DNA from: Magnetococcales bacterium
GTDB lineage: Bacteria > Pseudomonadota > Magnetococcia > Magnetococcales > JADFWU01
Direction of reading: 5' to 3'
DNA length: 64,000 bases
Assembly: GCA_015234045.1 (NCBI GenBank)
Contig: JADFWU010000001.1
Span: forward strand, 62,001 to 126,000
Shown here: positions 1-64,000 of the stretch, in pieces
Layout of the letters: each line of letters starts with the position of its first letter
Numbering within the stretch: the stretch's first letter is position 1
Program-made: the position numbers and the translations under genes
Notes under the pieces: generated by a model
Database searches by the model: none
Told to the model about the DNA's origin: nothing
What the model saw: the letters and a program-made list of their open reading frames with translations, nothing else

Positions 1-1977
1 ACTGGATCAGCGGCATCAATAGCACTGATTTTGGCGGCCTCTCTGTTCTATTCCAATCCCCTTTGGGCCAATAGCACCGCTTTTCCCGATCAAGGTTTGT
101 TGGATCAACTTTCTGAACGATTACGCCAACCCGCCGAGTGTTACCCAAAGTGTGCAGAAGCAGTATCTCTGACCCTGCATGTACAGCCGGAACAGCTTTC
201 CGCGCTGTGGGAAGTCCATGTCAGCCATGAAAGTGCGGTATTGATCAGTGGTGGTGAAGGGAACTGGAACCCGCAAAAGGTCCATGTGGATGGCAAGAAA
301 CCGCATGCCATGCGCCGAGAAGAGAATGGTTCCCTTCAGCTGTTTCTCAACCAAGGTGCTCATACGGTTGTGCTCAGTGGTCCAATAGCAAACCATGAAA
401 CAGTTCGGTTAGCGGTGCCCATGAAGTTAAAACACCTGAAACTGGCTGTGATGGATGGCTGGCAGTTTATCAATCAGGATCAAGGTGAACTAAAACAATT
501 GGATGCCATTGTTTTACGTCGGATTGAACCGATTAAGAACAAAAAACAAAACACGGATAACAGCTTTCTACCGTTCGAACCACCGCCATTTTTCCATGTT
601 GAGCGCCGTTTGATTCTGGATCAGACATGGAAAATAGAAACCCGCGTCTCGCGCGTTACGGATGCTGGATTCTCAACCAATGTGGTTGTGCCGTTGCTGG
701 AAAAAGAGTTGGTCCTCAGCCAGGGCGTGAAGGTCAAACAAAATGCTGTTCAGTTGCATTTCAACGCTGGCCAGCGTGAACACCGATGGCACAGCAGTTT
801 GAAACAGCATACGCCTATCACTCTACACGCACCGAAACAGGCCAATTGGAGTGAGTCATGGGTTCTGATGGCCGGTCCAATATGGCATATCAGTATGGAC
901 GGTATTCCACCAATTTTTCAACAGGATAAACAGAGAAAAAATGATCCATACTGGCGACCATGGCCCGGTGAAACAGTAACAATTCACGCTGAAAGACCAC
1001 CAGGTGTAAATGGTCCAACCATGACGCTTCAATCCAGTGTCATGAACGTTACTCCGGGAGCGCGTAGCCTGGAAGCAACACTGAACCTTACCTTGAATAG
1101 CTCCCAAGGTGGGCGGCATGTGATCGTGTTTGATGAGGCATCAACCTTGCTTTCTGCACAAGTAAACGGTCGTTCTATTCCGTTGAATATGGAGCAAGGG
1201 CGGCTGGCTTTTCCCATTATTCCAGGAAATCAACGGGTTTATATTCAGTGGCGCCAGCCAAGCAATGAGGGAATGATTCAGGAAACACCGCGTGTGAATC
1301 TCAATATGCCGGGCGTTAATACGCGTTTGAGCATGTCTGTTCCTTCAGATCGTTGGTTGGTCTTTTTGGGTGGGCCTGCGCTTGGCCCAGCGGTTCTGTT
1401 TTGGGGTACGTTGATGGTGTTGATGTTGGTTGCCTGGGGATTGGGTCGAACCGATCTAACGCCGCTGAAACACTATCAATGGGCGCTACTGTTTTTAGGA
1501 TTCAGTACCCAATTAAGCTACCAATCACTGGTGATTGTCGTGGGTTGGTTTATGGTAATTTCAGTGCGTTCACGGATGCGTACGGATACTGTTCCATGGT
1601 GGCGATTCGGACTGATTCAAATTGCCTTGGTGGTGTGGACAATCAGTGCGGTCGCAACACTGTTTTCCGTAGTTGAGGCGGGTTTGTTGGGCGTTCCACA
1701 GATGATGGTGGAAGGCAATAACTCAACCGGATCACTGTTGAACTGGTTCCAGGACCGCCATGCCAAACAGATGCCGACAGCGTGGATGGTGTCGTTACCC
1801 ATGGTGGCCTACAAAGGTTTGATGCTGTTGTGGGCGCTTTGGCTGGCCAATGCCTTTATCGGTTGGACGCGTTGGGCTTGGCGCTGTTTTTCACATGAAC
1901 GGCTCTGGACACCAATGCCAAAGTTGTTCGCCAAAGAGCAACAAAAGACCGAAGGGACCGAACAGGAACACTCTTGA
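1..1977 (+). CDS. Large membrane protein of unknown function, 5' end outside window
   Basis: The frame is open to the first base of the window, so the gene begins upstream; the TTG at 31 is only an internal codon. The first visible residues are hydrophobic and end in a signal-peptidase-like stretch (LWANS), which suggests an exported protein. About 440 residues of beta-rich, low-cysteine sequence follow, then about four membrane segments (roughly residues 440-620) and a short charged tail. I do not recognise the family. The topology (large extracytoplasmic domain, then a C-terminal membrane bundle) suggests an envelope protein. It converges on the AAA/SPOR gene and the two share a hairpin between their ends. 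Confidence 0.75.
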   Translation, partial: TGSAASIALILAASLFYSNPLWANSTAFPDQGLLDQLSERLRQPAECYPKCAEAVSLTLHVQPEQLSALWEVHVSHESAVLISGGEGNWNPQKVHVDGKKPHAMRREENGSLQLFLNQGAHTVVLSGPIANHETVRLAVPMKLKHLKLAVMDGWQFINQDQGELKQLDAIVLRRIEPIKNKKQNTDNSFLPFEPPPFFHVERRLILDQTWKIETRVSRVTDAGFSTNVVVPLLEKELVLSQGVKVKQNAVQLHFNAGQREHRWHSSLKQHTPITLHAPKQANWSESWVLMAGPIWHISMDGIPPIFQQDKQRKNDPYWRPWPGETVTIHAERPPGVNGPTMTLQSSVMNVTPGARSLEATLNLTLNSSQGGRHVIVFDEASTLLSAQVNGRSIPLNMEQGRLAFPIIPGNQRVYIQWRQPSNEGMIQETPRVNLNMPGVNTRLSMSVPSDRWLVFLGGPALGPAVLFWGTLMVLMLVAWGLGRTDLTPLKHYQWALLFLGFSTQLSYQSLVIVVGWFMVISVRSRMRTDTVPWWRFGLIQIALVVWTISAVATLFSVVEAGLLGVPQMMVEGNNSTGSLLNWFQDRHAKQMPTAWMVSLPMVAYKGLMLLWALWLANAFIGWTRWAWRCFSHERLWTPMPKLFAKEQQKTEGTEQEHS

Positions 1978-1990
1978 TCTATGATTTAAT

Positions 1991-2026
1991 GATCAAACCG
2001 TGGGCTTCTTGTACTGCGGTTTGATC
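1991..2026. terminator. Convergent hairpin between two genes
   Basis: GATCAAACCG (1991-2000) pairs perfectly with CGGTTTGATC (2017-2026) around a 16-nt loop. It lies between the stop codons of the two convergent genes and could serve both. There is no clean T-run, so its strength as an intrinsic terminator is uncertain. Confidence 0.5.
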
Positions 2027-3674
2027 ACTCTTCTTCCAGAAGTTTCACAGGAAGCCCATCCTGTTCTTTGCGAATCTTCTGGGCCGTTGCTTCCGCTTTA
2101 TGCCAATCTTCATAGCCTAGACGCACAGAGTACCAATCCTGGCCGCTGCGCCGTGTATGCAAAATAAACGGATCTAATTTTTGAGTGCGGAGTCGTTTTA
2201 CAATAGCGTCTGCATTATCCTGTGACAGATAAGACCCCACTTCAATAACCACACGGTGGCTATTGGATGTGGAATTTTTCACGGGCAAAGATCCATTTTG
2301 AACCAACGGTGCTGGCCAATCACTTTGTGGTGCCGCTAATTTTCTTTTGGGTTTCGTGTTCGGTGGATGGATGGGAATGTGCAGCATTACGGACTCTTTT
2401 GGCAGTAATTTACCAGGCGTTTTGACCGTTTCTCTCGATACCGAAAGAGGTCGAACAGATTCGATTTTTGGCCAAGGCAGAGTTTTAAGCTCGGTTGAAA
2501 AGGCTAATGAAAGCTTTGTTCTATTCCTCGGTAAGCCCTCAAATACCAAAGAGCCTTCCATATCAAATCCATCATTGGAAAATTGATAGGCTTGAGGAAT
2601 GTGATCTCTAGGCAATATTTTAGGTGGATTGGGCTTCGTTTTTGGAGCTGTTTTATGTGTCGCATCAACAGGCTTGGCTGTCGGAGTTTTGGTTGGCTGT
2701 TTTTGGACACTCTTTAGCACTTGCCGCTGTTGTTCGGAAGAACTGGCAAACAGAGTGCTGTCATTGAGAAGATATGCGATCAAACCAGTGAGTGAGGCGA
2801 TTACAGCGACCATAACAAGTACTAAACTGCTAATTCCAGGAGAATTTCCTGAAGCGCGTGCAGCACGACGTACTACTGATCCGGTGACCAATCGGTTGGT
2901 TTTTGTCTCAATAAGTCCGAGGGCACCACCTAATAACTGATTAATATGACTGGGCACACCGCGCGTAATTCGGTAAAACTCAACCCAACCAAAAAAGGAG
3001 AAATCAACCAGTTCATGACCAGATTTTTCTAATAAACGATCAACATAATCGGGAATTTCACGATAGCTCAGAGGAAGCAACTCACCCGAACCCACGAGCG
3101 TATCCATAATAGGTTTACACAGTGGATCATTATCAAGTGCGCCTAAATCTACATCACCAGCTAAAACCATCTGAACGGGTCTCAGTTCATTGGCACTAAA
3201 TGACATGATAAGACCAAGATATTCCAAATTCTTGTCAGGAATTTCTTCAATGCGATCCACCGCCAACAACAATTTGCGACCTGTTTTCGCACGATGCTCC
3301 ATGGCATCAAACAGAGAATTCGCGGTCAACGGTTCATCGTCTTCAGAAAAGACGGTATCAGCATTGATAATCTTTACAAGTTGCTTGAGAAAAACGTCTG
3401 GCTCTTCAGTTGGATCAAGAATCAGTGCGACATCCCGATCTTTAGGCACCACAGAATGGAGTCGATGTAAGAGTTGTGTCTTTCCACAACCAGCCCTGCC
3501 AGTAACAATGACAGATCCTTCAGCCAAAGCGGTTGCAGAGCGCAAGATCTTCCATACCGGTCGATGACTTTCGACCAGCACAAAGCGTAACGCTTTGGGA
3601 TCGCTCCCCGCGTATAGTCTCTTCGTTTCGTAATGCGAGGAAGCTCCAGCCATCCGGCGATCCGCTATATCCAT
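2025..3674 (-). CDS. AAA ATPase with C-terminal SPOR domain (ExeA/DamX-like)
   Basis: The N-terminal half is an ExeA-type AAA ATPase: Walker A GRAGCGKT lies about 60 residues from the start and a Walker B-like LLLAVDRIEE follows. A single membrane segment (around LVLVMVAVIASLTGLI) is next, then a long Pro/Lys-rich linker, then a C-terminal SPOR-type domain (VVIEVGSYLSQDNADAIV onward). SPOR domains bind denuded septal peptidoglycan, so a role at the division site or in envelope assembly is likely, as for DamX; this is inference from domains. The frame extends upstream to a TTG at 3743, but the ATG at 3674 (MDIADRR) or at 3653 (MAGASS) is a more usual start for the family. No strong Shine-Dalgarno decides between them. 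Confidence 0.8.
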   Translation of the reverse strand: MDIADRRMAGASSHYETKRLYAGSDPKALRFVLVESHRPVWKILRSATALAEGSVIVTGRAGCGKTQLLHRLHSVVPKDRDVALILDPTEEPDVFLKQLVKIINADTVFSEDDEPLTANSLFDAMEHRAKTGRKLLLAVDRIEEIPDKNLEYLGLIMSFSANELRPVQMVLAGDVDLGALDNDPLCKPIMDTLVGSGELLPLSYREIPDYVDRLLEKSGHELVDFSFFGWVEFYRITRGVPSHINQLLGGALGLIETKTNRLVTGSVVRRAARASGNSPGISSLVLVMVAVIASLTGLIAYLLNDSTLFASSSEQQRQVLKSVQKQPTKTPTAKPVDATHKTAPKTKPNPPKILPRDHIPQAYQFSNDGFDMEGSLVFEGLPRNRTKLSLAFSTELKTLPWPKIESVRPLSVSRETVKTPGKLLPKESVMLHIPIHPPNTKPKRKLAAPQSDWPAPLVQNGSLPVKNSTSNSHRVVIEVGSYLSQDNADAIVKRLRTQKLDPFILHTRRSGQDWYSVRLGYEDWHKAEATAQKIRKEQDGLPVKLLEEE

Positions 3675-3833
3675 CCTTGTAATAGTAAAGAGTGTTAGAG
3701 GCAGTCTTGAAACACAGGATACCAATCTATATCTGAGTTTCAAAAAAGGCTCTAACTGCCCAGTATACCGGTTAATCCCCAGTATAGGAAAAGTCTTACC
3801 ATGTTCTAACAGGGCGCTGAAACAGATAAAAAC

Positions 3834-3867
3834 AAAAAGCCACCTGACAATGGGCAGGCGGCTTTTT
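3834..3867. terminator. Rho-independent terminator, probably bidirectional
   Basis: AAAAAGCCACCTG (3834-3846) pairs with CAGGCGGCTTTTT (3855-3867), 12 of 13 positions, with an 8-nt loop. A-rich on one side and T-rich on the other, it fits the 3' end of the minus-strand gene at 4018-4569. Confidence 0.8.
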
Positions 3868-4017
3868 GTTTATTTTTAATATTTCATACGGTTAGGAATA
3901 AATGAAAGGAATTGTCATTTATTTTCTCGTGATCCTAACTGGATTATCAATCGTAAATTTTGCTGACCTGATTGTACGGTCTAAAAAAGCACTCTCTCGT
4001 TCTGAATGTAAGATAAA

Positions 4018-4569
4018 TCAGCCAGAAACCTTTTGACTGCGCTCTAGGTCAAGTCGAATCTGAGCGGATTCTACCACAGAGATCAGTTCACGTAGCATCG
4101 GAACCAAAGGAGACTTTGTACTGTTTTTCTTAGTAACCATCTCTTCCAAATACTCACGAAGATAACGCGCCTGGCTGGGACGGATGCTACGCAATTGCAA
4201 TTCCCAACGATTGAGCAGGCCCATCCATCCTTTGACTGTCAAAGTGCCCGCAGGAACAGACGTGCCAGATCTGTCGCTATCCAAAGCATCTTGAATGGCT
4301 TCAATCAGAGGCAGAGCACACTCAAGGCGTTCCAGTTTGGCACCGATGAACAGATCATGTAGATCTTTTTGAATGACAAACTCTTCGTCAATCTTGCCTG
4401 TTGGTTGACCATTGAGCACTTTTTTCAAATGGGCAGCCTTCTGGGCAGGTTTACGACTACGACCAGGACTTCCAGTTGAGGTGCTCCCAGTAGTCATGCT
4501 CGGCAGAACCGTATCTTTTTCACGTTTTTTTGCCGCATATTCTGACAGCATCCCATTGAGCAACTTCAT
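4018..4569 (-). CDS. Hypothetical protein, 183 aa
   Basis: I do not recognise this protein. It is soluble and charged, with no signal peptide or membrane segment. A basic, Ser/Thr/Gly-rich low-complexity segment (about residues 15-50) separates a short N-terminal helix from a predicted all-helical domain. It begins with ATG at 4569 behind an AGG-containing purine stretch. The same-strand gene at 4628-5173 lies 58 bp upstream, so the two may be cotranscribed, ending at the terminator near 3850. Confidence 0.6.
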   Translation of the reverse strand: MKLLNGMLSEYAAKKREKDTVLPSMTTGSTSTGSPGRSRKPAQKAAHLKKVLNGQPTGKIDEEFVIQKDLHDLFIGAKLERLECALPLIEAIQDALDSDRSGTSVPAGTLTVKGWMGLLNRWELQLRSIRPSQARYLREYLEEMVTKKNSTKSPLVPMLRELISVVESAQIRLDLERSQKVSG

Positions 4570-4627
4570 TTGCCTGGCCTCGTTCAGTATTCAGTAAGAG
4601 AGTATAAAAAAATATCAGTAAAGCATT

Positions 4628-5173
4628 CTAACGGGCATCACCAGTGTGGTTTTCAGCCGCACGGCCATATGCTTTAATTCCAGTAGAAACAGATGTTGAC
4701 ACAGGAGTTGGTGAAGAAAAGATCTCAAACCCACCATTCTGCCCTGAACCATAAACCGTATCTGTATTAATCGGTGACCCTGTATAAACCTGAAAATCCA
4801 TCACCTTAGGAGGAGGTGGTGCGCCAGCGCCGACCAATTCTAAAGCATGTTCCGTCAAGTCACGTCCGCTAATTTCCTTAACAAGGACATCCGCACCGGC
4901 TGAAGCAACGGAAGTAAGGCTTGAAGCAGGGCCTCCCATCAAAAAACCATACAAAGCACTGCCGGCCAGTTTAGGGCCCGCTTCAATGCCGTCACCGGTC
5001 TGTTTACGGTAGATTCCAGAGACAACAGGAAGGTGTTGCATAGGATTAACCGTATCCAAAAAAGATTCAAACTGCGTCTGTTCTCCAGCGGTTGGCGCTG
5101 AAAGCGAACGTGTTTGATCCCGGGTATCGAAGTTTAAATAGGTCATGCTGCTTGGTGCAGCTGGATCACTCAT
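4628..5173 (-). CDS. Hypothetical protein, 181 aa
   Basis: Unknown family. The ATG at 5173 is preferred because GAGGAG lies 6 nt upstream; the frame extends to a GTG at 5200. The protein is Ala/Gly/Ser/Pro-rich. A Gly/Ala-rich stretch around LYGFLMGGPASSL may be weakly membrane-associated, and a PPPP run and a Ser/Thr-rich tail suggest disorder. The 'LAGSALYGFLMGGP' style stretch followed by a disordered C-terminus is seen in small structural or flagellum-associated proteins of proteobacteria, but I cannot assign one. It probably forms a two-gene unit with the downstream 183-aa gene. Confidence 0.6.
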   Translation of the reverse strand: MSDPAAPSSMTYLNFDTRDQTRSLSAPTAGEQTQFESFLDTVNPMQHLPVVSGIYRKQTGDGIEAGPKLAGSALYGFLMGGPASSLTSVASAGADVLVKEISGRDLTEHALELVGAGAPPPPKVMDFQVYTGSPINTDTVYGSGQNGGFEIFSSPTPVSTSVSTGIKAYGRAAENHTGDAR

Positions 5174-5564
5174 CATGCGCTCCTCTGGTTTTTCTGACAC
5201 AGCTTCTTTTGCAAGCGCAATACCAGAGAGAGTAGATCTTGTTAATCAAGATGTTGCATGTAAAGTCGCCAAAAGGTGACACGAAAAATTTAACCATAAT
5301 CCGTTTATTAAATGGAAAAATTGACAATCGCCAAATTCCCAACGATATATGGTTTAATAAGCGGTGATATCGTCATGGATTAGGACAGTTAAGAAGGGTG
5401 AAACGGAAAAGACACAGGAAAAGTGCCTTTTCATGACATGTTAACAGGTAATATTAGCGTGTCATTGTATTGGTACATGATATGCATGATTGTTTAAGTC
5501 AGAATCGCAACACTGCTGTGTAGCGTCAACAATAGTTGACCTGCTGAGAAAAGGAGTTTGGTAC
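5174..5564. other. Intergenic region, promoter-like sequences only
   Basis: No gene is seen in these ~390 bases. A TTGACA at 5321 followed by AT-rich GATATA/TATATG near 5344-5351 is a weak plus-strand promoter candidate for the small gene at 5565. Promoters of the leftward genes should also lie here. Confidence 0.3.
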
Positions 5565-5798
5565 ATGTTGAAAAGCCATTTCAATAGAAATCTGGATAAT
5601 TTCCGTCGATTCCTGAACGTTTTGTGTGAATCCGATACGGGATGGCATGTAGAGAAACCAAATCCACTTCGCAGACGGCCTTTGAGAAGTCTGTCGATAA
5701 AAGAGGTAGAGATTCGCGCAGATGGCAAAAAAGTCGGCCAAGTGTGGCGTATCTTTGCAGCACAACAGATGCGTGGTGCAGTCAGAAGGGCAGGGTAA
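5565..5798 (+). CDS. Small basic hypothetical protein, 77 aa
   Basis: The frame is open from 5490, but the ATG at 5565 has a strong AAAAGGAG 8-9 nt upstream (5549-5556) and is the likely start. The product is Arg/Lys-rich. It has an amphipathic N-terminal helix (LDNFRRFLNVLCE) and a C-terminal part (VEIRADGKKVGQVWRIFA) that could be a small beta hairpin. Function unknown. It converges on the cupin gene with only a few bases between stops. Confidence 0.5.
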   Translation: MLKSHFNRNLDNFRRFLNVLCESDTGWHVEKPNPLRRRPLRSLSIKEVEIRADGKKVGQVWRIFAAQQMRGAVRRAG

Positions 5799-5803
5799 GA
5801 GGG

Positions 5804-6103
5804 TTATGTGTATTTGACAGCATCAACACTGACTACAGGCGTTTGACCAACCACTTCGGCACTATGAACCGCATGCCGAGGCACGAACACACCTTGCAAC
5901 TCGCCGAGAACCACAGTCTGACCATATATTGAAATCCTGAATTGACCAGAAACCACAGCAGCAATTTTATCTTCATCATGTGTGTGTGGTGGAAAGGTTA
6001 ATCCAGGTGGATAGGTGTAACGGGCCGGAGTATGACCGCGCTGTTGCATATCTGCACGCATTTCCGCTTCAGATGACCACTCAATAATCTCTATAATAGA
6101 CAT
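5804..6103 (-). CDS. Small cupin-domain protein
   Basis: A single cupin barrel of about 99 residues. Motif 1 is PHTHDEDKIAAVVSGQF, with the two His as metal ligands; motif 2 ends VPRHAVHSAEV and supplies the last His. The ATG at 6103 is chosen because AGGAAC precedes it. The same frame runs on to 6283, but that extension is translation of a family A repeat and is spurious. Such stand-alone cupins bind small ligands or a metal and are often sensors or isomerases; no substrate can be inferred here. Confidence 0.75.
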   Translation of the reverse strand: MSIIEIIEWSSEAEMRADMQQRGHTPARYTYPPGLTFPPHTHDEDKIAAVVSGQFRISIYGQTVVLGELQGVFVPRHAVHSAEVVGQTPVVSVDAVKYT

Positions 6104-6159
6104 CGTTTTTGTTCCTGTTGACGGATGACTGTAAAAAGCGTCACGATAGGGCGTGGGGG

Positions 6160-6434
6160 GTCGTCTAAGATTTGAACAGTCAGTCGTTCCAGCCCGGGTG
6201 AAATTTTTGCTCTGATGATCTGCTTCGCATGTCAAAAGCGGCGCAAAAACATCACCAGGGCTTCCACTCAGGTCGTGATTCATTGTCTAATTTCGGATCG
6301 AAATCACTATATCACCAATGCTTCCACTCAGGTCGTGATTCATTGTCTAATTTCGGATCGAAATCACTATATCACCAATGCTTCCACTCAGGTCGTGATT
6401 CGTTGTCAAATTATGGATCGAGATGACGATATTG
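6160..6434. repeat. Family A repeat with a 60-bp tandem expansion of its right end
   Basis: A family A unit starts near 6160 (GTCGTCTAAGATTTG) and contains the internal hairpin AGCCCGGGTGAAATTTTTGC / GCAAAAACATCACCAGGGCT. Its right-hand part is then repeated with an exact 60-bp period: blocks start at 6251, 6311 and 6371, and the third has several mismatches. The repeat lies between the cupin gene and mnmA, upstream of both. Confidence 0.9.
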
Positions 6435-6519
6435 TCCATTTTTGTCCAAAATGAAATAAAATGCAGTCTCTGCGTGGCTCTTTATCTATACTTTCTTCTC
6501 TGATCGACATTCCAGAAAA

Positions 6520-7632
6520 GTGAATCCTCAGTTGACTATTCAAAATACAAATAAAAGAGCGGTAGTCGCCATGTCCGGTGGTGTGGACTCTTCAGTGGTG
6601 GCAGCCTATCTGTTGGAACAGGGTTATGAAGTGATAGGAATCACCATGCAGTTATGGGATCACGGTGATTCAATGGCTGCTGGCGGTAAGACATGCTGTG
6701 CTCTTGATGATGTATATGATGCTAGGCAGGTTGCGTCCCGCTTAGGAATTCCATTCTACGTGGTCAATATGGAGAGCTTGTTCCATCAAGCGGTGGTGAG
6801 AGACTTCATAGAAACCTATCGGAAAGGTCAGACACCGAATCCGTGTGTACGGTGTAATCAGGTACTGAAATTCGAAGCATTATTAGAAAAGGCTAAAGCG
6901 TTAGGGGCCGATTTTCTAGCCACAGGACACTATGCCATTCAAAAAACGAGTTCCAATGGATTTCCAAGGCTTTATAGAGGTGTAGACCAAAATAAGGACC
7001 AGTCATATTTTCTATTTGCAACCACAGTGGTTCAGCTTAAATTTCTCAGATTTCCGCTCGGTACACTCACCAAAGCTCAAACACGTACTTTAGCTGAGAA
7101 GTACGATCTGCACGTTGCAAAAAAACAAGAGAGTCAGGATGTCTGTTTTGTGCCAGATGGAAATTACGATGCCTTTTTCAAAACACATGCCCCTGAAGCG
7201 TTACTGCCAGGACCAATAGTGGATCACAATGGTGTCCATCTAGGGAACCACAAGGGTTTATCCTGTTACACCGTGGGGCAAAGGCGTGGACTTGGCGTGT
7301 CTGCACCGCATCCGCTCTATGTGATCGCTATTGTGCCAGAAACCAATACGCTGGTCGTCGGTTCAGATGATGCGTTGATGGGAAGTCGTCTTACTTTGAG
7401 TCGCTATAATTGGCTTGGTGATTCTTCTCCAGTTGAGGATCAGCGTATTTTAGCCAAAATACGCTATGCAGCCCAACCGCAGCCGGCACGGTTAAAGAAT
7501 TGGCAGGATATAGGCTTGGAAGTGATTTTTGATCAACCTCAAAGGGCCATCGCACCAGGACAGGCGTGTGTGTTTTACGATGAATCTGATCGGGTTTTGG
7601 GTGGAGGGTGGATTGATCCTCTATTCGGATGA
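6520..7632 (+). CDS. mnmA: tRNA-specific 2-thiouridylase MnmA
   Basis: Makes 2-thiouridine at wobble U34 of tRNA(Lys/Glu/Gln), taking sulfur from a persulfide relay. The 370-aa length is normal. The ATP-PPase loop SGGVDSS is at residues 19-25, and the two catalytic cysteines are C112 (NPCVRCN) and C209 (QESQDVCFVP). The C-terminal tRNA-binding domain includes SCYTVGQRRGLG. The start is GTG at 6520 with only a weak ribosome-binding site; the ATG at residue 18 would cut into the PP-loop domain. It stands alone, with a family A repeat just upstream. Confidence 0.95.
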   Translation: MNPQLTIQNTNKRAVVAMSGGVDSSVVAAYLLEQGYEVIGITMQLWDHGDSMAAGGKTCCALDDVYDARQVASRLGIPFYVVNMESLFHQAVVRDFIETYRKGQTPNPCVRCNQVLKFEALLEKAKALGADFLATGHYAIQKTSSNGFPRLYRGVDQNKDQSYFLFATTVVQLKFLRFPLGTLTKAQTRTLAEKYDLHVAKKQESQDVCFVPDGNYDAFFKTHAPEALLPGPIVDHNGVHLGNHKGLSCYTVGQRRGLGVSAPHPLYVIAIVPETNTLVVGSDDALMGSRLTLSRYNWLGDSSPVEDQRILAKIRYAAQPQPARLKNWQDIGLEVIFDQPQRAIAPGQACVFYDESDRVLGGGWIDPLFG

Positions 7633-7912
7633 GTATAAACCATGGTGGTCCATATCTATCATAAAATCTTCTTTTTTCATGAAAAATAGATGAATGTTAG
7701 TAGACAAAAATGGTACAAAATTGTTCAATAAGAGTGTTTTTACTAAATAACGTGGTGTTTGCACAGGGGGTGCGGTTTTAGCTCTTGTGTAGAAGTGGGA
7801 AAAAAGTCCGGGGGGACTGAAAGTGCTGCGACATAAATATGTGGCAGTAGTTGGGGAGGAGGGGGCAGGCTGCGGTCTGGCTTACCATTTGGTATGGCAT
7901 ATTGAGGGTACG

Positions 7913-8404
7913 ATGGTACTAACTAAGCTTCTTGAAAGTATACCGTTTTTTTGGGATTTTTCTCCAGAAGAGCGTCAGCTGTTTGCGAATAACGATAGTT
8001 TCTTCACTACCTATACAAATGGTGAAACCATCATCACAGAAGGGCAAACGGATGATGGTTTGCTCATTTTGGTGTCCGGTGAGGTCAATGTTACCACGAA
8101 TGCCTTTCCAGATAAGATTCTGACAACCCTTGAAACAGGGGCTATTATTGGCGAACTGTCCTTTCTGACAAAACGGCCACGAACAGCTAACATAATTGCT
8201 AAAGGGGACGTGACTTCTTTCCAGATTGATGGGAAAAGTAGTGAAACACTACCAGCTGAGTTGCAAAAGAAGGTTCAAGTGCAGCTGATTGAGATATTAG
8301 TCAAGCGGCTTGAAAAAGCCAGTCAGGATCTTGCCAGGCAAAAAGAGATCAATCAAACTTTGGTCGGGGCACTTCGAACCAAAATTGTGGGACCAGAAGG
8401 ATGA
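7913..8404 (+). CDS. Stand-alone cyclic-nucleotide-binding (cNMP) domain protein 1
   Basis: A 163-aa single Crp/cNMP-binding beta-barrel: GLLILVSGEVNV, then the phosphate-binding cassette GELSFLTKRPRTAN with its conserved Arg, then a C-terminal helix. There is no DNA-binding helix-turn-helix, so it is not a Crp-type regulator but a regulatory-subunit-like protein. The ATG at 7913 is preferred (GAGG a few bases upstream) over an upstream in-frame start at 7823. The next gene, 39 bp on, is a clear paralogue, so the pair arose by tandem duplication. Confidence 0.8.
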   Translation: MVLTKLLESIPFFWDFSPEERQLFANNDSFFTTYTNGETIITEGQTDDGLLILVSGEVNVTTNAFPDKILTTLETGAIIGELSFLTKRPRTANIIAKGDVTSFQIDGKSSETLPAELQKKVQVQLIEILVKRLEKASQDLARQKEINQTLVGALRTKIVGPEG

Positions 8405-8443
8405 TTGAAAGCGCCGTTAACTTTCCAATGTTAGGTGGTTTCC

Positions 8444-8887
8444 ATGTTGATTTTAAAGCTGATTGATCAAATCCCTTTTTTTTGGCAATTAACAGAGGAA
8501 GAACGCAAAATACTTGTCGCTGAGGAGGATACTTTCTTTGCGACCTACCAGCCTGAAGAAGTGCTGATCAGAGAGGATGATGAGTCTGATACTTCGTTAC
8601 TCATTTTAATGAATGGTGAAGTCAACATCACCAAAAACAAGTTTCCAGATCGAGTTATAGCAACGGTTGGTCCCGGCGCAATTTTAGGTGAAATCTCCTT
8701 TTTAACAGCACGGCCTAGAACCACTAACGTATCAGCCAAGACAGTGGTGATTGCGTTTAAGTTGGATGGTGCGACCATGCGACAGATGGATCTGGGATTG
8801 CAGAATAAAATCAAAGATCAATTGATTGAAGTGTTGGTTAAACGGCTGGATGAAATGAATGATTCAATGTTGAAATTGATTCGGTAA
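8444..8887 (+). CDS. Stand-alone cyclic-nucleotide-binding (cNMP) domain protein 2
   Basis: A 147-aa paralogue of the preceding gene. Both start L-x-x-L-x-x-x-IPFFW and share the layout LLILMNGEVNIT, then GEISFLTARPRTTN (phosphate-binding cassette), then LIEVLVKRLD. The start is ATG at 8444, 5 nt after AGGTGG; an in-frame GTG at 8435 is less likely. It too lacks an output domain, so it probably acts by binding another protein. A hairpin follows the stop codon. Confidence 0.8.
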   Translation: MLILKLIDQIPFFWQLTEEERKILVAEEDTFFATYQPEEVLIREDDESDTSLLILMNGEVNITKNKFPDRVIATVGPGAILGEISFLTARPRTTNVSAKTVVIAFKLDGATMRQMDLGLQNKIKDQLIEVLVKRLDEMNDSMLKLIR

Positions 8888-8902
8888 CATCATCAAAGCT
8901 GG

Positions 8903-8930
8903 AGCGTACTGAGTCATGTCTCAGTACGCT
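8903..8930 (+). terminator. Hairpin after the cNMP-binding gene pair
   Basis: AGCGTACTGAG and CTCAGTACGCT form a perfect 11-bp stem with a 6-nt loop, 15 bp after the stop codon. The following bases are only modestly T-rich. Confidence 0.6.
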
Positions 8931-8990
8931 TGTTACGTTCTCTTCCATGTGAAACGCCATTGCGCAGTTTTCAATCTTCCAAAGCGCATT

Positions 8991-9155
8991 ATATGGTGCT
9001 TTCGTCTAAAATATGAACAGTCATCCGTTCCAGCCCTGGTGATATTTTTGCTCTGATGATCTGCTTCGCATATCAAAAGCGGCGCAAAAACATCACCAGG
9101 GCTTCCACTCAGGTCGTGATTCATTGTCAAATTGTGGATCGAAATAACTACATAC
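8991..9155. repeat. Family A repeat, full-length unit
   Basis: Full unit with the outer sequence TTTCGTCTAAAATATG, the internal inverted repeat around CCCTGGTGATATTTTTGC / GCAAAAACATCACCAGGG, and the right end GGATCGAAATAACTA. The terminal inverted repeats are partly degenerate. Confidence 0.9.
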
Positions 9156-9156
9156 A

Positions 9157-9245
9157 GTAGTTTCGTCTGAAATATGAACAGTCATCCGTTCCAGCTCTGG
9201 TCGTGATTCATTGTCAAATTTTGGATCGAAATGACTATATACAGT
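9157..9245. repeat. Family A repeat, internally deleted unit
   Basis: Follows directly on the full-length unit. It keeps both outer ends (TAGTTTCGTCTGAAATATG ... GGATCGAAATGACTATA), but the whole hairpin centre is missing: CCAGCTCTGG is joined straight to TCGTGATTCATTG. Confidence 0.85.
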
Positions 9246-9272
9246 ATCCAAAGAGCTAATGAGAGCCCAATC

Positions 9273-9494
9273 TTAATGGTTTGGACCAACTTGAGGTCTG
9301 CCACAGTCAGGGCATGCCCAGTTGCGTCCATCCGCCTTGTAAGCCAAGGGATTATCATTCATGCAGCTATGACAGACACCAAAACCACATTGGCAGGACC
9401 AAGTGAAGCCTGTGTCCGCGTTACAGACACGGCATGGCGGAAAGACGCGGCGCGGCGCTTTTCTTTTCATTGGGCGGCGTTTGGAATCGGTCAC
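9273..9494 (-). CDS. Small zinc-cluster protein, 73 aa
   Basis: A short basic protein with three cysteine pairs: CRVC, CQCGFGVCHSC and CPDC. The spacing resembles a treble-clef/zinc-ribbon or RING-like double zinc site. It starts with GTG at 9494 behind AAGGAG at good distance. Its partners and function are unknown. It is the last gene of a closely spaced minus-strand group with the 72-aa and lectin-domain genes. Confidence 0.6.
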   Translation of the reverse strand: MTDSKRRPMKRKAPRRVFPPCRVCNADTGFTWSCQCGFGVCHSCMNDNPLAYKADGRNWACPDCGRPQVGPNH

Positions 9495-9531
9495 AATATC
9501 TCCTTTATTGCTGGGTTACTCACACAGAGGG

Positions 9532-9750
9532 CTACTCTTCGAGAGGGAAACTGAATTCAGCTACTTTCGTGCCGAAAGTGAACCGTAGTTGAGCGAGTTT
9601 GTGCATTTTGTCATTGAACAGGCCGGTAGTGATCTCCTGTTCCAAAGTGATCTCACCACTCATTACACCAGATTCAACCGCATAGGGTTCTATACCTAAT
9701 TGTTGGGCAATCTCATCCACTGGAAGTTCCAACTCCACTTCTTTTTTCAT
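9532..9750 (-). CDS. Hypothetical protein, 72 aa
   Basis: Starts at the ATG at 9750 (MKKEVELELP) with GGGAG upstream; the frame is open to 9774. It looks like a small compact alpha/beta protein with an acidic N-terminal strand and a C-terminal strand ending FSFPLEE. No family recognised. It begins 21 bp after the end of the lectin-domain gene and probably shares its transcript. Confidence 0.55.
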   Translation of the reverse strand: MKKEVELELPVDEIAQQLGIEPYAVESGVMSGEITLEQEITTGLFNDKMHKLAQLRFTFGTKVAEFSFPLEE

Positions 9751-9770
9751 GATACGCTCTCCCGATTGGA

Positions 9771-10376
9771 TCAATGTGATCCATTAGTTGTGGGGTTGGG
9801 TGTAGGTGATGCCACGCCTGCCGAATATGCCAGCCAATTGATGTGGGACTCATGTGGTTTGAGCTCTGCCAATGTTTCAAATGACAGGTTAAATCCTTGT
9901 TTTGTTATGTCTTTTGCATGAACACTGTAACGACCTTCTTCCGAAGTGGATTCGATCATCGTGATCCCGAGGATCACGGTGGGTGTGTTGGAAAAAGGGG
10001 TGTTAAAACGGACTGGGCGTTGATACGTTCGACGACGAGAAAAAAGATCTTCCAGCCGCCAGGACATTTCACCGCGCTTAATAATGATAGCACCGCCTTG
10101 AATGGTAGGAGTCAAACGTATTTGCTGGTTTAACTGGCTGATAGTGTTTTGCATGCCATTCAATTGTGTTTTAAGCGCGCTATCCATCGCAGTCAGACGC
10201 AAAGAGAGTGCTTCAAGTTCATCAACAGTGGCTAATTTACGGGGAGCGGGCGTTTGAGCCTTATCATTCATACCCAACTGGGCTAGAAGGGAGGATTGCC
10301 ACGCGTCATTGGTAAAGAAACCAATGGAAAAGAACAGAATGATCAACAGGCTGACTAAGAGTAGCAAACGCTGCAT
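9771..10376 (-). CDS. Membrane-anchored protein with H-type lectin domain
   Basis: A 201-aa protein. An N-terminal membrane anchor (LLLLVSLLIILFFSIGFF) is followed by a predicted coiled coil (about residues 50-90) and a C-terminal domain with the H-type lectin pattern: VRFNTPFSNTPTVILGI, a central strand YSVHAKDITKQGFNLSF, and a closing HINWLAYSA. H-type lectins such as Helix pomatia agglutinin bind GalNAc and often trimerise, which fits a coiled-coil stalk. The protein probably displays a sugar-binding head in the periplasm. The domain call is from pattern recognition, not a search. Confidence 0.65.
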   Translation of the reverse strand: MQRLLLLVSLLIILFFSIGFFTNDAWQSSLLAQLGMNDKAQTPAPRKLATVDELEALSLRLTAMDSALKTQLNGMQNTISQLNQQIRLTPTIQGGAIIIKRGEMSWRLEDLFSRRRTYQRPVRFNTPFSNTPTVILGITMIESTSEEGRYSVHAKDITKQGFNLSFETLAELKPHESHINWLAYSAGVASPTPNPTTNGSH

Positions 10377-10479
10377 GATAAAGTAACCAATTGGAAAATA
10401 ATGAATAGGATGTCTAGAAGTGTATCAAATATCAGCAAGAACACCGAGGGATTCTTGAAATAAACAGGCAATTGATAGG

Positions 10480-11289
10480 TTATAATCCCATCCGAATCAA
10501 CATGCGTTCCCGAACGGTTAAATTATGCTTGTACATCTTTTTCAGGAAAAAGGGAAAGTCCAATTTCAAGTGCTGTTTGAGTGATGCTGCGCGTTCAAAC
10601 ATGATTTGACCCTGACGAAAGGGGGGGGTGTGCCTGAAGGCAAACGCTATGACATTTTTTGAGAGTCCGCAGGGCAGGGTGACAATAAATCCATTAAAGC
10701 GGGATTTTAATGCGTCAAGCATGGTTGAATAGAGTCGCATGTTGGTGCGGGTTAGATTGATGGCTAATACGCCGGAATCGCTTAACCATTGGGAGCAATA
10801 GTTTAGGAATTTATGCGCATAGACTGACTGTGCCATGCCATCAGAGTCAAAAGCATCAATGATAATCAGATCGCAGGCTGGGGAAGGCGGCTGATTGCGT
10901 AACAGAAAATCAAGCCCATCGTCTGCGTAGATGCCAAGACGGGGAGAGCGTGGCACCTCAAAGTAGCCGTGGGCCATGGAAATGACCGTTTGGCTATGCT
11001 CAACCACATGTAATCGACATTCAGGAAAGTGATGGAGCAGGAACTTCACCATGGAACCGCCGCCCAGGCCGATCATCAATCCATTAGATGGATGAGGGTT
11101 GAATAGCAGGCTGGCCATCATGTGGCGTGTGTAGGGTAGAACCAGATGATTGGGATCATCTCGCTTCATAGCGCTCTGTTTCAGATAGCTACCAAAGTGT
11201 AGCCAGCGCATGGGGCCTTGATCACACACCTCAATGACGGTGTTGTGGTCGGATCGGCTTCGGTGGATCACTTTGAGAGGGTAGCGCAT
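10480..11289 (-). CDS. Spermidine-synthase-like methyltransferase-fold protein
   Basis: A 269-aa Rossmann protein with the glycine loop MIGLGGGSMVKFLL, the acidic residue after the next strand (HVVEHSQ), and the DLIIIDAFDSDG motif typical of the SpeE superfamily. Many such proteins are not true spermidine synthases, and the family's usual N-terminal beta domain is short here. Substrate unknown. The gene starts with ATG at 11289, right beside the DnaA-box-rich intergenic region. Confidence 0.75.
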   Translation of the reverse strand: MRYPLKVIHRSRSDHNTVIEVCDQGPMRWLHFGSYLKQSAMKRDDPNHLVLPYTRHMMASLLFNPHPSNGLMIGLGGGSMVKFLLHHFPECRLHVVEHSQTVISMAHGYFEVPRSPRLGIYADDGLDFLLRNQPPSPACDLIIIDAFDSDGMAQSVYAHKFLNYCSQWLSDSGVLAINLTRTNMRLYSTMLDALKSRFNGFIVTLPCGLSKNVIAFAFRHTPPFRQGQIMFERAASLKQHLKLDFPFFLKKMYKHNLTVRERMLIRMGL

Positions 11290-11816
11290 GAGTAGGGCGT
11301 GTCAAAAATCCACTGCGTTCGTCAATATTATTACCTGTGGATAAAAATGTGTAAAACGCAAAGCAGCGTGTAATGGCATAGGTGTGTGTATTGGACTTTT
11401 ACACAGGAAGGATGGTCTGTGAATAAGTTTTTATCCTATTGAAAATAAACGTTATACGCATATTTATCCACCGCTATGATACCACCTCAACCTCTATGAA
11501 TCCAGCACTTTGACTCGATGTGAAAGGGTGTGGATAACTATTTAACATAATGATATGTAAAGTAAACATCGTCTATATGACGGGATTTAACCATAATTTG
11601 TCGGAAAAGAAATCCACTGTATCTGTGGATAACGTTGTGGAGAACATGGGTATGAGGATTTTATCTTGATGAATGGATACTGAAAAAACCAAATTGCCTA
11701 ATATTTAGGCAAAGCAGTGGGTTGTGGATAACTTTTTATAAAATCATCCACAAATCTGTGGAGAAAGCTGTGGATAACTTTTGAAGTCCAAAAGGGGGGC
11801 TGTCTGAATACTGACA
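11290..11816. other. DnaA-box cluster: candidate oriC or DnaA-binding locus
   Basis: This 527-bp gene-free stretch holds five perfect TGTGGATAA boxes (11336, 11529, 11624, 11723, 11769) and at least five with one mismatch (11418, 11464, 11636, 11744, 11757). Most point the same way. AT-rich sequence lies between them, and a perfect GCCTAA-TAT-TTAGGC palindrome sits at 11696-11710. Such density over about 450 bp is what a bacterial chromosomal origin looks like. dnaA, dnaN and parAB are not in the window, so a DnaA-titrating site cannot be ruled out. Confidence 0.65.
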
Positions 11817-13196
11817 TCAAATTGAGCTGTTATGGTCTGTTTTGGTCTCTTGTTGATATGTACCGATCAGCTGTTGTTGATCACTATCCAAGCCATGAGG
11901 CGTACCAACGATTAAATCACCAGGATTTATAGAATCTGAACCAAGTTTATCAGTGCTACATTGGAGACGGATTGGTAGGAATGTGTCTGTCTTGCCAATA
12001 ATTAAACCATTGTGATCCACTTTTTCAACCAGAATGGATACCGACTTGTTCAGGTGGGATTTGTTTAGCTTGGTTAAATTGAGCTGGCCGGCGTGTCGTA
12101 GTTGAGCAGAGCGTTGTTTTGCGAGTGTGCCGTCTATCTGAGTTGTATCAGGAAAATCTGCTGCGGGAGTGCCGGGTCTCTTTGAGTAGCGGAACGCATG
12201 AACCAAAGAGATGTCACATGTTTGTACTACATTGAGTGTGTTATGAAAAGCTTCATCTGATTCGGTGGGAAATCCAACGATGATGTCTGCACCAAAGGCC
12301 ATTCTGGGTTGTTTGTTCTTTAGCTCGCTCACGACATCAATAATATGTTGCCGAGTGTAATTTCGGTGCATGCGCTTTAATATGAGATCATCACCAGATT
12401 GGATGGATAGATGAAGGTGTGGGCAGAGTTTGTCGGATGAACCAAAAAGATCCATTAATCCGGGAGTGATATCCAAAGGGTCAATGGAAGCAAGGCGTAA
12501 TCGGCCCAGGTTGGGTAGATTTAATAGATGGACCACAAGGGTTTCAAGTGTGGTTTCAGGATGTATGTCTCGTCCATAGGCACCAAGGTTAATACCGGTA
12601 AGGACCAATTCTCTAAAGCCGCTTTCAATTAATGCGCTTGCTTGTGATACCGCTTGCTCAATGGAAATGGATCGGCTGGGACCGCGTACTTTGGGAATGA
12701 TACAGAAAGTACACTGCTCATTGCATCCCGCTTGCACTTGAAGATAGGCGCGGGCTTTGTCAGAAAATGTGTCGGACAGATCCATATCCTGTGGGGGTTC
12801 CATTGTGGATTCTTGATCACAGGGTGTTACGGATTCGCCTTGCTCCAGTATGGGGATGATCTGCGCCACGCTTTTTTTGCCATCATTGCCCATGACATGA
12901 TTTACGCCTGGAATTTTTGCCAAAGTGTCAGGATCATGCTGTGCATAGCAACCGGTTACCACGACTTTGGCGTTAGGATGTGCGCGAATGGTACGACGAA
13001 TTGTTTGACGCGCTTGTCGGTCGCTCTCTCCGGTCACTGAGCAGGTATTGATAATCACCAGGTCTGGTGTTTGGTTTTGTTCTGCGGTGCGATAGCCCGT
13101 TTGTTGGATCTTCTGGCGCATCAATTCAGACTCAAATTGATTGACCCGACATCCCATGGTGATGATAGAGAGTTTTTTGTCGGATTTTTTATTCAT
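11817..13196 (-). CDS. mtaB: tRNA (t6A37) methylthiotransferase MtaB
   Basis: A radical SAM enzyme that converts t6A37 to ms2t6A in ANN-decoding tRNAs. The 459 residues contain the N-terminal UPF0004 domain with cluster cysteines C15 (TMGCRVNQFE), C52 (NTCSVT) and C83. The radical SAM cysteines are C158, C162 and C165 (AGCNEQCTFCIIP), and a TRAM-like C-terminus follows. The MGCRVNQ and CSVTGESDRQARQ signatures favour MtaB over MiaB or RimO. The ATG at 13196 is chosen, since the upstream extension to 13304 has no family similarity. Its 3' end abuts the DnaA-box region. Confidence 0.9.
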   Translation of the reverse strand: MNKKSDKKLSIITMGCRVNQFESELMRQKIQQTGYRTAEQNQTPDLVIINTCSVTGESDRQARQTIRRTIRAHPNAKVVVTGCYAQHDPDTLAKIPGVNHVMGNDGKKSVAQIIPILEQGESVTPCDQESTMEPPQDMDLSDTFSDKARAYLQVQAGCNEQCTFCIIPKVRGPSRSISIEQAVSQASALIESGFRELVLTGINLGAYGRDIHPETTLETLVVHLLNLPNLGRLRLASIDPLDITPGLMDLFGSSDKLCPHLHLSIQSGDDLILKRMHRNYTRQHIIDVVSELKNKQPRMAFGADIIVGFPTESDEAFHNTLNVVQTCDISLVHAFRYSKRPGTPAADFPDTTQIDGTLAKQRSAQLRHAGQLNLTKLNKSHLNKSVSILVEKVDHNGLIIGKTDTFLPIRLQCSTDKLGSDSINPGDLIVGTPHGLDSDQQQLIGTYQQETKTDHNSSI

Positions 13197-13381
13197 GGCG
13201 TGTTTCTGTGTAATGTAAACAATCGTACCATTAGTCGCGTCTCCTTCAATGCGTGTATGTAGTCGAAAAGTGTCTTTATGGTATTGTGACGCTGATAGAT
13301 TCAATATGAAGGAATGACACCCACTCTTCTCAAAGCAACTTGCCTTTGAAGAGATCCAACGCCATTATGGAGAATCATTCG

Positions 13382-13437
13382 TTTAGGACCACGGAAAAAA
13401 TAGGTTACCCTGATTAATCTGTTTTTTTCGTAGCACC
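13382..13437. repeat. AT-rich hairpin repeat (family C), copy 1, with 16-mer
   Basis: CGGAAAAAATAG pairs imperfectly with CTGTTTTTTTCG around a ~17-nt loop, ending about 30 bp before the plus-strand gene at 13466. The left arm overlaps AGGACCACGGAAAAAA (13385-13400), the reverse complement of a 16-mer found at two other sites. A similar hairpin precedes the gene at 50007. Confidence 0.5.
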
Positions 13438-13465
13438 TTCAATCCAAAGGCGTTGGTGGACACCA

Positions 13466-14884
13466 ATGATTCCTTCCCTTGAAAAGGGACTGACACTTTT
13501 CGTTCAAGACCTGTTAGATGACCTGAACCGTTTAATCGGTCCAGTCTATCTTGTCGGAGGTGCGCTACGCGATTGCGTACGCGATGGTCCTTTTTTGTCT
13601 CGTGATCTCAATATTCTCGTTCCACGTCCTCTGACTGAATGTTCTGAATTGCTATTGGAAAATGGCTATGAATCTGTTGTGGTGGGTACACGTCATAATA
13701 GTCTTCTGTTGCCCTTAAAACGGCAGGATCATCCCAATACAGTTGAGATATCCACTTTCAGGCATCGTCCCGGACAAAAGCCAACGATTACCGAAGATTT
13801 GCGCCATCGAGATATTACGGCCAATGCCATGGCCTATAAATGGCCAGACGGTCCATTATACGATCCGTTTGACGGGCAGGCTGATCTTGCCGCTCGGCGG
13901 GTACGGTTTGTTGATGGATCAGATACTTTGGAAGGTGATCCACCTCGGGGAATGCGTTTTTTTCGATTTCTGTTCGAGTTGGACGGTTATCCTGACGATG
14001 CTGATGTTCAACATGCTGAACAGGTGAAGTTGCCAGCCAGCTATGGCAAACGTTTTCGCGGTGAGATGGACCGGATTTTTGACTTGCCTCTGCAATCTAT
14101 CCGACAGCGTGGACTTTTTTTACGCATGTTTGAGTCTCAGTCGGTAAAATCCATGTTGCCGGAACTTGAAGCGTTACGCATTGTCCAAGAGGAATCAGAC
14201 AACAGTGCAGACGCTCGGCAAAGTTGCTTGGACATGCTGCTTCAGTTGGATGATCGGTATTTGGAAGATCGTATACCTCTGTTTGATCTGCGATGGGCTT
14301 CTTTGCTGCACGAATTGGGCAAAGCGGTATGTACAGTAGAGCGGGATGCTTCTGGCGCGTTGGATTATCCAGGTTATGAAGAAGAGACCATTCGCCTGAT
14401 GGGCAACGTATTCAAGCGTCTCTCTTTTTCTAACCGGCGCAGTCGTCGGATTGAGAGTTTAGTGCGTAATCTTTGGCTCTTTAATCTCAATCCAACCGAG
14501 CGTTCCATGAAACGGTTGTTGGAAAACAACGTGCCCATGGAAGGGGTATTTCAGCTGGTTTGGTCCAAGTGTCGTGTCCATGCGAATCTGAAAAGTGTGG
14601 ACCGGCGGGAGATAGATGAGAACTTTTTTCAAATCTTGCGGCGTTGCAAGGTTTTACGAAAAGAGTTAAGCCGCATTTCATCTCATGAATTGGCGCTCTC
14701 CGGCGGGGATATGTTGGACTTGGTACGCCTACCGCCTGGACCTTGGTTGTCTCAGCTGCAAGAGTGGTTGGTTGACTGGGTCATGGTAGACTTGCATCGC
14801 AATCAAAGAAAGCCTCTTGAGGATCAGGTGACTGCCTGGATGCTCAGTCAAAACGATCTTTTCTCTACCCAGAAATATAAATAA
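13466..14884 (+). CDS. CCA-adding enzyme / poly(A) polymerase family protein, unusual active site
   Basis: A class II nucleotidyltransferase-fold protein of 472 residues. The VGGALRDCVRDG signature is at about residues 30-41; the RNA-binding motif region (LRHRDITANAMAY) and the D-PPRGMRFFRF helix follow. The catalytic DxD of the family is replaced by D47-L-N49 (RDLNIL). The HD-like region reads LLHELGKA and GYEEE, so it has lost the canonical HD residues too. It may have reduced or different activity; a role in tRNA 3'-end maintenance is only inferred. The start is ATG at 13466; AAAGGCG upstream is a plausible but distant ribosome-binding site. Confidence 0.75.
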   Translation: MIPSLEKGLTLFVQDLLDDLNRLIGPVYLVGGALRDCVRDGPFLSRDLNILVPRPLTECSELLLENGYESVVVGTRHNSLLLPLKRQDHPNTVEISTFRHRPGQKPTITEDLRHRDITANAMAYKWPDGPLYDPFDGQADLAARRVRFVDGSDTLEGDPPRGMRFFRFLFELDGYPDDADVQHAEQVKLPASYGKRFRGEMDRIFDLPLQSIRQRGLFLRMFESQSVKSMLPELEALRIVQEESDNSADARQSCLDMLLQLDDRYLEDRIPLFDLRWASLLHELGKAVCTVERDASGALDYPGYEEETIRLMGNVFKRLSFSNRRSRRIESLVRNLWLFNLNPTERSMKRLLENNVPMEGVFQLVWSKCRVHANLKSVDRREIDENFFQILRRCKVLRKELSRISSHELALSGGDMLDLVRLPPGPWLSQLQEWLVDWVMVDLHRNQRKPLEDQVTAWMLSQNDLFSTQKYK

Positions 14885-15300
14885 TAACAATCCTGAACAG
14901 TTTTTACACGAAAAACCTGCATGGGTCATTGATTCCTACTAATGACTGTGTGATAGGGTATGCTGTATGGACTGTACTATCGTGCTGTTTATCGACAAAT
15001 AATGCGTTACAAAATATAAATATGTCGAAAATATCAGCGATAATTTAGGGTCACGGACCATTATCTCCTGTACGTCTGGGAGAGTGATTTTCTGTGCTCC
15101 TTAGCATGTCAGCCCCGCTGATCACACATGGCTTGATAGGAGGAGAGCTGTGTTTTGGAATATTTGATTCCCGAGGGGATAACGTTCGATTGGATTGAGT
15201 GAACCCCCTTTTCTATTTCCTGTGTGAGCGGTCAGCATGTGTGTGTTGTGCTTAATTCTCAGGGAATGGAGTCACTCTTTTCTTTAACAGGAGAATTCAT
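14885..15300. other. Intergenic region with a possible 15-codon leader frame
   Basis: No conventional gene. A very strong AGGAGGAGAG at 15138-15147 is followed 7 nt later by TTG at 15155, opening a 15-codon frame (MEYLIPEGITFDWIE) that stops at 15202, about 100 bp before the DUF4212 gene. Otherwise only promoter-like AT-rich sequence is visible. Confidence 0.35.
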
Positions 15301-15567
15301 ATGCAAGATCAAAAAGAATCAATGGGAGCGGCCTATTGGAAGGCCAATCTCAAGCTGATGATGATTTGTCTGATCATATGGTTTGTTGTTTCATATGGTT
15401 TTGGCATTCTGTTGGTAGATACCCTTAACTCCATAGAATTTGCAGGTTTTAAATTGGGGTTTTGGTTTGCCCAGCAAGGCTCTATCTATACCTTCGTGAT
15501 CCTGATCTTTGTTTATGCACATCAGATGAACAAGATCGATCGCAAGTTCAACGTCCACGAAGAGTGA
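15301..15567 (+). CDS. DUF4212 protein, small subunit of a sodium:solute symporter
   Basis: An 88-aa protein with two membrane segments (about residues 18-38 and 50-72), matching the DUF4212 family, which is nearly always encoded just before a VC_2705-type sodium:solute symporter. It is thought to act as its small partner. ACAGGAG ends 7 nt before the ATG. The stop lies 15 bp before the symporter start, so the two are cotranscribed. Confidence 0.9.
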   Translation: MQDQKESMGAAYWKANLKLMMICLIIWFVVSYGFGILLVDTLNSIEFAGFKLGFWFAQQGSIYTFVILIFVYAHQMNKIDRKFNVHEE

Positions 15568-15582
15568 TAGGGTGAGACTATA

Positions 15583-17352
15583 ATGGAACTTCAAACATTA
15601 ACCTACATTATCGTAGGTCTCAGTTTCGCATTGTATATCGGTATTGCGATCTGGTCTCGTGCCAGTACTACCGGTGAGTTTTATGTGGCTGGCAAGGGTG
15701 TTCATCCCATTGCCAATGGTATGGCCACGGCAGCTGACTGGATGTCAGCGGCATCATTTATCTCCATGGCTGGTTTGATCGCGTTTCTCGGTTATGGTGG
15801 ATCGGTTTACCTGATGGGTTGGACCGGTGGTTATGTACTGCTGGCAACGCTTCTTGCGCCATATCTGCGAAAATATGGCAAGTTTACTGTGCCTGAGTTT
15901 ATCGGCGGTCGTTACTATTCGAAATCAGCCAGTCTGGTTGCGATTATCTGTCTGATCTTTATCTCATTCACATATGTTGCCGGACAGATGCGCGGTGTGG
16001 GTATTGTTTTTTCCCGTTTCTTGGAAGTGGACATACTCACAGGCTTGATTGTTGGTATGGGCGTTGTATTTGTCTATGCGGTGTTGGGTGGCATGAAGGG
16101 TATTACCTATACCCAGGTTGCTCAGTATTGTGTATTGATTTTTGCTTATACGGTTCCAGCGGTCTTTATTGCCTTTCAGCTGACCGGGCATTTTATGCCG
16201 CAGTTGGCATTTGGTAGTACATTGTTGGATGGTTCCGGATTTATGTTGGAACGACTGAATCAGGTGGTGACCGAGCTGGGCTTTACCGAGTATACCAGGG
16301 GCAATAAGAGCACCATTGACGTGTTTTTTATCACCTTGGCATTGATGGTTGGTACGGCTGGTTTACCGCATGTTATTGTGCGTTTCTTCACTGTGCCCAA
16401 GGTGCGTGATGCGCGTACATCAGCGGGTTGGGCGTTGTTGTTCATTGCTTTGCTCTACACTACAGCACCTGCTGTTGGAGCCATGGCACGTTATAATCTC
16501 ACACAAACAGTCCAGATCGGCGCTGTGGGAACACCTGCTGGTAACCTGGAGGTAGAATCCCGTCCTGAATGGATGAAGCGTTGGGAACCCACTGGTTTGT
16601 TGAAGTTCGAAGACAAGAATAACGATGGTCGGATTCAGTACTACAATGATAAGAATCCCGAATTTGCTAAAATGGCCCAAGACGAGTACGGATGGAACGG
16701 CAATGAGTTGAAAGTGGACCGGGATATTATGGTGTTGGCCAACCCGGAAATCGCTGGTTTACCGGATTGGGTGATCGCCTTGGTGGCGGCAGGTGGTATT
16801 GCCGCAGCGTTGTCAACGGCGGCGGGTTTACTGTTGGTGATTTCGGCGGCTATCTCTCATGACTTGTTAAAGGGCATTTTGATGCCTGATATCTCTGAGC
16901 GTTCAGAGCTTATGGCGGGACGAATAGCAGCGGCGTTTGCCATCTGTATAGCTGGTTATTTGGGCTATAATCCACCCGGCTTTGTGGCGCAGGTTGTGGC
17001 GTTTGCCTTTGGTTTGGCGGCATCATCGCTGTTTCCTGCGATATTGATGGGTATCTTTTCCAAGCGCATTAACCGCGAAGGTGCTATTGCGGGCATGTTG
17101 GTTGGTTTGATCTTCACGATGGGATATATCATCAACTTCAAAGGCGTGTTCATTGAGCCGATGGCTGCGAATATACCGGAGAATTGGTTTATGGGTATCT
17201 CGCCTGAAGGTATTGGCGGAATTGGTATGATTCTCAATTTCATTACGGCGTTCGCCATTTCCAGAGTGACTTCACCGCCACCGGCTGAGGTTCAGCAGTT
17301 GGTTGAAGACATTCGTATTCCACGTGGATCGGGTGCTGCACATGATCATTGA
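15583..17352 (+). CDS. Sodium:solute symporter, VC_2705 subfamily (ActP-like)
   Basis: A 589-aa inner-membrane transporter of the SSS family with about 13 membrane segments, related to acetate permease ActP, so a monocarboxylate substrate is likely but not proven. The N-terminal EFYVAGKGVHPIANG and the GLPHVIVRFFTVP segment are characteristic. An extramembrane insertion at about residues 320-390 contains DKNNDGRIQYYN (from residue 344), which looks like an EF-hand/dockerin-type calcium loop. The gene is coupled to DUF4212. The DUF294 regulator and exonuclease further downstream are commonly found with this transporter family. Confidence 0.9.
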   Translation: MELQTLTYIIVGLSFALYIGIAIWSRASTTGEFYVAGKGVHPIANGMATAADWMSAASFISMAGLIAFLGYGGSVYLMGWTGGYVLLATLLAPYLRKYGKFTVPEFIGGRYYSKSASLVAIICLIFISFTYVAGQMRGVGIVFSRFLEVDILTGLIVGMGVVFVYAVLGGMKGITYTQVAQYCVLIFAYTVPAVFIAFQLTGHFMPQLAFGSTLLDGSGFMLERLNQVVTELGFTEYTRGNKSTIDVFFITLALMVGTAGLPHVIVRFFTVPKVRDARTSAGWALLFIALLYTTAPAVGAMARYNLTQTVQIGAVGTPAGNLEVESRPEWMKRWEPTGLLKFEDKNNDGRIQYYNDKNPEFAKMAQDEYGWNGNELKVDRDIMVLANPEIAGLPDWVIALVAAGGIAAALSTAAGLLLVISAAISHDLLKGILMPDISERSELMAGRIAAAFAICIAGYLGYNPPGFVAQVVAFAFGLAASSLFPAILMGIFSKRINREGAIAGMLVGLIFTMGYIINFKGVFIEPMAANIPENWFMGISPEGIGGIGMILNFITAFAISRVTSPPPAEVQQLVEDIRIPRGSGAAHDH

Positions 17353-17423
17353 TTATGTATGCTGGTAGAATCGACCACGGTTGATCTGAAGTCGATTGTG
17401 CCATGCAGTGTTCCACAGAAATT

Positions 17424-17463
17424 AAAAATGCCCGTCCAAACTGAATTGGACGGGCATTTTTTT
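17424..17463. terminator. Strong bidirectional terminator
   Basis: ATGCCCGTCCAA (17428-17439) pairs perfectly with TTGGACGGGCAT (17446-17457), 6-nt loop, flanked by an A-run on the left and a T-run on the right. It separates the symporter from the convergent chemoreceptor gene. Confidence 0.95.
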
Positions 17464-17480
17464 ATGTGTATGGTGTAAAC

Positions 17481-20400
17481 CTATCCTTCATCAACGGTGA
17501 ATTGGCTCAATGATTCATTGAGTTCATGAGCAATGCTGGACATCTCCGTTGCCCGTTGATTCACTGTACCACTCATTTGTCCCATACTTTCAGAGGCTTG
17601 ATTTACTTCTGTCATACTTTGAGCGACCTCTTCCGAAGCGCGAGTGGATTCTGAAATGCGTCTGGAAATTTCGTTACTGGAGGAGAATGCCTGTTCTACC
17701 AAGCCAGAGAGCGCATCCACACCACTGCTGGCGGACAACACACTCTGCGTTACCTCATTGATACCGGCGGAGATCTCTTGAACGCTCCGAGCTACTTCCT
17801 GAGTGCCTGCTGTTGCCTCTCCAACCCGCAAGGAGACTTCGTTGGTTTCCTGATTTACTTCATTCATGGATTGGGCAATCTCACTGATTGCGCTATTTTG
17901 TTCCTCAACCGCAATCAGGATTTCATTGTTGGCATTTTGCAAACGGGCAATAATTTCGGTTACTTGTTGTGTGGCATCACCAGCGGCTCTGGTATTGTCC
18001 TGAATGGCATCAATCTGTTTGGAGATCATCTGCGTTGCTTCACCGGTTTGGCGGGCGAGATCTTTTACCTCATTAGCCACCACGGCAAAGCCCTTACCGG
18101 CTTCGCCTGCGCCAGCTGATTCAATACTGGCATTCAACGCCAGCATATTGGTTTGTTCGGCAATATTGTTGATCACCTCAACCACATTGCCAATCTCCTG
18201 AGCAGACACGCGCAGTTTATCCATGACATCATAGGCCGAATTTGCACTATTGGCAGCTTGGGTAGATTCATTGGCTGCACTATTACACCGACCGCGCACT
18301 TCATTCACAGAAGCGGATATCTGGTCCACAGAACTGGTTACCCGGCTGACATTGTGTCCCGAGCGTTGAGATGCTTCGTTCACATAGCTGATATTGGTGG
18401 TTGCTTCTTCTGTTGCTGATGCAACTGTGGCGAGATTGACATTGGCCTCTTCAGCCGCAGCGGAGATTGTGGTCATGTCACCACTCATCTGTTCGGCACT
18501 GCCAGAGACAAGACCAACGTTACCATTCATCTCTTCAGTGGAGTGTGCTACCGCTTCCATGTTGGCGCTTAACTCTTCAGAAGCAGCTGCAACCTGTTGT
18601 GCTTGGGTACCTAATGCTTCTGAATTGACAGTCATCTCTGAAGAAACGCTTTTTAGCTCCTCAGAGGCATGGTCCAACTGGTTCGCTTTGTTACGAATAT
18701 CAACGATGATATTGGAAAGCGATTGCGCCATTGTGTTCAGTGCTTCTGCTAAAGAGCCAAACTCATCCGCGCGGTCAAGATGAATCCGTCTTGTCAATTG
18801 ACCTTTGGCAAGGGCTTTCGCCAGATCAACGCCTTCCATCAATGGTTTTGTAAAGCTTTTTGCAACGATCATGGCAAGAATCAACAGTACAACCACGACG
18901 ATGGTCACCAGTACTGCAACTACAGTAAATAGATTATGGATGGGAGCTAAAACTTCTGCTTCATCAATTTCAGCCAACAAAGCCCACTGTGTACCATAGA
19001 CATGAACTGGTGTGAATGCTGATAGAACAGGATGCCCATTATAGTTGGTCACGATACGGGCATCGGTTTCATTATTGATAGCAGCTCTGGAAGCTTCTGT
19101 ATCAACACCGTTTTTTTCGACTGTTCCGGCAAAAGAGGCGTTTACAGTATGTCCTTCTGGATCGAGAAATGAATCCGAGCGCATCAACTTATCCGAACCT
19201 ACCAAATAGGTCTCACCGGTTTCGCCCATGCCTTCCCGAGCCTGCATTACTTCATTAATACCTTCCAGTGGCAGTTGAAGGGCGACAATCAGTTCAACCT
19301 CTCCATGATGTATCATCGGTTCGGCAATGAATGCAGCGGGTGCATTTTCTGATGGCGCATAGGGGGTAAAATCGGCAAAGCCGAATTTCTTGGTTTTAAT
19401 CACCTGTTTTACAAGCTGGCCTAGATTGGAATTCGCATACTTGCCATTGACCATATTGGTTTGAAAATCAGCTTCACGGGTGGCTGAGTAAAAAACATAG
19501 CCATCCGGGTTGATCAGAAACAGATCGTAATAGCCCAATTTTTCCTGAATTTTCTTAAACAGTTCTTCATCGTGATTATTAATCGGGCTAAACGCCTCTG
19601 CCACATCAATTTCAGCAATTAGAGCCCAATTAAATCCAGCTACATGAAGCGGAGCATAGGAAGAGAGCACTGGATTATTATTATAGTCCAGAATTACATG
19701 AGTGCCAGTCTCACCCTTCAATGCGTGTTGAGAGGCATAGGTGTCTACCTTGCCTTTTTCAGGATTGTTAAAGGAGTTGGCCACTGTGTGATACTGAGGG
19801 TCAAGATAGGAGTCTGAACGCATCAACTTATCAGAACCAATCAGGTAGGTTTCACCGGTTTTTCCCAATCCAGTACGGGCGGTCATAATGGCATTAAGCC
19901 GATCAAGTGGAAATTGGAATACCACTACGCCCAGCTTATTTTTACCATCAAAGATCGGAGAAGCTATAAATCCAGCAGGTGCTTCATAAGAAGGCCAATA
20001 GGGTTCGAAATCGGCAACAATCACTGTGTCCGGTTCGGTAGCAGCAGCGGCCTGTTCATATGCTCTGGCGAAATTGGTGTTTTTTAATGTCCCCTTTTTC
20101 AAGGATGTGCCGTAGTCCAATTCCTTGAACACTGAATAGATTATATCACCATGATCAGCATCAACGAGAAAGATATCATAATAGCCAAAGTGCTCCAGAT
20201 AATCTCGAATAACCGGATGAACTTTGCCATGGACTTGCGAGTAGTGTGAGCCATCCTTGACACGATCGAGGGCATGCTTTTCGCCCAAGGGGTGGGCATT
20301 GTTGGCAATATAGTGGTATTGCAACACCAGGGCTTCATTACCGAGTTTTGATATTAATGTATTGACATCAATCTGTTTCCCACCATTTTCAGCGGAATAT

Positions 20401-20882
20401 TTTTTACCAAATTGTTCAACATAATAGTGCTTTACCTTGGCCCGCATGCTGGCAAGCTGCGCCGGCGTGTGTTGACCATCAGTCAATAGATCATGATGGG
20501 CATGATCAAAATCTCGCATGGCATCAATGATCATCGTGCTTTGAGAAAATGTTGCCGCTTGGTCTCGAAGCAGTGTCAGGTAGCGCTCTACCTCGGCTTT
20601 TTTAGTCGCTCTCAGTGCGGTTAGTTTGCGGTAAGCCTCATCCTGTAGGCTTTCAACAGTATGAACCAATACATCTAAATCATTTTTACCTGCATCGAAA
20701 TATTTCTCAACTTCATTTTTTTTGATTTCACGATTAGACACAAGCTGGTGATAGGCAGCCTCCATCAATGCGTGCTCTGCAACCCAACTTGCTGCAAATG
20801 CAATAATCAGCAATGGTAAAAGACCAGCACTCATCAACATGATTTGAAGTTTTGGTTTTACCTTGATGTTTTGAAAACGCAT
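17481..20882 (-). CDS. Methyl-accepting chemotaxis protein with duplicated Cache sensor
   Basis: At 1133 residues this is about twice the usual chemoreceptor size. A first membrane segment (about residues 13-35) is followed by an extracytoplasmic region of some 620 residues. That region holds two similar sensor modules, each starting with (F/L)GYYD(I/L)FL and ending in the shared [10 protein letters not shown] block, then W-AL(I/L)AEID. Next come the second membrane segment (around [16 protein letters not shown]), a HAMP domain and a long signalling domain with the conserved hairpin tip ([20 protein letters not shown]). Both modules look like dCache ligand-binding domains; the ligand is unknown. 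It probably signals through CheA/CheW, which are not in this window. Confidence 0.95.
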
Positions 20883-21339
20883 ATTACCCTCACTTCCTGT
20901 ATTGACAATTCATCTCCAAACTGCAAATGCTTTAATCAATTACAAGAAACGTCCCGAACGGAAAAAATAGCAGATATCAGGCAGGTTACGAAAACTATAT
21001 TTTATTTAATTTGTTGATTTTATTGTCTTATGATTGATTTGTCACAAATTAACCGATACAAGATACATGACAATGTTATGATATGGTAGGGAAAATATTA
21101 ATCAAGAATGTATTTTTTGATTATTTATTGTGCATTAGTGATAGTTATGTTTAGTTGTTAGAAAAATAATAAATAATATAATATGTATGAAATTTTTATA
21201 CGGTGAAATTGCCGTCATTTACCATTTTTGACTAAATCATAAGGATGTGTTGCATCAGCACGCTTTTGATATTTTGTTCTGACTTTTTTTGATGAACTGT
21301 TATACTTTTCTAACTCTGGAAAAATAGTTTGATAGTATT

Positions 21340-21483
21340 AGGCCCTGTTGACATTCACCATCTTTCGGCCCCTGGCGGCGTTAAATCCGCCTCAAAATGC
21401 TCACGTACTACAAGTACGCTCCGTTTTTTCGTTGGATTTGCCTTGCCAGGAACCGAAATCTGGCGAATGTCAACACGCCCTAG
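21340..21483. repeat. 144-bp imperfect palindrome
   Basis: The left arm TAGGCCCTGTTGACATTC and the right arm GAATGTCAACACGCCCTA are inverted repeats. The symmetry continues inwards (CTTTCGGCCCCTGGC / GCCAGGAACCGAAAT; TTAAATCC / GGATTTG) to a centre near GTACTACAAGTAC. No coding frame is present. It is built like a MITE or large REP-type element. Confidence 0.8.
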
Positions 21484-21510
21484 TAGTTACGTAGTCGAAT
21501 GAATTTTGTA

Positions 21511-21637
21511 CCCGTCATGCCCGCAGAAGCAGGAACCCAGTTTGGTTCTCTGTTCCCAGGATTCCCGCTTTTGCGAGAATCCTGGTACACGCTTTGATGC
21601 CTGTTTCAACCGGCAACTGTGTAACTCCTAATTATTA
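21511..21637. repeat. Family B (GTCAT-type) repeat, copy 1
   Basis: Starts CCCGTCATGCCCGCAGAAGC and contains CCAGGATTCCCGC / GCGAGAATCCTGG, an internal hairpin, then ACACGCTTTGATGCCTG-TTCAACCGGCAAC. The last part recurs inverted near 43590-43630. Confidence 0.7.
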
Positions 21638-21671
21638 TTCCTGAAATTCTCATCGCGTGGAGGATGGCGCT

Positions 21672-23537
21672 ATGGATATTGAACTTGTTGAAATTCTGGA
21701 CTTTTTAACCTCCTGTCCGCCGTTTGATATCCTGCCTGAGTCTATTCAACACACTTTGCCTGCCAAAATTTCCATTCGGTATGCCCGTAGAGGTACACAT
21801 ATTCTGGAGCGTGGTGATACGTTGGAGTTTCTTCAGATTATTCGTACCGGTGCGGTAGAGATTTTTAAACAGGACGGACAATTATTAGTCCGTCTTGGCG
21901 AAGGTGATATCTTTGGTGCTCAGACATTACAACGTGGTCAATCCATTGTGACGCGTACTGAAGCGATGGAAGATACGTTGCTGTATCAACTTCCTGCTGA
22001 GACATTTTTTGAACTTTGTGAACAAAGTGAACAATTTAAGGACTATTTTGGCCCGTTGGGTGCTGACCGGTTAAAGCGTGCCATTCAGAATGCAGAAGAT
22101 GGTCAGGAGTCTGCTTTTGGTTTGATGGCGATCTCTTTAGGTGAGATCATTTCGCGTAAACCGGTTTGTCTATCGACTGGTGCGTCTATCCAATCGGCAG
22201 CCAAGTTGATGACAGATGAAGAAGTATCTTCTCTATTATTAGTCGAAGATAAAGATCTGGTTGGTATCATAACAGATCGTGATTTGCGTCGTCGTGTATT
22301 GGCAAAGGGGCTTGATCCCAGCCAGCCGGTAAGCCGTGTCATGTCTGAAGCACCGAAAAAGATCAGTGCGCATCGTTCTTCGTTTGATGCCATGCTCACC
22401 ATGGCTGAAAACAATACGCACCATTTGCCGGTTCATCAGGATGGGCAGATTGTCGGCGTGGTTACGCCCTATAGTTTGTTGCAAAATCAGTGCACATCGG
22501 TTGTTTTCATGGTCAGCAAGATCAATTTGCAGCAGACTATTGAAGGTTTGCAGGATGTGTGTACACAGATTCCACAGTTATTGGTCAATCTATCCGATTC
22601 CGGCACCACGGCACAGAGTATTGGTCATGCGTTGACCGTTGTTACTGATACGATAAGTCGGCGTTTGTTGCGTTTTGCAGAGAGAGCGTTTGGGCCAGCG
22701 CCAGTGCCTTTTGCGTGGGCTGCTGCGGGTTCACAGGCGCGGAATGAGCAGACGGTTCAGTCTGACCAGGATCACTGTTTGCTTATTGATGACAGCTATA
22801 TTCCTGCACAGCATGGCGCTTATTTCGAGAAATTGAGTCACTATGTCAGTGATGGACTCAATATTTGTGGATTTGTTTACTGTCCGGGCAATGCCATGGC
22901 CACTAATTCACAGTGGCGGCAGCCGATACGGGTTTGGCGGCGGATGTTTCGGCGTTGGATTCAGGAGCCGACACCCAAGGCGGTGATGCTGTGTAGTATC
23001 TTTTTTGATCTCAAGTTTATTGGTGGCGATGAGAGTCTATTTTGGTATTTCCGTGACTGTGTACTGGATAATGCCGGAAAAAATAGAATCTTTTTGGCCC
23101 ATTTGGCGGCTAATGCGTCACGAAACCAACCACCGGTTGGATTTTTTCGTAATTTTACTTTGATTCGGGGTGGTGAGCATGATGATACGGTTAATCTGAA
23201 AAAAAATGGTGTCATTCCCATTGTTGATCTGGCTCGGGTCTATTCTTTGGAGAAGGGCATTAAAGATGTTAATACCAGAAAGCGTTTGGAAAAGTGCCGG
23301 GATAGTGGATTGCTCAGTGGGCGTGGTGCAACTGATTTGATTGACGCTATGGCGTTTATTGAATTGACACGCATTCGCCATCAGGCCAAACGGTTGCGTA
23401 GTGGTCAATCGCCTAATAATTATCTACCGCCGGAGGAGTTGACACCTTTTGAACGGGATCATCTGAAAGATGCATTCCTTATTGTTAGAACCATGCAATC
23501 AGCGATGGAACAGAAGTATCAGATTTCTCGATTTTAG
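21672..23537 (+). CDS. cNMP-binding / CBS / DUF294 nucleotidyltransferase-like regulator
   Basis: 621 residues in four parts: a cNMP-binding domain (about 1-135), a CBS pair (about 150-280, with LVGIITDRDLRRRVL), a DUF294 nucleotidyltransferase-like domain with GSQARNEQTVQSDQDH at about 350, and the DUF294 C-terminal domain. The GSxAR...DxD pattern is that of GlnE/GlnD-like transferases, so it may covalently modify a target protein. The ATG at 21672 has GGAGG 8 nt upstream; an in-frame GTG at 21657 would include that ribosome-binding site. The gene family commonly accompanies DUF4212/symporter pairs and a DnaQ-like exonuclease, as here, and may regulate that transporter. Confidence 0.9.
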   Translation: MDIELVEILDFLTSCPPFDILPESIQHTLPAKISIRYARRGTHILERGDTLEFLQIIRTGAVEIFKQDGQLLVRLGEGDIFGAQTLQRGQSIVTRTEAMEDTLLYQLPAETFFELCEQSEQFKDYFGPLGADRLKRAIQNAEDGQESAFGLMAISLGEIISRKPVCLSTGASIQSAAKLMTDEEVSSLLLVEDKDLVGIITDRDLRRRVLAKGLDPSQPVSRVMSEAPKKISAHRSSFDAMLTMAENNTHHLPVHQDGQIVGVVTPYSLLQNQCTSVVFMVSKINLQQTIEGLQDVCTQIPQLLVNLSDSGTTAQSIGHALTVVTDTISRRLLRFAERAFGPAPVPFAWAAAGSQARNEQTVQSDQDHCLLIDDSYIPAQHGAYFEKLSHYVSDGLNICGFVYCPGNAMATNSQWRQPIRVWRRMFRRWIQEPTPKAVMLCSIFFDLKFIGGDESLFWYFRDCVLDNAGKNRIFLAHLAANASRNQPPVGFFRNFTLIRGGEHDDTVNLKKNGVIPIVDLARVYSLEKGIKDVNTRKRLEKCRDSGLLSGRGATDLIDAMAFIELTRIRHQAKRLRSGQSPNNYLPPEELTPFERDHLKDAFLIVRTMQSAMEQKYQISRF

Positions 23538-23539
23538 AG

Positions 23540-23694
23540 GTTTCGTCTAAAATTTGAACAGTCAGCCGTTCCAGATCTGGTGATATTTTTGCTCTGATGA
23601 TCTGCTTCGCTTATCAAAAGCGGCGCAAAAACATCACCAGGGCTTCCACTCAGGTTGTGGTTCATCGTCTAATTTCGGATCGAAATCACTATAA
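23540..23694. repeat. Family A repeat, full-length unit
   Basis: Starts 2-3 bp after the stop codon of the DUF294 gene (GTTTCGTCTAAAATTTG) and ends GGATCGAAATCACTATA, an intact right terminal repeat. The internal hairpin is present. Confidence 0.9.
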
Positions 23695-23749
23695 TATAGT
23701 TGAATATATATTGAATCAGTCTGTTTTTATTCAGGAAAGTTTTTAATAT

Positions 23750-24451
23750 ATGTTGCCATTTTGGTGGAATAATTTAACACTTTTGGAGTGGCAGCGCCGT
23801 TGGCTGTTGCATCGCAGTGTGTCCGGTCCACTGAACTCCTTTCTTCAGCATCCGATGCCAAAACGCGATGCATTAATTAGTACGCTGGATTTTATGGCTC
23901 TTGATTTGGAAACCACCGGACTGTTTGCCAAACGGGATGAGATTCTCAGCATTGGGATGGTACAGATCCAAGGGTGTCGAATCCATCTAAATACAGCGTC
24001 ACATATGTTGGTTCGGCCTCAACAGGCTATTCCAGAAGAGTCGGCTATTATTCATGGTGTTACCGATGATATGTCACGGACTGGGAAGCGGTTGGAATCG
24101 GTATTGCCGATGGTGCTCGATGCGTTGAAAGGCAAAGTGCTTATCGCCCATTATGCCCGACTTGAAATCACCTTCCTTCAGGCGGCTTGTCGTCGCATCT
24201 ATGGTTATCCGCTGGTATTACCCGTGGTGGATACCTTGCGGATGGAGAGCACACGCCTTAAACACAGTAATCGTTATGCCAAAGCTGGTGATCTACGTCT
24301 GGACGCACTGCGTGCCAGCTACAGTTTACCGCGCTATCGTGCCCACAACGCACTTTCTGATGCGTTGGGTGCAGGGGAGCTGTTTTTAGCCATGATCGCC
24401 CATCGTGCCGGATCAGGCGAGATGTTGACCCTTGGTGAAGTGATGCGTTAA
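23750..24451 (+). CDS. DnaQ-like 3'-5' exonuclease
   Basis: A 233-aa DEDDh exonuclease. Exo I is FMALDLETTG, with the Asp and Glu at about residues 47 and 49. Exo II lies around LIAHYARLEITFL, and Exo III is HNALSDALGAGEL with the H-x4-D pair. It resembles the epsilon proofreading subunit but has an extra N-terminal ~40 residues and no polymerase contact motif that I can identify. AGGAAAG precedes the ATG. Its position after the cNMP-CBS-DUF294 gene is a recurring arrangement in proteobacteria; the functional link is unclear. Confidence 0.85.
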   Translation: MLPFWWNNLTLLEWQRRWLLHRSVSGPLNSFLQHPMPKRDALISTLDFMALDLETTGLFAKRDEILSIGMVQIQGCRIHLNTASHMLVRPQQAIPEESAIIHGVTDDMSRTGKRLESVLPMVLDALKGKVLIAHYARLEITFLQAACRRIYGYPLVLPVVDTLRMESTRLKHSNRYAKAGDLRLDALRASYSLPRYRAHNALSDALGAGELFLAMIAHRAGSGEMLTLGEVMR

Positions 24452-24493
24452 CAGATTGTTAGATTGATATTTTTTTGATTTTAATAACAGGAA

Positions 24494-25168
24494 TCAACTC
24501 ACCACAAGGTTGTCTATCTCATTTTCATGCACTTTTGAATCAACAAAATTAGCGATAATCTTAACGATGGTATCAGGATCATCTTCCATATGAAAAAGAT
24601 CCAAATCGGACGGACCAATACATCCTTCAGGCAGTACTGTATTGCGGAGCCACTCCAGCAGACCGCGCCAATACTCGGTGCCATAAAGAATAATCGGAAA
24701 CTCTCTCAATTTTCCGGTCTGAACCAGAGTCAGAATTTCGAATAGCTCATCCATAGTGCCAAATCCTCCAGGAAAGATAATCATGGAGTCGGCATTTTTA
24801 GCAAACATGAGCTTTCGGACAAAAAAGTAACGAAATGTCAGGCTGATATCTTGGAAAGCGTTTGGTACCTGTTCAAAGGCCAGAGCAACATTCAGCCCAA
24901 CCGACTGACCGCCTTGTTGATAACAACCACGGTTGGCACCTTCCATCACACCCGGACCACCACCGGTGATAATACTGATTTTCTGCTGGGAAAGTTTCTT
25001 AGAGATGGTACGGGCTGCCTCATAATACGGGCTACCGGGCTTAAGTCGGGCACTGCCAAAGATAGTCACAGCCGGTCCGAGATGGCGCAGTGTCTCAATC
25101 CCATCAATCAATTCAGACTGAATCCGAAAAATCCGCCACGCTTCAGTGGTTTTAAAATCTTCAACCAT
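24494..25168 (-). CDS. LOG-family protein (TIGR00730 type)
   Basis: A 224-aa Rossmann-like protein with GGGPGVMEGANRG and the diagnostic PGGFGTMDE at residues 133-141. This family was once called lysine decarboxylase-like; characterised members are nucleotide 5'-monophosphate phosphoribohydrolases (cytokinin-activating LOG or PpnN-type). The ATG at 25168 has AGGAG 7 nt upstream; the frame runs on to 25237 without family similarity. It is convergent with the exonuclease gene and divergent from the SIR2 gene. Confidence 0.9.
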   Translation of the reverse strand: MVEDFKTTEAWRIFRIQSELIDGIETLRHLGPAVTIFGSARLKPGSPYYEAARTISKKLSQQKISIITGGGPGVMEGANRGCYQQGGQSVGLNVALAFEQVPNAFQDISLTFRYFFVRKLMFAKNADSMIIFPGGFGTMDELFEILTLVQTGKLREFPIILYGTEYWRGLLEWLRNTVLPEGCIGPSDLDLFHMEDDPDTIVKIIANFVDSKVHENEIDNLVVS

Positions 25169-25339
25169 GCAAAATCTCCTAAATATATATAAAAAAGTTG
25201 TTGAACTATTCGACAGATGAATAAATATTAAATACAATCAGATAGTATAGCAAGGCTGAGTTTTTTCTCATATGGCCTACGCTGATTTATTGAATACCTG
25301 GACTTGAATTCATCTATATTTTGAAACGAGAAACACCTT

Positions 25340-28300
25340 ATGAGCTTCATTCCCAACGCATTACGCCAAGCCCATATTGATGGAAATGTTGTTTTCCTCT
25401 GTGGTGCTGGTGTCTCCATGCCTGCATTACCCTCTTTCAATGCATTAGTTAAAAATGTGCTGAGCAAGTTCTTGCCAAATGAGGATTGGTGCAGAAATGA
25501 CAAAATATGTAAAACTGCATGGCAGGTTTTCAATGATAGACAATATGATGATACTCTTGGATTCCTCGAATCGGAATTTGGTCGGCTTCTTGTTTGTAAA
25601 GCGGTTGCGGATCAGCTGATTGATAATAAAGCAAAAATAGATCAGCACACTATTCTCATCCAGTTGTCAGATTTGGATCACAATAAAGGACGGCTTGTTA
25701 CTACCAACTTTGACCTGCTTTTTGAGAAGGCATTAAAGAAGTTTACAAAAAATGAAAATCTAAACACACAGATTCATGTCGCACCATCTTTACCGCCAGC
25801 CAATCCAACATCTTCATATGGTTTGACATATTTACATGGAAAATTGGGTACCACAGAGAACGATTATGGATTGGTGCTCACAACTGCCGATTTTGGCAAA
25901 GCTTATATGCTCGAAGGTTGGGCACGGCGATTTGTGGTTGAACTGTCCCGTCATTACCATATTGTTTTCTTGGGTTATCAGGTTGAAGATCCTGTAATGC
26001 GATATTTAGTTGTTGCGCTGGCAGCTGTCCGTGCAGAACTTGGCGAAAGTCAATTCAAGGAATCTTATGCATTTGCTCCATATGGTAAGGATGAACAAAC
26101 TAAAACAAGAGAAGATGTAAAATCCGCTTGGGAGCTAAAAGGGGTAACACCCTTAATTTATCATAATCCTGATAGAAAGCATGGCCATAAAAAACTTTGG
26201 TCTGAATTGGGGAAATGGGCACGGTCTTATCGACTAGGGCGAGAAGAAAAAAATCAGATGGTTGTTAAGTACATTAGATCACCGCCAAAAACAGAAGAAG
26301 AATCACAGATTGCTGATCTGATATGGGCGCTCAAAGATCCAAAAACGGCTAGGTATTTTGCAGAAAGAATAGATGATGAGCGATCTGAACCCAAAGAAGA
26401 GCGGCCTGAACCCAAATGGTTACCATATTTACAAAAATCTGGTCTTATGAGTTTGCCAACAGTCCAGACTATTGCAGATAAGCCAGACTCAATTTCTGTT
26501 CCTTTAGTGTCTAACACTCTAAACGATGGGCTAAAGTTGCATGACTCTACATATTCCCTAGGAATATGGGTTAGTCACTTTCTTGAAAGTTTAGATACGC
26601 TTCACTGGGCAATAAAAGAGGGTAGCGTACTGCATATTGACTTGCGAAATATAATTCAAAGGCGTTTCAATTCGATAAATAGCGGAAAAGTACCAGCGTT
26701 GACCAAGGTTTGGCAGGTTCTTTCGGATGATAATTACGCTATGCGTCTTTCGCAAAGAAATAAATCTATATCCTCCTATCTCCCAAAATTGGGGCGGGGT
26801 AATATTTTTGCCAATCGTGTTTTCTTGGAGAAATTGCGTCCAATTCCAATTTTTACGAAGAAGATCCAGTGGGAAGAGCAACCTGAAAAAGACATAAACC
26901 GCCCTTCGGATTGGTATGCTGTAAATATACAATTGGTAGGAATTAAGTATAGGCATGATATTAAAAAATTAAAAGAAAAAGCGGATCGTTGGGAAGATGT
27001 ATTAGCTATTTTGGTATATGATTTAACTTATCTGTTAGTAGAGGCTTTTGATTGGCTTCAGGAGTTTGGATTGGTATCTCCAGAGGATGGCCTATCTGCT
27101 TATGAATGCAGATCTATTAGTTCTCATGAACAAAACGAATATAGTGAAAACTGGACAGTGTTAATTGAACTTACTCGTGACGCATACGATGCATTGTCAG
27201 ATCAAAACGAAGATGAGGCCGCTTTGTTAGTCCAGCATTGGTTACAAATACCTTATCCAGTTTTCCAACGGTTGTCCTTGTATGCTGTCACTGAAGGAAT
27301 AAACAGTGATGTACAGTTGGGTCTTGAAATTCTCCTGAATGAAACAAATCCCGCCTTGTGGAATATAAGCACTCAACGTGAAAAAATGCGCTTTCTTCGA
27401 AAGAGAGGAGCGGATTTTTCTCAGGAGAATCTATTTCAACTTGTTGATAAGATTATAGAAGGTCCGCCTAGATCAGAGAAATTTGAAGCACTTTTAGAGG
27501 AAAGGCGGGAACAGTGGGTTGATAGAAGTGTTTGGTTACTTCTGGCTTCATTATCCAAATCAGGGGCCAATCTTCCAGCTAATGCCAAAGAAAGATTAGA
27601 CCACTTCGAAGTTACATATGACTGGAAGCTTCAGGAGGATCATTCGGATGAGTTTACTATGTTTAATTACTCATCAGTCGGAATAGGTCTTGATGAAGAA
27701 GGTGTGTCTGAAGATTTTTTGAATATGTCTGTTCAGGATTTTATAAACTGGTCAAAAAGTAAAGAGGATAATAAAGATGTTTTTCGTGTTGTTTGGGGTG
27801 AATTTCTAAAAAGGAATATGTCTAAAGATGAAATTAAAAGTGTTGCTGAAACTTTGCAAAAGATGCCTTTGAGTATTTTATCTCAACTAGATGTTTATGC
27901 CTCCTACTGGCTTCAAGACTCAAGGAAAAAATTGGGTAAACGAATGCGCCAGGGTTTGTGGCGCAGGCTGTGGCAAGCATCTCTTCAAAGTGAAACGCCA
28001 AATAATGATTTCACTGTAAACACAGCATTCAATCATTCGGGGGGAATACTTGCAGATGTGCTTTATTTTGAGATGGTAGAGTATATCCCTCGCATTGATG
28101 CCGGGGAGTCCCCCGGTTTACCAAAACAGCTGAAAAAAGACTTCGATCTAATAGCCGAAGGTTATAGTCCATCAGCCAAACTTGCCCGTATTAAAATGGC
28201 TGCAAGGCTTGCATATCTCCATCGCATTGATCCTGTATGGACTCGGCATACCCTGTTAAGTCGTATGGATTTTAGCCAGGAGAAGCTTTTTGAATCTTTA

Positions 28301-28987
28301 TTATGGCAAAGCTATTTGATGAATCCTCGGTGCCCGAATGATCTTTTTATGGTTTTCAAAGATTTGTTTTTTATGGTTCTCAATGATTTGGACAAAGCTG
28401 AACTATCAGGCACTATCAGAAGTAATGCTATTCGGTTATTTATGTTCATCGCCATCCCACCCGATGGGATTGTTGACATGGAAGAAGTAAAAGGAGTTCT
28501 CCTCAATTTAGGAAAGGCGGATTTACCAAGTGCAGCCTCAGTCCTTCGGGAAGTAGTAGAAGGGGCAGGGAAGAAAGCATCATATTTGTGGAAGGAATCC
28601 ATGGGGGATTGGTTTTCAGAAGTTTGGCTACCTGTTGATAAAAAGAGACGTTCTGTTCGATTAACAGAGCAGCTTGGGAAAATGGCTATTTATTCTGGAG
28701 ATGCATTTCCAGATGTGGTTGATGCAATAAAGAATATTCTTTGTTCTAAAAAAGGGTTCTTCCCTACTCTGAGTGAACTAGTAAATAATGAAAAAAATTT
28801 AGATCTTGTGCGCCGTTTTCCAGATCACTCATTGATTCTATTGGATAAAACAGTAAGTAATCAATCTGAGTATATAGTTAATAAAAATCTTAACACGGCG
28901 TTAGGGATTGTAGCTAATTCTAAATCAGAATTACAGCAGTTAGATTCATATAAGCGCCTTAATGATATGGCTCAGAATGCTAATTAG
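25340..28987 (+). CDS. SIR2-domain protein, probable anti-phage NADase (DSR/DUF4020-like)
   Basis: 1215 residues. The first ~280 form a SIR2 domain: the NAD-binding GAGVS is at 22-26, TTNFD with the conserved Asn is at 121-125, and LHGKLG has the catalytic-position His at 166. The remaining ~930 residues are a long helical region with no motif I recognise. Large stand-alone SIR2 proteins of this layout (defence-associated sirtuins and relatives) deplete NAD+ when phage proteins are sensed. I infer that function; the exact subfamily is uncertain. The gene has its own promoter region and no toxin-antitoxin-like partner. It is more AT-rich than its neighbours and is followed by a deleted family A repeat, consistent with horizontal gain. 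Confidence 0.75.
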   Translation: MSFIPNALRQAHIDGNVVFLCGAGVSMPALPSFNALVKNVLSKFLPNEDWCRNDKICKTAWQVFNDRQYDDTLGFLESEFGRLLVCKAVADQLIDNKAKIDQHTILIQLSDLDHNKGRLVTTNFDLLFEKALKKFTKNENLNTQIHVAPSLPPANPTSSYGLTYLHGKLGTTENDYGLVLTTADFGKAYMLEGWARRFVVELSRHYHIVFLGYQVEDPVMRYLVVALAAVRAELGESQFKESYAFAPYGKDEQTKTREDVKSAWELKGVTPLIYHNPDRKHGHKKLWSELGKWARSYRLGREEKNQMVVKYIRSPPKTEEESQIADLIWALKDPKTARYFAERIDDERSEPKEERPEPKWLPYLQKSGLMSLPTVQTIADKPDSISVPLVSNTLNDGLKLHDSTYSLGIWVSHFLESLDTLHWAIKEGSVLHIDLRNIIQRRFNSINSGKVPALTKVWQVLSDDNYAMRLSQRNKSISSYLPKLGRGNIFANRVFLEKLRPIPIFTKKIQWEEQPEKDINRPSDWYAVNIQLVGIKYRHDIKKLKEKADRWEDVLAILVYDLTYLLVEAFDWLQEFGLVSPEDGLSAYECRSISSHEQNEYSENWTVLIELTRDAYDALSDQNEDEAALLVQHWLQIPYPVFQRLSLYAVTEGINSDVQLGLEILLNETNPALWNISTQREKMRFLRKRGADFSQENLFQLVDKIIEGPPRSEKFEALLEERREQWVDRSVWLLLASLSKSGANLPANAKERLDHFEVTYDWKLQEDHSDEFTMFNYSSVGIGLDEEGVSEDFLNMSVQDFINWSKSKEDNKDVFRVVWGEFLKRNMSKDEIKSVAETLQKMPLSILSQLDVYASYWLQDSRKKLGKRMRQGLWRRLWQASLQSETPNNDFTVNTAFNHSGGILADVLYFEMVEYIPRIDAGESPGLPKQLKKDFDLIAEGYSPSAKLARIKMAARLAYLHRIDPVWTRHTLLSRMDFSQEKLFESLLWQSYLMNPRCPNDLFMVFKDLFFMVLNDLDKAELSGTIRSNAIRLFMFIAIPPDGIVDMEEVKGVLLNLGKADLPSAASVLREVVEGAGKKASYLWKESMGDWFSEVWLPVDKKRRSVRLTEQLGKMAIYSGDAFPDVVDAIKNILCSKKGFFPTLSELVNNEKNLDLVRRFPDHSLILLDKTVSNQSEYIVNKNLNTALGIVANSKSELQQLDSYKRLNDMAQNAN

Positions 28988-28997
28988 AGTGAAACTG

Positions 28998-29082
28998 TAG
29001 TGGTTTCGTCTAAAATTTGAACAGTCAGTCGTTCCGGCCCAGGTTGAGAGCCATTGTCTAATTTTTAGTCGAAATCACTATA
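28998..29082. repeat. Family A repeat, internally deleted unit
   Basis: An 85-bp form with good terminal inverted repeats (TGTAGTGGTTTCG ... CGAAATCACTATA). The internal hairpin is missing: CCGGCCCAGGTTGAGAGCC joins the two ends. It lies 10 bp after the SIR2 gene stop codon. Confidence 0.85.
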
Positions 29083-29113
29083 GGACCACGAACGCTGATA
29101 TTCAGATGGATTT

Positions 29114-30220
29114 TCAATCTGAATTACCCACCAACGCATCACGTTCTTCTTGAGAGTCGGCATAGGTGATGCCTGTTTGGCGGAATTGTTCGTGAATGGC
29201 TAAAAATCCATCGACAATATCCGAGTCAAAGTGGCTGTCACGTCCTTCTTCAATGATTGCCTTGGCTTTGTCATGGGAGAAGGGTGGTTTATAGACCCGT
29301 TTGCTGATCAGTGCGTCATATACATCCGCCAGTGCCATTAAACGACCGGACAGTGGAATAGCCTCACCTTTCAATTTTTTAGGATAGCCCGTTCCATCCC
29401 ATTTTTCATGGTGGGAAAGGGTGATCTCACCGGCATAGCGTAGAAATGAGCTACTGCCAAGATGTTTTTGGGCAGATTTGAGCGCATTCCAACCATAGAC
29501 GCTGTGCTTTTTCATCTCTTTGAATTCATCATCGGTCAGACGGCCTGGTTTGAGCAGAATATGATCAGCAACACCGACTTTGCCAATATCATGCAGTGGT
29601 GCGGATTTATAGAGTAGTTCGACCACCTCAGCAGTGAGATCGTTTTTAAAGCGTGGGTGAGTGCGTAACTGTTCGGCCAGTAGTCGGACATAATTTTGAG
29701 TCCGTTTGATGTGACCGCCGGTTTCCGGGTCGCGTGCTTCTGCTAGATTGGCCAGGGTAAAGATGGTGACATCCTGGGTGAGTTGAAGTTCAGCAGTGCG
29801 TTGTTTGACTAACTCTTCAAGCTGGTTTTTATGTTGTTTTAGCTCAATTTGACTTTGTACTCTGGCACGGACAAGCTCGGGTTGAAAGGGCTTGGTAATG
29901 AAGTCCACCGCACCAACGGTCAGACCTCGCGCTTCATCATCCATTTGATCCAACGCGGTGACAAACAGCACGGGAATATCCCAGGTGTCCGGATTGGCTT
30001 TCAGCTTCAAACACACTTCATAACCATCCATGCCAGGCATCATGATGTCCAATAGGATTGCATCAGGCTTTGGATTTGTATTGGCGAGTCTCAGAGCCGT
30101 TTCACCGTTTTTTGCTGCAATTACGGAAAAATCGTCTTTGAGTGTGCCCATTAGGATTTGAAGGTTCTCAGCAATATCATCAACTATGAGGACTTTTGGT
30201 TTGTTTTTATGGCGTATCAT
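29114..30220 (-). CDS. Response regulator with HD-GYP c-di-GMP phosphodiesterase domain
   Basis: A 368-aa RpfG-type protein. The receiver domain has phospho-acceptor D58 (ILLDIMMPG). A short coiled linker leads to an HD-GYP domain with HDIGK at 210-214 and GTGYP at 276-280, so both signature motifs of active c-di-GMP hydrolases are intact. It is the last gene of a four-gene minus-strand operon, starting 9 bp after the receiver-kinase gene. It is the likely output of that relay, turning a periplasmic signal into lower c-di-GMP. Confidence 0.95.
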   Translation of the reverse strand: MIRHKNKPKVLIVDDIAENLQILMGTLKDDFSVIAAKNGETALRLANTNPKPDAILLDIMMPGMDGYEVCLKLKANPDTWDIPVLFVTALDQMDDEARGLTVGAVDFITKPFQPELVRARVQSQIELKQHKNQLEELVKQRTAELQLTQDVTIFTLANLAEARDPETGGHIKRTQNYVRLLAEQLRTHPRFKNDLTAEVVELLYKSAPLHDIGKVGVADHILLKPGRLTDDEFKEMKKHSVYGWNALKSAQKHLGSSSFLRYAGEITLSHHEKWDGTGYPKKLKGEAIPLSGRLMALADVYDALISKRVYKPPFSHDKAKAIIEEGRDSHFDSDIVDGFLAIHEQFRQTGITYADSQEERDALVGNSD

Positions 30221-30229
30221 TGATATGGC

Positions 30230-31351
30230 TCAGGCTTTTTCAAAAGGGTGGTTTATAAATTGGTTAGGTAGAAGAATGGTGACGATGGTTCCCTCCTTTT
30301 TTGAGGTTTCCATAAAAAGTTTTCCTGCCTGGGTTTCTGTGATCAATTGTGCAGAGTAGGTGCCCAGACCGGTACCGCGATTTTTTCCTGAAGTTGCGTA
30401 TTTTTCAAAGAAGCGTTTTTGAATCTCTATTGGAACCATTTGGTTGTTATGGATACGTATGGATAACCAACTGTCCTGGTCGTCCAGCTGAATGGTTACT
30501 GCCGAATTCTCAGACGCTTCAATGGCATTTTTAATCAAATTGGCAAACAGGGTATAGCAGAGTAACTCCTCACCAGGTACAGCACGCTGTTGATCTCTAT
30601 TATCAATCAGCTGAACAGTGGCCGATAGGCTGGAAGCCAATGAACCAAGCTCTGACACTACATGTTGAATCACCTTGTCCATCTCGATCATGGACGGCTG
30701 ATAAGGATATTGACCGGTCTCCATGCGATACAGATCCAGCGAATGATTGATCATATCCAACATGCGGTATCCAGCATGTTCGATCTGTGCAACCCATTCC
30801 TGTTGCTCTTCGGTCAGGTTCTCCTCACAGGCGAGGAGCTGAGGAAGGCCGATAACCGCACTGAGTGGGCCTTTTAAGTCATGACGAGAAATACGTTCTA
30901 CCTCTTCACGCAGCAAAGCCGCTTCTTTGAGTTCCTGGTTCTGAATCTCAAGCGTTTTTCTGGCTTGAGCAAGCTCAATATGATTGCGTACACGAGCCTG
31001 AACCACGGGCACGGTGATGGGCTTATGGATATAGTCGATTGCACCCACTTCAAGGCCGTGGGTTTCATTCTCTACATCGGTGAGTGCGGTAAGAAAAAGG
31101 ATTGGAATATCACAGGTGTCTGGATCATCTTTCAGGTGTTGACATACCTCAAAACCACTCATGCCAGGCATCATGATATCCAACAAAATCAAATCTGGCA
31201 GTGGTGCTTTCATAGCCAAACGCAAAGCAGATTCACCATCACGGGCCGCGATAATAATGTAGTCATTGCGTAGCGCTTCCATGAGAATTTTCAGGTTCTC
31301 TGGCGTATCGTCCACAATGAGGATTTTATAGCGTTGGTCCGGGTTGGTCAT
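30230..31351 (-). CDS. Receiver-histidine kinase protein
   Basis: A 373-aa soluble protein: a receiver domain (D58), a coiled coil, a HisKA-like region with H157 (SRHDLKGPLSAV) and an HATPase domain (N-box NLIKNAIEAS, G-boxes GTGLGTYSA). It has no membrane segment, so it probably gets its input by phosphotransfer from the upstream hybrid kinase and passes it to the HD-GYP regulator downstream. The start overlaps the stop of the hybrid kinase gene by 4 bp (ATGA). Confidence 0.95.
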   Translation of the reverse strand: MTNPDQRYKILIVDDTPENLKILMEALRNDYIIIAARDGESALRLAMKAPLPDLILLDIMMPGMSGFEVCQHLKDDPDTCDIPILFLTALTDVENETHGLEVGAIDYIHKPITVPVVQARVRNHIELAQARKTLEIQNQELKEAALLREEVERISRHDLKGPLSAVIGLPQLLACEENLTEEQQEWVAQIEHAGYRMLDMINHSLDLYRMETGQYPYQPSMIEMDKVIQHVVSELGSLASSLSATVQLIDNRDQQRAVPGEELLCYTLFANLIKNAIEASENSAVTIQLDDQDSWLSIRIHNNQMVPIEIQKRFFEKYATSGKNRGTGLGTYSAQLITETQAGKLFMETSKKEGTIVTILLPNQFINHPFEKA

Positions 31352-34300
31352 GATTGATTCACATCGAGCGATAAATCCAAGGTGTCGGCCATTTGGATCA
31401 AAATTGTTCGGGCGGACTCGAGTTCAAAATCTGACAAACTGTGTTCGAGTTTTTGGCTCTCTTTTTCCAAACTGGTTTGCTCCAATAATGTATGAAGTTG
31501 ATCAACCTGGCTCAAGGCAACACCTAGATCCTGTTCCAGTTTATGATAAATGCTTTGCAAAAGAGGGCTCACCTGATCTAAATCAATAGTGTGTTTTGGC
31601 GCATCCTGCGAAAAATGTTGTTCAGAATGTCCGCTGGATTCATTCAATAAGGATTGAATACTCTCCAAAGTTTCATTCATGGCATGGATAAATGGTGCTG
31701 ATTGAGCCATGGGATCGTTTTGATCTGGTGATTTTAGAGCAGTTTCCAGAGTTTGACCTGTTTCAAATAATGTCGTTGCGCCGATGTTTCCAGCAACACC
31801 ACGTATTGAATGAACACGTTGACGTGCTTCTTCCCAGTTTTGATTGTTAAGCGTTTTTTCAATCTGTTCCACAGTCTGGCAATTGTTATCATGAAATTTT
31901 TTTAACAATTGCAGATAAAGGTCACTGTTGCCGCCTAAGCGCAGGATGCCGGTTTGAATGGATAAGCCGGGTCGGTCTTCGGTGAATTGAATAACAGGTT
32001 TAGCATCCTGTGTATTGGTTGAGATCTGTGCTGTTGGTTGCGGGGTTGCTTTGGGCTTGATCCATTTTTTCAGCGTATCATAAAGCTGTTCAGGCACCAG
32101 AGGCTTGCCCAGATGGCCATTCATCCCTGCCTTTAAACAGGCCGCTTGTTCGCTTTGCATGGTGTGAGCGGTCATGGCGATAATGGGCACATCATCCCAT
32201 TCTGCATGGTTGCGGATAGCTTCCACTGCTTGATAACCACTCCATTCTGGCATTTGAATATCCATAAATACAAGATCAAACTCTGCTTGCTGCATGGCGT
32301 GATAGGCTTCTTTACCATTGTTGGCAACGGTGACATTGATATTGGCTTTATTCAGCAGCTCAACAACGATTTGTTGGTTGATTTCATTATCTTCTGCCAA
32401 TAGTACCGAAGCACCACGCCTATTTTCAATCGTATCAAGTTGTTGCTGAATAGAGGTGATATGGCGCAGTTTCTTACGCTGATCTGGGTAAGAAAGGACT
32501 GACATGATTGTTTCAATCAATAGTGCCGGGTTTGCGGGTTTGATGAGGAAAGCATCAATCTGTACCTGTTCAGCCATATTGCGGACTGTTTCCAGATCAT
32601 AAGCAGTCAGGACAATGATACGCGGTTTAAGTGTCAGTTTACTGTTAGTATGAATTTTTTGTGCGACTTTAACGCCGTCCATGTCGGGTAGATTCCAGTC
32701 AAGAAAAACGACTTGGATTGGCGAATCGCTCTGAAGGCTATTTTTGTTGGATATGTGCTCTAATGCTTCTTGACCCGTTGAAGCGACGCTAACAGTAAAA
32801 CCAAGCGCATCGAGCGTTTTATTCATCACCGTGCGGGTGACAGCACTATCATCTACCACCATCAGAGACATGTTGGTTAGATCATCCGGTAGTCGCACTG
32901 ATTGACGCCGTTCGTTATGGTCAATGTCAAATGACGCACGTAACGTAAATGTCGATCCTTGGTCGATTTGACTTTCTACCGTGATTTCACCATCCATCAG
33001 TTTGGCCAGCTGTCTGGAAATGGTCAGACCCAGTCCAGTACCACCATACTTTCGGCTTGTGCTGCCATCGGCTTGGGTAAACGGTTGGAACAGTTTTTCA
33101 AGTTGGTCCTCTGACATGCCGATACCAGAATCAGTAATGGAAAAGTCCAGCGTGATTTTATCTTCTTCTCTCTCAATCGGCGTGATAGAGAGAATAACTT
33201 GTCCTTGTTCGGTGAACTTAATTGCATTGCCCAGCAGATTGGTCAAAATCTGCTCCAGCCGAAGCGGATCACCAAGCAAATAGCGCGGAATTGCGCTGTC
33301 GATGTCAAAAAGTACTTCCAACTCCTTTGAATCAACTTTAATGCTGACAATATTAGCAAGATTCTCCAGCAAATCTTCCAAATTGAATGATACGACCTCC
33401 AATACCAGACGATTGGCTTCCACTTTGGAGACATCCAAAATATCATTGATAATACCGAGTAACGTTTTGCCAGAATTTTGAATTTTTCTTAAATAATCAT
33501 GTTGCTTGCTATCCAATTCAGTTTGTTGTACCAGATAACTCAGATTGATCACCGCATTTAATGGTGTGCGAATTTCATGGCTCATATTGGCCAGAAATTC
33601 GGATTTGGAACGGTTGGCCTTTTCCGCTTCCTCTTTGGCTTGTTCTGCATCTTCTTTGGCACGTTTCAGATTAGCGGCAGCTGCACGGCGTTCGGTGATA
33701 TCCTCGTAGGTGCCAAGTACGCCTATGACCGCACCATCCGAGTTGGTAAGCGGTATTTTACTGGTACTGAGCCAGATGGTTTTACCATCGGGTGTTATCC
33801 GTGGCTCTTCATAGTGCAGCTTGGGTTCCTTATTTGAAATGACAGCTTGATCATCCGCATTATAGGCCGCAGATTCAGCATGCCAGCTCAGTTGATCATC
33901 CCGTTTGCCAATTAATTCATCAGGAGATGAGAGTCCAGCATCGTGAGCACAGGAGGTGTTGCCGCCTAAATAGACGCTGTTCAGGTCTTTCCAAAATACC
34001 CGAACCGGAATGGTGTCAATGACAGTCTTCAAAAAGCGTTGTGAGCGATCCAGTTCAGCGGTACGGGCTTCAACACGCTGTTCCAGTTCTGCATGAATCT
34101 GCTGGAGTTCAGCCGTTCTGGCATCAAAAGATTGCGCTAATGATTCCAATTCATCGTCCGTACCGATAGGGCTGATGGTGATGCATTCACCCGCTCTATC
34201 AGGAGGTGGATTTTCAACCCGCTCACAAAGCGTTACTATTGGTTTAGCAATTGAGTTTCCTATGAAAACAGCAACAGCAACAGCGGCTAAAGTCACAAGA

Positions 34301-35088
34301 ACTGCCAGACCAATAAAACGATACAGCGTATTTTCTACCTGTTGAAGATGGAGGTGGGCAGGAACGCCAACCTGAATTTGAGCATCTAAAGAAGAGAGAA
34401 TTGGTGCGCGTTTGTCTGCCTGAATGCGGACAGTGAGTAAATCAAGATCTGCTTGATCTCCAAATCCAATCCCTTTGTGGTTCGCAATAAATAGCCGGTA
34501 GATATGGTGGGTGTTGTTAGAAAAAATCTTTTCACTGATGGCAGGAAGATCAAATGCCACCACTACAGCACCTTGAGTGGTTTGATAATATTGAATTGCC
34601 GAAAAAACTAAAAGTTGGTGATTTGTTGGATCAACTTCCAGTGTCGTGCGTCCCATGGACAGCGCACGACGAAGTGAGGCTGAGTGCTGATAATTGGGCA
34701 CTTGATCCATATCGGAAAATACAGGTAAGCCATCAAAATCCACCAAGGAAAAAGAGCGAACATCTCGGTCGGTGGCAAAGTTGCTGATCATTTTTGGCAG
34801 ATAACTATTGCGTCCAACGTCATCAACAAGCCCATTGATGACAAAAGGATTGCTGGTCAATCGTTCGGTATTTTCGACCAGATAACGCAATCGCTGTTCT
34901 AAACGCAGCATTTCTGAAACGGTATGTGATTCAAGTGATTGGCGTTTTTCCAGTTCCAGTTCATCTTTGAGAATCACCACAACCAGAATGGTCACCGCTG
35001 TCATAACCAGGGCGACGAAAACCGAAAATTGGACAGCCAGCCGGTTTTTTAGGCTCTTTTTGGGAGAAAAATTACTCATAAGCGTCAC
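31348..35088 (-). CDS. Membrane hybrid sensor histidine kinase with PAS, two receivers and Hpt
   Basis: 1246 residues: a membrane segment at about 20-45, an extracytoplasmic sensor domain (about 45-250), a second membrane segment, HAMP, PAS (about 350-470), HisKA with H504 (NMSHEIRTPLN), HATPase, receiver 1 with D797 (VFLDWNLPD), receiver 2 with D943 (VFMDIQMPE), and an Hpt domain with H1093 (VHSIRGVAGN). This is a full BvgS/TorS-like phosphorelay in one chain. Its start overlaps the end of the binding-protein fusion gene by 4 bp, so the two are translationally coupled and that fusion probably supplies the signal. Confidence 0.95.
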   Translation of the reverse strand: MTLMSNFSPKKSLKNRLAVQFSVFVALVMTAVTILVVVILKDELELEKRQSLESHTVSEMLRLEQRLRYLVENTERLTSNPFVINGLVDDVGRNSYLPKMISNFATDRDVRSFSLVDFDGLPVFSDMDQVPNYQHSASLRRALSMGRTTLEVDPTNHQLLVFSAIQYYQTTQGAVVVAFDLPAISEKIFSNNTHHIYRLFIANHKGIGFGDQADLDLLTVRIQADKRAPILSSLDAQIQVGVPAHLHLQQVENTLYRFIGLAVLVTLAAVAVAVFIGNSIAKPIVTLCERVENPPPDRAGECITISPIGTDDELESLAQSFDARTAELQQIHAELEQRVEARTAELDRSQRFLKTVIDTIPVRVFWKDLNSVYLGGNTSCAHDAGLSSPDELIGKRDDQLSWHAESAAYNADDQAVISNKEPKLHYEEPRITPDGKTIWLSTSKIPLTNSDGAVIGVLGTYEDITERRAAAANLKRAKEDAEQAKEEAEKANRSKSEFLANMSHEIRTPLNAVINLSYLVQQTELDSKQHDYLRKIQNSGKTLLGIINDILDVSKVEANRLVLEVVSFNLEDLLENLANIVSIKVDSKELEVLFDIDSAIPRYLLGDPLRLEQILTNLLGNAIKFTEQGQVILSITPIEREEDKITLDFSITDSGIGMSEDQLEKLFQPFTQADGSTSRKYGGTGLGLTISRQLAKLMDGEITVESQIDQGSTFTLRASFDIDHNERRQSVRLPDDLTNMSLMVVDDSAVTRTVMNKTLDALGFTVSVASTGQEALEHISNKNSLQSDSPIQVVFLDWNLPDMDGVKVAQKIHTNSKLTLKPRIIVLTAYDLETVRNMAEQVQIDAFLIKPANPALLIETIMSVLSYPDQRKKLRHITSIQQQLDTIENRRGASVLLAEDNEINQQIVVELLNKANINVTVANNGKEAYHAMQQAEFDLVFMDIQMPEWSGYQAVEAIRNHAEWDDVPIIAMTAHTMQSEQAACLKAGMNGHLGKPLVPEQLYDTLKKWIKPKATPQPTAQISTNTQDAKPVIQFTEDRPGLSIQTGILRLGGNSDLYLQLLKKFHDNNCQTVEQIEKTLNNQNWEEARQRVHSIRGVAGNIGATTLFETGQTLETALKSPDQNDPMAQSAPFIHAMNETLESIQSLLNESSGHSEQHFSQDAPKHTIDLDQVSPLLQSIYHKLEQDLGVALSQVDQLHTLLEQTSLEKESQKLEHSLSDFELESARTILIQMADTLDLSLDVNQS

Positions 35089-37244
35089 GGTTTCAATTCT
35101 GGAGACGTTGGCATAATTGTACCCTCGGATGTGAATCGAGCCATGATTAAATCATCCGGTGTTAAGGCATCATGTTGTTCTGTAGTGAAAGGGCGGCGAT
35201 ATTTTTTTACAACCCCGTTAATAGATCCGGGTAGGTTTTCCAGAGCGACTCGCAATACATCCGGTGCATTGGTGCCTGCATGTTGCAGGGCTTTTGCCAG
35301 TAGGTGGGTCAGGTCATAGGCGTGTGCAGTTCCGACTGGCGCAAAAATCGCTTTAGGGCTCTCCACATCAAATAGGGTCTTATAGCGTTCAACCAGCATT
35401 TGCCCTGGTTTTGAAAGCGTCTTAAAGAACGAGAATGTTTGAATGACCTGTAGATCGACCTTGTCAACAATATTATGAATACGTTCAGCAAAGTTTCCGC
35501 CGGTGATGCCCCAGTGTGCAATAATGGGTATGAAATTGTTGCGATTCTCCATGCCGCGAAGAATTTGCTCGCCTTCCAAGGCGTTGGCAACAAGCATAAT
35601 TACATCGGCGTTAGCTTGTTCAATCGCCATGATTTGAGGTGTAAAATCTTGCTCACCGCGGTTGAAATAGAGACTGGTCACCGGTTCCATTGTCAACTCA
35701 GACAGACGTTTGATCATGTTTTTTTCGTTGCCGCGACCCCAAACTGAATTTTCAAGTAATAGCGCAATCTTGGAAAACCGTTTTACAGCCTGATCCACTA
35801 AAAAAGGACCGGCGAATCGGTCGTTGAGTGACAAACGAAATACGAAGTTGGGCTGATACCCATTTTCAGTAATTTTCGATGCCGCAGCCCAAGGAATCAT
35901 AAAGGGAATCTTCTTCTGGTGAATCTCATCAAGTACCGACATGGCGATATTGCTATACATGCCGCCAAATACCGCAACCAGATTATCCAGTTTGGCAAAC
36001 GCATTAATATTATTACGAGATCGACCAACCAAACCGAGATTATCCCGTGCAATAAGTCTCAACGGTCTGCCCAGGATTCCGCCTTGTTGATTGATCTGGT
36101 CAATGGCAAGCAGTATACCGCGTTTTATACTCAATCCAGCTTGACCACCTTGTATGGAAAGATTGGCATCCAGACCAATAATCCATTCGTTAGGTTTTGG
36201 TTCTGGCCGATATGCCAGCAGAAGTTCATCGGTGATTGAGAGTAGATCAGCGCCGATAATTGGTTCAAATTGCATCGGTATATGATTGCTTGCGCGTTGG
36301 AATGCGTGTTGTTCCTGTTCGGTGAGCGTATGGATGGTGACACCGGCCTGTTTGATCTGTTCCAGAAGTTTTTTCTCACGTTTATGGGTTTCATTCCGCT
36401 CAAACGTTGTCAGACTGCGAGCGGTTTCTATCAGCAGGGTCTGCGTTGATGGCGGCAGTTTATCCAATGTGTTGGCGCTGATTGAAAACACATAGCCCAA
36501 GTAGGCATGACTGCTCAATGTCAAATGAGATTGAACCTGATGGAAGCCCATGTTGACAATGGCGACCAAAGGATTTTCCTGACCATCCACAACACCGTCA
36601 GACAATGCTTGACGTGTTGCGTGAAAATCAATGGGAATAGGATGCGCATTAAAGGTGCGAAACTGATCCATGATAATGCGGCTTTTCATGACACGGATCT
36701 TGAGACCAGAAAAATCTTCCGGCTTTCTAATGGGTCGATTGGCAGTAAAATGTTTGAAACCATTTTCCCAAAATGTGACACCAACCAGACCATGTGGACG
36801 TAGTTTTTCCAGTAAAATGCGTCCTGGTTGTTTGTCCAACATATCATACAGCGCTTGGCGTGAAGGAAAATAAAATGGTAAATCAGCAAGCTGCATGGCT
36901 GGAACCAATAGGCTTAGTTTTGCGGTCGGCGTTAAAATAATATCCAGCTCACCCGCTTTGGTCATTTCAACCATTTGATGGTCATTGCCCAATTGCTGGT
37001 TAGGATGGAGAGAAATAGCAATTTGACCGTTACTTTTTTCAGCGATTTGTTGAGCAAATTGTTCAGCAGCACTGTGAAGAGCGCTGTTCGTGGAGATATT
37101 ATGTCCCAAGCGCAGCGTGATTTTTTCTGGGGATTTTGTTTTTCTTGTCTCGTTCTTATTGACGGATCTGTTCGGATAGAATAGCCACGCCATTATCAGG
37201 CCAATCGTAACAACCAATAGGAGAATTGGCAGAGTCTTTTTCAT
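35085..37244 (-). CDS. Fused periplasmic binding protein: TRAP DctP-like plus ABC amino-acid-type (Peripla_BP_6)
   Basis: 719 residues from the ATG at 37244 (an in-frame start at 37292 lacks support). A membrane anchor (LPILLLVVTIGLIMAWLF) has no lipobox Cys. A DctP-type domain follows to about residue 335, with LGHNISTNSALH and VDGQENPL, the family's ligand-proximal segment. The second half is a Leu/Ile/Val-binding type domain (DQINQQGGILGRPLRL, VFGGMYSNIAMSV, VGTAHAYDLTHLLAKA). No TRAP or ABC permease is nearby. Being tethered and coupled to a hybrid kinase, it is best read as a two-ligand sensor, not a transport component; that is inference. Confidence 0.9.
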   Translation of the reverse strand: MKKTLPILLLVVTIGLIMAWLFYPNRSVNKNETRKTKSPEKITLRLGHNISTNSALHSAAEQFAQQIAEKSNGQIAISLHPNQQLGNDHQMVEMTKAGELDIILTPTAKLSLLVPAMQLADLPFYFPSRQALYDMLDKQPGRILLEKLRPHGLVGVTFWENGFKHFTANRPIRKPEDFSGLKIRVMKSRIIMDQFRTFNAHPIPIDFHATRQALSDGVVDGQENPLVAIVNMGFHQVQSHLTLSSHAYLGYVFSISANTLDKLPPSTQTLLIETARSLTTFERNETHKREKKLLEQIKQAGVTIHTLTEQEQHAFQRASNHIPMQFEPIIGADLLSITDELLLAYRPEPKPNEWIIGLDANLSIQGGQAGLSIKRGILLAIDQINQQGGILGRPLRLIARDNLGLVGRSRNNINAFAKLDNLVAVFGGMYSNIAMSVLDEIHQKKIPFMIPWAAASKITENGYQPNFVFRLSLNDRFAGPFLVDQAVKRFSKIALLLENSVWGRGNEKNMIKRLSELTMEPVTSLYFNRGEQDFTPQIMAIEQANADVIMLVANALEGEQILRGMENRNNFIPIIAHWGITGGNFAERIHNIVDKVDLQVIQTFSFFKTLSKPGQMLVERYKTLFDVESPKAIFAPVGTAHAYDLTHLLAKALQHAGTNAPDVLRVALENLPGSINGVVKKYRRPFTTEQHDALTPDDLIMARFTSEGTIMPTSPELKP

Positions 37245-37381
37245 TGTATTTCCAATCAGTTTACCATGTAGATTATACAGATTAATTGACAAAAATTAGT
37301 TAACAAAAAGTTAATTATTTGTTCAGTGTACTCATTTCAATCCGTTGTGCCTAACTCTATTCCATAATTCAGACTGTATTA

Positions 37382-40300
37382 CTAAAATATCCAACTGCGC
37401 CAGCCTTTTTTCAGTAGTGGAAAAAAGAGTCCCAGCTGAATAGGATAGTGCTCACCGGTTTGTTGCTGAATAAGCCGAAATAGAGCGCCATAGCGTTCCA
37501 ATTGGGCACGGTAACGGATCTGCTGTTCATCTAAAAACGCATCAATGTCGCTGCCAGAGTGGAGACTGGTCTTATAGTCGATAATCCAGCGTATACCGTC
37601 ATGAACAAATGTTCGATCAATGATCGCACGGACCATTTGACCACCCATATTTCCAGAAAGATCATACTCCGCACGTGCGTTTGGATCGCCAGGATTGAGA
37701 ATCCATTGGCCTTTTTTATCGTTGAGTGTGGCCAGCAATGCGTGAATGGTGTGCGTGGTTGCAGCGTCAATTTCATCGGAGGCAACACCAGCTTGGCGTA
37801 GATGGGCTTTAACTGTTGTGGTCAATCCTTTGATCCGTTTTTCAGGCCATTTGGCCACCCCTTGTTGAGCCATCAGACTGAGAAAACGGTGCGTGAGAAT
37901 ACCCACTTGACGAATGGTCTGACCAGCCCACTCAAAAGGGGGTGCGGCTTCCAGATCGTGTGGAGGTTGCGGTCGTGAATCCACCGGCAGCGGCGTGGGT
38001 GGTGTTGGTTGCCAGTAGAGAGGCAAACGATAGAGCAGGCGCGTTTGTATCTCTGCTACAATTTTATCATCGGCTTGTGGTTCTTCAGCCAGTGGTGTTG
38101 ATTGATTGCCAATGGCAGGCCAGAGGTGAGAGAGCAGAGAGCGCGGAATCGGACTCAATCCTGATTGATTTTGTCTTATATTTCCAACCAGAATTAACGC
38201 CTTTTTTGCCCGCGTGGCGGCGACGTAGAGCAGTCGGCCTATTTCATGGTGGGCTTTCTTTTTTTCAAAAGAGTCGATGAAATTGTAGATGGTGCCTTGG
38301 TCATCATCCCGTTGATCGGTACGGCGCACGGGTGCCAATAGGAAGCGGGTTTCCGGTGGTGCGTCTGGATTTTCACTCCAGATCATCAATCGCTTTTGAT
38401 CGGGTGGCGGTTGTCGGCCCAACCCTGGCAGGATAACGGTGTCGAATTCAAGACCTTTTGCCTTATGGATCGTCATGATCTGAAGTCGGTTATCTGCTTC
38501 TGGATCAGGAGAGGCGTATAGATTTTCCACTCGATCCATGAAGCTGGAAAACCCTTCCAGATCTCCGGCGATTTGGCTTTGAGCAAGGCGCTGAAAGTAG
38601 GTTTCAATATTCTCGAATTCAGCCGATTCAGTGATGGTATCCGGTCCACCCAGGGCGAGCCATGCATTATTTACCCATTGATCCAATGGTTGGCGCCGTC
38701 GATCCCGCCAAATCTGCTCCACGGTGTGATGAATGCGTTGCAGTCGTTGAAGGCCTTCTGCGCTGAGAATTGGCCACTTTTGCGGGGTTCGAATGAGTGA
38801 GAATAGCGGCATATGTGATGCGGCGGTTGCCAACGCATACAGATCGTGTAGAGATAGACCACACCACGGTGCCCGTAAAACCGCCATCCAATGGAGATTA
38901 TCGCCGGGCTGCAACAGCGCACGAGTTAGGGTAAGAAGATCCTCAATAGCCGAACGATGGGCGAGCTTGTCGATCTCAACCGCTTGGAAACTGATACCTT
39001 CTTGGCGCAGCATATTGACCAGGGCAATAAGGTGGCTTCTGGCGCGAACCAATACCGCAATGGTTTGATCTGGATCTTGCTGTCGTAGATGTTGAATGGA
39101 TTGAAGAACGCATTCGGCTTCCCATTCTCGGCTACCGTTGATTTTTAGCTGAATGGTGACCGGATTGTTCTGTTGTGCTTTTTGAAAGGCCGCTGCACGG
39201 TTGAAGGTAATGGCACCTTCTGAGATATCCTGTTTGGTGGGCAGTACTTTTTCAAATGTTGTGTTGACCCATTCCACCAAACCAGCATCAGAGCGGAAAT
39301 TGGTGGTCAATTGAAGAAACGTTGGTTTAATGGTGTTAATGCCGTGAGAACAGACTTGCAGAAAAAGCCCGACCTCTGCTTCACGGAATCGGTAAACCGA
39401 TTGCATGGGATCGCCAACCAAAAACAGTGTGCGACCATCATCATGTGTCCAGCCAGCGGTGAGTTTTTTTAATAATTGAAACTGAAGGCGCGATGTGTCC
39501 TGAAATTCATCAACCAGCAGATGTTGAATGCGCGCATCCAACCAGAGCGCCAGATCCGTTGGTTGATCTGCACGGCCAAGAGCTGAAACCGCACGCAGTG
39601 ATGTTTCGGCAAAATCCGCTTCACCGCGCTCTTGAAAGATCAGTTTTAGTTGCGCCATGGCGCGAGGAAGTAGGGTTTGAAGCGCCTCAAGCACCAACCA
39701 CTGATCTTCAGTGTAGTAGACGGGTGGTAGATCTTTCAGTGTGTTTAGCGCTTCCAGGAGTTTATCTCTCTCCTGAAGGGATTTGAGTAGTGCTTTTATT
39801 TCATCAATAGCCTCTTGGGCCTGTTGTTTTTCTTCTGCGTTTTTAAATGCGCTTTTGGGCGGGAATCCGATAGTCTTGTTGACCGTTTTACGCCACTCTC
39901 CTTTAGCCGTTAGAAGTAGCGTACAGATGTTTTTCCACTGGGTTATCTCTTCTGGAATAGGTTTTGGCCATTCGGTCGCATCCAGCCAGGAGGCTAAGAG
40001 CGCGTTGTTACCAGATGTATGAAGATTAGAGGCGGCATAACGCAACAAGGGTATGAGTTGTTGCTTTAGAGTGTTCGGAAAAGCGGCATCTATCGCTTCG
40101 ATTTTACTGGTAGTCAGGTGTTTCAGGGCGTGTTCAAGCTGTTGTCTGCCAAACGAACCCGCACCAACGGTAAAGCGCGTCCACTGATCCCGGCGACTGA
40201 GCATGTTGGCCAGAAGCTGTTCTGCCCGCAATAGATTGTTGTCCAGATGATCAAGAAGCACGGCCACTGAATCGGAAATCACGGATTGATCATGCAACTC

Positions 40301-40783
40301 ATCCAGCGTGGCGCGGGCGGCTTGTTGAAAGAGTCGGTCCGGCTCTTCGGTCATGCCGGGCGGCGGTCCGCCAAATTGAGACAGAATAGGCATGCGCTGT
40401 ACCAATGAGGCACACAGACCGTCGATGGTTTGCAGGCGCAATCGAGCAGGGTGGTTTAACAGTTGCCACTGCTGTTTTTTATCCTGAGCCAGTGCTTCTT
40501 TGGCGAGCTGCCATGTCAGCGCCTCATGGTCTTGTTCTGGTTCTGGCGTGGTGGCTGCCTGTGTCAGTGCATGCAGGATACGATCACGCATCTCACCGGC
40601 GGCTTTGCGGGTAAAAGTGATGGCGACCACTTCTTCAGGCCGTTTTACCAGGGCAAGAAGCTTGAGAAAACGCTGGGTCAATAGACCGGTTTTGCCTGAC
40701 CCGGCTGGTGCCTGAACGATAAATGATCGGCTTGGGTCCAACGCTTCCTGGCGGAATTTGGCATCATTCAGCTGATGAGACAT
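37382..40783 (-). CDS. addA: UvrD-like helicase-nuclease, AddA-type
   Basis: A 1133-aa superfamily 1 helicase fused to a RecB-like nuclease, for double-strand break end processing and recombination. Walker A APAGSGKT lies near residue 25, and motif Ia/III regions follow (ITFTRKAAGEMRDRI, LVDEFQDTSRLQ, LFLVGDPMQSVYRFR). A late motif MTIHKAKGLEFDTV and the nuclease signature WIIDYKTS near the C-terminus complete the pattern. The ATG at 40783 overlaps the end of the upstream addB-like gene by 20 bp. The final residues (KKGWRSWIF) are short compared with long AddA proteins but do not look truncated. Confidence 0.9.
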   Translation of the reverse strand: MSHQLNDAKFRQEALDPSRSFIVQAPAGSGKTGLLTQRFLKLLALVKRPEEVVAITFTRKAAGEMRDRILHALTQAATTPEPEQDHEALTWQLAKEALAQDKKQQWQLLNHPARLRLQTIDGLCASLVQRMPILSQFGGPPPGMTEEPDRLFQQAARATLDELHDQSVISDSVAVLLDHLDNNLLRAEQLLANMLSRRDQWTRFTVGAGSFGRQQLEHALKHLTTSKIEAIDAAFPNTLKQQLIPLLRYAASNLHTSGNNALLASWLDATEWPKPIPEEITQWKNICTLLLTAKGEWRKTVNKTIGFPPKSAFKNAEEKQQAQEAIDEIKALLKSLQERDKLLEALNTLKDLPPVYYTEDQWLVLEALQTLLPRAMAQLKLIFQERGEADFAETSLRAVSALGRADQPTDLALWLDARIQHLLVDEFQDTSRLQFQLLKKLTAGWTHDDGRTLFLVGDPMQSVYRFREAEVGLFLQVCSHGINTIKPTFLQLTTNFRSDAGLVEWVNTTFEKVLPTKQDISEGAITFNRAAAFQKAQQNNPVTIQLKINGSREWEAECVLQSIQHLRQQDPDQTIAVLVRARSHLIALVNMLRQEGISFQAVEIDKLAHRSAIEDLLTLTRALLQPGDNLHWMAVLRAPWCGLSLHDLYALATAASHMPLFSLIRTPQKWPILSAEGLQRLQRIHHTVEQIWRDRRRQPLDQWVNNAWLALGGPDTITESAEFENIETYFQRLAQSQIAGDLEGFSSFMDRVENLYASPDPEADNRLQIMTIHKAKGLEFDTVILPGLGRQPPPDQKRLMIWSENPDAPPETRFLLAPVRRTDQRDDDQGTIYNFIDSFEKKKAHHEIGRLLYVAATRAKKALILVGNIRQNQSGLSPIPRSLLSHLWPAIGNQSTPLAEEPQADDKIVAEIQTRLLYRLPLYWQPTPPTPLPVDSRPQPPHDLEAAPPFEWAGQTIRQVGILTHRFLSLMAQQGVAKWPEKRIKGLTTTVKAHLRQAGVASDEIDAATTHTIHALLATLNDKKGQWILNPGDPNARAEYDLSGNMGGQMVRAIIDRTFVHDGIRWIIDYKTSLHSGSDIDAFLDEQQIRYRAQLERYGALFRLIQQQTGEHYPIQLGLFFPLLKKGWRSWIF

Positions 40784-43451
40784 CGACCTGTTCCTCTTGA
40801 TGAATGCGGCACAATGGACCTATGGCACAGTAGTCACAGGCTTTATCCAGTGGATCAACCTGAGCGTGACCACTTTTATAGGTGTGGGCCAGATGTGCCA
40901 GGGTCTCTCGCCAATAGTCGAGTAGTTCTGACCAATTTTCAAATTCCTGAGTTGCTTTGAGCTTTTTTTGATCCAGCACTTTGGGCAGTGTGTCCGGCAC
41001 TTGTGAAACACCACTAAAGCCGATTTTTTGATGGCGGATCTGGGCAAAAGCCAGGGCAGCGATATTATCTCCGCCGGTGAGCGTATAGAGTGGCAATTGA
41101 GGATCTTTTGGTCGTTCTCCGACCCATTCTTTTGGCGAGACATTGCCGGTTTTATAATCCAGCAAAACCAATGAACCGTCATCCAGACGATCAACGCGGT
41201 CCAGACGCACCTGAATGGTTAGTCCGCCAACGGAGATATGCTGTTTTTTCTCACGCGCTTCAACTGAGAATGCTGTACTGCGTTGACGTTCTATATCCAG
41301 ATAACCGAGCAGGAGTTGTTTGATTCGCTTATGCTCCAGAGCCATAAAGGCGTGACTGTATAGGTTTGGCCGGAGTTGAGCTTGCTCTATTAAGTTGTTT
41401 TGAATCAGAGTAGAGAGTCGGCTGTCGATCTCATTTGGAGTCAGTGCCTTTAGTGCGTCAGAGCCCGGTAGATTTGACCAAAAATCATCTAATATGGCAT
41501 GGATCAGTTGTCCTCGTTCCATGGGATTGAGTCCGGGATCCTGTTCATCTTCTGGTGCCGTCAGATTCAGGCGATAGCCGGCAAAAGCGCTGAACGGGCA
41601 GAGTGATTGCTGTTTGAGCAGTGAAGCACCACCTCGGATGGTCGTGCCCTCTTCCAGGGGCGGGCCTTGATCATCTTGAAAAGACTCCAATAATATTTGT
41701 GTACTGGTTTGGGGTCGGATCTGCTGCCACGGGTGCGTATTTTCCAAAGGTGTCATAGAGACAATCAGTGGAGAAGGGCGGAGTTGGCGGTCGGCCTCTT
41801 TTTCCGGCGCACTGAAGATCACTGAAGGTGCGGCACCTTTAAGGCGCTCCATCAACTGATTGGCAAACAGTAACGACTCACTGGCCGATGCACGCGGCAC
41901 GCCTGCGCTCTTTTGCATCTCTAATGGCAGGAATGGATTAGGAGAGGGCGGTGGTGGCCAAACCTCATCAGACAGACGCATGACCCAAAGATGATCATAA
42001 CTTTCACCGGCTGCTTCAAGCATGCCCAAAATCTGGATCGGTGCATCGCCGGATTCCGGTTGAAACAGGGTGTCGGTTGCCAGACGAATCAGCTGATCCA
42101 AAGCGCTGGATGCTGTCATGTGATGTTTGACACCATCCAGAGTAGTGAACTGCTCTAAGAGCGCACTCCAAGACGTGGTTGTCTGGTATTCAGCACTGGA
42201 TAGCGGGCGTTCTCCAGGCCACTGCCATGCGGAAAGCAGTTTCGTCCAGAGATTGACCCAGGTTGAGGGGCGACTATCTGATTGATTATTCATTTGTTCA
42301 CGCAACTGAATTAATTGATCCAGCTGACTGGCTGTTTGTTCCAGGAGTCCTGCGGGCTGATCGTGAATGCGTTTGGCAATATGGTCTAGAGTAAGGCGTT
42401 CGCGCCGCTGATCCGGTAGAGAAAGGCTCAGTTGTGTGCGTCCGCTGAGTTCTCGTTCTGCATTGCACCAAAAAGGCGAAAGCAATAGGCGATCCCATTG
42501 AGCCAGACTTAAAGCGCCATGACAGGCCCTCAACATCAACAAAGCATCACGAATCATGGGTTGATGGGACAGCGGTTCGCCCAGCGAGATATTAAAACGG
42601 GGCGCACTGTCTGGCAGTCCAGGAAAACAGCGATCAGAGTGAAGGTTTTTGGTCAGAGAGCGGAGCAGAGGCGTGCGAATGGATTGAAGATCCGGCACGA
42701 CAATAGCGATATGCTCATCGGGATGATCGTGTAGACACTGCATGGCCCATTGAGCGGCTTGGGTCATTTCGCTGGCGGTATCCAGGCAGCTGTAAAAATA
42801 ATTTTTCGCTCGTTTGTGGAACGTTGGTGGAATGTGTTGTATTTCAGTGCCTTGATTGCTGATACTTTCCAGTAAACGATTCATTTGAGGATGAATACTG
42901 TCGAAACCAGCCAAGTGAATTTGTTTGGGTTTTTCCAGGTGGTGAAAATTAATTCTTATGAGATCTATCAGTTGAGCTGATGAGAGCCAATGATTCTCAT
43001 AGAGTCTACTTTCAAAGGTTTGGCTCCAGCCGAGGAAGGCTTCTGCATCTTCCAACCCAAGAACAGTTGATGGATTAATGAATAGATCATACTGCTGTGT
43101 GGTTTTCCAGGCTTGCGCGGCCATACCAGCGGTGGACGGGATGCGTAATAGAGGGCTTCCCTGAGGTGAGTTTTCAATTATCTCTTCCCAGAGGGCGGTT
43201 TCCTGGAGTGAGGTAAGCAGGCGCGGTGGGTGCTGGTTGGGCCAGACGGTATCGGATTGATCCATGAGTTGGGACCAGCAATTTGACAGCCAGCTCTCAA
43301 TGGGTAAGATTGTTGGCGTTTCCCAAACCTGTTCCGATGATGTGTTGAGTTGCCATCGGTCATATTGAACGCGAAAAAATAGCGCCAAACGGCGATTTAC
43401 CGTTAACAGTGGTGATTCTTGCTGAAGAGAAGTGAAAATCGTCTTGAACAT
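40764..43451 (-). CDS. AddB-like PD-(D/E)XK nuclease, 'probable DNA repair protein' family
   Basis: 895 residues, with an inactivated helicase-like N-terminal part and a C-terminal RecB-type nuclease (LVLLDYKTGNVSP). Cysteines at CPFSAF and CDYCAIGPLC match the four-Cys iron-sulfur staple of AddB nucleases. It resembles the gamma/betaproteobacterial family found beside a UvrD-like helicase (TIGR03623 type) more than Bacillus AddB. It is the first gene of the pair and overlaps addA by 20 bp. The two should form one helicase-nuclease complex. Confidence 0.85.
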   Translation of the reverse strand: MFKTIFTSLQQESPLLTVNRRLALFFRVQYDRWQLNTSSEQVWETPTILPIESWLSNCWSQLMDQSDTVWPNQHPPRLLTSLQETALWEEIIENSPQGSPLLRIPSTAGMAAQAWKTTQQYDLFINPSTVLGLEDAEAFLGWSQTFESRLYENHWLSSAQLIDLIRINFHHLEKPKQIHLAGFDSIHPQMNRLLESISNQGTEIQHIPPTFHKRAKNYFYSCLDTASEMTQAAQWAMQCLHDHPDEHIAIVVPDLQSIRTPLLRSLTKNLHSDRCFPGLPDSAPRFNISLGEPLSHQPMIRDALLMLRACHGALSLAQWDRLLLSPFWCNAERELSGRTQLSLSLPDQRRERLTLDHIAKRIHDQPAGLLEQTASQLDQLIQLREQMNNQSDSRPSTWVNLWTKLLSAWQWPGERPLSSAEYQTTTSWSALLEQFTTLDGVKHHMTASSALDQLIRLATDTLFQPESGDAPIQILGMLEAAGESYDHLWVMRLSDEVWPPPPSPNPFLPLEMQKSAGVPRASASESLLFANQLMERLKGAAPSVIFSAPEKEADRQLRPSPLIVSMTPLENTHPWQQIRPQTSTQILLESFQDDQGPPLEEGTTIRGGASLLKQQSLCPFSAFAGYRLNLTAPEDEQDPGLNPMERGQLIHAILDDFWSNLPGSDALKALTPNEIDSRLSTLIQNNLIEQAQLRPNLYSHAFMALEHKRIKQLLLGYLDIERQRSTAFSVEAREKKQHISVGGLTIQVRLDRVDRLDDGSLVLLDYKTGNVSPKEWVGERPKDPQLPLYTLTGGDNIAALAFAQIRHQKIGFSGVSQVPDTLPKVLDQKKLKATQEFENWSELLDYWRETLAHLAHTYKSGHAQVDPLDKACDYCAIGPLCRIHQEEQVDVSSAE

Positions 43452-43580
43452 TTCATTCGCTTTGTATATATATTTAGGTATAGGCCTTTAGTCTTAGAAC
43501 TAGAGGCTGTAAATGTTCATTCTATGTCATGAAGTAGTGTGTCGTCACGTTCGGCTGCTTTCAGCTTTTGTTTTTATTTC

Positions 43581-43659
43581 CAATTGGGAGTTGTGCGGTT
43601 GCCGGTTGAAGCAGGCATCAAAGCGTGTGCTGTCATGCCCGCTTCCTCGGGAATGACAG
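43581..43659. repeat. Family B (GTCAT-type) repeat, copy 2, inverted
   Basis: GTTGCCGGTTGAAGCAGGC followed by ATCAAAGCGTGT is the inverse complement of part of the repeat at 21511-21637, ending in the short palindrome GTCATGCCCGC...GGGAATGAC. Confidence 0.7.
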
Positions 43660-43667
43660 TAAGAGAG

Positions 43668-43790
43668 TTCGTCTAAAATTTGAACAGTCAGCCGTTCCAG
43701 CCCTGGTGATATTTTTGCTCTGATGATCTGCTTCGCATATCAAAAGCGGCGCAAAAACATCACCAGGGCTTCCACTCAGGTTTTGATTAA
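43668..43790. repeat. Family A repeat, right end truncated
   Basis: Has the left end TTCGTCTAAAATTTGAAC and the complete internal hairpin, but the sequence after CTTCCACTCAGG diverges. The usual right terminal repeat is missing and the unit runs into TTTTTTCCGTGGTCCT (43791-43806). Confidence 0.85.
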
Positions 43791-43806
43791 TTTTTTCCGT
43801 GGTCCT
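43791..43806. repeat. Recurring 16-mer
   Basis: TTTTTTCCGTGGTCCT is present here, at 48867-48882 and, inverted, at 13385-13400. All three sites are intergenic. Confidence 0.6.
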
Positions 43807-44113
43807 AACTGCATAACGCGCCTACCCAATTTCAGTTTTTCTTGGGAGGGAATGACAACAATCAGTCTTGTATGTTTTTTATGAGATAATTATTGTGAAC
43901 TATTGTGGTTCAGTAAATGTCTACAAATAAGAACACCAGCGGATGCGTCTTAAATAGAAAAATTGTATGGGTATTCGATTTTCTTATAATGATAAGAGTG
44001 TCTATTATGTGTCAAGTTTTGTATACTGTTGAAATCCATTCCTAAGAGGCCTGTGTCAGTGGGGAGTGATTGGTGCGCTGTCTGCTCTTTTGATATAAAC
44101 TTGAAGGATTTAC

Positions 44114-45544
44114 ATGATTCGGTTGAAAAGATATAACTGTTTTCGTCCGCTGCTGGTTATGATGATGTTGATTATCGTAACGCCTTCTGCTTGGGCTGCT
44201 TTGCCTACAGCGGGTAACGGTGTGATGGTGCCCGGTAGTGAAGATGTGCGGCAGATGACAGGGGATGTTCGTAAGGGTCGTCTCTATTTTCGTCTTGCTG
44301 TCCATCTGGCCAGGGATGGGCGGTTTGATGATGCTCGACGACAAGCTGCCATCGCTTGGCAGTTGGTGCAATCAAATTTTGGTGACCAGTCACCATTTGT
44401 TATTCCCTATCAGCTGCATCAAGCTGAGATTGCTCGGCATCTAAAGGATTTTGACGAAGAGTCCAGATGGTTGATCCGCGCCATTGAGTTGATGCAAAAG
44501 CATCTTGGTGAAAACTATCTGGGTATGGTCGTTCCATTGGAACGTCTCGCTGAGCTAAGTACGGATGAGGACAAACGGCTCAATCTGATAGAGCAGGCTG
44601 CACAAGTTACATTAAAGAATAGTACAGCAATGGGTTCTGGGCGTGTGGGACCACTGTTAAAGTTGGCAACGGTCTACCAAAAGCGCGGACAGGATGTGAA
44701 AGCACTGGCCTATCTTGATCAGTTGGCGGCAATTCTTGGTCAGCCTGATCATCAGCATGATGGGCAGTCCATCGTGGTGCATGAGAAGCGGGCCGAATTA
44801 CTGGAGAAATTGGGCCGAAACAGTGCCTATATCAGCGCACTGGAGCAAGTGGTCCATCGTCTGCGACTTCTTTGGGGGGCGGATTATCCAGGTCTTGTGG
44901 TGCAGTTGCGCCGTTTGGCTCAGGGTTATGAAACAGTGGGGCAACTGGATAAGGTTGAGTCTGTGCTGCGTCAGGCTCTGTTTCTTGCAGAGTCGAATAA
45001 CAATGATTTGAAAGCGGTGTTTCAACTCAAGATTGATCTGGCAAGGTTTTATGAGCGTAGCGGTCGAGATGGCGTTGCGGGTGAGATTTACAGAAATTTA
45101 CTTAAGAGTCTGGTAAAGAGTGGTGCATATCTCCCTGAGCAGATCTCAGTTCTGGTGGCATTGGCAGGTATAGATACTCGATGGGAACGACCTAAAGAGG
45201 CATATGAGCATTATTCCAAAGCGCTTTCTCTGGCTGTCAAAACATGGGATGGCCAACAGTCGCAAATGGTTGAGTTGCGGCAGAAATATAAAGATTTTCT
45301 GAAACCGTTTCAAAGTGCTGCTTGGTTAGCGATGTCACAAAAGAAGAGGAGCCGTGTTTTTGAGATACAGAGGCGTTTGACTCAGTTGGGGTTCGATCCA
45401 GGTCCGGTTGATGGTTACTGGGGTAAGAAAACCAGCATGGCTATGCGTCAGTGGTTGGGAGAATTGGGAATTATTGCGCCCAAGCGTTTTTCAAAACAAT
45501 TTCTTAGTCGAGTGCTGCCAATGTTGCCGCCAGATATGAGTTGA
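44114..45544 (+). CDS. Exported TPR protein with C-terminal peptidoglycan-binding domain
   Basis: 476 residues. An N-terminal signal peptide (LLVMMMLIIVTPSAWA, cleavage after AWA) is followed by about nine TPR-like helical repeats with characteristic A-x-x-Y-x-x-A spacing. The C-terminal ~60 residues form a peptidoglycan-binding_1 type domain (EIQRRLTQLGFDPGPVDGYWG, then T-x-x-A-M-R-Q). It is probably periplasmic, bound to the cell wall through the C-terminus, with the TPR region holding a partner. AAGGA precedes the ATG. Confidence 0.85.
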   Translation: MIRLKRYNCFRPLLVMMMLIIVTPSAWAALPTAGNGVMVPGSEDVRQMTGDVRKGRLYFRLAVHLARDGRFDDARRQAAIAWQLVQSNFGDQSPFVIPYQLHQAEIARHLKDFDEESRWLIRAIELMQKHLGENYLGMVVPLERLAELSTDEDKRLNLIEQAAQVTLKNSTAMGSGRVGPLLKLATVYQKRGQDVKALAYLDQLAAILGQPDHQHDGQSIVVHEKRAELLEKLGRNSAYISALEQVVHRLRLLWGADYPGLVVQLRRLAQGYETVGQLDKVESVLRQALFLAESNNNDLKAVFQLKIDLARFYERSGRDGVAGEIYRNLLKSLVKSGAYLPEQISVLVALAGIDTRWERPKEAYEHYSKALSLAVKTWDGQQSQMVELRQKYKDFLKPFQSAAWLAMSQKKRSRVFEIQRRLTQLGFDPGPVDGYWGKKTSMAMRQWLGELGIIAPKRFSKQFLSRVLPMLPPDMS

Positions 45545-45972
45545 CAGGGATTTTTTTCCAAAGTTTACTGGTATTAGCCTTTAGTCTGATGTTTATTAGA
45601 CTTTAGTCTAATAAACCCCTTGAAAGAATGAACCTAGAGTAGTAGGTTACTCTGAGGTATAAAATTTTTTAATAAAATTTGATTGATACAAAAAAACTGT
45701 AGTACGATGAGTTGATAAAACTGAGCTAATAGAAATTTTCATTGTTGGAGGGCTGTAAACATCTCCTGTTTTGAATCTTTGCGGTTAGAATAGTTTGAAC
45801 TCACTTGCAGGTAAAAACTGCTCGAGTTATGATTTCTGTTTGATTAAGATATCCGGTGAAATCTTTGCGCCATCAAAAACAGTGCGTGATCAACCTGTTT
45901 ATAATTTATTTTTCAAGTTGGTTCTTTTTGTAATTTATCCTTAAATCAGTTCTAACAAACGAAAGATGTTTC
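45545..45972. other. Intergenic region with a perfect palindrome upstream of the S24 repressor gene
   Basis: No gene is visible. The region is AT-rich with a 26-bp palindrome at 45591-45616 and a second weaker hairpin (AGAGTA...TACTCT) near 45635-45653. The promoter of the repressor gene should be here. Confidence 0.5.
45591..45616. promoter_or_regulatory. 26-bp perfect palindrome, possible operator
   Basis: GTTTATTAGACT and AGTCTAATAAAC are perfect inverted 12-mers separated by TT; a further TTTAGTCTG half-site lies just upstream (45580-45588). It is about 360 bp before the S24-type repressor gene and 50 bp after the TPR gene, so it could be an operator or a transcription-end hairpin. It lacks a T-run. 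Confidence 0.45.
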
Positions 45973-46722
45973 ATGGCTACGTATCAAAATAAAGATTCAC
46001 AAGGTGAACCGGAAGGTGAGACCAAGAACCGCGCTAAGATGACGCTTGGTGAGCGCGTTCAACTCTCACGTCAATTTGCCGGTTTAACACAAAAAGAGTT
46101 GGCTGACCGGGCTGAAATTAGCCAGACAGCTATTCATAAATTGGAGTGCGGGCAATCCCGTTCTTCCCGTCGCTTGGTGATCATCGCCATGGCTTGTGGT
46201 GTCGATCCTGTCTGGTTGGAAACCGGTCTTGGCGATATGGCTCCGGGCATCAGTGATCCTGAAAGCATTCCTTTGACCCGCCGCAAGCGCGTCACAGGTT
46301 CTGAAGACAGTGGTCTGCTTGGACCGGCTCGGCTGATGCGTATTCCTTTGGTTTCCTGGGAAGGTGTCAGCGATTGGAAAGAGTGGGCAGATCCACTTTC
46401 ACCGCCCAATGTTCATGAATGGGTTTCTCTGCCTCGTCGTGGCAATGGTTTGACTGTTGCGTTGCGCGTGAGTGATGACTCCATGGAGCCGGAATTCCTG
46501 GAAGGTGATGTAATCATCATCAATTTGGTGAGTGAGTCCAAACATGGACGCTTTGTTGTCGCAAGTACATCAAGCGGTCGTCGTGCGACCTTTAAACAGC
46601 TGATTTTGGACGGTGAAGAGCGCTATCTGAAACCGTTGAATGATCGTTACCCTGTTGCAAACGTCACCGATGATGCCATTATCCATGGTGTTGTGACAAC
46701 CAAGTATCGGGAATACAGCTAA
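45973..46722 (+). CDS. XRE-type repressor with S24 (LexA/CI-like) C-terminal domain
   Basis: 249 residues. The helix-turn-helix spans about 25-85 (LSRQFAGLTQKELADRAEISQ). The C-terminal S24 fold carries the Ser of VSDDSMEPEF (S170) and the Lys of RATFKQL (K208), the catalytic pair of self-cleaving repressors. I do not see a clear Ala-Gly cleavage site in the linker, so cleavage is uncertain. Such proteins control prophages or stress regulons, but no phage genes lie nearby. Confidence 0.9.
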   Translation: MATYQNKDSQGEPEGETKNRAKMTLGERVQLSRQFAGLTQKELADRAEISQTAIHKLECGQSRSSRRLVIIAMACGVDPVWLETGLGDMAPGISDPESIPLTRRKRVTGSEDSGLLGPARLMRIPLVSWEGVSDWKEWADPLSPPNVHEWVSLPRRGNGLTVALRVSDDSMEPEFLEGDVIIINLVSESKHGRFVVASTSSGRRATFKQLILDGEERYLKPLNDRYPVANVTDDAIIHGVVTTKYREYS

Positions 46723-46821
46723 CCGATAGTGACTGATTGGAAGAGGAGGGAGTGGCGTATTCTCTACCCCCTATCCATCTACCCTCCAAATCCAAGCAAT
46801 TCACTAAATGATTTCCATGGT

Positions 46822-47625
46822 ATAGTGATTTCGTCTAAAATTTGAACAGTCAACCGTTCCAGCCCTGGTGATGTTTTTGCTCTGATGATCTGCTTCGCAT
46901 ATCAAAAGCGGCGCAAAAACATCACCAGGGCTTCCACTCAGGTTGTGATTCATTGTCTAATTTCGGATCGAAATGACTGTATATGGTTTTTTCGTCTAAA
47001 ATTTGAACAGTCAGCCGTTCCAGCCCTGGTGATATTTTTGCTCTGATGATCTGCTTCGCATATCAAAAGCGGCGCAAAAACATCACCAGGGCTTCCACTC
47101 AGGTTGTGATTCATTGTCTAATTTCGGATAGAAATGACTGTATATGGTTATTTTGTCTAAAATTTGAACAATCAGCCGTTCCAGCCCTGGTGATATTTTT
47201 GCTCTGATGATCTGCTTCGCATATCAAAAGCGGCGCAAAAACATCACCAGGGCTTCCACTCAGGTTGTGATTCATTGTCAAATTTCGGATCGAAATGACT
47301 GTATATGGTTATTTTGTCTAAAATTTGAACAATCAGCCGTTCCAGCCCTGGTGATATTTTTGCTCTGATGATCTGCTTCGCATATCAAAAGCGGCGCAAA
47401 AACATCACCAGGGCTTCCACTCAGGTTGTGATTCATTGTCAAATTTCGGATCGAAATGACTGTATATGGTTATTTTGTCTAAAATTTGAACAATCAGCCG
47501 TTCCAGCCCTGGTGATGTTTTTGCTCTGATGATCTGCTTCGCATATCAAAAGCGGCGCAAAAACATCACCAGGGCTTCCGCTCAGGTTGTGATTCATTGT
47601 CAAATTTCGGATCGAAATCACTAGA
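46822..47625. repeat. Tandem array of five family A repeats, exact 161-bp period
   Basis: The GTCTAAA landmark occurs at 46833, 46994, 47155, 47316 and 47477, each step exactly 161 bp. Every unit has the left sequence GTCTAAAATTTGAACA, the arms AGCCCTGGTGAT(A/G)TTTTTGC and GCAAAAACATCACCAGGGCT, a 32-nt centre containing GATCTGCTTCGCATATC, and the right end TCGGAT(C/A)GAAAT(G/C)ACT. The first unit's left end is an intact TATAGTGATTTCG. Units 3-5 share TTTTGTCTAAA and ACAATCAGCC, so the array grew by recent duplication. Confidence 0.95.
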
Positions 47626-47640
47626 CATGGTAAAGATTGA

Positions 47641-47678
47641 AAAAAACTCTCCGCCTTGAAAATGGCGGAGAGTTTTTT
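47641..47678. terminator. Strong bidirectional terminator
   Basis: AAAAAACTCTCCGCC and GGCGGAGAGTTTTTT form a perfect 15-bp stem around an 8-nt loop just after the minus-strand cytochrome gene. Confidence 0.95.
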
Positions 47679-47683
47679 CGTTG

Positions 47684-48106
47684 TTATTGAAGGGTCTTTA
47701 AGTAAGCGATGACATCACGTCGATTGGCAGCATTGCGAATGCCGGTGAAGTAGAGGGTATGCTCTGATTCTGCCTGGCCCATTTCACTGTTACTGATGAA
47801 TGCGTTGGGATCTTCGATAAAGGCTGAAAGATGTCCTTCATCCCAGACAAAGGGATTTTCCGCAACTTTATCCATGAAAGCCGCGCTGTAACCATATCCT
47901 TCAGCTGTACCTGCCTCACGGCCATAGACACCCCAAAGTGGCGGACCTTTGCGATTTTTTGCGCGTTTGGTGTCATCGTGGCAGACGGTACAGTGGTTAT
48001 CCACCAGTCGCAAACCGACTTCCATATTGACTCGAAAAGTCCACCACGTTGCCAATCCAACGAGAATGGCGATAAGAACGCCCATCAACAGATTGAGTGA
48101 CTTCAT
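47684..48106 (-). CDS. Membrane-anchored class I cytochrome c
   Basis: 140 residues: an N-terminal anchor (LLMGVLIAILVGLATWW), then the heme motif C39-x-x-C42-H43 (CTVCHDD), with a likely axial Met in the SEMGQAE segment and the family's closing helix (RRDVIAYLKTL). It probably carries electrons in the periplasm to a terminal oxidase or peroxidase. The receiver gene upstream ends 2 bp before its start, an odd pairing that suggests coordinated expression. Confidence 0.9.
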   Translation of the reverse strand: MKSLNLLMGVLIAILVGLATWWTFRVNMEVGLRLVDNHCTVCHDDTKRAKNRKGPPLWGVYGREAGTAEGYGYSAAFMDKVAENPFVWDEGHLSAFIEDPNAFISNSEMGQAESEHTLYFTGIRNAANRRDVIAYLKTLQ

Positions 48107-48108
48107 GG

Positions 48109-48498
48109 TTATTGCTCCCGTTTTGTGGATGTTTTTCCAAAGACCTGATTGAGTACTTTGGTCAGATCCCTATGGGAAAAAGGTTTGGTAAGAGTAAAGT
48201 TTGCACCGGATGCCAATGCATTGGCCAGGATATCCGTTCCCATCATCAAACCGCCACCTGAGCAGGCAATGATAGGACAGTCGGTATCCATGGCACGAAT
48301 ACGCTGAATAACCTTTTCACCATTCATATCAGGCATGAACATGTCTGTGAAAACAAGTTCCGGTTTTTCAGTTTGGAACGCAATAAGACCATCTTCGCCA
48401 TTCATGGCTAAAGAGAACTCATAGCCGTCCATGGTTAACCAGCGGCGCAGAAGCGATAATGTTGCCAGATCATCATCAATTACCAGAATATTGGCCAA
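48109..48498 (-). CDS. Single-domain response regulator (CheY-like)
   Basis: A 129-aa receiver domain only: acidic pair DDD near residues 8-10, phospho-acceptor Asp in LVFTDMFMPDMNG (about residue 52), and the conserved Lys in TLTKPFS. It has no output domain. The gene comes immediately before the cytochrome c gene in the same transcript. No kinase is adjacent. Confidence 0.9.
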   Translation of the reverse strand: MANILVIDDDLATLSLLRRWLTMDGYEFSLAMNGEDGLIAFQTEKPELVFTDMFMPDMNGEKVIQRIRAMDTDCPIIACSGGGLMMGTDILANALASGANFTLTKPFSHRDLTKVLNQVFGKTSTKREQ

Positions 48499-48959
48499 GC
48501 AAGCCGCTCCTTTATATCTAAATCCATTGTGTCTGAACGCATATACAAATCCATATTACTGCTCCTGCCTCCAAAAAAGCAGGTTTGAATATAATTTTGA
48601 TCAAATTGCCAGAGGAAGGCAACCACGAACTTGAAACAGCGGAGAAAGATTTCTGATTATTTGTGGCCAATTTCTGTACTTGTTCCCGTTGACCCTGGCT
48701 TCTGGCAACCTATAATGACTGCGATGGTGAAAGTACGGTAACCTGATTATTTGGGCTCTATTTGGTCGCATAATTGATGCAGGATCAGCTATGATTCCTG
48801 TCACTCATATTTATCAAAAATGTTACACGAGTATTGCAGAAAAATTATGCCTTCTTGTCCATACTGTTTTTTCCGTGGTCCTTTTCCAACACCTGACCAT
48901 CTGATCAACTGGTTTGTCTTTCAATAAACTGGCTCAGGTGTGGAACTTATAATCATTAA
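48499..48959. other. Divergent intergenic region, contains a 16-mer repeat
   Basis: No gene is seen between the receiver gene (minus) and the cNMP-GGDEF gene (plus). The only recognisable sequence is TTTTTTCCGTGGTCCT at 48867-48882. Promoters for both directions should be here. Confidence 0.4.
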
Positions 48960-48977
48960 TTGGAGTCCATTACCAGC

Positions 48978-49880
48978 ATGTGGAAGTTGAGTCTGTTTCG
49001 GCGTGATCTGGGTAAAAAATATCGCTGCGGTGAGGTTATCATTCAACAAGGCGATGTAACCCAGGGCATCTTTGTCATTCAAAAAGGTGCTGTTGAAATC
49101 TATCTGAATACTGAGGCGGGCGAAGAGCATCTCACCTTCTTGAAAGAAGGGGAAATGTTTGGAGAAGTCTCCATGTTTGCCAACAAGGCACAGTTTTCCA
49201 ATGCGCGTGCCTTGGTGGACTCTCGTATCATTCATGTGGACGAAAAGACCTTTATCAGCAATCTTCACCAAGATCCATCGCTGGCTTTTCGTATGATTCG
49301 TCAGATGGCACAGCGTATCTATGAATTGGACCGTCGGATCATGGAGCGTTTCCATGATGCTCGGATCAGTGAAGATCGTCAGCGTGACCAACTTACCGGA
49401 TTGCCCAGTTTTGTTAACGCCGAGGCCATGCTTGAAGAAGAGGTGAAACGGTCTCGCTGGTTGATGCAGACCATGGCATTTGCCGTGATTGACATTGATG
49501 AGTTCAAAGTGTTGGGTAACCAGTTTGGTGAAGCGGGGCTTGAATCCATTCTCAAGGCATTGTCAGAGGTCTTGCGCTACCATCTTCGCAAGACAGATAT
49601 CATAGGACGTTATGGTCGGGATCGTTTTCCAGTTATCCTTTATGAGGCTGATGGGCCAGCCGCAATACGGGTAATGGAAAATGTGCGAAAATCCTTTGAG
49701 AAAACCGAGCACGAGATTAACGGGCAGACATTTCACGCAACTTTCAGCTGTGGAATTGCTGTTTTTCCAGAGCACAACACGGCATCTGCTTTGCGCCGTT
49801 CTGCCAATAAGGCGTTGAGTACGGCAAAGCAGGAAGGGCGGAATATGATTATTTTGGCTGATCCGGGAATTGGGTATTAA
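48978..49880 (+). CDS. cNMP-binding protein with degenerate GGDEF domain
   Basis: About 300 residues: a cNMP-binding barrel (GIFVIQKGAVEIYL ... GEMFGEVSMFANKAQFSNA), a helical linker, then a GGDEF-fold domain (DQLTGLPSFVNAEAML, AFAVIDIDEFKVLGNQFG). The signature loop reads GRYGRDRF in place of GGDEF, so diguanylate cyclase activity is unlikely; the domain may bind GTP or act as a scaffold. The ATG at 48978 is taken as start, though an in-frame TTG at 48960 is possible; GGAG at 48962 is rather far from the ATG. Confidence 0.85.
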   Translation: MWKLSLFRRDLGKKYRCGEVIIQQGDVTQGIFVIQKGAVEIYLNTEAGEEHLTFLKEGEMFGEVSMFANKAQFSNARALVDSRIIHVDEKTFISNLHQDPSLAFRMIRQMAQRIYELDRRIMERFHDARISEDRQRDQLTGLPSFVNAEAMLEEEVKRSRWLMQTMAFAVIDIDEFKVLGNQFGEAGLESILKALSEVLRYHLRKTDIIGRYGRDRFPVILYEADGPAAIRVMENVRKSFEKTEHEINGQTFHATFSCGIAVFPEHNTASALRRSANKALSTAKQEGRNMIILADPGIGY

Positions 49881-49912
49881 GTATCATAATTTGGTTGTCG
49901 GATGGTGAATCT

Positions 49913-49972
49913 TTGGGGGTCGAAAAAAAATAGGTACATCAATGAGGTGATCTGTTTTTTTCGATTTTATGA
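49913..49972. repeat. AT-rich hairpin repeat (family C), copy 2
   Basis: CGAAAAAAAATAGGT ... GATCTGTTTTTTTCG matches the hairpin at 13382-13437 in both arms and in parts of the loop. It lies about 35 bp before the flavoprotein gene. Confidence 0.5.
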
Positions 49973-50006
49973 ATAGTTCCCTGCCGGAAACAAGGATGGG
50001 GCAGCG

Positions 50007-51404
50007 GTGAAGTTAAAGGATGATTCCAGAGTTGCTGTAGTGGGTGGTGGTCCAGCCGGAGCCATGGCGGGTTTTTTTCTGCTGGAGCTGGCGGATAGAA
50101 TTGGTCTGTCAATCCATGTGGATATTTATGAGTCGCGGACCTTCAGCAAGGTTGGTCCGGTAGGCTGTAACATGTGTGCTGGTGTGGTATCAGAGTCACT
50201 GGTGCAAACCCTGGCAGCCGAAGGGATAAATCTACCTCCACTGGTGGTTCAACGCGGCATTCAGTCCTATGTGCTGCATACCACGGATCTTGATCCGGTG
50301 GAGATAGAAACGCCAGCGGATGATCTTCGTATCGCTACGGTTTATCGCGGTGGTGGCCCACGAAATCCTACCGGAGACCTGCCTTGGGCTTCTTTTGATA
50401 ATTTTTTGCTGACTATGGCCCAAAAAAAGGGTGCGAACGTCATTCATAAGCGGGTGTCTGAAATCGCGTTGAAAGACGGTTTTCCAGTGGTTTCCTGTCG
50501 CAGAGCAGAGCCTGAAACCTATGATCTTTTAATCGGTGCCGTGGGTGTGAATTCACCTACGTTGCGTAAGTTTGAGGATCTGGGCTTTGATTTTAAGCAG
50601 CCGGACTGGGCTCGGGGATTCATCTCTGAAATCTATTTAGGGTCGGATCAGACTCAGAAATATCTCGGTAGTGCCATGCATATCTTCTTGCTGGATATTC
50701 CTGGTCTGAAGTTCGCCGCATTGATTCCCAAAGTGGAGTATGTGACAGTCGTATTGTTGGGAGAGGATATCAACCGGGATATCGTTGACCAATTTATGAG
50801 TGCATCTGAGGTGATTTCCTGTTTTCCGCCAGATTTTGAATGGGCTTTTGGCGGTCATGTTTGTACAGTTGAAGGGGCGATACCTATTGGTGACGCTTGT
50901 CGATGCAATCCCAAGCTCAATATGGGGCCTGCTGAAAAACCGTTTACTGATCGGGTGGTTCTGATTGGTGATAGTGCTATTTCCCGGCTCTACAAGGATG
51001 GTATTGGTGCCGCTTATATTACTGCAAAATCCTGTGCAGTGGCATCGGTGTTTTTGGGTGTTTCTGCACGGGATTATGAAAAATATTACTGGCCGGTAGT
51101 CAATCAGATTGACCGAGATAATAAAGTTGGTAAACTGATATTCTTTATTACCAACTTTTATCAAAAGTTGCGTTTTCTCCGCTATGGCATGATCCACATG
51201 GTCCTTAATGAGGAGGGGTTGGCCGCTGAAAAACGTGCCATGAGTCGGGTGCTGTGGGATACCTTTACCGGTAGCGCAACGTACAAGGAAATTTTTATAC
51301 GGGCTATCCATCCGATGTTTCTTTGGCGGTTGGCTGTGGCAACGTTCTCCGCTCTACCCGGTATCGTGATGAAACGGTTCCGTCCTGGGAAATCTACCCA
51401 ATAA
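50007..51404 (+). CDS. FAD-dependent oxidoreductase, geranylgeranyl-reductase-like
   Basis: 465 residues with an N-terminal dinucleotide-binding motif (VAVVGGGPAGAMAGFF) and a second FAD contact VVLIGDSAISRLYKDGIG, as in the geranylgeranyl reductase / p-hydroxybenzoate hydroxylase-like superfamily. A CNMCAGVVSESL segment and other cysteines may be redox-active. A basic C-terminal tail suggests membrane association. The start is GTG at 50007 behind AAGGA. Its stop lies 10 bp before the Ste24-like protease gene. A lipid or quinone substrate is plausible but unproven. Confidence 0.8.
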   Translation: MKLKDDSRVAVVGGGPAGAMAGFFLLELADRIGLSIHVDIYESRTFSKVGPVGCNMCAGVVSESLVQTLAAEGINLPPLVVQRGIQSYVLHTTDLDPVEIETPADDLRIATVYRGGGPRNPTGDLPWASFDNFLLTMAQKKGANVIHKRVSEIALKDGFPVVSCRRAEPETYDLLIGAVGVNSPTLRKFEDLGFDFKQPDWARGFISEIYLGSDQTQKYLGSAMHIFLLDIPGLKFAALIPKVEYVTVVLLGEDINRDIVDQFMSASEVISCFPPDFEWAFGGHVCTVEGAIPIGDACRCNPKLNMGPAEKPFTDRVVLIGDSAISRLYKDGIGAAYITAKSCAVASVFLGVSARDYEKYYWPVVNQIDRDNKVGKLIFFITNFYQKLRFLRYGMIHMVLNEEGLAAEKRAMSRVLWDTFTGSATYKEIFIRAIHPMFLWRLAVATFSALPGIVMKRFRPGKSTQ

Positions 51405-51414
51405 GGATGACTGC

Positions 51415-52662
51415 ATGAATAGCTATGCCCTGGTAATTCTGATCGCACTGATTGCCGGCTATCTCCTCAATATTATTTCAAATTGGCTCAATAGTCGCGC
51501 CATGCGAGCTGATCCACCTGAACAATTTACAGATCTGGTCTCGCCTCAGGACTATGAGAAAAATCGCAACTACTCTGCTGCCAATACGCGGGTTGAATTG
51601 CTGGAAGAGACCGCTTCTTTAATCGGATTGCTGCTTTTTTGGTTTTTTGGTGGGTTCGGTTGGTTGGATACAGAGCTGCGTGCCCTGGGCTTGGATACAC
51701 TCTATACCGGTTTACTCTTCTTTGGTGCGCTTATCATGATGGGGCAGGTGCTTTCATTGCCCTTTTCCCTCTATCAAACATTTCGCATTGAAGCGGAATA
51801 TGGGTTTAATCGTACCAGTTTAGCAACCTTTTTCATGGATCGAATCAAAGGGCTTGCATTGATGGTTCTGTTGGGTGGTCCGGCTTTGTGGTTGGTGCTT
51901 TGGTTGTTGGTGCAGGGTGGTGAACAGGCATGGCTCTATGGTTGGGGAGCGGTTTCGGGTGTCATTGTCGTCATTCAATTTGTTGCGCCGAACTGGTTGA
52001 TGCCGCTGTTTATGAAATTTACCCCACTGGAAGAAGGTGGTTTGCGTCAGGCGATTATGACCTATGCCCAGTCTGTTAAATTCGCTCTGAGTGATATCTA
52101 CGAAATTGATGGTTCGCGGCGCTCATCAAAGGGGAATGCTTTTTTTACCGGTTTTGGTAAAAATCGACGCATTGCACTCTATGATACGCTCATTGAAAAG
52201 CACACAGAGTCAGAACTGGTGGCTGTGTTGGCCCATGAGGTCGGGCACTTCAAACATCGGCATATCCCAAAAACGTTGATCATGGGACTGCTTCATCTGG
52301 GAGTGATGTTTTTTCTGTTATCATTTTTCCTGAATGAACATGGTTTGTTTGCCGCATTTGATACCATGCCTTCGGTTTATGCCGGGCTCACTTTTTTCTT
52401 GATGCTCTATACACCCGTTGAGTTGATAATCGGTCCGTTTTTCAAATTGATATCACGTCGATTTGAGTTTCAGGCAGATCGATTTGCAGCCACAACGTTG
52501 TCAGATCCCTTGTCATTGGTCACTGCGTTAAAGAAATTAGCGGTAGATAATCTTTCAAACCTGACCCCGCACCCATTTTACGTTATCCTGCACTATACCC
52601 ATCCGCCGTTGCTGGAGCGTATCCAGGCAATTCGGGATGTCAACAATGAGCGAGACGGGTAG
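51415..52662 (+). CDS. M48-family membrane metalloprotease, Ste24/CAAX protease-like
   Basis: 415 residues with about seven membrane segments and the zinc motif HEVGH (LAHEVGHFKHRH, about residue 275). The later Glu ligand is in FEFQADRFA. Length and layout match the Ste24 (CAAX prenyl protease 1) branch, not the short HtpX branch. In bacteria these proteases probably serve membrane protein quality control. ATG at 51415 with AAGGATG upstream; cotranscribed with the flavoprotein gene. Confidence 0.9.
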   Translation: MNSYALVILIALIAGYLLNIISNWLNSRAMRADPPEQFTDLVSPQDYEKNRNYSAANTRVELLEETASLIGLLLFWFFGGFGWLDTELRALGLDTLYTGLLFFGALIMMGQVLSLPFSLYQTFRIEAEYGFNRTSLATFFMDRIKGLALMVLLGGPALWLVLWLLVQGGEQAWLYGWGAVSGVIVVIQFVAPNWLMPLFMKFTPLEEGGLRQAIMTYAQSVKFALSDIYEIDGSRRSSKGNAFFTGFGKNRRIALYDTLIEKHTESELVAVLAHEVGHFKHRHIPKTLIMGLLHLGVMFFLLSFFLNEHGLFAAFDTMPSVYAGLTFFLMLYTPVELIIGPFFKLISRRFEFQADRFAATTLSDPLSLVTALKKLAVDNLSNLTPHPFYVILHYTHPPLLERIQAIRDVNNERDG

Positions 52663-52711
52663 TTGAAGAGGGTGTGGGAGTGTGTGACTCTCCTTTCACG
52701 ATTCAGGAGAT

Positions 52712-54418
52712 ATGATGCAAGGCATAGACGAACGATTGATCAAGGTGATTTTGGAGAATAGTCAGGAAGGCGTTCTGCTATTGGATCGTCGTGGCAATAT
52801 TTTGAAAGTCAATCAATCATTCAGCCTGATGTCTGGGTACAGGGCGAAGGAGATGTTAGGGCGTAACATCCGGCGTTTTACCACGGCTGAGAGTAATGCT
52901 GAATTTATAGATGATGCAATCGAAGGGCTTTGGCAGGATGGCTTTTGGCAAGGCGAAATTACCCAGAAGAAAAAAAACAACGAATCGCTGCATGTTTTTC
53001 TGCGTCTGAGTGCCGTACTGCCTGCGCGTGGCAGTATTCGGTTTTTCGTTGTGCAAATTACTGAAGTTGCCGACCAGTTAAACGAGCAAGAGTTGGCCCC
53101 GCGTGACAAACTTACCACGGACCCTGTTACCGGCTTGCCGACCAAAGGATTGTTGCTGGACCGTATCCAGCAGGCAATTTCCCAGGCAGAACGCCAACAC
53201 CACAGTGTTGGTGTGCTCTATCTGGGATTGGATGGCGCGCGGGTCAATATGATCAACAGCTCTCTGGGGCGCGACAAGGGAGATCTGTTTCTGAAAGAGG
53301 TCACCGTTCGTCTGAAGAAGTGTTTGCGTACCAGTGACAGTGTTGCCCGGATCAGTGCAACGACCTTTGGTCTGATGTTAGCGGATGTTTCCGATGGGGT
53401 GGGTGCTGTGCGTAATGCCGGTGTCGTTGCCCGTAAGATATATGAATCTCTTTCCGAACCAATCATGCTGGGTGAACGCGAGATTGATGTCACTGCTCAT
53501 ATGGGCATGACGCTCTATCCTCAGGATGGTGCCCACGCTGATGAGTTGATTAAAAACGCTGAGACTGCGCTGGCTTTTGCGCGCAAAAAAGGGTTGAATA
53601 ACTACCAGTTTTTCTCGACAGAAATGACCGAAACCGCCCGCAAGCGTTTTGAGCTTGAGGGCAACCTGCGATTGGCTATTGATCGTAAAGAGTTGTGTCT
53701 TTACTACCAGCCTCAGGTTTGCCTTGAAACAGGTAAGGTGATCGGTGCCGAAGGGTTGATTCGTTGGATTCATCCTGAGCTTGGTATGATTTCTCCGGGG
53801 GAGTTTATTCCCATTGCTGAAGAGACTGGTTTGATCGTACCTATCGGCTCCTGGGTGCTCAAAACCGCCTGTTATCAGTTGGCAGAGTGGCAAAAGAAGG
53901 GGCTTCCTCCCATTCGAATGGGTGTCAATATTTCAGCCATGCAGTTCAAGCGCAACGACTTGGCTAAACAGGTCAAAGAGCTGTTGGATGAGACTGGCAT
54001 TGATCCCAGTATGCTGGATCTGGAAATCACTGAGAGTGCCATTATCAGTGATGTGCAGAAAACGGTGGAAACGCTCAATCAGATCAGTGATCTGGGTGTA
54101 AAACTCTCCATTGATGATTTTGGTACCGGTTACTCCTCGTTGAGCCAGTTGCGTCAGTTTCCATTTAAAACATTGAAAATTGACCGCTCATTCATTCGGG
54201 ACATTACGTCCAACAGCAATGCTGCGGCCATTGTCAGTGCGATTATTGCGATGGCACATAGTCTCAACCAAACTGTCATTGTTGAAGGGCTGGAAACAGA
54301 AGATCAGCTGACAATCATGCGTGAACTCCACGCCAATGAAATTCAGGGTTTTCTGTTTAGTGCTGCGGTTCCTGCGGATCAGCTGACTAAAATGCTTCAG
54401 GATAACAAAAAGTTATAA
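52712..54418 (+). CDS. PAS-GGDEF-EAL protein, probable c-di-GMP phosphodiesterase
   Basis: 568 residues: PAS (about 5-120), GGDEF-fold domain (about 130-300) and EAL domain (about 315-560). The GGDEF loop reads RISATTFG, so cyclase activity is probably lost. The EAL side is intact: GAEGLIRW, GVNISAMQF, LEITESAI, IDDFGTGYSSL, LKIDRSF and VIVEGLET. It therefore most likely degrades c-di-GMP under control of the PAS domain. CAGGAG precedes the ATG. It is cytoplasmic, with no membrane segment. Confidence 0.95.
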   Translation: MMQGIDERLIKVILENSQEGVLLLDRRGNILKVNQSFSLMSGYRAKEMLGRNIRRFTTAESNAEFIDDAIEGLWQDGFWQGEITQKKKNNESLHVFLRLSAVLPARGSIRFFVVQITEVADQLNEQELAPRDKLTTDPVTGLPTKGLLLDRIQQAISQAERQHHSVGVLYLGLDGARVNMINSSLGRDKGDLFLKEVTVRLKKCLRTSDSVARISATTFGLMLADVSDGVGAVRNAGVVARKIYESLSEPIMLGEREIDVTAHMGMTLYPQDGAHADELIKNAETALAFARKKGLNNYQFFSTEMTETARKRFELEGNLRLAIDRKELCLYYQPQVCLETGKVIGAEGLIRWIHPELGMISPGEFIPIAEETGLIVPIGSWVLKTACYQLAEWQKKGLPPIRMGVNISAMQFKRNDLAKQVKELLDETGIDPSMLDLEITESAIISDVQKTVETLNQISDLGVKLSIDDFGTGYSSLSQLRQFPFKTLKIDRSFIRDITSNSNAAAIVSAIIAMAHSLNQTVIVEGLETEDQLTIMRELHANEIQGFLFSAAVPADQLTKMLQDNKKL

Positions 54419-54495
54419 TATTGAAAAAAGGGGATAGATGCCCTGATACCTCTGACTAAGAGGCGCATTCAATGACTTTTATGGTAAGGAATCTA

Positions 54496-54522
54496 TTGAC
54501 AAAAGCGATCGATTTTGATAGT
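54496..54522 (+). promoter_or_regulatory. Candidate sigma-70 promoter for the leuA leader
   Basis: A perfect -35 TTGACA at 54496-54501 and a -10-like GATAGT at 54517-54522 (15-bp spacer, slightly short) lie just upstream of the leader frame. Confidence 0.5.
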
Positions 54523-54533
54523 GTGTCCTCACT

Positions 54534-54614
54534 ATGTGCTATACACAGACATATCTCTCCGTTGGACCGATTGCTTCTTTGCTGAAGCGGTTGCGTCTGC
54601 TGCTGCTACCGTAA
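54534..54614 (+). CDS. Leucine-rich leader peptide upstream of leuA
   Basis: A 26-codon frame starting at ATG 54534 and ending TAA 54612-54614. The last 11 residues are LLKRLRLLLLP, with seven Leu codons, four of them consecutive (CTG CTG CTG CTA). Leu-codon runs in short frames before leu genes are the hallmark of ribosome-mediated attenuation. Ribosome-binding site weak. It lies 300 bp before leuA. Confidence 0.7.
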   Translation: MCYTQTYLSVGPIASLLKRLRLLLLP

Positions 54615-54628
54615 GGTAGCCATTTTTT
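54605..54628 (+). terminator. Attenuator-type hairpin after the leader
   Basis: GCTACC-GTAA-GGTAGC followed by CATTTTTT is a compact intrinsic terminator that overlaps the leader stop codon. A related hairpin, CTGCC-GTAA-GGCAG, occurs at 54779-54792 without a T-run. A downstream CAGACG...ACCG stretch (54815-54832) could pair with the Leu-codon region as an alternative fold; that is inference. Confidence 0.55.
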
Positions 54629-54917
54629 CGTCGTATCCTCCATATCCCGAATATAAGTTTCTTTTGAATGGTGAATCTGTCCATGAACAGTTCATTTCAT
54701 TGTTATTGTGTTGTTACGCCTACGTACTCTGATTTCGAGTTGCGTGGTGATCTTTTTGCCTCCCTGGCATGCCTGATCCTGCCGTAAGGCAGACCAATTG
54801 TGACGTTCTCGACGCTTCAGACGGTGCGATAACCGACTGATCATCAAATCATAAACAGCGAATATGTTGCTAAAGGACTCGGATCTGATATTCCGAGTGT
54901 TCAGGGAGTATTGCGTC

Positions 54918-56081
54918 ATGTCTACAGTACAACAGAATGCGGTTACCATTTTTGATACAACCCTTCGTGATGGTGAACAGAGTCCAGGTGTGGCTTTGAG
55001 TCCTGCGGATAAGGTTGTTATCGCCCAACAGCTTGAAGCAATGGGTGTGGATGTTATTGAGGCGGGGTTTCCCATCTCCAGCACAGGAGAAGCCGCTGGT
55101 GTGTCCGCTGTGGCAAAAAGTGTGCGTGAATCGGTTGTGTGTGCGTTTGCTCGGGCTCATCAAGCGGATATTACAGCAGCAGTGCAGGCTTTGAAAAAGG
55201 CGATACGGCCACGCATTCACCTCTTTATTGCCACGTCAGAATTGCATATGCGTCATAAATTGAATATGGCACCCGATGCTGTGTTGGATCGGGCTGTGTG
55301 GGCGGTAAAAGAGGCGCGGCGCTGGTGTGATGATGTGGAGTTCTCAGCGGAAGATGCCACGCGCTCTGATTTTGATTTTCTTTGTCGAATCACTGAGGCC
55401 GTTATTAAGGCTGGTGCGACTACGGTAAATATTCCCGATACGGTGGGGTATGCCATTCCCGATCAATTTGGTGCATTGATAGGTCGGTTGCGTACAACGG
55501 TAAGTAATGCGGATCAGGCCATTTTCTCGGTGCATTGTCACGATGATCTCGGCATGGCAACAGCGAATTCCATCGCAGCGGTTGCCAATGGTGCCAGACA
55601 GGTTGAATGCACGATCAATGGTATTGGAGAACGGGCTGGTAACGCGGCGTTGGAAGAGGTGGTTATGGCGTTGCGGACGCGATCCGATTCATTTTCCGCT
55701 ACCACTGCCATCAAGAGTGACCAAATCGGTTTCTGTTCGCAGTTGGTCGCCCAACGAACCGGTATGGATGTCGCAGCCAATAAAGCCGTTGTAGGGCGCA
55801 ATGCTTTTGCCCATGAGTCAGGGATTCATCAGGATGGATTGCTCAAAAATTCAAATACCTATGAAATTATGACACCAGAATCTGTAGGCTGGCAAGGTAC
55901 ACGGATGGTCATGGGTAAACACTCCGGGCGGCGGGCCTTTCAAGATTGGTTGGGTCGAATGGAGAGTGTTTCGTTTGATGAAATGTGCCTTGAGGGGGCT
56001 TTCGAACGCTTCAAAGCCATGGCCGATCAAGGTATGCATCCCACACGGGATGAGGTGCTTGGTTGGGTTGATCGCGGTTGA
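54918..56081 (+). CDS. leuA: 2-isopropylmalate synthase lacking the regulatory domain
   Basis: Joins acetyl-CoA and 2-oxoisovalerate, the first committed step of leucine synthesis. The catalytic barrel is complete: FDTTLRDGEQSPGV with the metal Asp, CAFARAHQADI, the metal-binding SVHCHDDLGMATANS, and the HESGIHQDGLLK subdomain. At 387 aa it is about 130 residues shorter than standard LeuA and stops where the C-terminal leucine-sensing domain should begin. No continuation is seen in other frames. Its sequence is LeuA-like and not NifV-like. ATG at 54918 with GGGAG upstream; the upstream frame to 54864 is not conserved. Confidence 0.9.
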   Translation: MSTVQQNAVTIFDTTLRDGEQSPGVALSPADKVVIAQQLEAMGVDVIEAGFPISSTGEAAGVSAVAKSVRESVVCAFARAHQADITAAVQALKKAIRPRIHLFIATSELHMRHKLNMAPDAVLDRAVWAVKEARRWCDDVEFSAEDATRSDFDFLCRITEAVIKAGATTVNIPDTVGYAIPDQFGALIGRLRTTVSNADQAIFSVHCHDDLGMATANSIAAVANGARQVECTINGIGERAGNAALEEVVMALRTRSDSFSATTAIKSDQIGFCSQLVAQRTGMDVAANKAVVGRNAFAHESGIHQDGLLKNSNTYEIMTPESVGWQGTRMVMGKHSGRRAFQDWLGRMESVSFDEMCLEGAFERFKAMADQGMHPTRDEVLGWVDRG

Positions 56082-56099
56082 TCACGGTTGATCACACTA

Positions 56100-56175
56100 T
56101 TTTGTGCAAGTCTGCTGTTTTTGTACGACTGGAATGATACCTGATTTCTACGGCCATGCAGCAGGCTTGCACGTT
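56100..56175. other. Hairpin after leuA
   Basis: TGTGCAAGTCTGCTG and CAGCAGGCTTGCACG can pair at 13 of 15 positions across a loop of about 45 nt, just beyond a short GGTTGATC(G/A)C triplication at the leuA stop. It may end or process the leuA message. Confidence 0.35.
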
Positions 56176-56324
56176 ATGAAATTTCTGAATAAAAGCCATT
56201 GATTCCAGAAAAATCAGTGGATAAATATGAAAAAAAAATTGAACCATAGCAATATATTTGTATAGTTCACAGGAAGCAGAGGGTAAATTTTCAAAAATAA
56301 TAATTAACTGTGGGAGAATATGTT

Positions 56325-57269
56325 ATGGCACAAGCACCGGTTCAACCTGGCCAGAGCATTGATGATGCCTTTCAGTCTATTTTGCGTGCTGATTGGAAAT
56401 ACACAAAAAGTTGGCTACCGGTAGCCTATCACCGTGAAAGTATTGAAGGTCTCCATCAAGGTCGTATTGGCCTGCGTCGTATGCGTTCTGCGCTGTCGAT
56501 TTTTCGTCGTAAGATTCCGCGCAGGGTTCTTATTCAACAAGGTATGGAGATGAAATGGCTGGCAGATGCATTTAGCCCGGCCCGTGATGTGGATGTATTT
56601 GTTGAAGAAACATTGAATGATGAAACCATTTCCGGCAAAGTCCATCCACTTGCTGGTGAAGAGAAACTGCATGTAATTACAAAAAAGCGCAGTGATATCG
56701 GCTATGAACTGGTTCGTGAAACACTGGACAGTGATCGATTCAAAGTCTTTAAAGAGGCATTTCCGCTCTGGATTGAGAATAAAGGCTGGCGTGAGCAGAT
56801 GAAGCCGGAGAAACTTGGGCGCTTGGATAAGCCCATCGAACCCTATGCTGCTGAAGTGATGAACAGACGCTTTAACCGCATCCTCGCCGCTGGTCCTGAG
56901 CTATATGTTATGGATGACGAGGAGTTACATCAGGTCCGTATCCGCATCAAAAAAGTGCGTTATGCCAGTGAATTTTTTGGCGACATCTTTGACAAAGAAA
57001 AAATGGCTAAATTTTCGGCTTTGACCAAAGCGGTTCAGAGTCAAATGGGCACCATCAACGATGTGGCCGTTATGGGCGGTGTTATTGCGCGTTTGCTGGA
57101 AGGAGAAGGGGACAGTGATGTAATCTCCTATATCATCGGCGTGACGGCCTTGAGAGGCGGTCAGAAGCATGTAGCTAAAGAGGGGTTGGCAGAACGTTGG
57201 AAACAGCTGTCATCTCTTGAACTGCCTTGGGTGGATTCACCGGATCGGATTGGTGACGAGTGGGATTGA
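56325..57269 (+). CDS. CHAD-domain protein
   Basis: 314 residues, an all-helical CHAD domain with conserved His/Arg/Lys-rich helices (LHQGRIGLRRMRSAL near the start; HQVRIRIKKVRYASEFF near residue 210). CHAD domains bind inorganic polyphosphate through this basic pore. No triphosphatase (CYTH) domain is fused. The ATG at 56325 has GGGAG 8 nt upstream. It is a single gene with its own terminator. Confidence 0.9.
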   Translation: MAQAPVQPGQSIDDAFQSILRADWKYTKSWLPVAYHRESIEGLHQGRIGLRRMRSALSIFRRKIPRRVLIQQGMEMKWLADAFSPARDVDVFVEETLNDETISGKVHPLAGEEKLHVITKKRSDIGYELVRETLDSDRFKVFKEAFPLWIENKGWREQMKPEKLGRLDKPIEPYAAEVMNRRFNRILAAGPELYVMDDEELHQVRIRIKKVRYASEFFGDIFDKEKMAKFSALTKAVQSQMGTINDVAVMGGVIARLLEGEGDSDVISYIIGVTALRGGQKHVAKEGLAERWKQLSSLELPWVDSPDRIGDEWD

Positions 57270-57373
57270 TTCTACTGAGAGAATTATGTAGTAATTTCAA
57301 ATGGTTAGGTGGTAAGGGAATGCCTGTCCTCTATTCATGAAAGTTGCAGATATTGATGAGAACACTCTCTTAA

Positions 57374-57408
57374 AAAATGAACGCTGAGAGGGCTTCAGCG
57401 TTCATTTT
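57374..57408. terminator. Bidirectional terminator after the CHAD gene
   Basis: AAAATGAACGCTGA and TCAGCGTTCATTTT form a perfect 14-bp stem with a 7-nt loop. Confidence 0.9.
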
Positions 57409-57502
57409 AGTGTAAAGCTGTTTGCCTCACTGGCTGGTTTATGCTACCAATCTTCCCGTGACGTTTTACTGGAGGGACTGTGTTCGAGAAAGGTATTGAT
57501 TA

Positions 57503-58120
57503 ATGGTGCATGATATTCCGGCTCATTACCGGAAAAAGGTGACCAAGGAAGAGATCAACCTGCTACCAATCCGCTCCTGGACAGGTCCAATCCACATCAT
57601 CACTACCGATGAACAAGCGATCAAGGCTGTTTCCAAGCTTAAAAAGCATAAGGTGCTCGGCTTCGATACTGAAACGCGCCCGGTCTTTCGTAAAGGTCAA
57701 AGCCGCGATCCTGCCTTGCTTCAGCTGGCAGATGCCAATGATGCCTATATTTTTCAACTGAAGCGCTTCCGTGAGCGTGAAGCTTTGCGCTCTTTGTTGG
57801 AAAAAAAGAGCATTCTCAAAGTGGGTGTGGCGTTGAAGCAGGATATTCGACAGCTACAACCTATTCTGCCATTTAGAGATGCAGGTTTTGTTGATTTGGC
57901 TGTTTGTGCCCGCAATGCTTCAATCCCCAGCCAGGGATTGAGAACGTTAAGTGCGGCTTTCCTCGGTTGTCGTATCTCAAAACGCGCTCAGTGTTCCAAC
58001 TGGGATCGCTCCAATCTTGCCGATTTTCAAATTAAATATGCTGCAACTGATGCTTGGATTAGTCGGGAAATCTATCTGAAAATGAAAGAGTTTGATGTCG
58101 TAGATAGGCGATTCAACTGA
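57503..58120 (+). CDS. RNase D-like 3'-5' exonuclease
   Basis: A 205-aa DEDDy exonuclease: GFDTETRP supplies the first Asp and Glu, LKQDIRQL the next Asp, and KYAATDAWISREI the last Asp in the YAATDA form typical of RNase D-like enzymes. It lacks the HRDC domain of full RNase D, so it resembles the short stand-alone ribonuclease D family. The substrate is probably structured RNA ends. ATG at 57503; GAAAGG lies upstream. Confidence 0.9.
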   Translation: MVHDIPAHYRKKVTKEEINLLPIRSWTGPIHIITTDEQAIKAVSKLKKHKVLGFDTETRPVFRKGQSRDPALLQLADANDAYIFQLKRFREREALRSLLEKKSILKVGVALKQDIRQLQPILPFRDAGFVDLAVCARNASIPSQGLRTLSAAFLGCRISKRAQCSNWDRSNLADFQIKYAATDAWISREIYLKMKEFDVVDRRFN

Positions 58121-58212
58121 AGAATGTCCTTATTGATTATGCATGCGCAAGGTTCAAGTCACCGGTTTTAGTCGGTCAGCTTCAGCACCGTCATTCCCCC
58201 AGGAAAACTGAG

Positions 58213-58381
58213 GAATTATTATGGTGCTTTCGTCTAAAATTTGAACAGTCAGCCGTTCCAGCCCTGGTGATATTTTTGCTCTGATGATCTGCTTCGCATA
58301 TCAAAAGCGGCGCAAAAACATCACCAGGATTTTCACTCAGGTTGTGATTCATTGTCTAATTTCGGATCGAAATTACTATAA
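58213..58381. repeat. Family A repeat, full-length unit
   Basis: GTGCTTTCGTCTAAAATTTG to GGATCGAAATTACTATA, with the internal hairpin complete except for a changed right arm edge (CACCAGGATTTTCACTC). Confidence 0.9.
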
Positions 58382-58416
58382 GATGAGGGATGCTTGAGCG
58401 GGTAGTCGTTCTGTGC

Positions 58417-58731
58417 TCAATTTGGGAGCAGTCTGCGAGAGGCCAGAGGGTCAAACGGTTTGCGCACCTGCTGATCATTCATAAGTTGGTTGATGCGGTC
58501 TTGAATTACATCCCAAGCCAGAAGAAGACGGCCCAACTCATCAACCATTTCATTTGTGTGGCGATTATCGTCCAGTTCCATGGCGGGATCAAGTTGCCGT
58601 ACCGTGCTGATACCGCTCAATAGTGCATCCCGTGTTTGAGAGACAACATGGGCAACTTGAGCGAGTCGGTCCAGATCCAGATCTTCAAGGGAATCCACGT
58701 CCCAGGGTGGATGCAAGTCATCGGAAATCAT
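58417..58731 (-). CDS. Small acidic hypothetical protein coupled to the ODP-GGDEF gene
   Basis: A 104-aa helical protein with no recognised family and no membrane segment. An acidic N-terminus (LEDLDLDRLAQ) and a helix pair (TNEMVDELGRLLLAWDV) suggest a helix-bundle adaptor. Its ATG overlaps the end of the upstream diguanylate cyclase gene by 4 bp (ATGA), so both are made together and may interact. Confidence 0.7.
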   Translation of the reverse strand: MISDDLHPPWDVDSLEDLDLDRLAQVAHVVSQTRDALLSGISTVRQLDPAMELDDNRHTNEMVDELGRLLLAWDVIQDRINQLMNDQQVRKPFDPLASRRLLPN

Positions 58732-60551
58732 GGCAGTACATCTTCATCAAAGCAGACTTGGTTGCGACCATTGTTTTTTGCGTAATAGAGTAATTTATCG
58801 GCTCGTTCAAGTGCATCGGTGAGTTGTTCTTTTTGCTTTCTCATGGCGAGACCGGCACTGATGGTGATTTGATAACCATCCATCTTTCCTTGAAATGTGA
58901 GGCGTTCGACATTTTTTCGAATGCGTTCGCACACATCTACGGATTTTTCCAGGCTGTTGCCGACAATAAACATGGCAAACTCTTCACCACCCAATCGAAC
59001 TGGCACATCACTGCCGCGCGTGGTATCCAGCAGTACCTCTGCCACATCTTTCAAAACATCATCACCGGCATTGTGACCAAAGGTGTCATTGACCTTTTTG
59101 AAGAAATCGATATCAAATAGTGCGATAGCGATGGTGGCATTGGCATCCCTGTTATGGATATCAAACAGACGGCGCACCGTCTCTTGCATGTAAAACCGTG
59201 TATAAAGATTGGTAAGTGGATCTCGAATTGAGCGGTTATAGAGTTGTTGGCGCTCCATATCGAGAGAGCGGTAAATGGATTCCCGCTCCACAACTACTGC
59301 CAATGGTACGCTGATCTGTTCCAGAACCTGTTCCATATCCAGATCAATTTTTACCTTTTCACTCAGATGAAATACCGCCACAGCGTGCACCCGACGTGCA
59401 CCAGGTGAGAAAAGGGGAATAATCAGTACAGGCCCACTGCTTTTGGATGGTCCAAGGTCTGGACAAATGAACTCACTGGCATCGTTGAGTAGTAGATACG
59501 GCTTATTATACTTATCATTCCAATGTGCTCGATTTAGACCGAGAAATGCTTTACAGGTTGCTGGCGGTGAACTGCTTTTACCGCGATAACGAGTCGTCGG
59601 TCCTAAATGGAGAATTTCTCCACTCTCTGATTCTGAGAAAAATTCCAGCGTTTCAACAGGCAGGATGGGTTCAGCCAGTTTGATAAGTGCGGGTACGATT
59701 TCACTAAAACTGCGGTGTAGGATGATGGTTTCCATTAAATCACGCAAAATGGTGTTGATGCGTGATAGGCGTTGAATATCAGTATTTTTGCGGGTCATCA
59801 GGTAGAGGCCGCAATCAATCTCTTTGAGCCGTGAAAAGATATATTTGACCAAATTGCCTGGAATGATACGACCATGTTGCGGCGCAATCAGATCAATGGG
59901 ATGGATCTCAAGTGAGACCAAGCCGTGTACCAGAATATCCCGGCTGGGCATATAGTGTTCGTGAAATGGACGAAGATTCTCAAAATAGCCTTCATCTCGA
60001 GCAATGAGATCCCAACCTTCGGTAAAACCACCAAACAGATCGCTGGAAAAAAGGATCTTCTCCTGATGGTCATAGGTGCAAAAGGCACCGGGAAAATGGA
60101 GGTACGGTGTTAAAATGAAGGAGAGTTCATAGTCGTTAACTTTCAAGGTCCAGTCATTTTTTTCTATGCACATCAACGGCATTTTCAGACCGTAATGTTT
60201 TAATAGAACATTGGTACGCCAATGACTGACCAATACCGCATCATCCCGACTGATCATGGTGTCTATGGTGGGCATGATGGCGGTGATGTCTGGATCTTGA
60301 TGATGACAGACAAAGTAACGGATATGTTCAAACGGTATGATCTGCTTGATTTTACGCAGCGTATGTTCAAATGTCAGCGGTGATCCAGGATCAAACAGGA
60401 TGGATTGATCACCCAACTCAATGAGATAGGTATGACATTGGAAGGGATCGCCAGGAAGGTAGTGACCGACCCACCAGACATGGTCGGCCAGCTGAATGGC
60501 ATTTTCAGAGTCGCCTTCCTTGATGGCTGCCAGGTAATCATTCAAATGCAT
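58728..60551 (-). CDS. MBL-fold diiron (ODP-type) sensor with GGDEF diguanylate cyclase
   Basis: 607 residues. The first ~240 are a flavodiiron-type metallo-beta-lactamase domain with ligand candidates H84, D86 and D88 (HHQDPD), H152, D171 and H226. This matches oxygen-binding diiron protein (ODP) sensors. A GAF-like middle (about 260-420) follows, then a GGDEF domain with the active signature LGGEEFAMF near 520 and the DIDFFKKVNDTFGH motif. It should make c-di-GMP in response to oxygen or a related redox signal; that input is inferred. Start ATG at 60551. Confidence 0.85.
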   Translation of the reverse strand: MHLNDYLAAIKEGDSENAIQLADHVWWVGHYLPGDPFQCHTYLIELGDQSILFDPGSPLTFEHTLRKIKQIIPFEHIRYFVCHHQDPDITAIMPTIDTMISRDDAVLVSHWRTNVLLKHYGLKMPLMCIEKNDWTLKVNDYELSFILTPYLHFPGAFCTYDHQEKILFSSDLFGGFTEGWDLIARDEGYFENLRPFHEHYMPSRDILVHGLVSLEIHPIDLIAPQHGRIIPGNLVKYIFSRLKEIDCGLYLMTRKNTDIQRLSRINTILRDLMETIILHRSFSEIVPALIKLAEPILPVETLEFFSESESGEILHLGPTTRYRGKSSSPPATCKAFLGLNRAHWNDKYNKPYLLLNDASEFICPDLGPSKSSGPVLIIPLFSPGARRVHAVAVFHLSEKVKIDLDMEQVLEQISVPLAVVVERESIYRSLDMERQQLYNRSIRDPLTNLYTRFYMQETVRRLFDIHNRDANATIAIALFDIDFFKKVNDTFGHNAGDDVLKDVAEVLLDTTRGSDVPVRLGGEEFAMFIVGNSLEKSVDVCERIRKNVERLTFQGKMDGYQITISAGLAMRKQKEQLTDALERADKLLYYAKNNGRNQVCFDEDVLP

Positions 60552-60633
60552 GATCGAATCCTCTGAAATCCACAGTTATGGATAAATCTCAGAGTAACTG
60601 CTTCCAGACAATTTTGCAAAATATTCAGATATT

Positions 60634-62793
60634 TTAAGCTGTTTTATTGACAAGGGTATCCACTGCGGCATAGTCGATTTTTCCAGTACCAGTAAGTGGT
60701 AGTTTTTCAATGGTTTGTAGATTTTTGGCAATATGTAGCTCACTCAGACCCATTTCACGGGTTTTTTTCATCAAGAGTGTGCGCTGTGGATTGGGATGTT
60801 CGGTGAGAAGAACAATTTTCTCACCTTTGCGCGGATCAGGCAAACGCACCGCAACATGATTGTGGTCCGGCCAAACCGATGATGCGATACGCTCAACTGC
60901 TGCAAGCGAGACCATTTCACCACCGATTTTAGCAAATCGTTTTGCCCGCCCTTGAATAAATACAAACCCTTCAGCATCCACGTGGACGATGTCGCCGGTA
61001 TCGTACCATCGGCTATTGGGCAAATCCGAGTTCAATGGCAGTGTTTTACCGGGCTTTTCTGCATCAAGGTAACCGGGCATCACATTGGCACCGGCGACCA
61101 GCAATTGACCACCAGTTTCAATGCCAGAAATCGGCTTTATCTTATACGCAATACCGGGCAAAAACCGGCCAACACTGCCTTGTTTGAACAAAACAGGTGT
61201 GTTGACTGAAATGACAGGGCTGGTTTCTGTCGCGCCGTAACCTTCTAAAATACGCAAGCCAAACCTGTTGGCCCATAGATCCCGTGTTTCACTTTTCAAC
61301 GGTTCAGCACCAGAAATCGCCAAGCGGATTGTTTGAAAATCCACAGGATGGGCAACTCTACCCCAGGCATTGAGAAAGGTATCGGTGCCGGCAATGATTG
61401 TGCAGCCTTCCCGCATACAGAGTGTGGCGATTTTTCGGTATTCCAGTGGTGAAGGGTGCATATAGCTGGGAATAGCATTGAACAGTGGCACCAGCAAATT
61501 CACTGTTAAACCAAAACAATGAAACAGAGGCAGGGCATTAAATAGTTTATCTTGAGGTGTGAACGGCACATGGGCGGTGTTTTGAGCGACATTGGACAAT
61601 AGATTATGATGGGTAAGCGGTACTGCCTTGGGAGCGCCTTCAGAGCCGGATGTAAATAAAATAGCGGCTGTTTGTTGGGCGTTGGCAGTGCAAAGTCTGC
61701 TTGCCAAGGCAGGAAAACGGGCATTGATAAAGCTTGGTATCAACCACCAGGGTTTGACGTTTTTTCGCATCTCTTCCAAATAGAGAATCTCTACTGGTGG
61801 GTTGGGAAAGTCATGACTGTTGTCAGTGAGTTGTGTGATCAGGTCCGTTAAACCGGCCTTTCGAATAAATTTTTTCGAGGTGAAAATGGTTCGAATCTGA
61901 GCTGTGGCACATCCTGCACGGATTGGACCGGCACCAGCGGTAAAATTGATCAATGCTGGTGTCTTGTTGATGGACAAGGTGCCAAACAAGGCCAGTACGT
62001 TAACAGTGCCTGTGGGCAACATGATGCCGATGTTTTTTTCTGTATCAGCAACAACATCATCAATCATTCGACCAATTAGCTGAGAACGAAAAAGAGTCGA
62101 ACGCAGCGTAAAGGAAAGGCCAAGGGAGTCACTGATAACGGGTTTAGTTGGATCGTGGGTTTGAGCGGTTTGGGTTAGCTTTTTCCATAGATTGACCGGC
62201 TTGGAAAGCTGTGCCTGTGTGCGCGCTTCACTGATGGCATAACCAAGTGCTAATGCATAAGTCGTTGTGGAGGTCCGTACTGAGAATTCGGGTAGCAATA
62301 TCTTGTAAGAGTAGATATGACCCGAACAAATGGACAATCTGTTTTGAGTGAAATGAGGTTGAAGCAGTCTGTCTGGCAGAGGGGTACAGAGAACCTGTGG
62401 ATTAATACCACACTTTTTCGCAAGCTGCATCGGCCAGGCCAACGTTTTGATTGCCGTTGGATTTTGAGGCGGTACTGTTTCCGGGAAGACGACAATATCT
62501 CCGCCGTTGATGAGATGATTGCTGAGTCTTTCCAGCTGTTTTGCTGAGATTTCATAGATGGGTTTTTCGAATGAAAAAAATAAATTTTTCAGATGGTGGT
62601 CAGGTGGTGGAAAAATCTTACAAGAGGAAGAGAACAGGCTGAAAAAAGCCCAGGCATTCAGTTTGGTTGGAAAATGCCCGGTCACTACAAATAGCTGACC
62701 CTGTGAAGTCTGGTACCTATCAGAAAGCGGTTTTGTGTGCCAGAACAGGCGGGCTATCTGACGACCGATCGCGCTGATAATACGTGCCTTCAT
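60634..62793 (-). CDS. Aas-like acyl-ACP synthetase with degenerate acyltransferase half
   Basis: 719 residues. The C-terminal two-thirds is an AMP-forming acyl ligase (LFTSGSEGAPKAVPLTH, GYGATETSPV, YDTGDIVHVDAEGFV, K in LPLTGTGKIDY). The first ~220 residues correspond to the PlsC-type acyltransferase of Aas, but the HX4D box is not preserved (GHFPTKLN) and FPEGTR has become FPETVPP. Lysophospholipid acylation is therefore doubtful, and the protein may be only a ligase. The ATG at 62793 is chosen over the in-frame ATG at 62814. Both lie near a hairpin. Confidence 0.85.
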   Translation of the reverse strand: MKARIISAIGRQIARLFWHTKPLSDRYQTSQGQLFVVTGHFPTKLNAWAFFSLFSSSCKIFPPPDHHLKNLFFSFEKPIYEISAKQLERLSNHLINGGDIVVFPETVPPQNPTAIKTLAWPMQLAKKCGINPQVLCTPLPDRLLQPHFTQNRLSICSGHIYSYKILLPEFSVRTSTTTYALALGYAISEARTQAQLSKPVNLWKKLTQTAQTHDPTKPVISDSLGLSFTLRSTLFRSQLIGRMIDDVVADTEKNIGIMLPTGTVNVLALFGTLSINKTPALINFTAGAGPIRAGCATAQIRTIFTSKKFIRKAGLTDLITQLTDNSHDFPNPPVEILYLEEMRKNVKPWWLIPSFINARFPALASRLCTANAQQTAAILFTSGSEGAPKAVPLTHHNLLSNVAQNTAHVPFTPQDKLFNALPLFHCFGLTVNLLVPLFNAIPSYMHPSPLEYRKIATLCMREGCTIIAGTDTFLNAWGRVAHPVDFQTIRLAISGAEPLKSETRDLWANRFGLRILEGYGATETSPVISVNTPVLFKQGSVGRFLPGIAYKIKPISGIETGGQLLVAGANVMPGYLDAEKPGKTLPLNSDLPNSRWYDTGDIVHVDAEGFVFIQGRAKRFAKIGGEMVSLAAVERIASSVWPDHNHVAVRLPDPRKGEKIVLLTEHPNPQRTLLMKKTREMGLSELHIAKNLQTIEKLPLTGTGKIDYAAVDTLVNKTA

Positions 62794-62805
62794 GAAGGGA
62801 AAGCC

Positions 62806-62846
62806 TCCATCCACCCAGATATATGTGGAGGGAGGCTTGCTCCCAT
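62806..62846 (-). promoter_or_regulatory. Hairpin between the rubrerythrin-like and aas-like genes
   Basis: AAGCCTCCATCCAC and GTGGAGGGAGGCTT pair at 13 of 14 positions. It covers the GGAGG that would serve as the aas-like ribosome-binding site, so it may both end the upstream message and limit aas translation. Confidence 0.5.
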
Positions 62847-62855
62847 CATGACAGG

Positions 62856-63338
62856 TTACAGAGCCACGCGGTCTGCTTCATCCATACCGATATTGCGGAG
62901 ATTGCGGGTAAGGATTTCGGCGTGCTCTTTTTCTTCGTCTGCGAGTTCCTGACAGAATTGCTTCAGAGCGTCATCTTTGGCTTCTTCGACCATGTCAGCA
63001 TAGTTCTTACGGGCGGTTTCTTCCATGGCGATGGCTAGGTTGAACACTTGCTCCATGGTGCCGTTTTTGATGATTTTATTCTCTTTTTTCGGGATGATTT
63101 CATCATCTTTTACGGCTTTGTCCAGCTTCTTAAGGTAGCCGTCCCAGTCATAGTCAAGACCAGCACCTTTTGCTTTCTTTGCGATCACACGGGCGTGGTC
63201 ATCTTCCATGTCCACAAATTCCAGAAAAAGCATACGTGCTTCGTCATTTGTGGTCTCTTCTGCGGCGAGCCGATAGAAGTTGGCTGCTTTGACCTCATTG
63301 AAGATGGCGTTTTTGAACAACTCAGTCGCTTTGCTCAT
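62856..63338 (-). CDS. Rubrerythrin-like ferritin-fold diiron protein
   Basis: A 160-aa four-helix protein with the carboxylate motifs of rubrerythrins: NEVKAANFY, EFVDMEDDHARV, AMEETARKNY and ADEEKEHAEIL. The C-terminal rubredoxin domain is absent. It probably reduces peroxide or stores iron. The ATG at 63338 is preferred (TGGAAA upstream). It is transcribed toward the aas-like gene and ends 63 bp before that start. Confidence 0.85.
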   Translation of the reverse strand: MSKATELFKNAIFNEVKAANFYRLAAEETTNDEARMLFLEFVDMEDDHARVIAKKAKGAGLDYDWDGYLKKLDKAVKDDEIIPKKENKIIKNGTMEQVFNLAIAMEETARKNYADMVEEAKDDALKQFCQELADEEKEHAEILTRNLRNIGMDEADRVAL

Positions 63339-63582
63339 AATTTCCAATTCCACTCCGAATTTCGCAGCTGGGCAGGTTGAAACATCGGTCTGCCAGTCAG
63401 TTTAGAAGCGTCTTTGAGTAATTCAATAGACGTGCATAAAAAGACGATACTTCAGCTGCTTTTATGATTATATTATCTTCGCGCGTATATTAAGACACAT
63501 CATGATAATGAATTCAACGGAATATATGTGTAAAAGATCTGGAAAATGCCTATCTTGAAGTGGAGAATGAGGTTTGGCCATC

Positions 63583-64000
63583 ATGAAACCAGTAGGCTAT
63601 TGGCATACTCTTGATAATGGACGCATACAGTGCGACCTCTGTCCGCGACACTGCCAAATGAAGGATGGTCAGCGGGGTTTGTGTTTTGTACGTGCCAGAG
63701 AGGGCGATACGCTTGTATTGACCACCTATGGTCGGTCCAGCGGTTTTTGTGTTGATCCTATTGAGAAAAAGCCGTTGAACCATTTTCTGCCCGGCACACC
63801 AATTTTTTCATTTGGCACGGCGGGTTGTAATCTGGTCTGTAAATTTTGCCAAAACTGGCATATCAGTAAGTCAAGGCAGATGGATTCCATGGCGGACCAG
63901 GCCAGTCCAGAGATGATCGCTCAGGCCTGTGAGCAATTGAAATGTCGGAGTGTGGCGTATACCTACAATGATCCGGTGATCTTTATGGAGTATGCCGTGG
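63583..64000 (+). CDS. amrS: AmrS-type radical SAM enzyme (AmmeMemoRadiSam system), 3' end outside window
   Basis: A frame open to the last base. 139 codons are visible. It has the pyruvate-formate-lyase-activase-like cluster motif CNLVCKFC (C82, C86, C89), an upstream CDLCPRHC ... GLCFVR segment, and FCVDPIEKKPLNHFLPG, the diagnostic opening of the AmmeMemoRadiSam radical SAM family. Members occur with Memo and AMMECR1 proteins; those genes would be expected just beyond the window. ATG at 63583 with GAGG upstream. Confidence 0.9.
   Translation, partial: MKPVGYWHTLDNGRIQCDLCPRHCQMKDGQRGLCFVRAREGDTLVLTTYGRSSGFCVDPIEKKPLNHFLPGTPIFSFGTAGCNLVCKFCQNWHISKSRQMDSMADQASPEMIAQACEQLKCRSVAYTYNDPVIFMEYAV

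Follow-up and report, generated by a model that had tools for sequence, protein, structure and literature searches.

A dispersed MITE-like element with IS630-like ends is oriented with the inferred direction of replication in a Magnetococcales draft genome

A short palindromic element, present at many sites in the draft genome of a Magnetococcales bacterium, lies almost invariably in one orientation relative to replication. The draft comprises 117 contigs and has no origin or terminus map, and replication direction is read from its GC skew. By this measure the element was on the G-rich strand at 139 of 146 sites (P = 6e-33). At sites with an absolute skew above 0.03 the ratio was 126:3, and no full-length copy was clearly reversed. 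The unit is best explained as a MITE with IS630-type ends, of the IS630/Tc1-mariner type. A sequence-only reading had described a tandem array of this unit and some of its dispersed copies but could not have revealed its most unusual property, this near-absolute orientation along replication.

The array lies in a 64,000-nucleotide stretch of contig JADFWU010000001.1, referred to here as the window. Tandem Repeats Finder placed it at 46821-47622, with a period of 161, 5.0 copies, 97% matches, and 0 indels. The step from unit to unit was exactly 161 bp in all four cases, confirming the five-unit array and exact period originally proposed. Each of the five units also contains the inner inverted repeat of about 20 bp that had been noticed, namely AGCCCTGGTGAT[A/G]TTTTTGC, a 32-nt centre, and then GCAAAAACATCACCAGGGCT, with arms of 20 bp. 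The dispersed single units that had been reported were likewise confirmed, at seven places in the window beyond the array:

6156 to 6311, + strand: dispersed copy with a damaged left end and two extra 60-bp right-end tails reaching 6431
8992 to 9150, + strand: full-length dispersed copy, TA-adjacent to a short copy
9154 to 9238, + strand: copy of the short 87-bp hairpin-less sub-family
23535 to 23693, + strand: full-length dispersed copy
28998 to 29082, + strand: copy of the short 87-bp hairpin-less sub-family
43662 to 43794, + strand: dispersed copy truncated at the right
46821 to 46981, + strand: array unit 1, outer left end canonical (TATAGTGATTTCG), right end variant (GAAATGACTGTA)
46861 to 46932, + strand: inverted repeat inside unit 1, with arms AGCCCTGGTGATGTTTTTGC and GCAAAAACATCACCAGGGCT and a 32-nt centre, recurring every 161 bp
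46982 to 47142, + strand: array unit 2, left end of the inner type (TATGGTTTTTTCG)
47143 to 47303, + strand: array unit 3, the same as unit 4
47304 to 47464, + strand: array unit 4, the same as unit 3
47465 to 47625, + strand: array unit 5, with the outer right end (CGAAATCACTAGA)
47641 to 47678, no strand: terminator-like hairpin adjoining the array, on the 3' side of the convergent gene at 47684-48106 (-)
58220 to 58380, + strand: full-length dispersed copy

The array is a local pile-up of the ~161-bp MITE and is ordinary in kind. The canonical end claimed for every unit was found at the outer left end of the array only (TATAGTGATTTCG), and the outer right end reads CGAAATCACTAGA. All four internal junctions instead carry variant ends, GAAATGACTGTA joined to TATGGTT[T/A]TTT[C/T]G (GACTGTA meeting TATGGTT). 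Because the same junction variant recurs at every inner join, the 161-bp unit appears to have been duplicated from a two-copy seed, which supports the earlier view that the array grew by duplication. The seed would have been two adjacent copies of the element, to which slippage or unequal recombination then added further 161-bp units. Pairs resembling such a seed were found on contig C47, where two copies 159 bp apart have one TA in common, and at 8992-9238 in the window, where a full copy abuts a short one. The private changes described in later units were also borne out: left-end changes (TATGGTT..) are common to units 2-5 and further changes to units 3-5, and units 3 and 4 do not differ at all. 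Since those two units are identical, the true number of units is uncertain in the draft assembly. The array contains no open reading frame of at least 100 amino acids, each unit has a weak promoter-like match, and the site is a convergent gap, bounded by a gene at 45973-46722 (+) on one side and by the hairpin at 47641-47678 and the gene at 47684-48106 (-) on the other.

To catalogue the element, we searched the 3.65-Mb, 117-contig assembly (completeness, 93%) with the loop sequence TCTGATGATCTGCTTCGCAT, tolerating up to three mismatches. This gave 113 matches, compared with 0 for the reversed control. Copies outside the starting contig, on which the sequence-only reading had made its case depend, are present on about 64 of the 117 contigs. 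A profile applied to stretches fetched around the copies, 944 kb in total and chosen for containing the element, identified 175 pieces at 146 independent sites. The first 864 kb held 74 full-length copies and 11 short copies without the hairpin, and the remaining pieces were truncated or lay at the ends of contigs. Copies mostly occur singly, and clusters other than the array are small pairs or tails. Related genomes were searched as well, as had been proposed: no homologue of the unit was found in 60 relatives, and the left-end pattern occurred in the element's own genome but in none of the 47 other genomes of the order. A scan for the pattern in contigs of other genomes returned one lone match, in a Solobacterium MAG, which is within chance expectation, and a scan of viral contigs returned none. 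Many contigs start or end within the element (C29:1, C27:1, C37:1, C46:1, C59:1, C77:1, C81:1, C116:1, and other contig ends), making the repeat a common source of assembly breaks.

The element has the features of a MITE. It is short (157-161 bp), non-coding, and dispersed in many copies, and it has terminal inverted repeats (TATAGTGATTTCG/CGAAATCACTATA), with more variation in the terminal bases than in the core. Its length between the two flanking TA target dinucleotides is about 157 bp. The TA was present at the start and end of full copies at 85-89% per base, and the flanks outside were unrelated. On contig C63, one copy lies inside another, splitting its host at model positions 52-53 with TA on both sides. 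The TA ends and this nested copy agree with the target duplication of IS630/Tc1-mariner elements. The sole DDE_3 (IS630) transposase match in the genome was a broken remnant on contig C90 (E = 7.6e-18), which scored below the cut-off of the IS630 family model (E = 4.7e-15). Directly after it comes GATTAGAAATGACTATA, which is identical to the two MITE ends at 21/29 and 20/29 positions, compared with a mean of 7.5 for random 29-mers, although the remnant is broken and a search did not recover its left end. Neither the genome itself nor the 47 other genomes of the order yielded an intact transposase with these ends. Transposases do occur in those genomes, and when their surroundings were searched loosely for ends, no pair matched convincingly. 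The earlier suggestion of a mobile element with IS630-like ends is therefore upheld by the TA-bounded copies, the nested duplication, and the similar ends of the remnant, but not by an intact IS630 partner. An IS630-type transposase would have mobilised the element, and the assembly would retain only a broken copy of it.

Two further features concern the element itself. The 87-bp form lacks the inner hairpin and has one deletion junction common to 10 of its 11 copies, as if a sub-family had spread by itself. In full copies, variability reached ~0.9-1.8 bits at several of model positions 3-8 and 155, compared with 0.3 bits in the core, and the two variable ends showed no covariation. Gene conversion of the core, repair of the ends, or relaxed constraint are possible causes of this difference.

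Among 100 intergenic sites, 46 were in convergent, 36 in co-oriented tandem, 10 in anti-oriented tandem, and 8 in divergent gene gaps, while only two element sites overlapped a predicted (small) ORF. This distribution fits tolerated insertion at gene 3' ends, as described for RUP, BOX, and SPRITE (PMC3049150). Copies persist mainly downstream of genes, above all between convergent genes.

The orientation held in several subsets of copies. Within a contig nearly all copies face the same way, and neighbours on a contig agreed in orientation 76:6. Nested and adjacent copies were in agreement too. Classes of increasing divergence were equally polarised (21/23, 22/23, and 22/23), with no trend. All 11 of the 87-bp copies were polarised despite lacking the inner hairpin, which suggests that the polarity is determined by the ends. 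In stretches where most genes are on the opposite strand, 35 of 37 sites still followed the skew. That the G-rich strand is the leading strand is supported by rpoB, which lies on it (+0.124) and was taken as the marker because 16S and ribosomal L2 are absent from the assembly. Other dispersed intergenic repeats in the same stretches were random with respect to skew (9/16, 11/23, 8/17, 12/22, 7/16, and 8/13, with some seeds overlapping in family), including palindromic MITE-like families starting TTAGGGCCACGG, TAGGGCGTGTTGACATTCGCC, and TAGGCGTTACGCAGTTG. A difference in hairpin stability between strands was rejected as a cause of the polarity, the predicted DNA folding being similar for top (-26.9 kcal/mol) and bottom (-28.2 kcal/mol).

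The three exceptions at an absolute skew above 0.03 were all fragments (C27:1, C31:76, and C31:22949). The two discordant copies on contig C31, at 22949-22997 and at 76, consist only of left ends of 49 and 58 bp. The first carries TATAGTCATTTC, which resembles the end of the IS630 remnant, and may be a different element or reflect an inversion.

We consider it probable, though by no means secure, that the polarity arises from fork-coupled insertion by an IS630-type transposase that tells the left end of the element from the right. The two ends would not be equivalent, and insertion at the replication fork would occur in a fixed geometry, possibly because the transposase contacts the sliding clamp or gaps in the lagging strand. 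The listed strand would then land on the G-rich strand, the nascent leading strand having the sequence of the lagging-strand template, and polarity would be set at insertion. Our literature search turned up no replication-coupled IS630 or Tc1/mariner element.

The main rival is that the element inserted in random orientation and that selection purged the wrong one because the element has a polar effect on replication, for instance by forming a polar fork barrier or by providing an oriented binding site. The copies that survive might then even be of use to the host. We regard this as unlikely but as deserving serious weight: selection of sufficient strength after insertion would yield the same pattern, the near-absolute polarity extends to old and truncated copies, it tracks replication and not transcription, and conservation is higher in the core than at the ends. 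However, polarity is just as strong in the least diverged copies and in the hairpin-less form, nested and adjacent copies share their orientation too, no covariation was seen in the base pairing, and none of 60 relatives carries the family.

Polarity would come automatically to an element of the IS200/IS605 or REP/RAYT kind, which moves as a single strand (peel-and-paste) by means of an HUH (Y1) transposase acting on the lagging-strand template. The listed strand does belong to that template, as in IS200/IS605 (PMC5371812), and the element is able to form hairpins. Nevertheless, this origin is improbable. The genome has no Y1_Tnp (PF01797) gene, in a search whose control was positive in 5/14 known genomes, and this absence of an HUH transposase favours fork-coupled IS630-type insertion. 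In addition, terminal inverted repeats with TA duplication are IS630-like and unexpected for IS200/IS605, and polarity persists without the inner hairpin.

Slightly less probable again is an RNA-producing or protein-binding array with its function in the repeated hairpin. The array does present a large stable hairpin every 161 bp and a weak promoter-like match per unit. Yet no Rfam family matched, and paired counts equalled the expectation under independence for essentially every pair across 74 full copies. This lack of compensatory covariation leaves a conserved RNA hairpin, and with it the earlier idea of the array as an RNA source, unsupported. Moreover, most copies are single, other clusters are small, and the array junctions are accounted for by duplication. 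Least credible of all is orientation by transcription, in which a copy would be tolerated only if it is aligned with the gene upstream or with the more highly expressed gene: a same-strand gene does lie upstream of 82 of 100 intergenic copies, but this excess comes mostly from convergent sites, where gene layout sets no orientation, and the idea is contradicted by the copies in lagging-strand gene blocks that follow the skew and by tandem gene pairs, which split 28:14 (leading:lagging) with the element, near the background of 132:99 without it.

Comparison with known systems separates the anatomy of the element from its polarity. RUP of Streptococcus pneumoniae is an IS630-Spn1-derived MITE of about 107 bp, with 108 intergenic copies, a TA target, ends matching the IS630 element, and enrichment between convergent genes (PMC2229807, PMC3049150). 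Judged by published description, our element is likewise a short, intergenic, TA-bounded MITE with enrichment in convergent gaps, and its ends resemble the end of the IS630 remnant. From this anatomy it is a putative IS630-derived MITE, as proposed for RUP (PMC2229807). In contrast, 60.9% of RUP copies are on the leading strand, equal to the coding bias (PMC3049150), compared with 126:3 here, and by the same descriptions sequence, inner hairpin, and host differ. The Bordetella BRE shows no co-orientation with replication (PMC3110155), unlike this strongly polarised element. ERIC and the enterobacterial RU, in the excerpted descriptions, resemble it in being MITE-like, intergenic, imperfect palindromes of comparable length, and those excerpts do not mention replication polarity (PMC2229807, PMC2759123). 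They belong to another host group, and no Rfam or sequence link to this element was found.

Insertion orientation tracks replication direction in Tn7, via TnsE, and in IS200/IS605, and orientation biases are reported for other insertion sequences with clamp-binding transposases (PMC5371812). Our element resembles Tn7 (TnsE) and IS200/IS605 in this respect but differs in its IS630-type ends and TA duplication, which indicate a different transposition chemistry, and in the lack of a Y1 transposase gene. Gomez et al. in 2014 reportedly described insertion sequences with an orientation bias and clamp-binding transposases. Those share with our element a replication-linked bias of double-stranded DNA elements, whereas ours is a non-autonomous MITE whose bias is near absolute beside random control families.

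It seems about evenly balanced whether the ~150 copies amount to a compass of fork direction, as either a fork-coupled polar family of IS630/Tc1-mariner type or a former transposon kept as an oriented replication mark. A TA-targeting IS630-type MITE at 126:3 beside random MITE-like families offers a clean natural contrast. The contrast suggests that a cut-and-paste-type system is able to sense the direction of the fork, and it opens end-specific fork targeting to direct testing. In practical terms, the element marks the direction of replication in a fragmented genome.

The genome is rich in MITE-like repeats. At least three further palindromic families (TTAGGGCCACGG, TAGGGCGTGTTGACATTCGCC, and TAGGCGTTACGCAGTTG), with ~10-30 copies each in the sampled stretches, are unpolarised and occur at ~21340-21631 in the window and on many contigs. 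At 6156-6431 in the window and at C49:26309-26528, a full copy of the oriented element is followed by one or two 60-bp tails (model positions 100-160) whose matching left halves are missing. They may derive from adjacent copies through the loss of 99 bp between TAT microhomologies.
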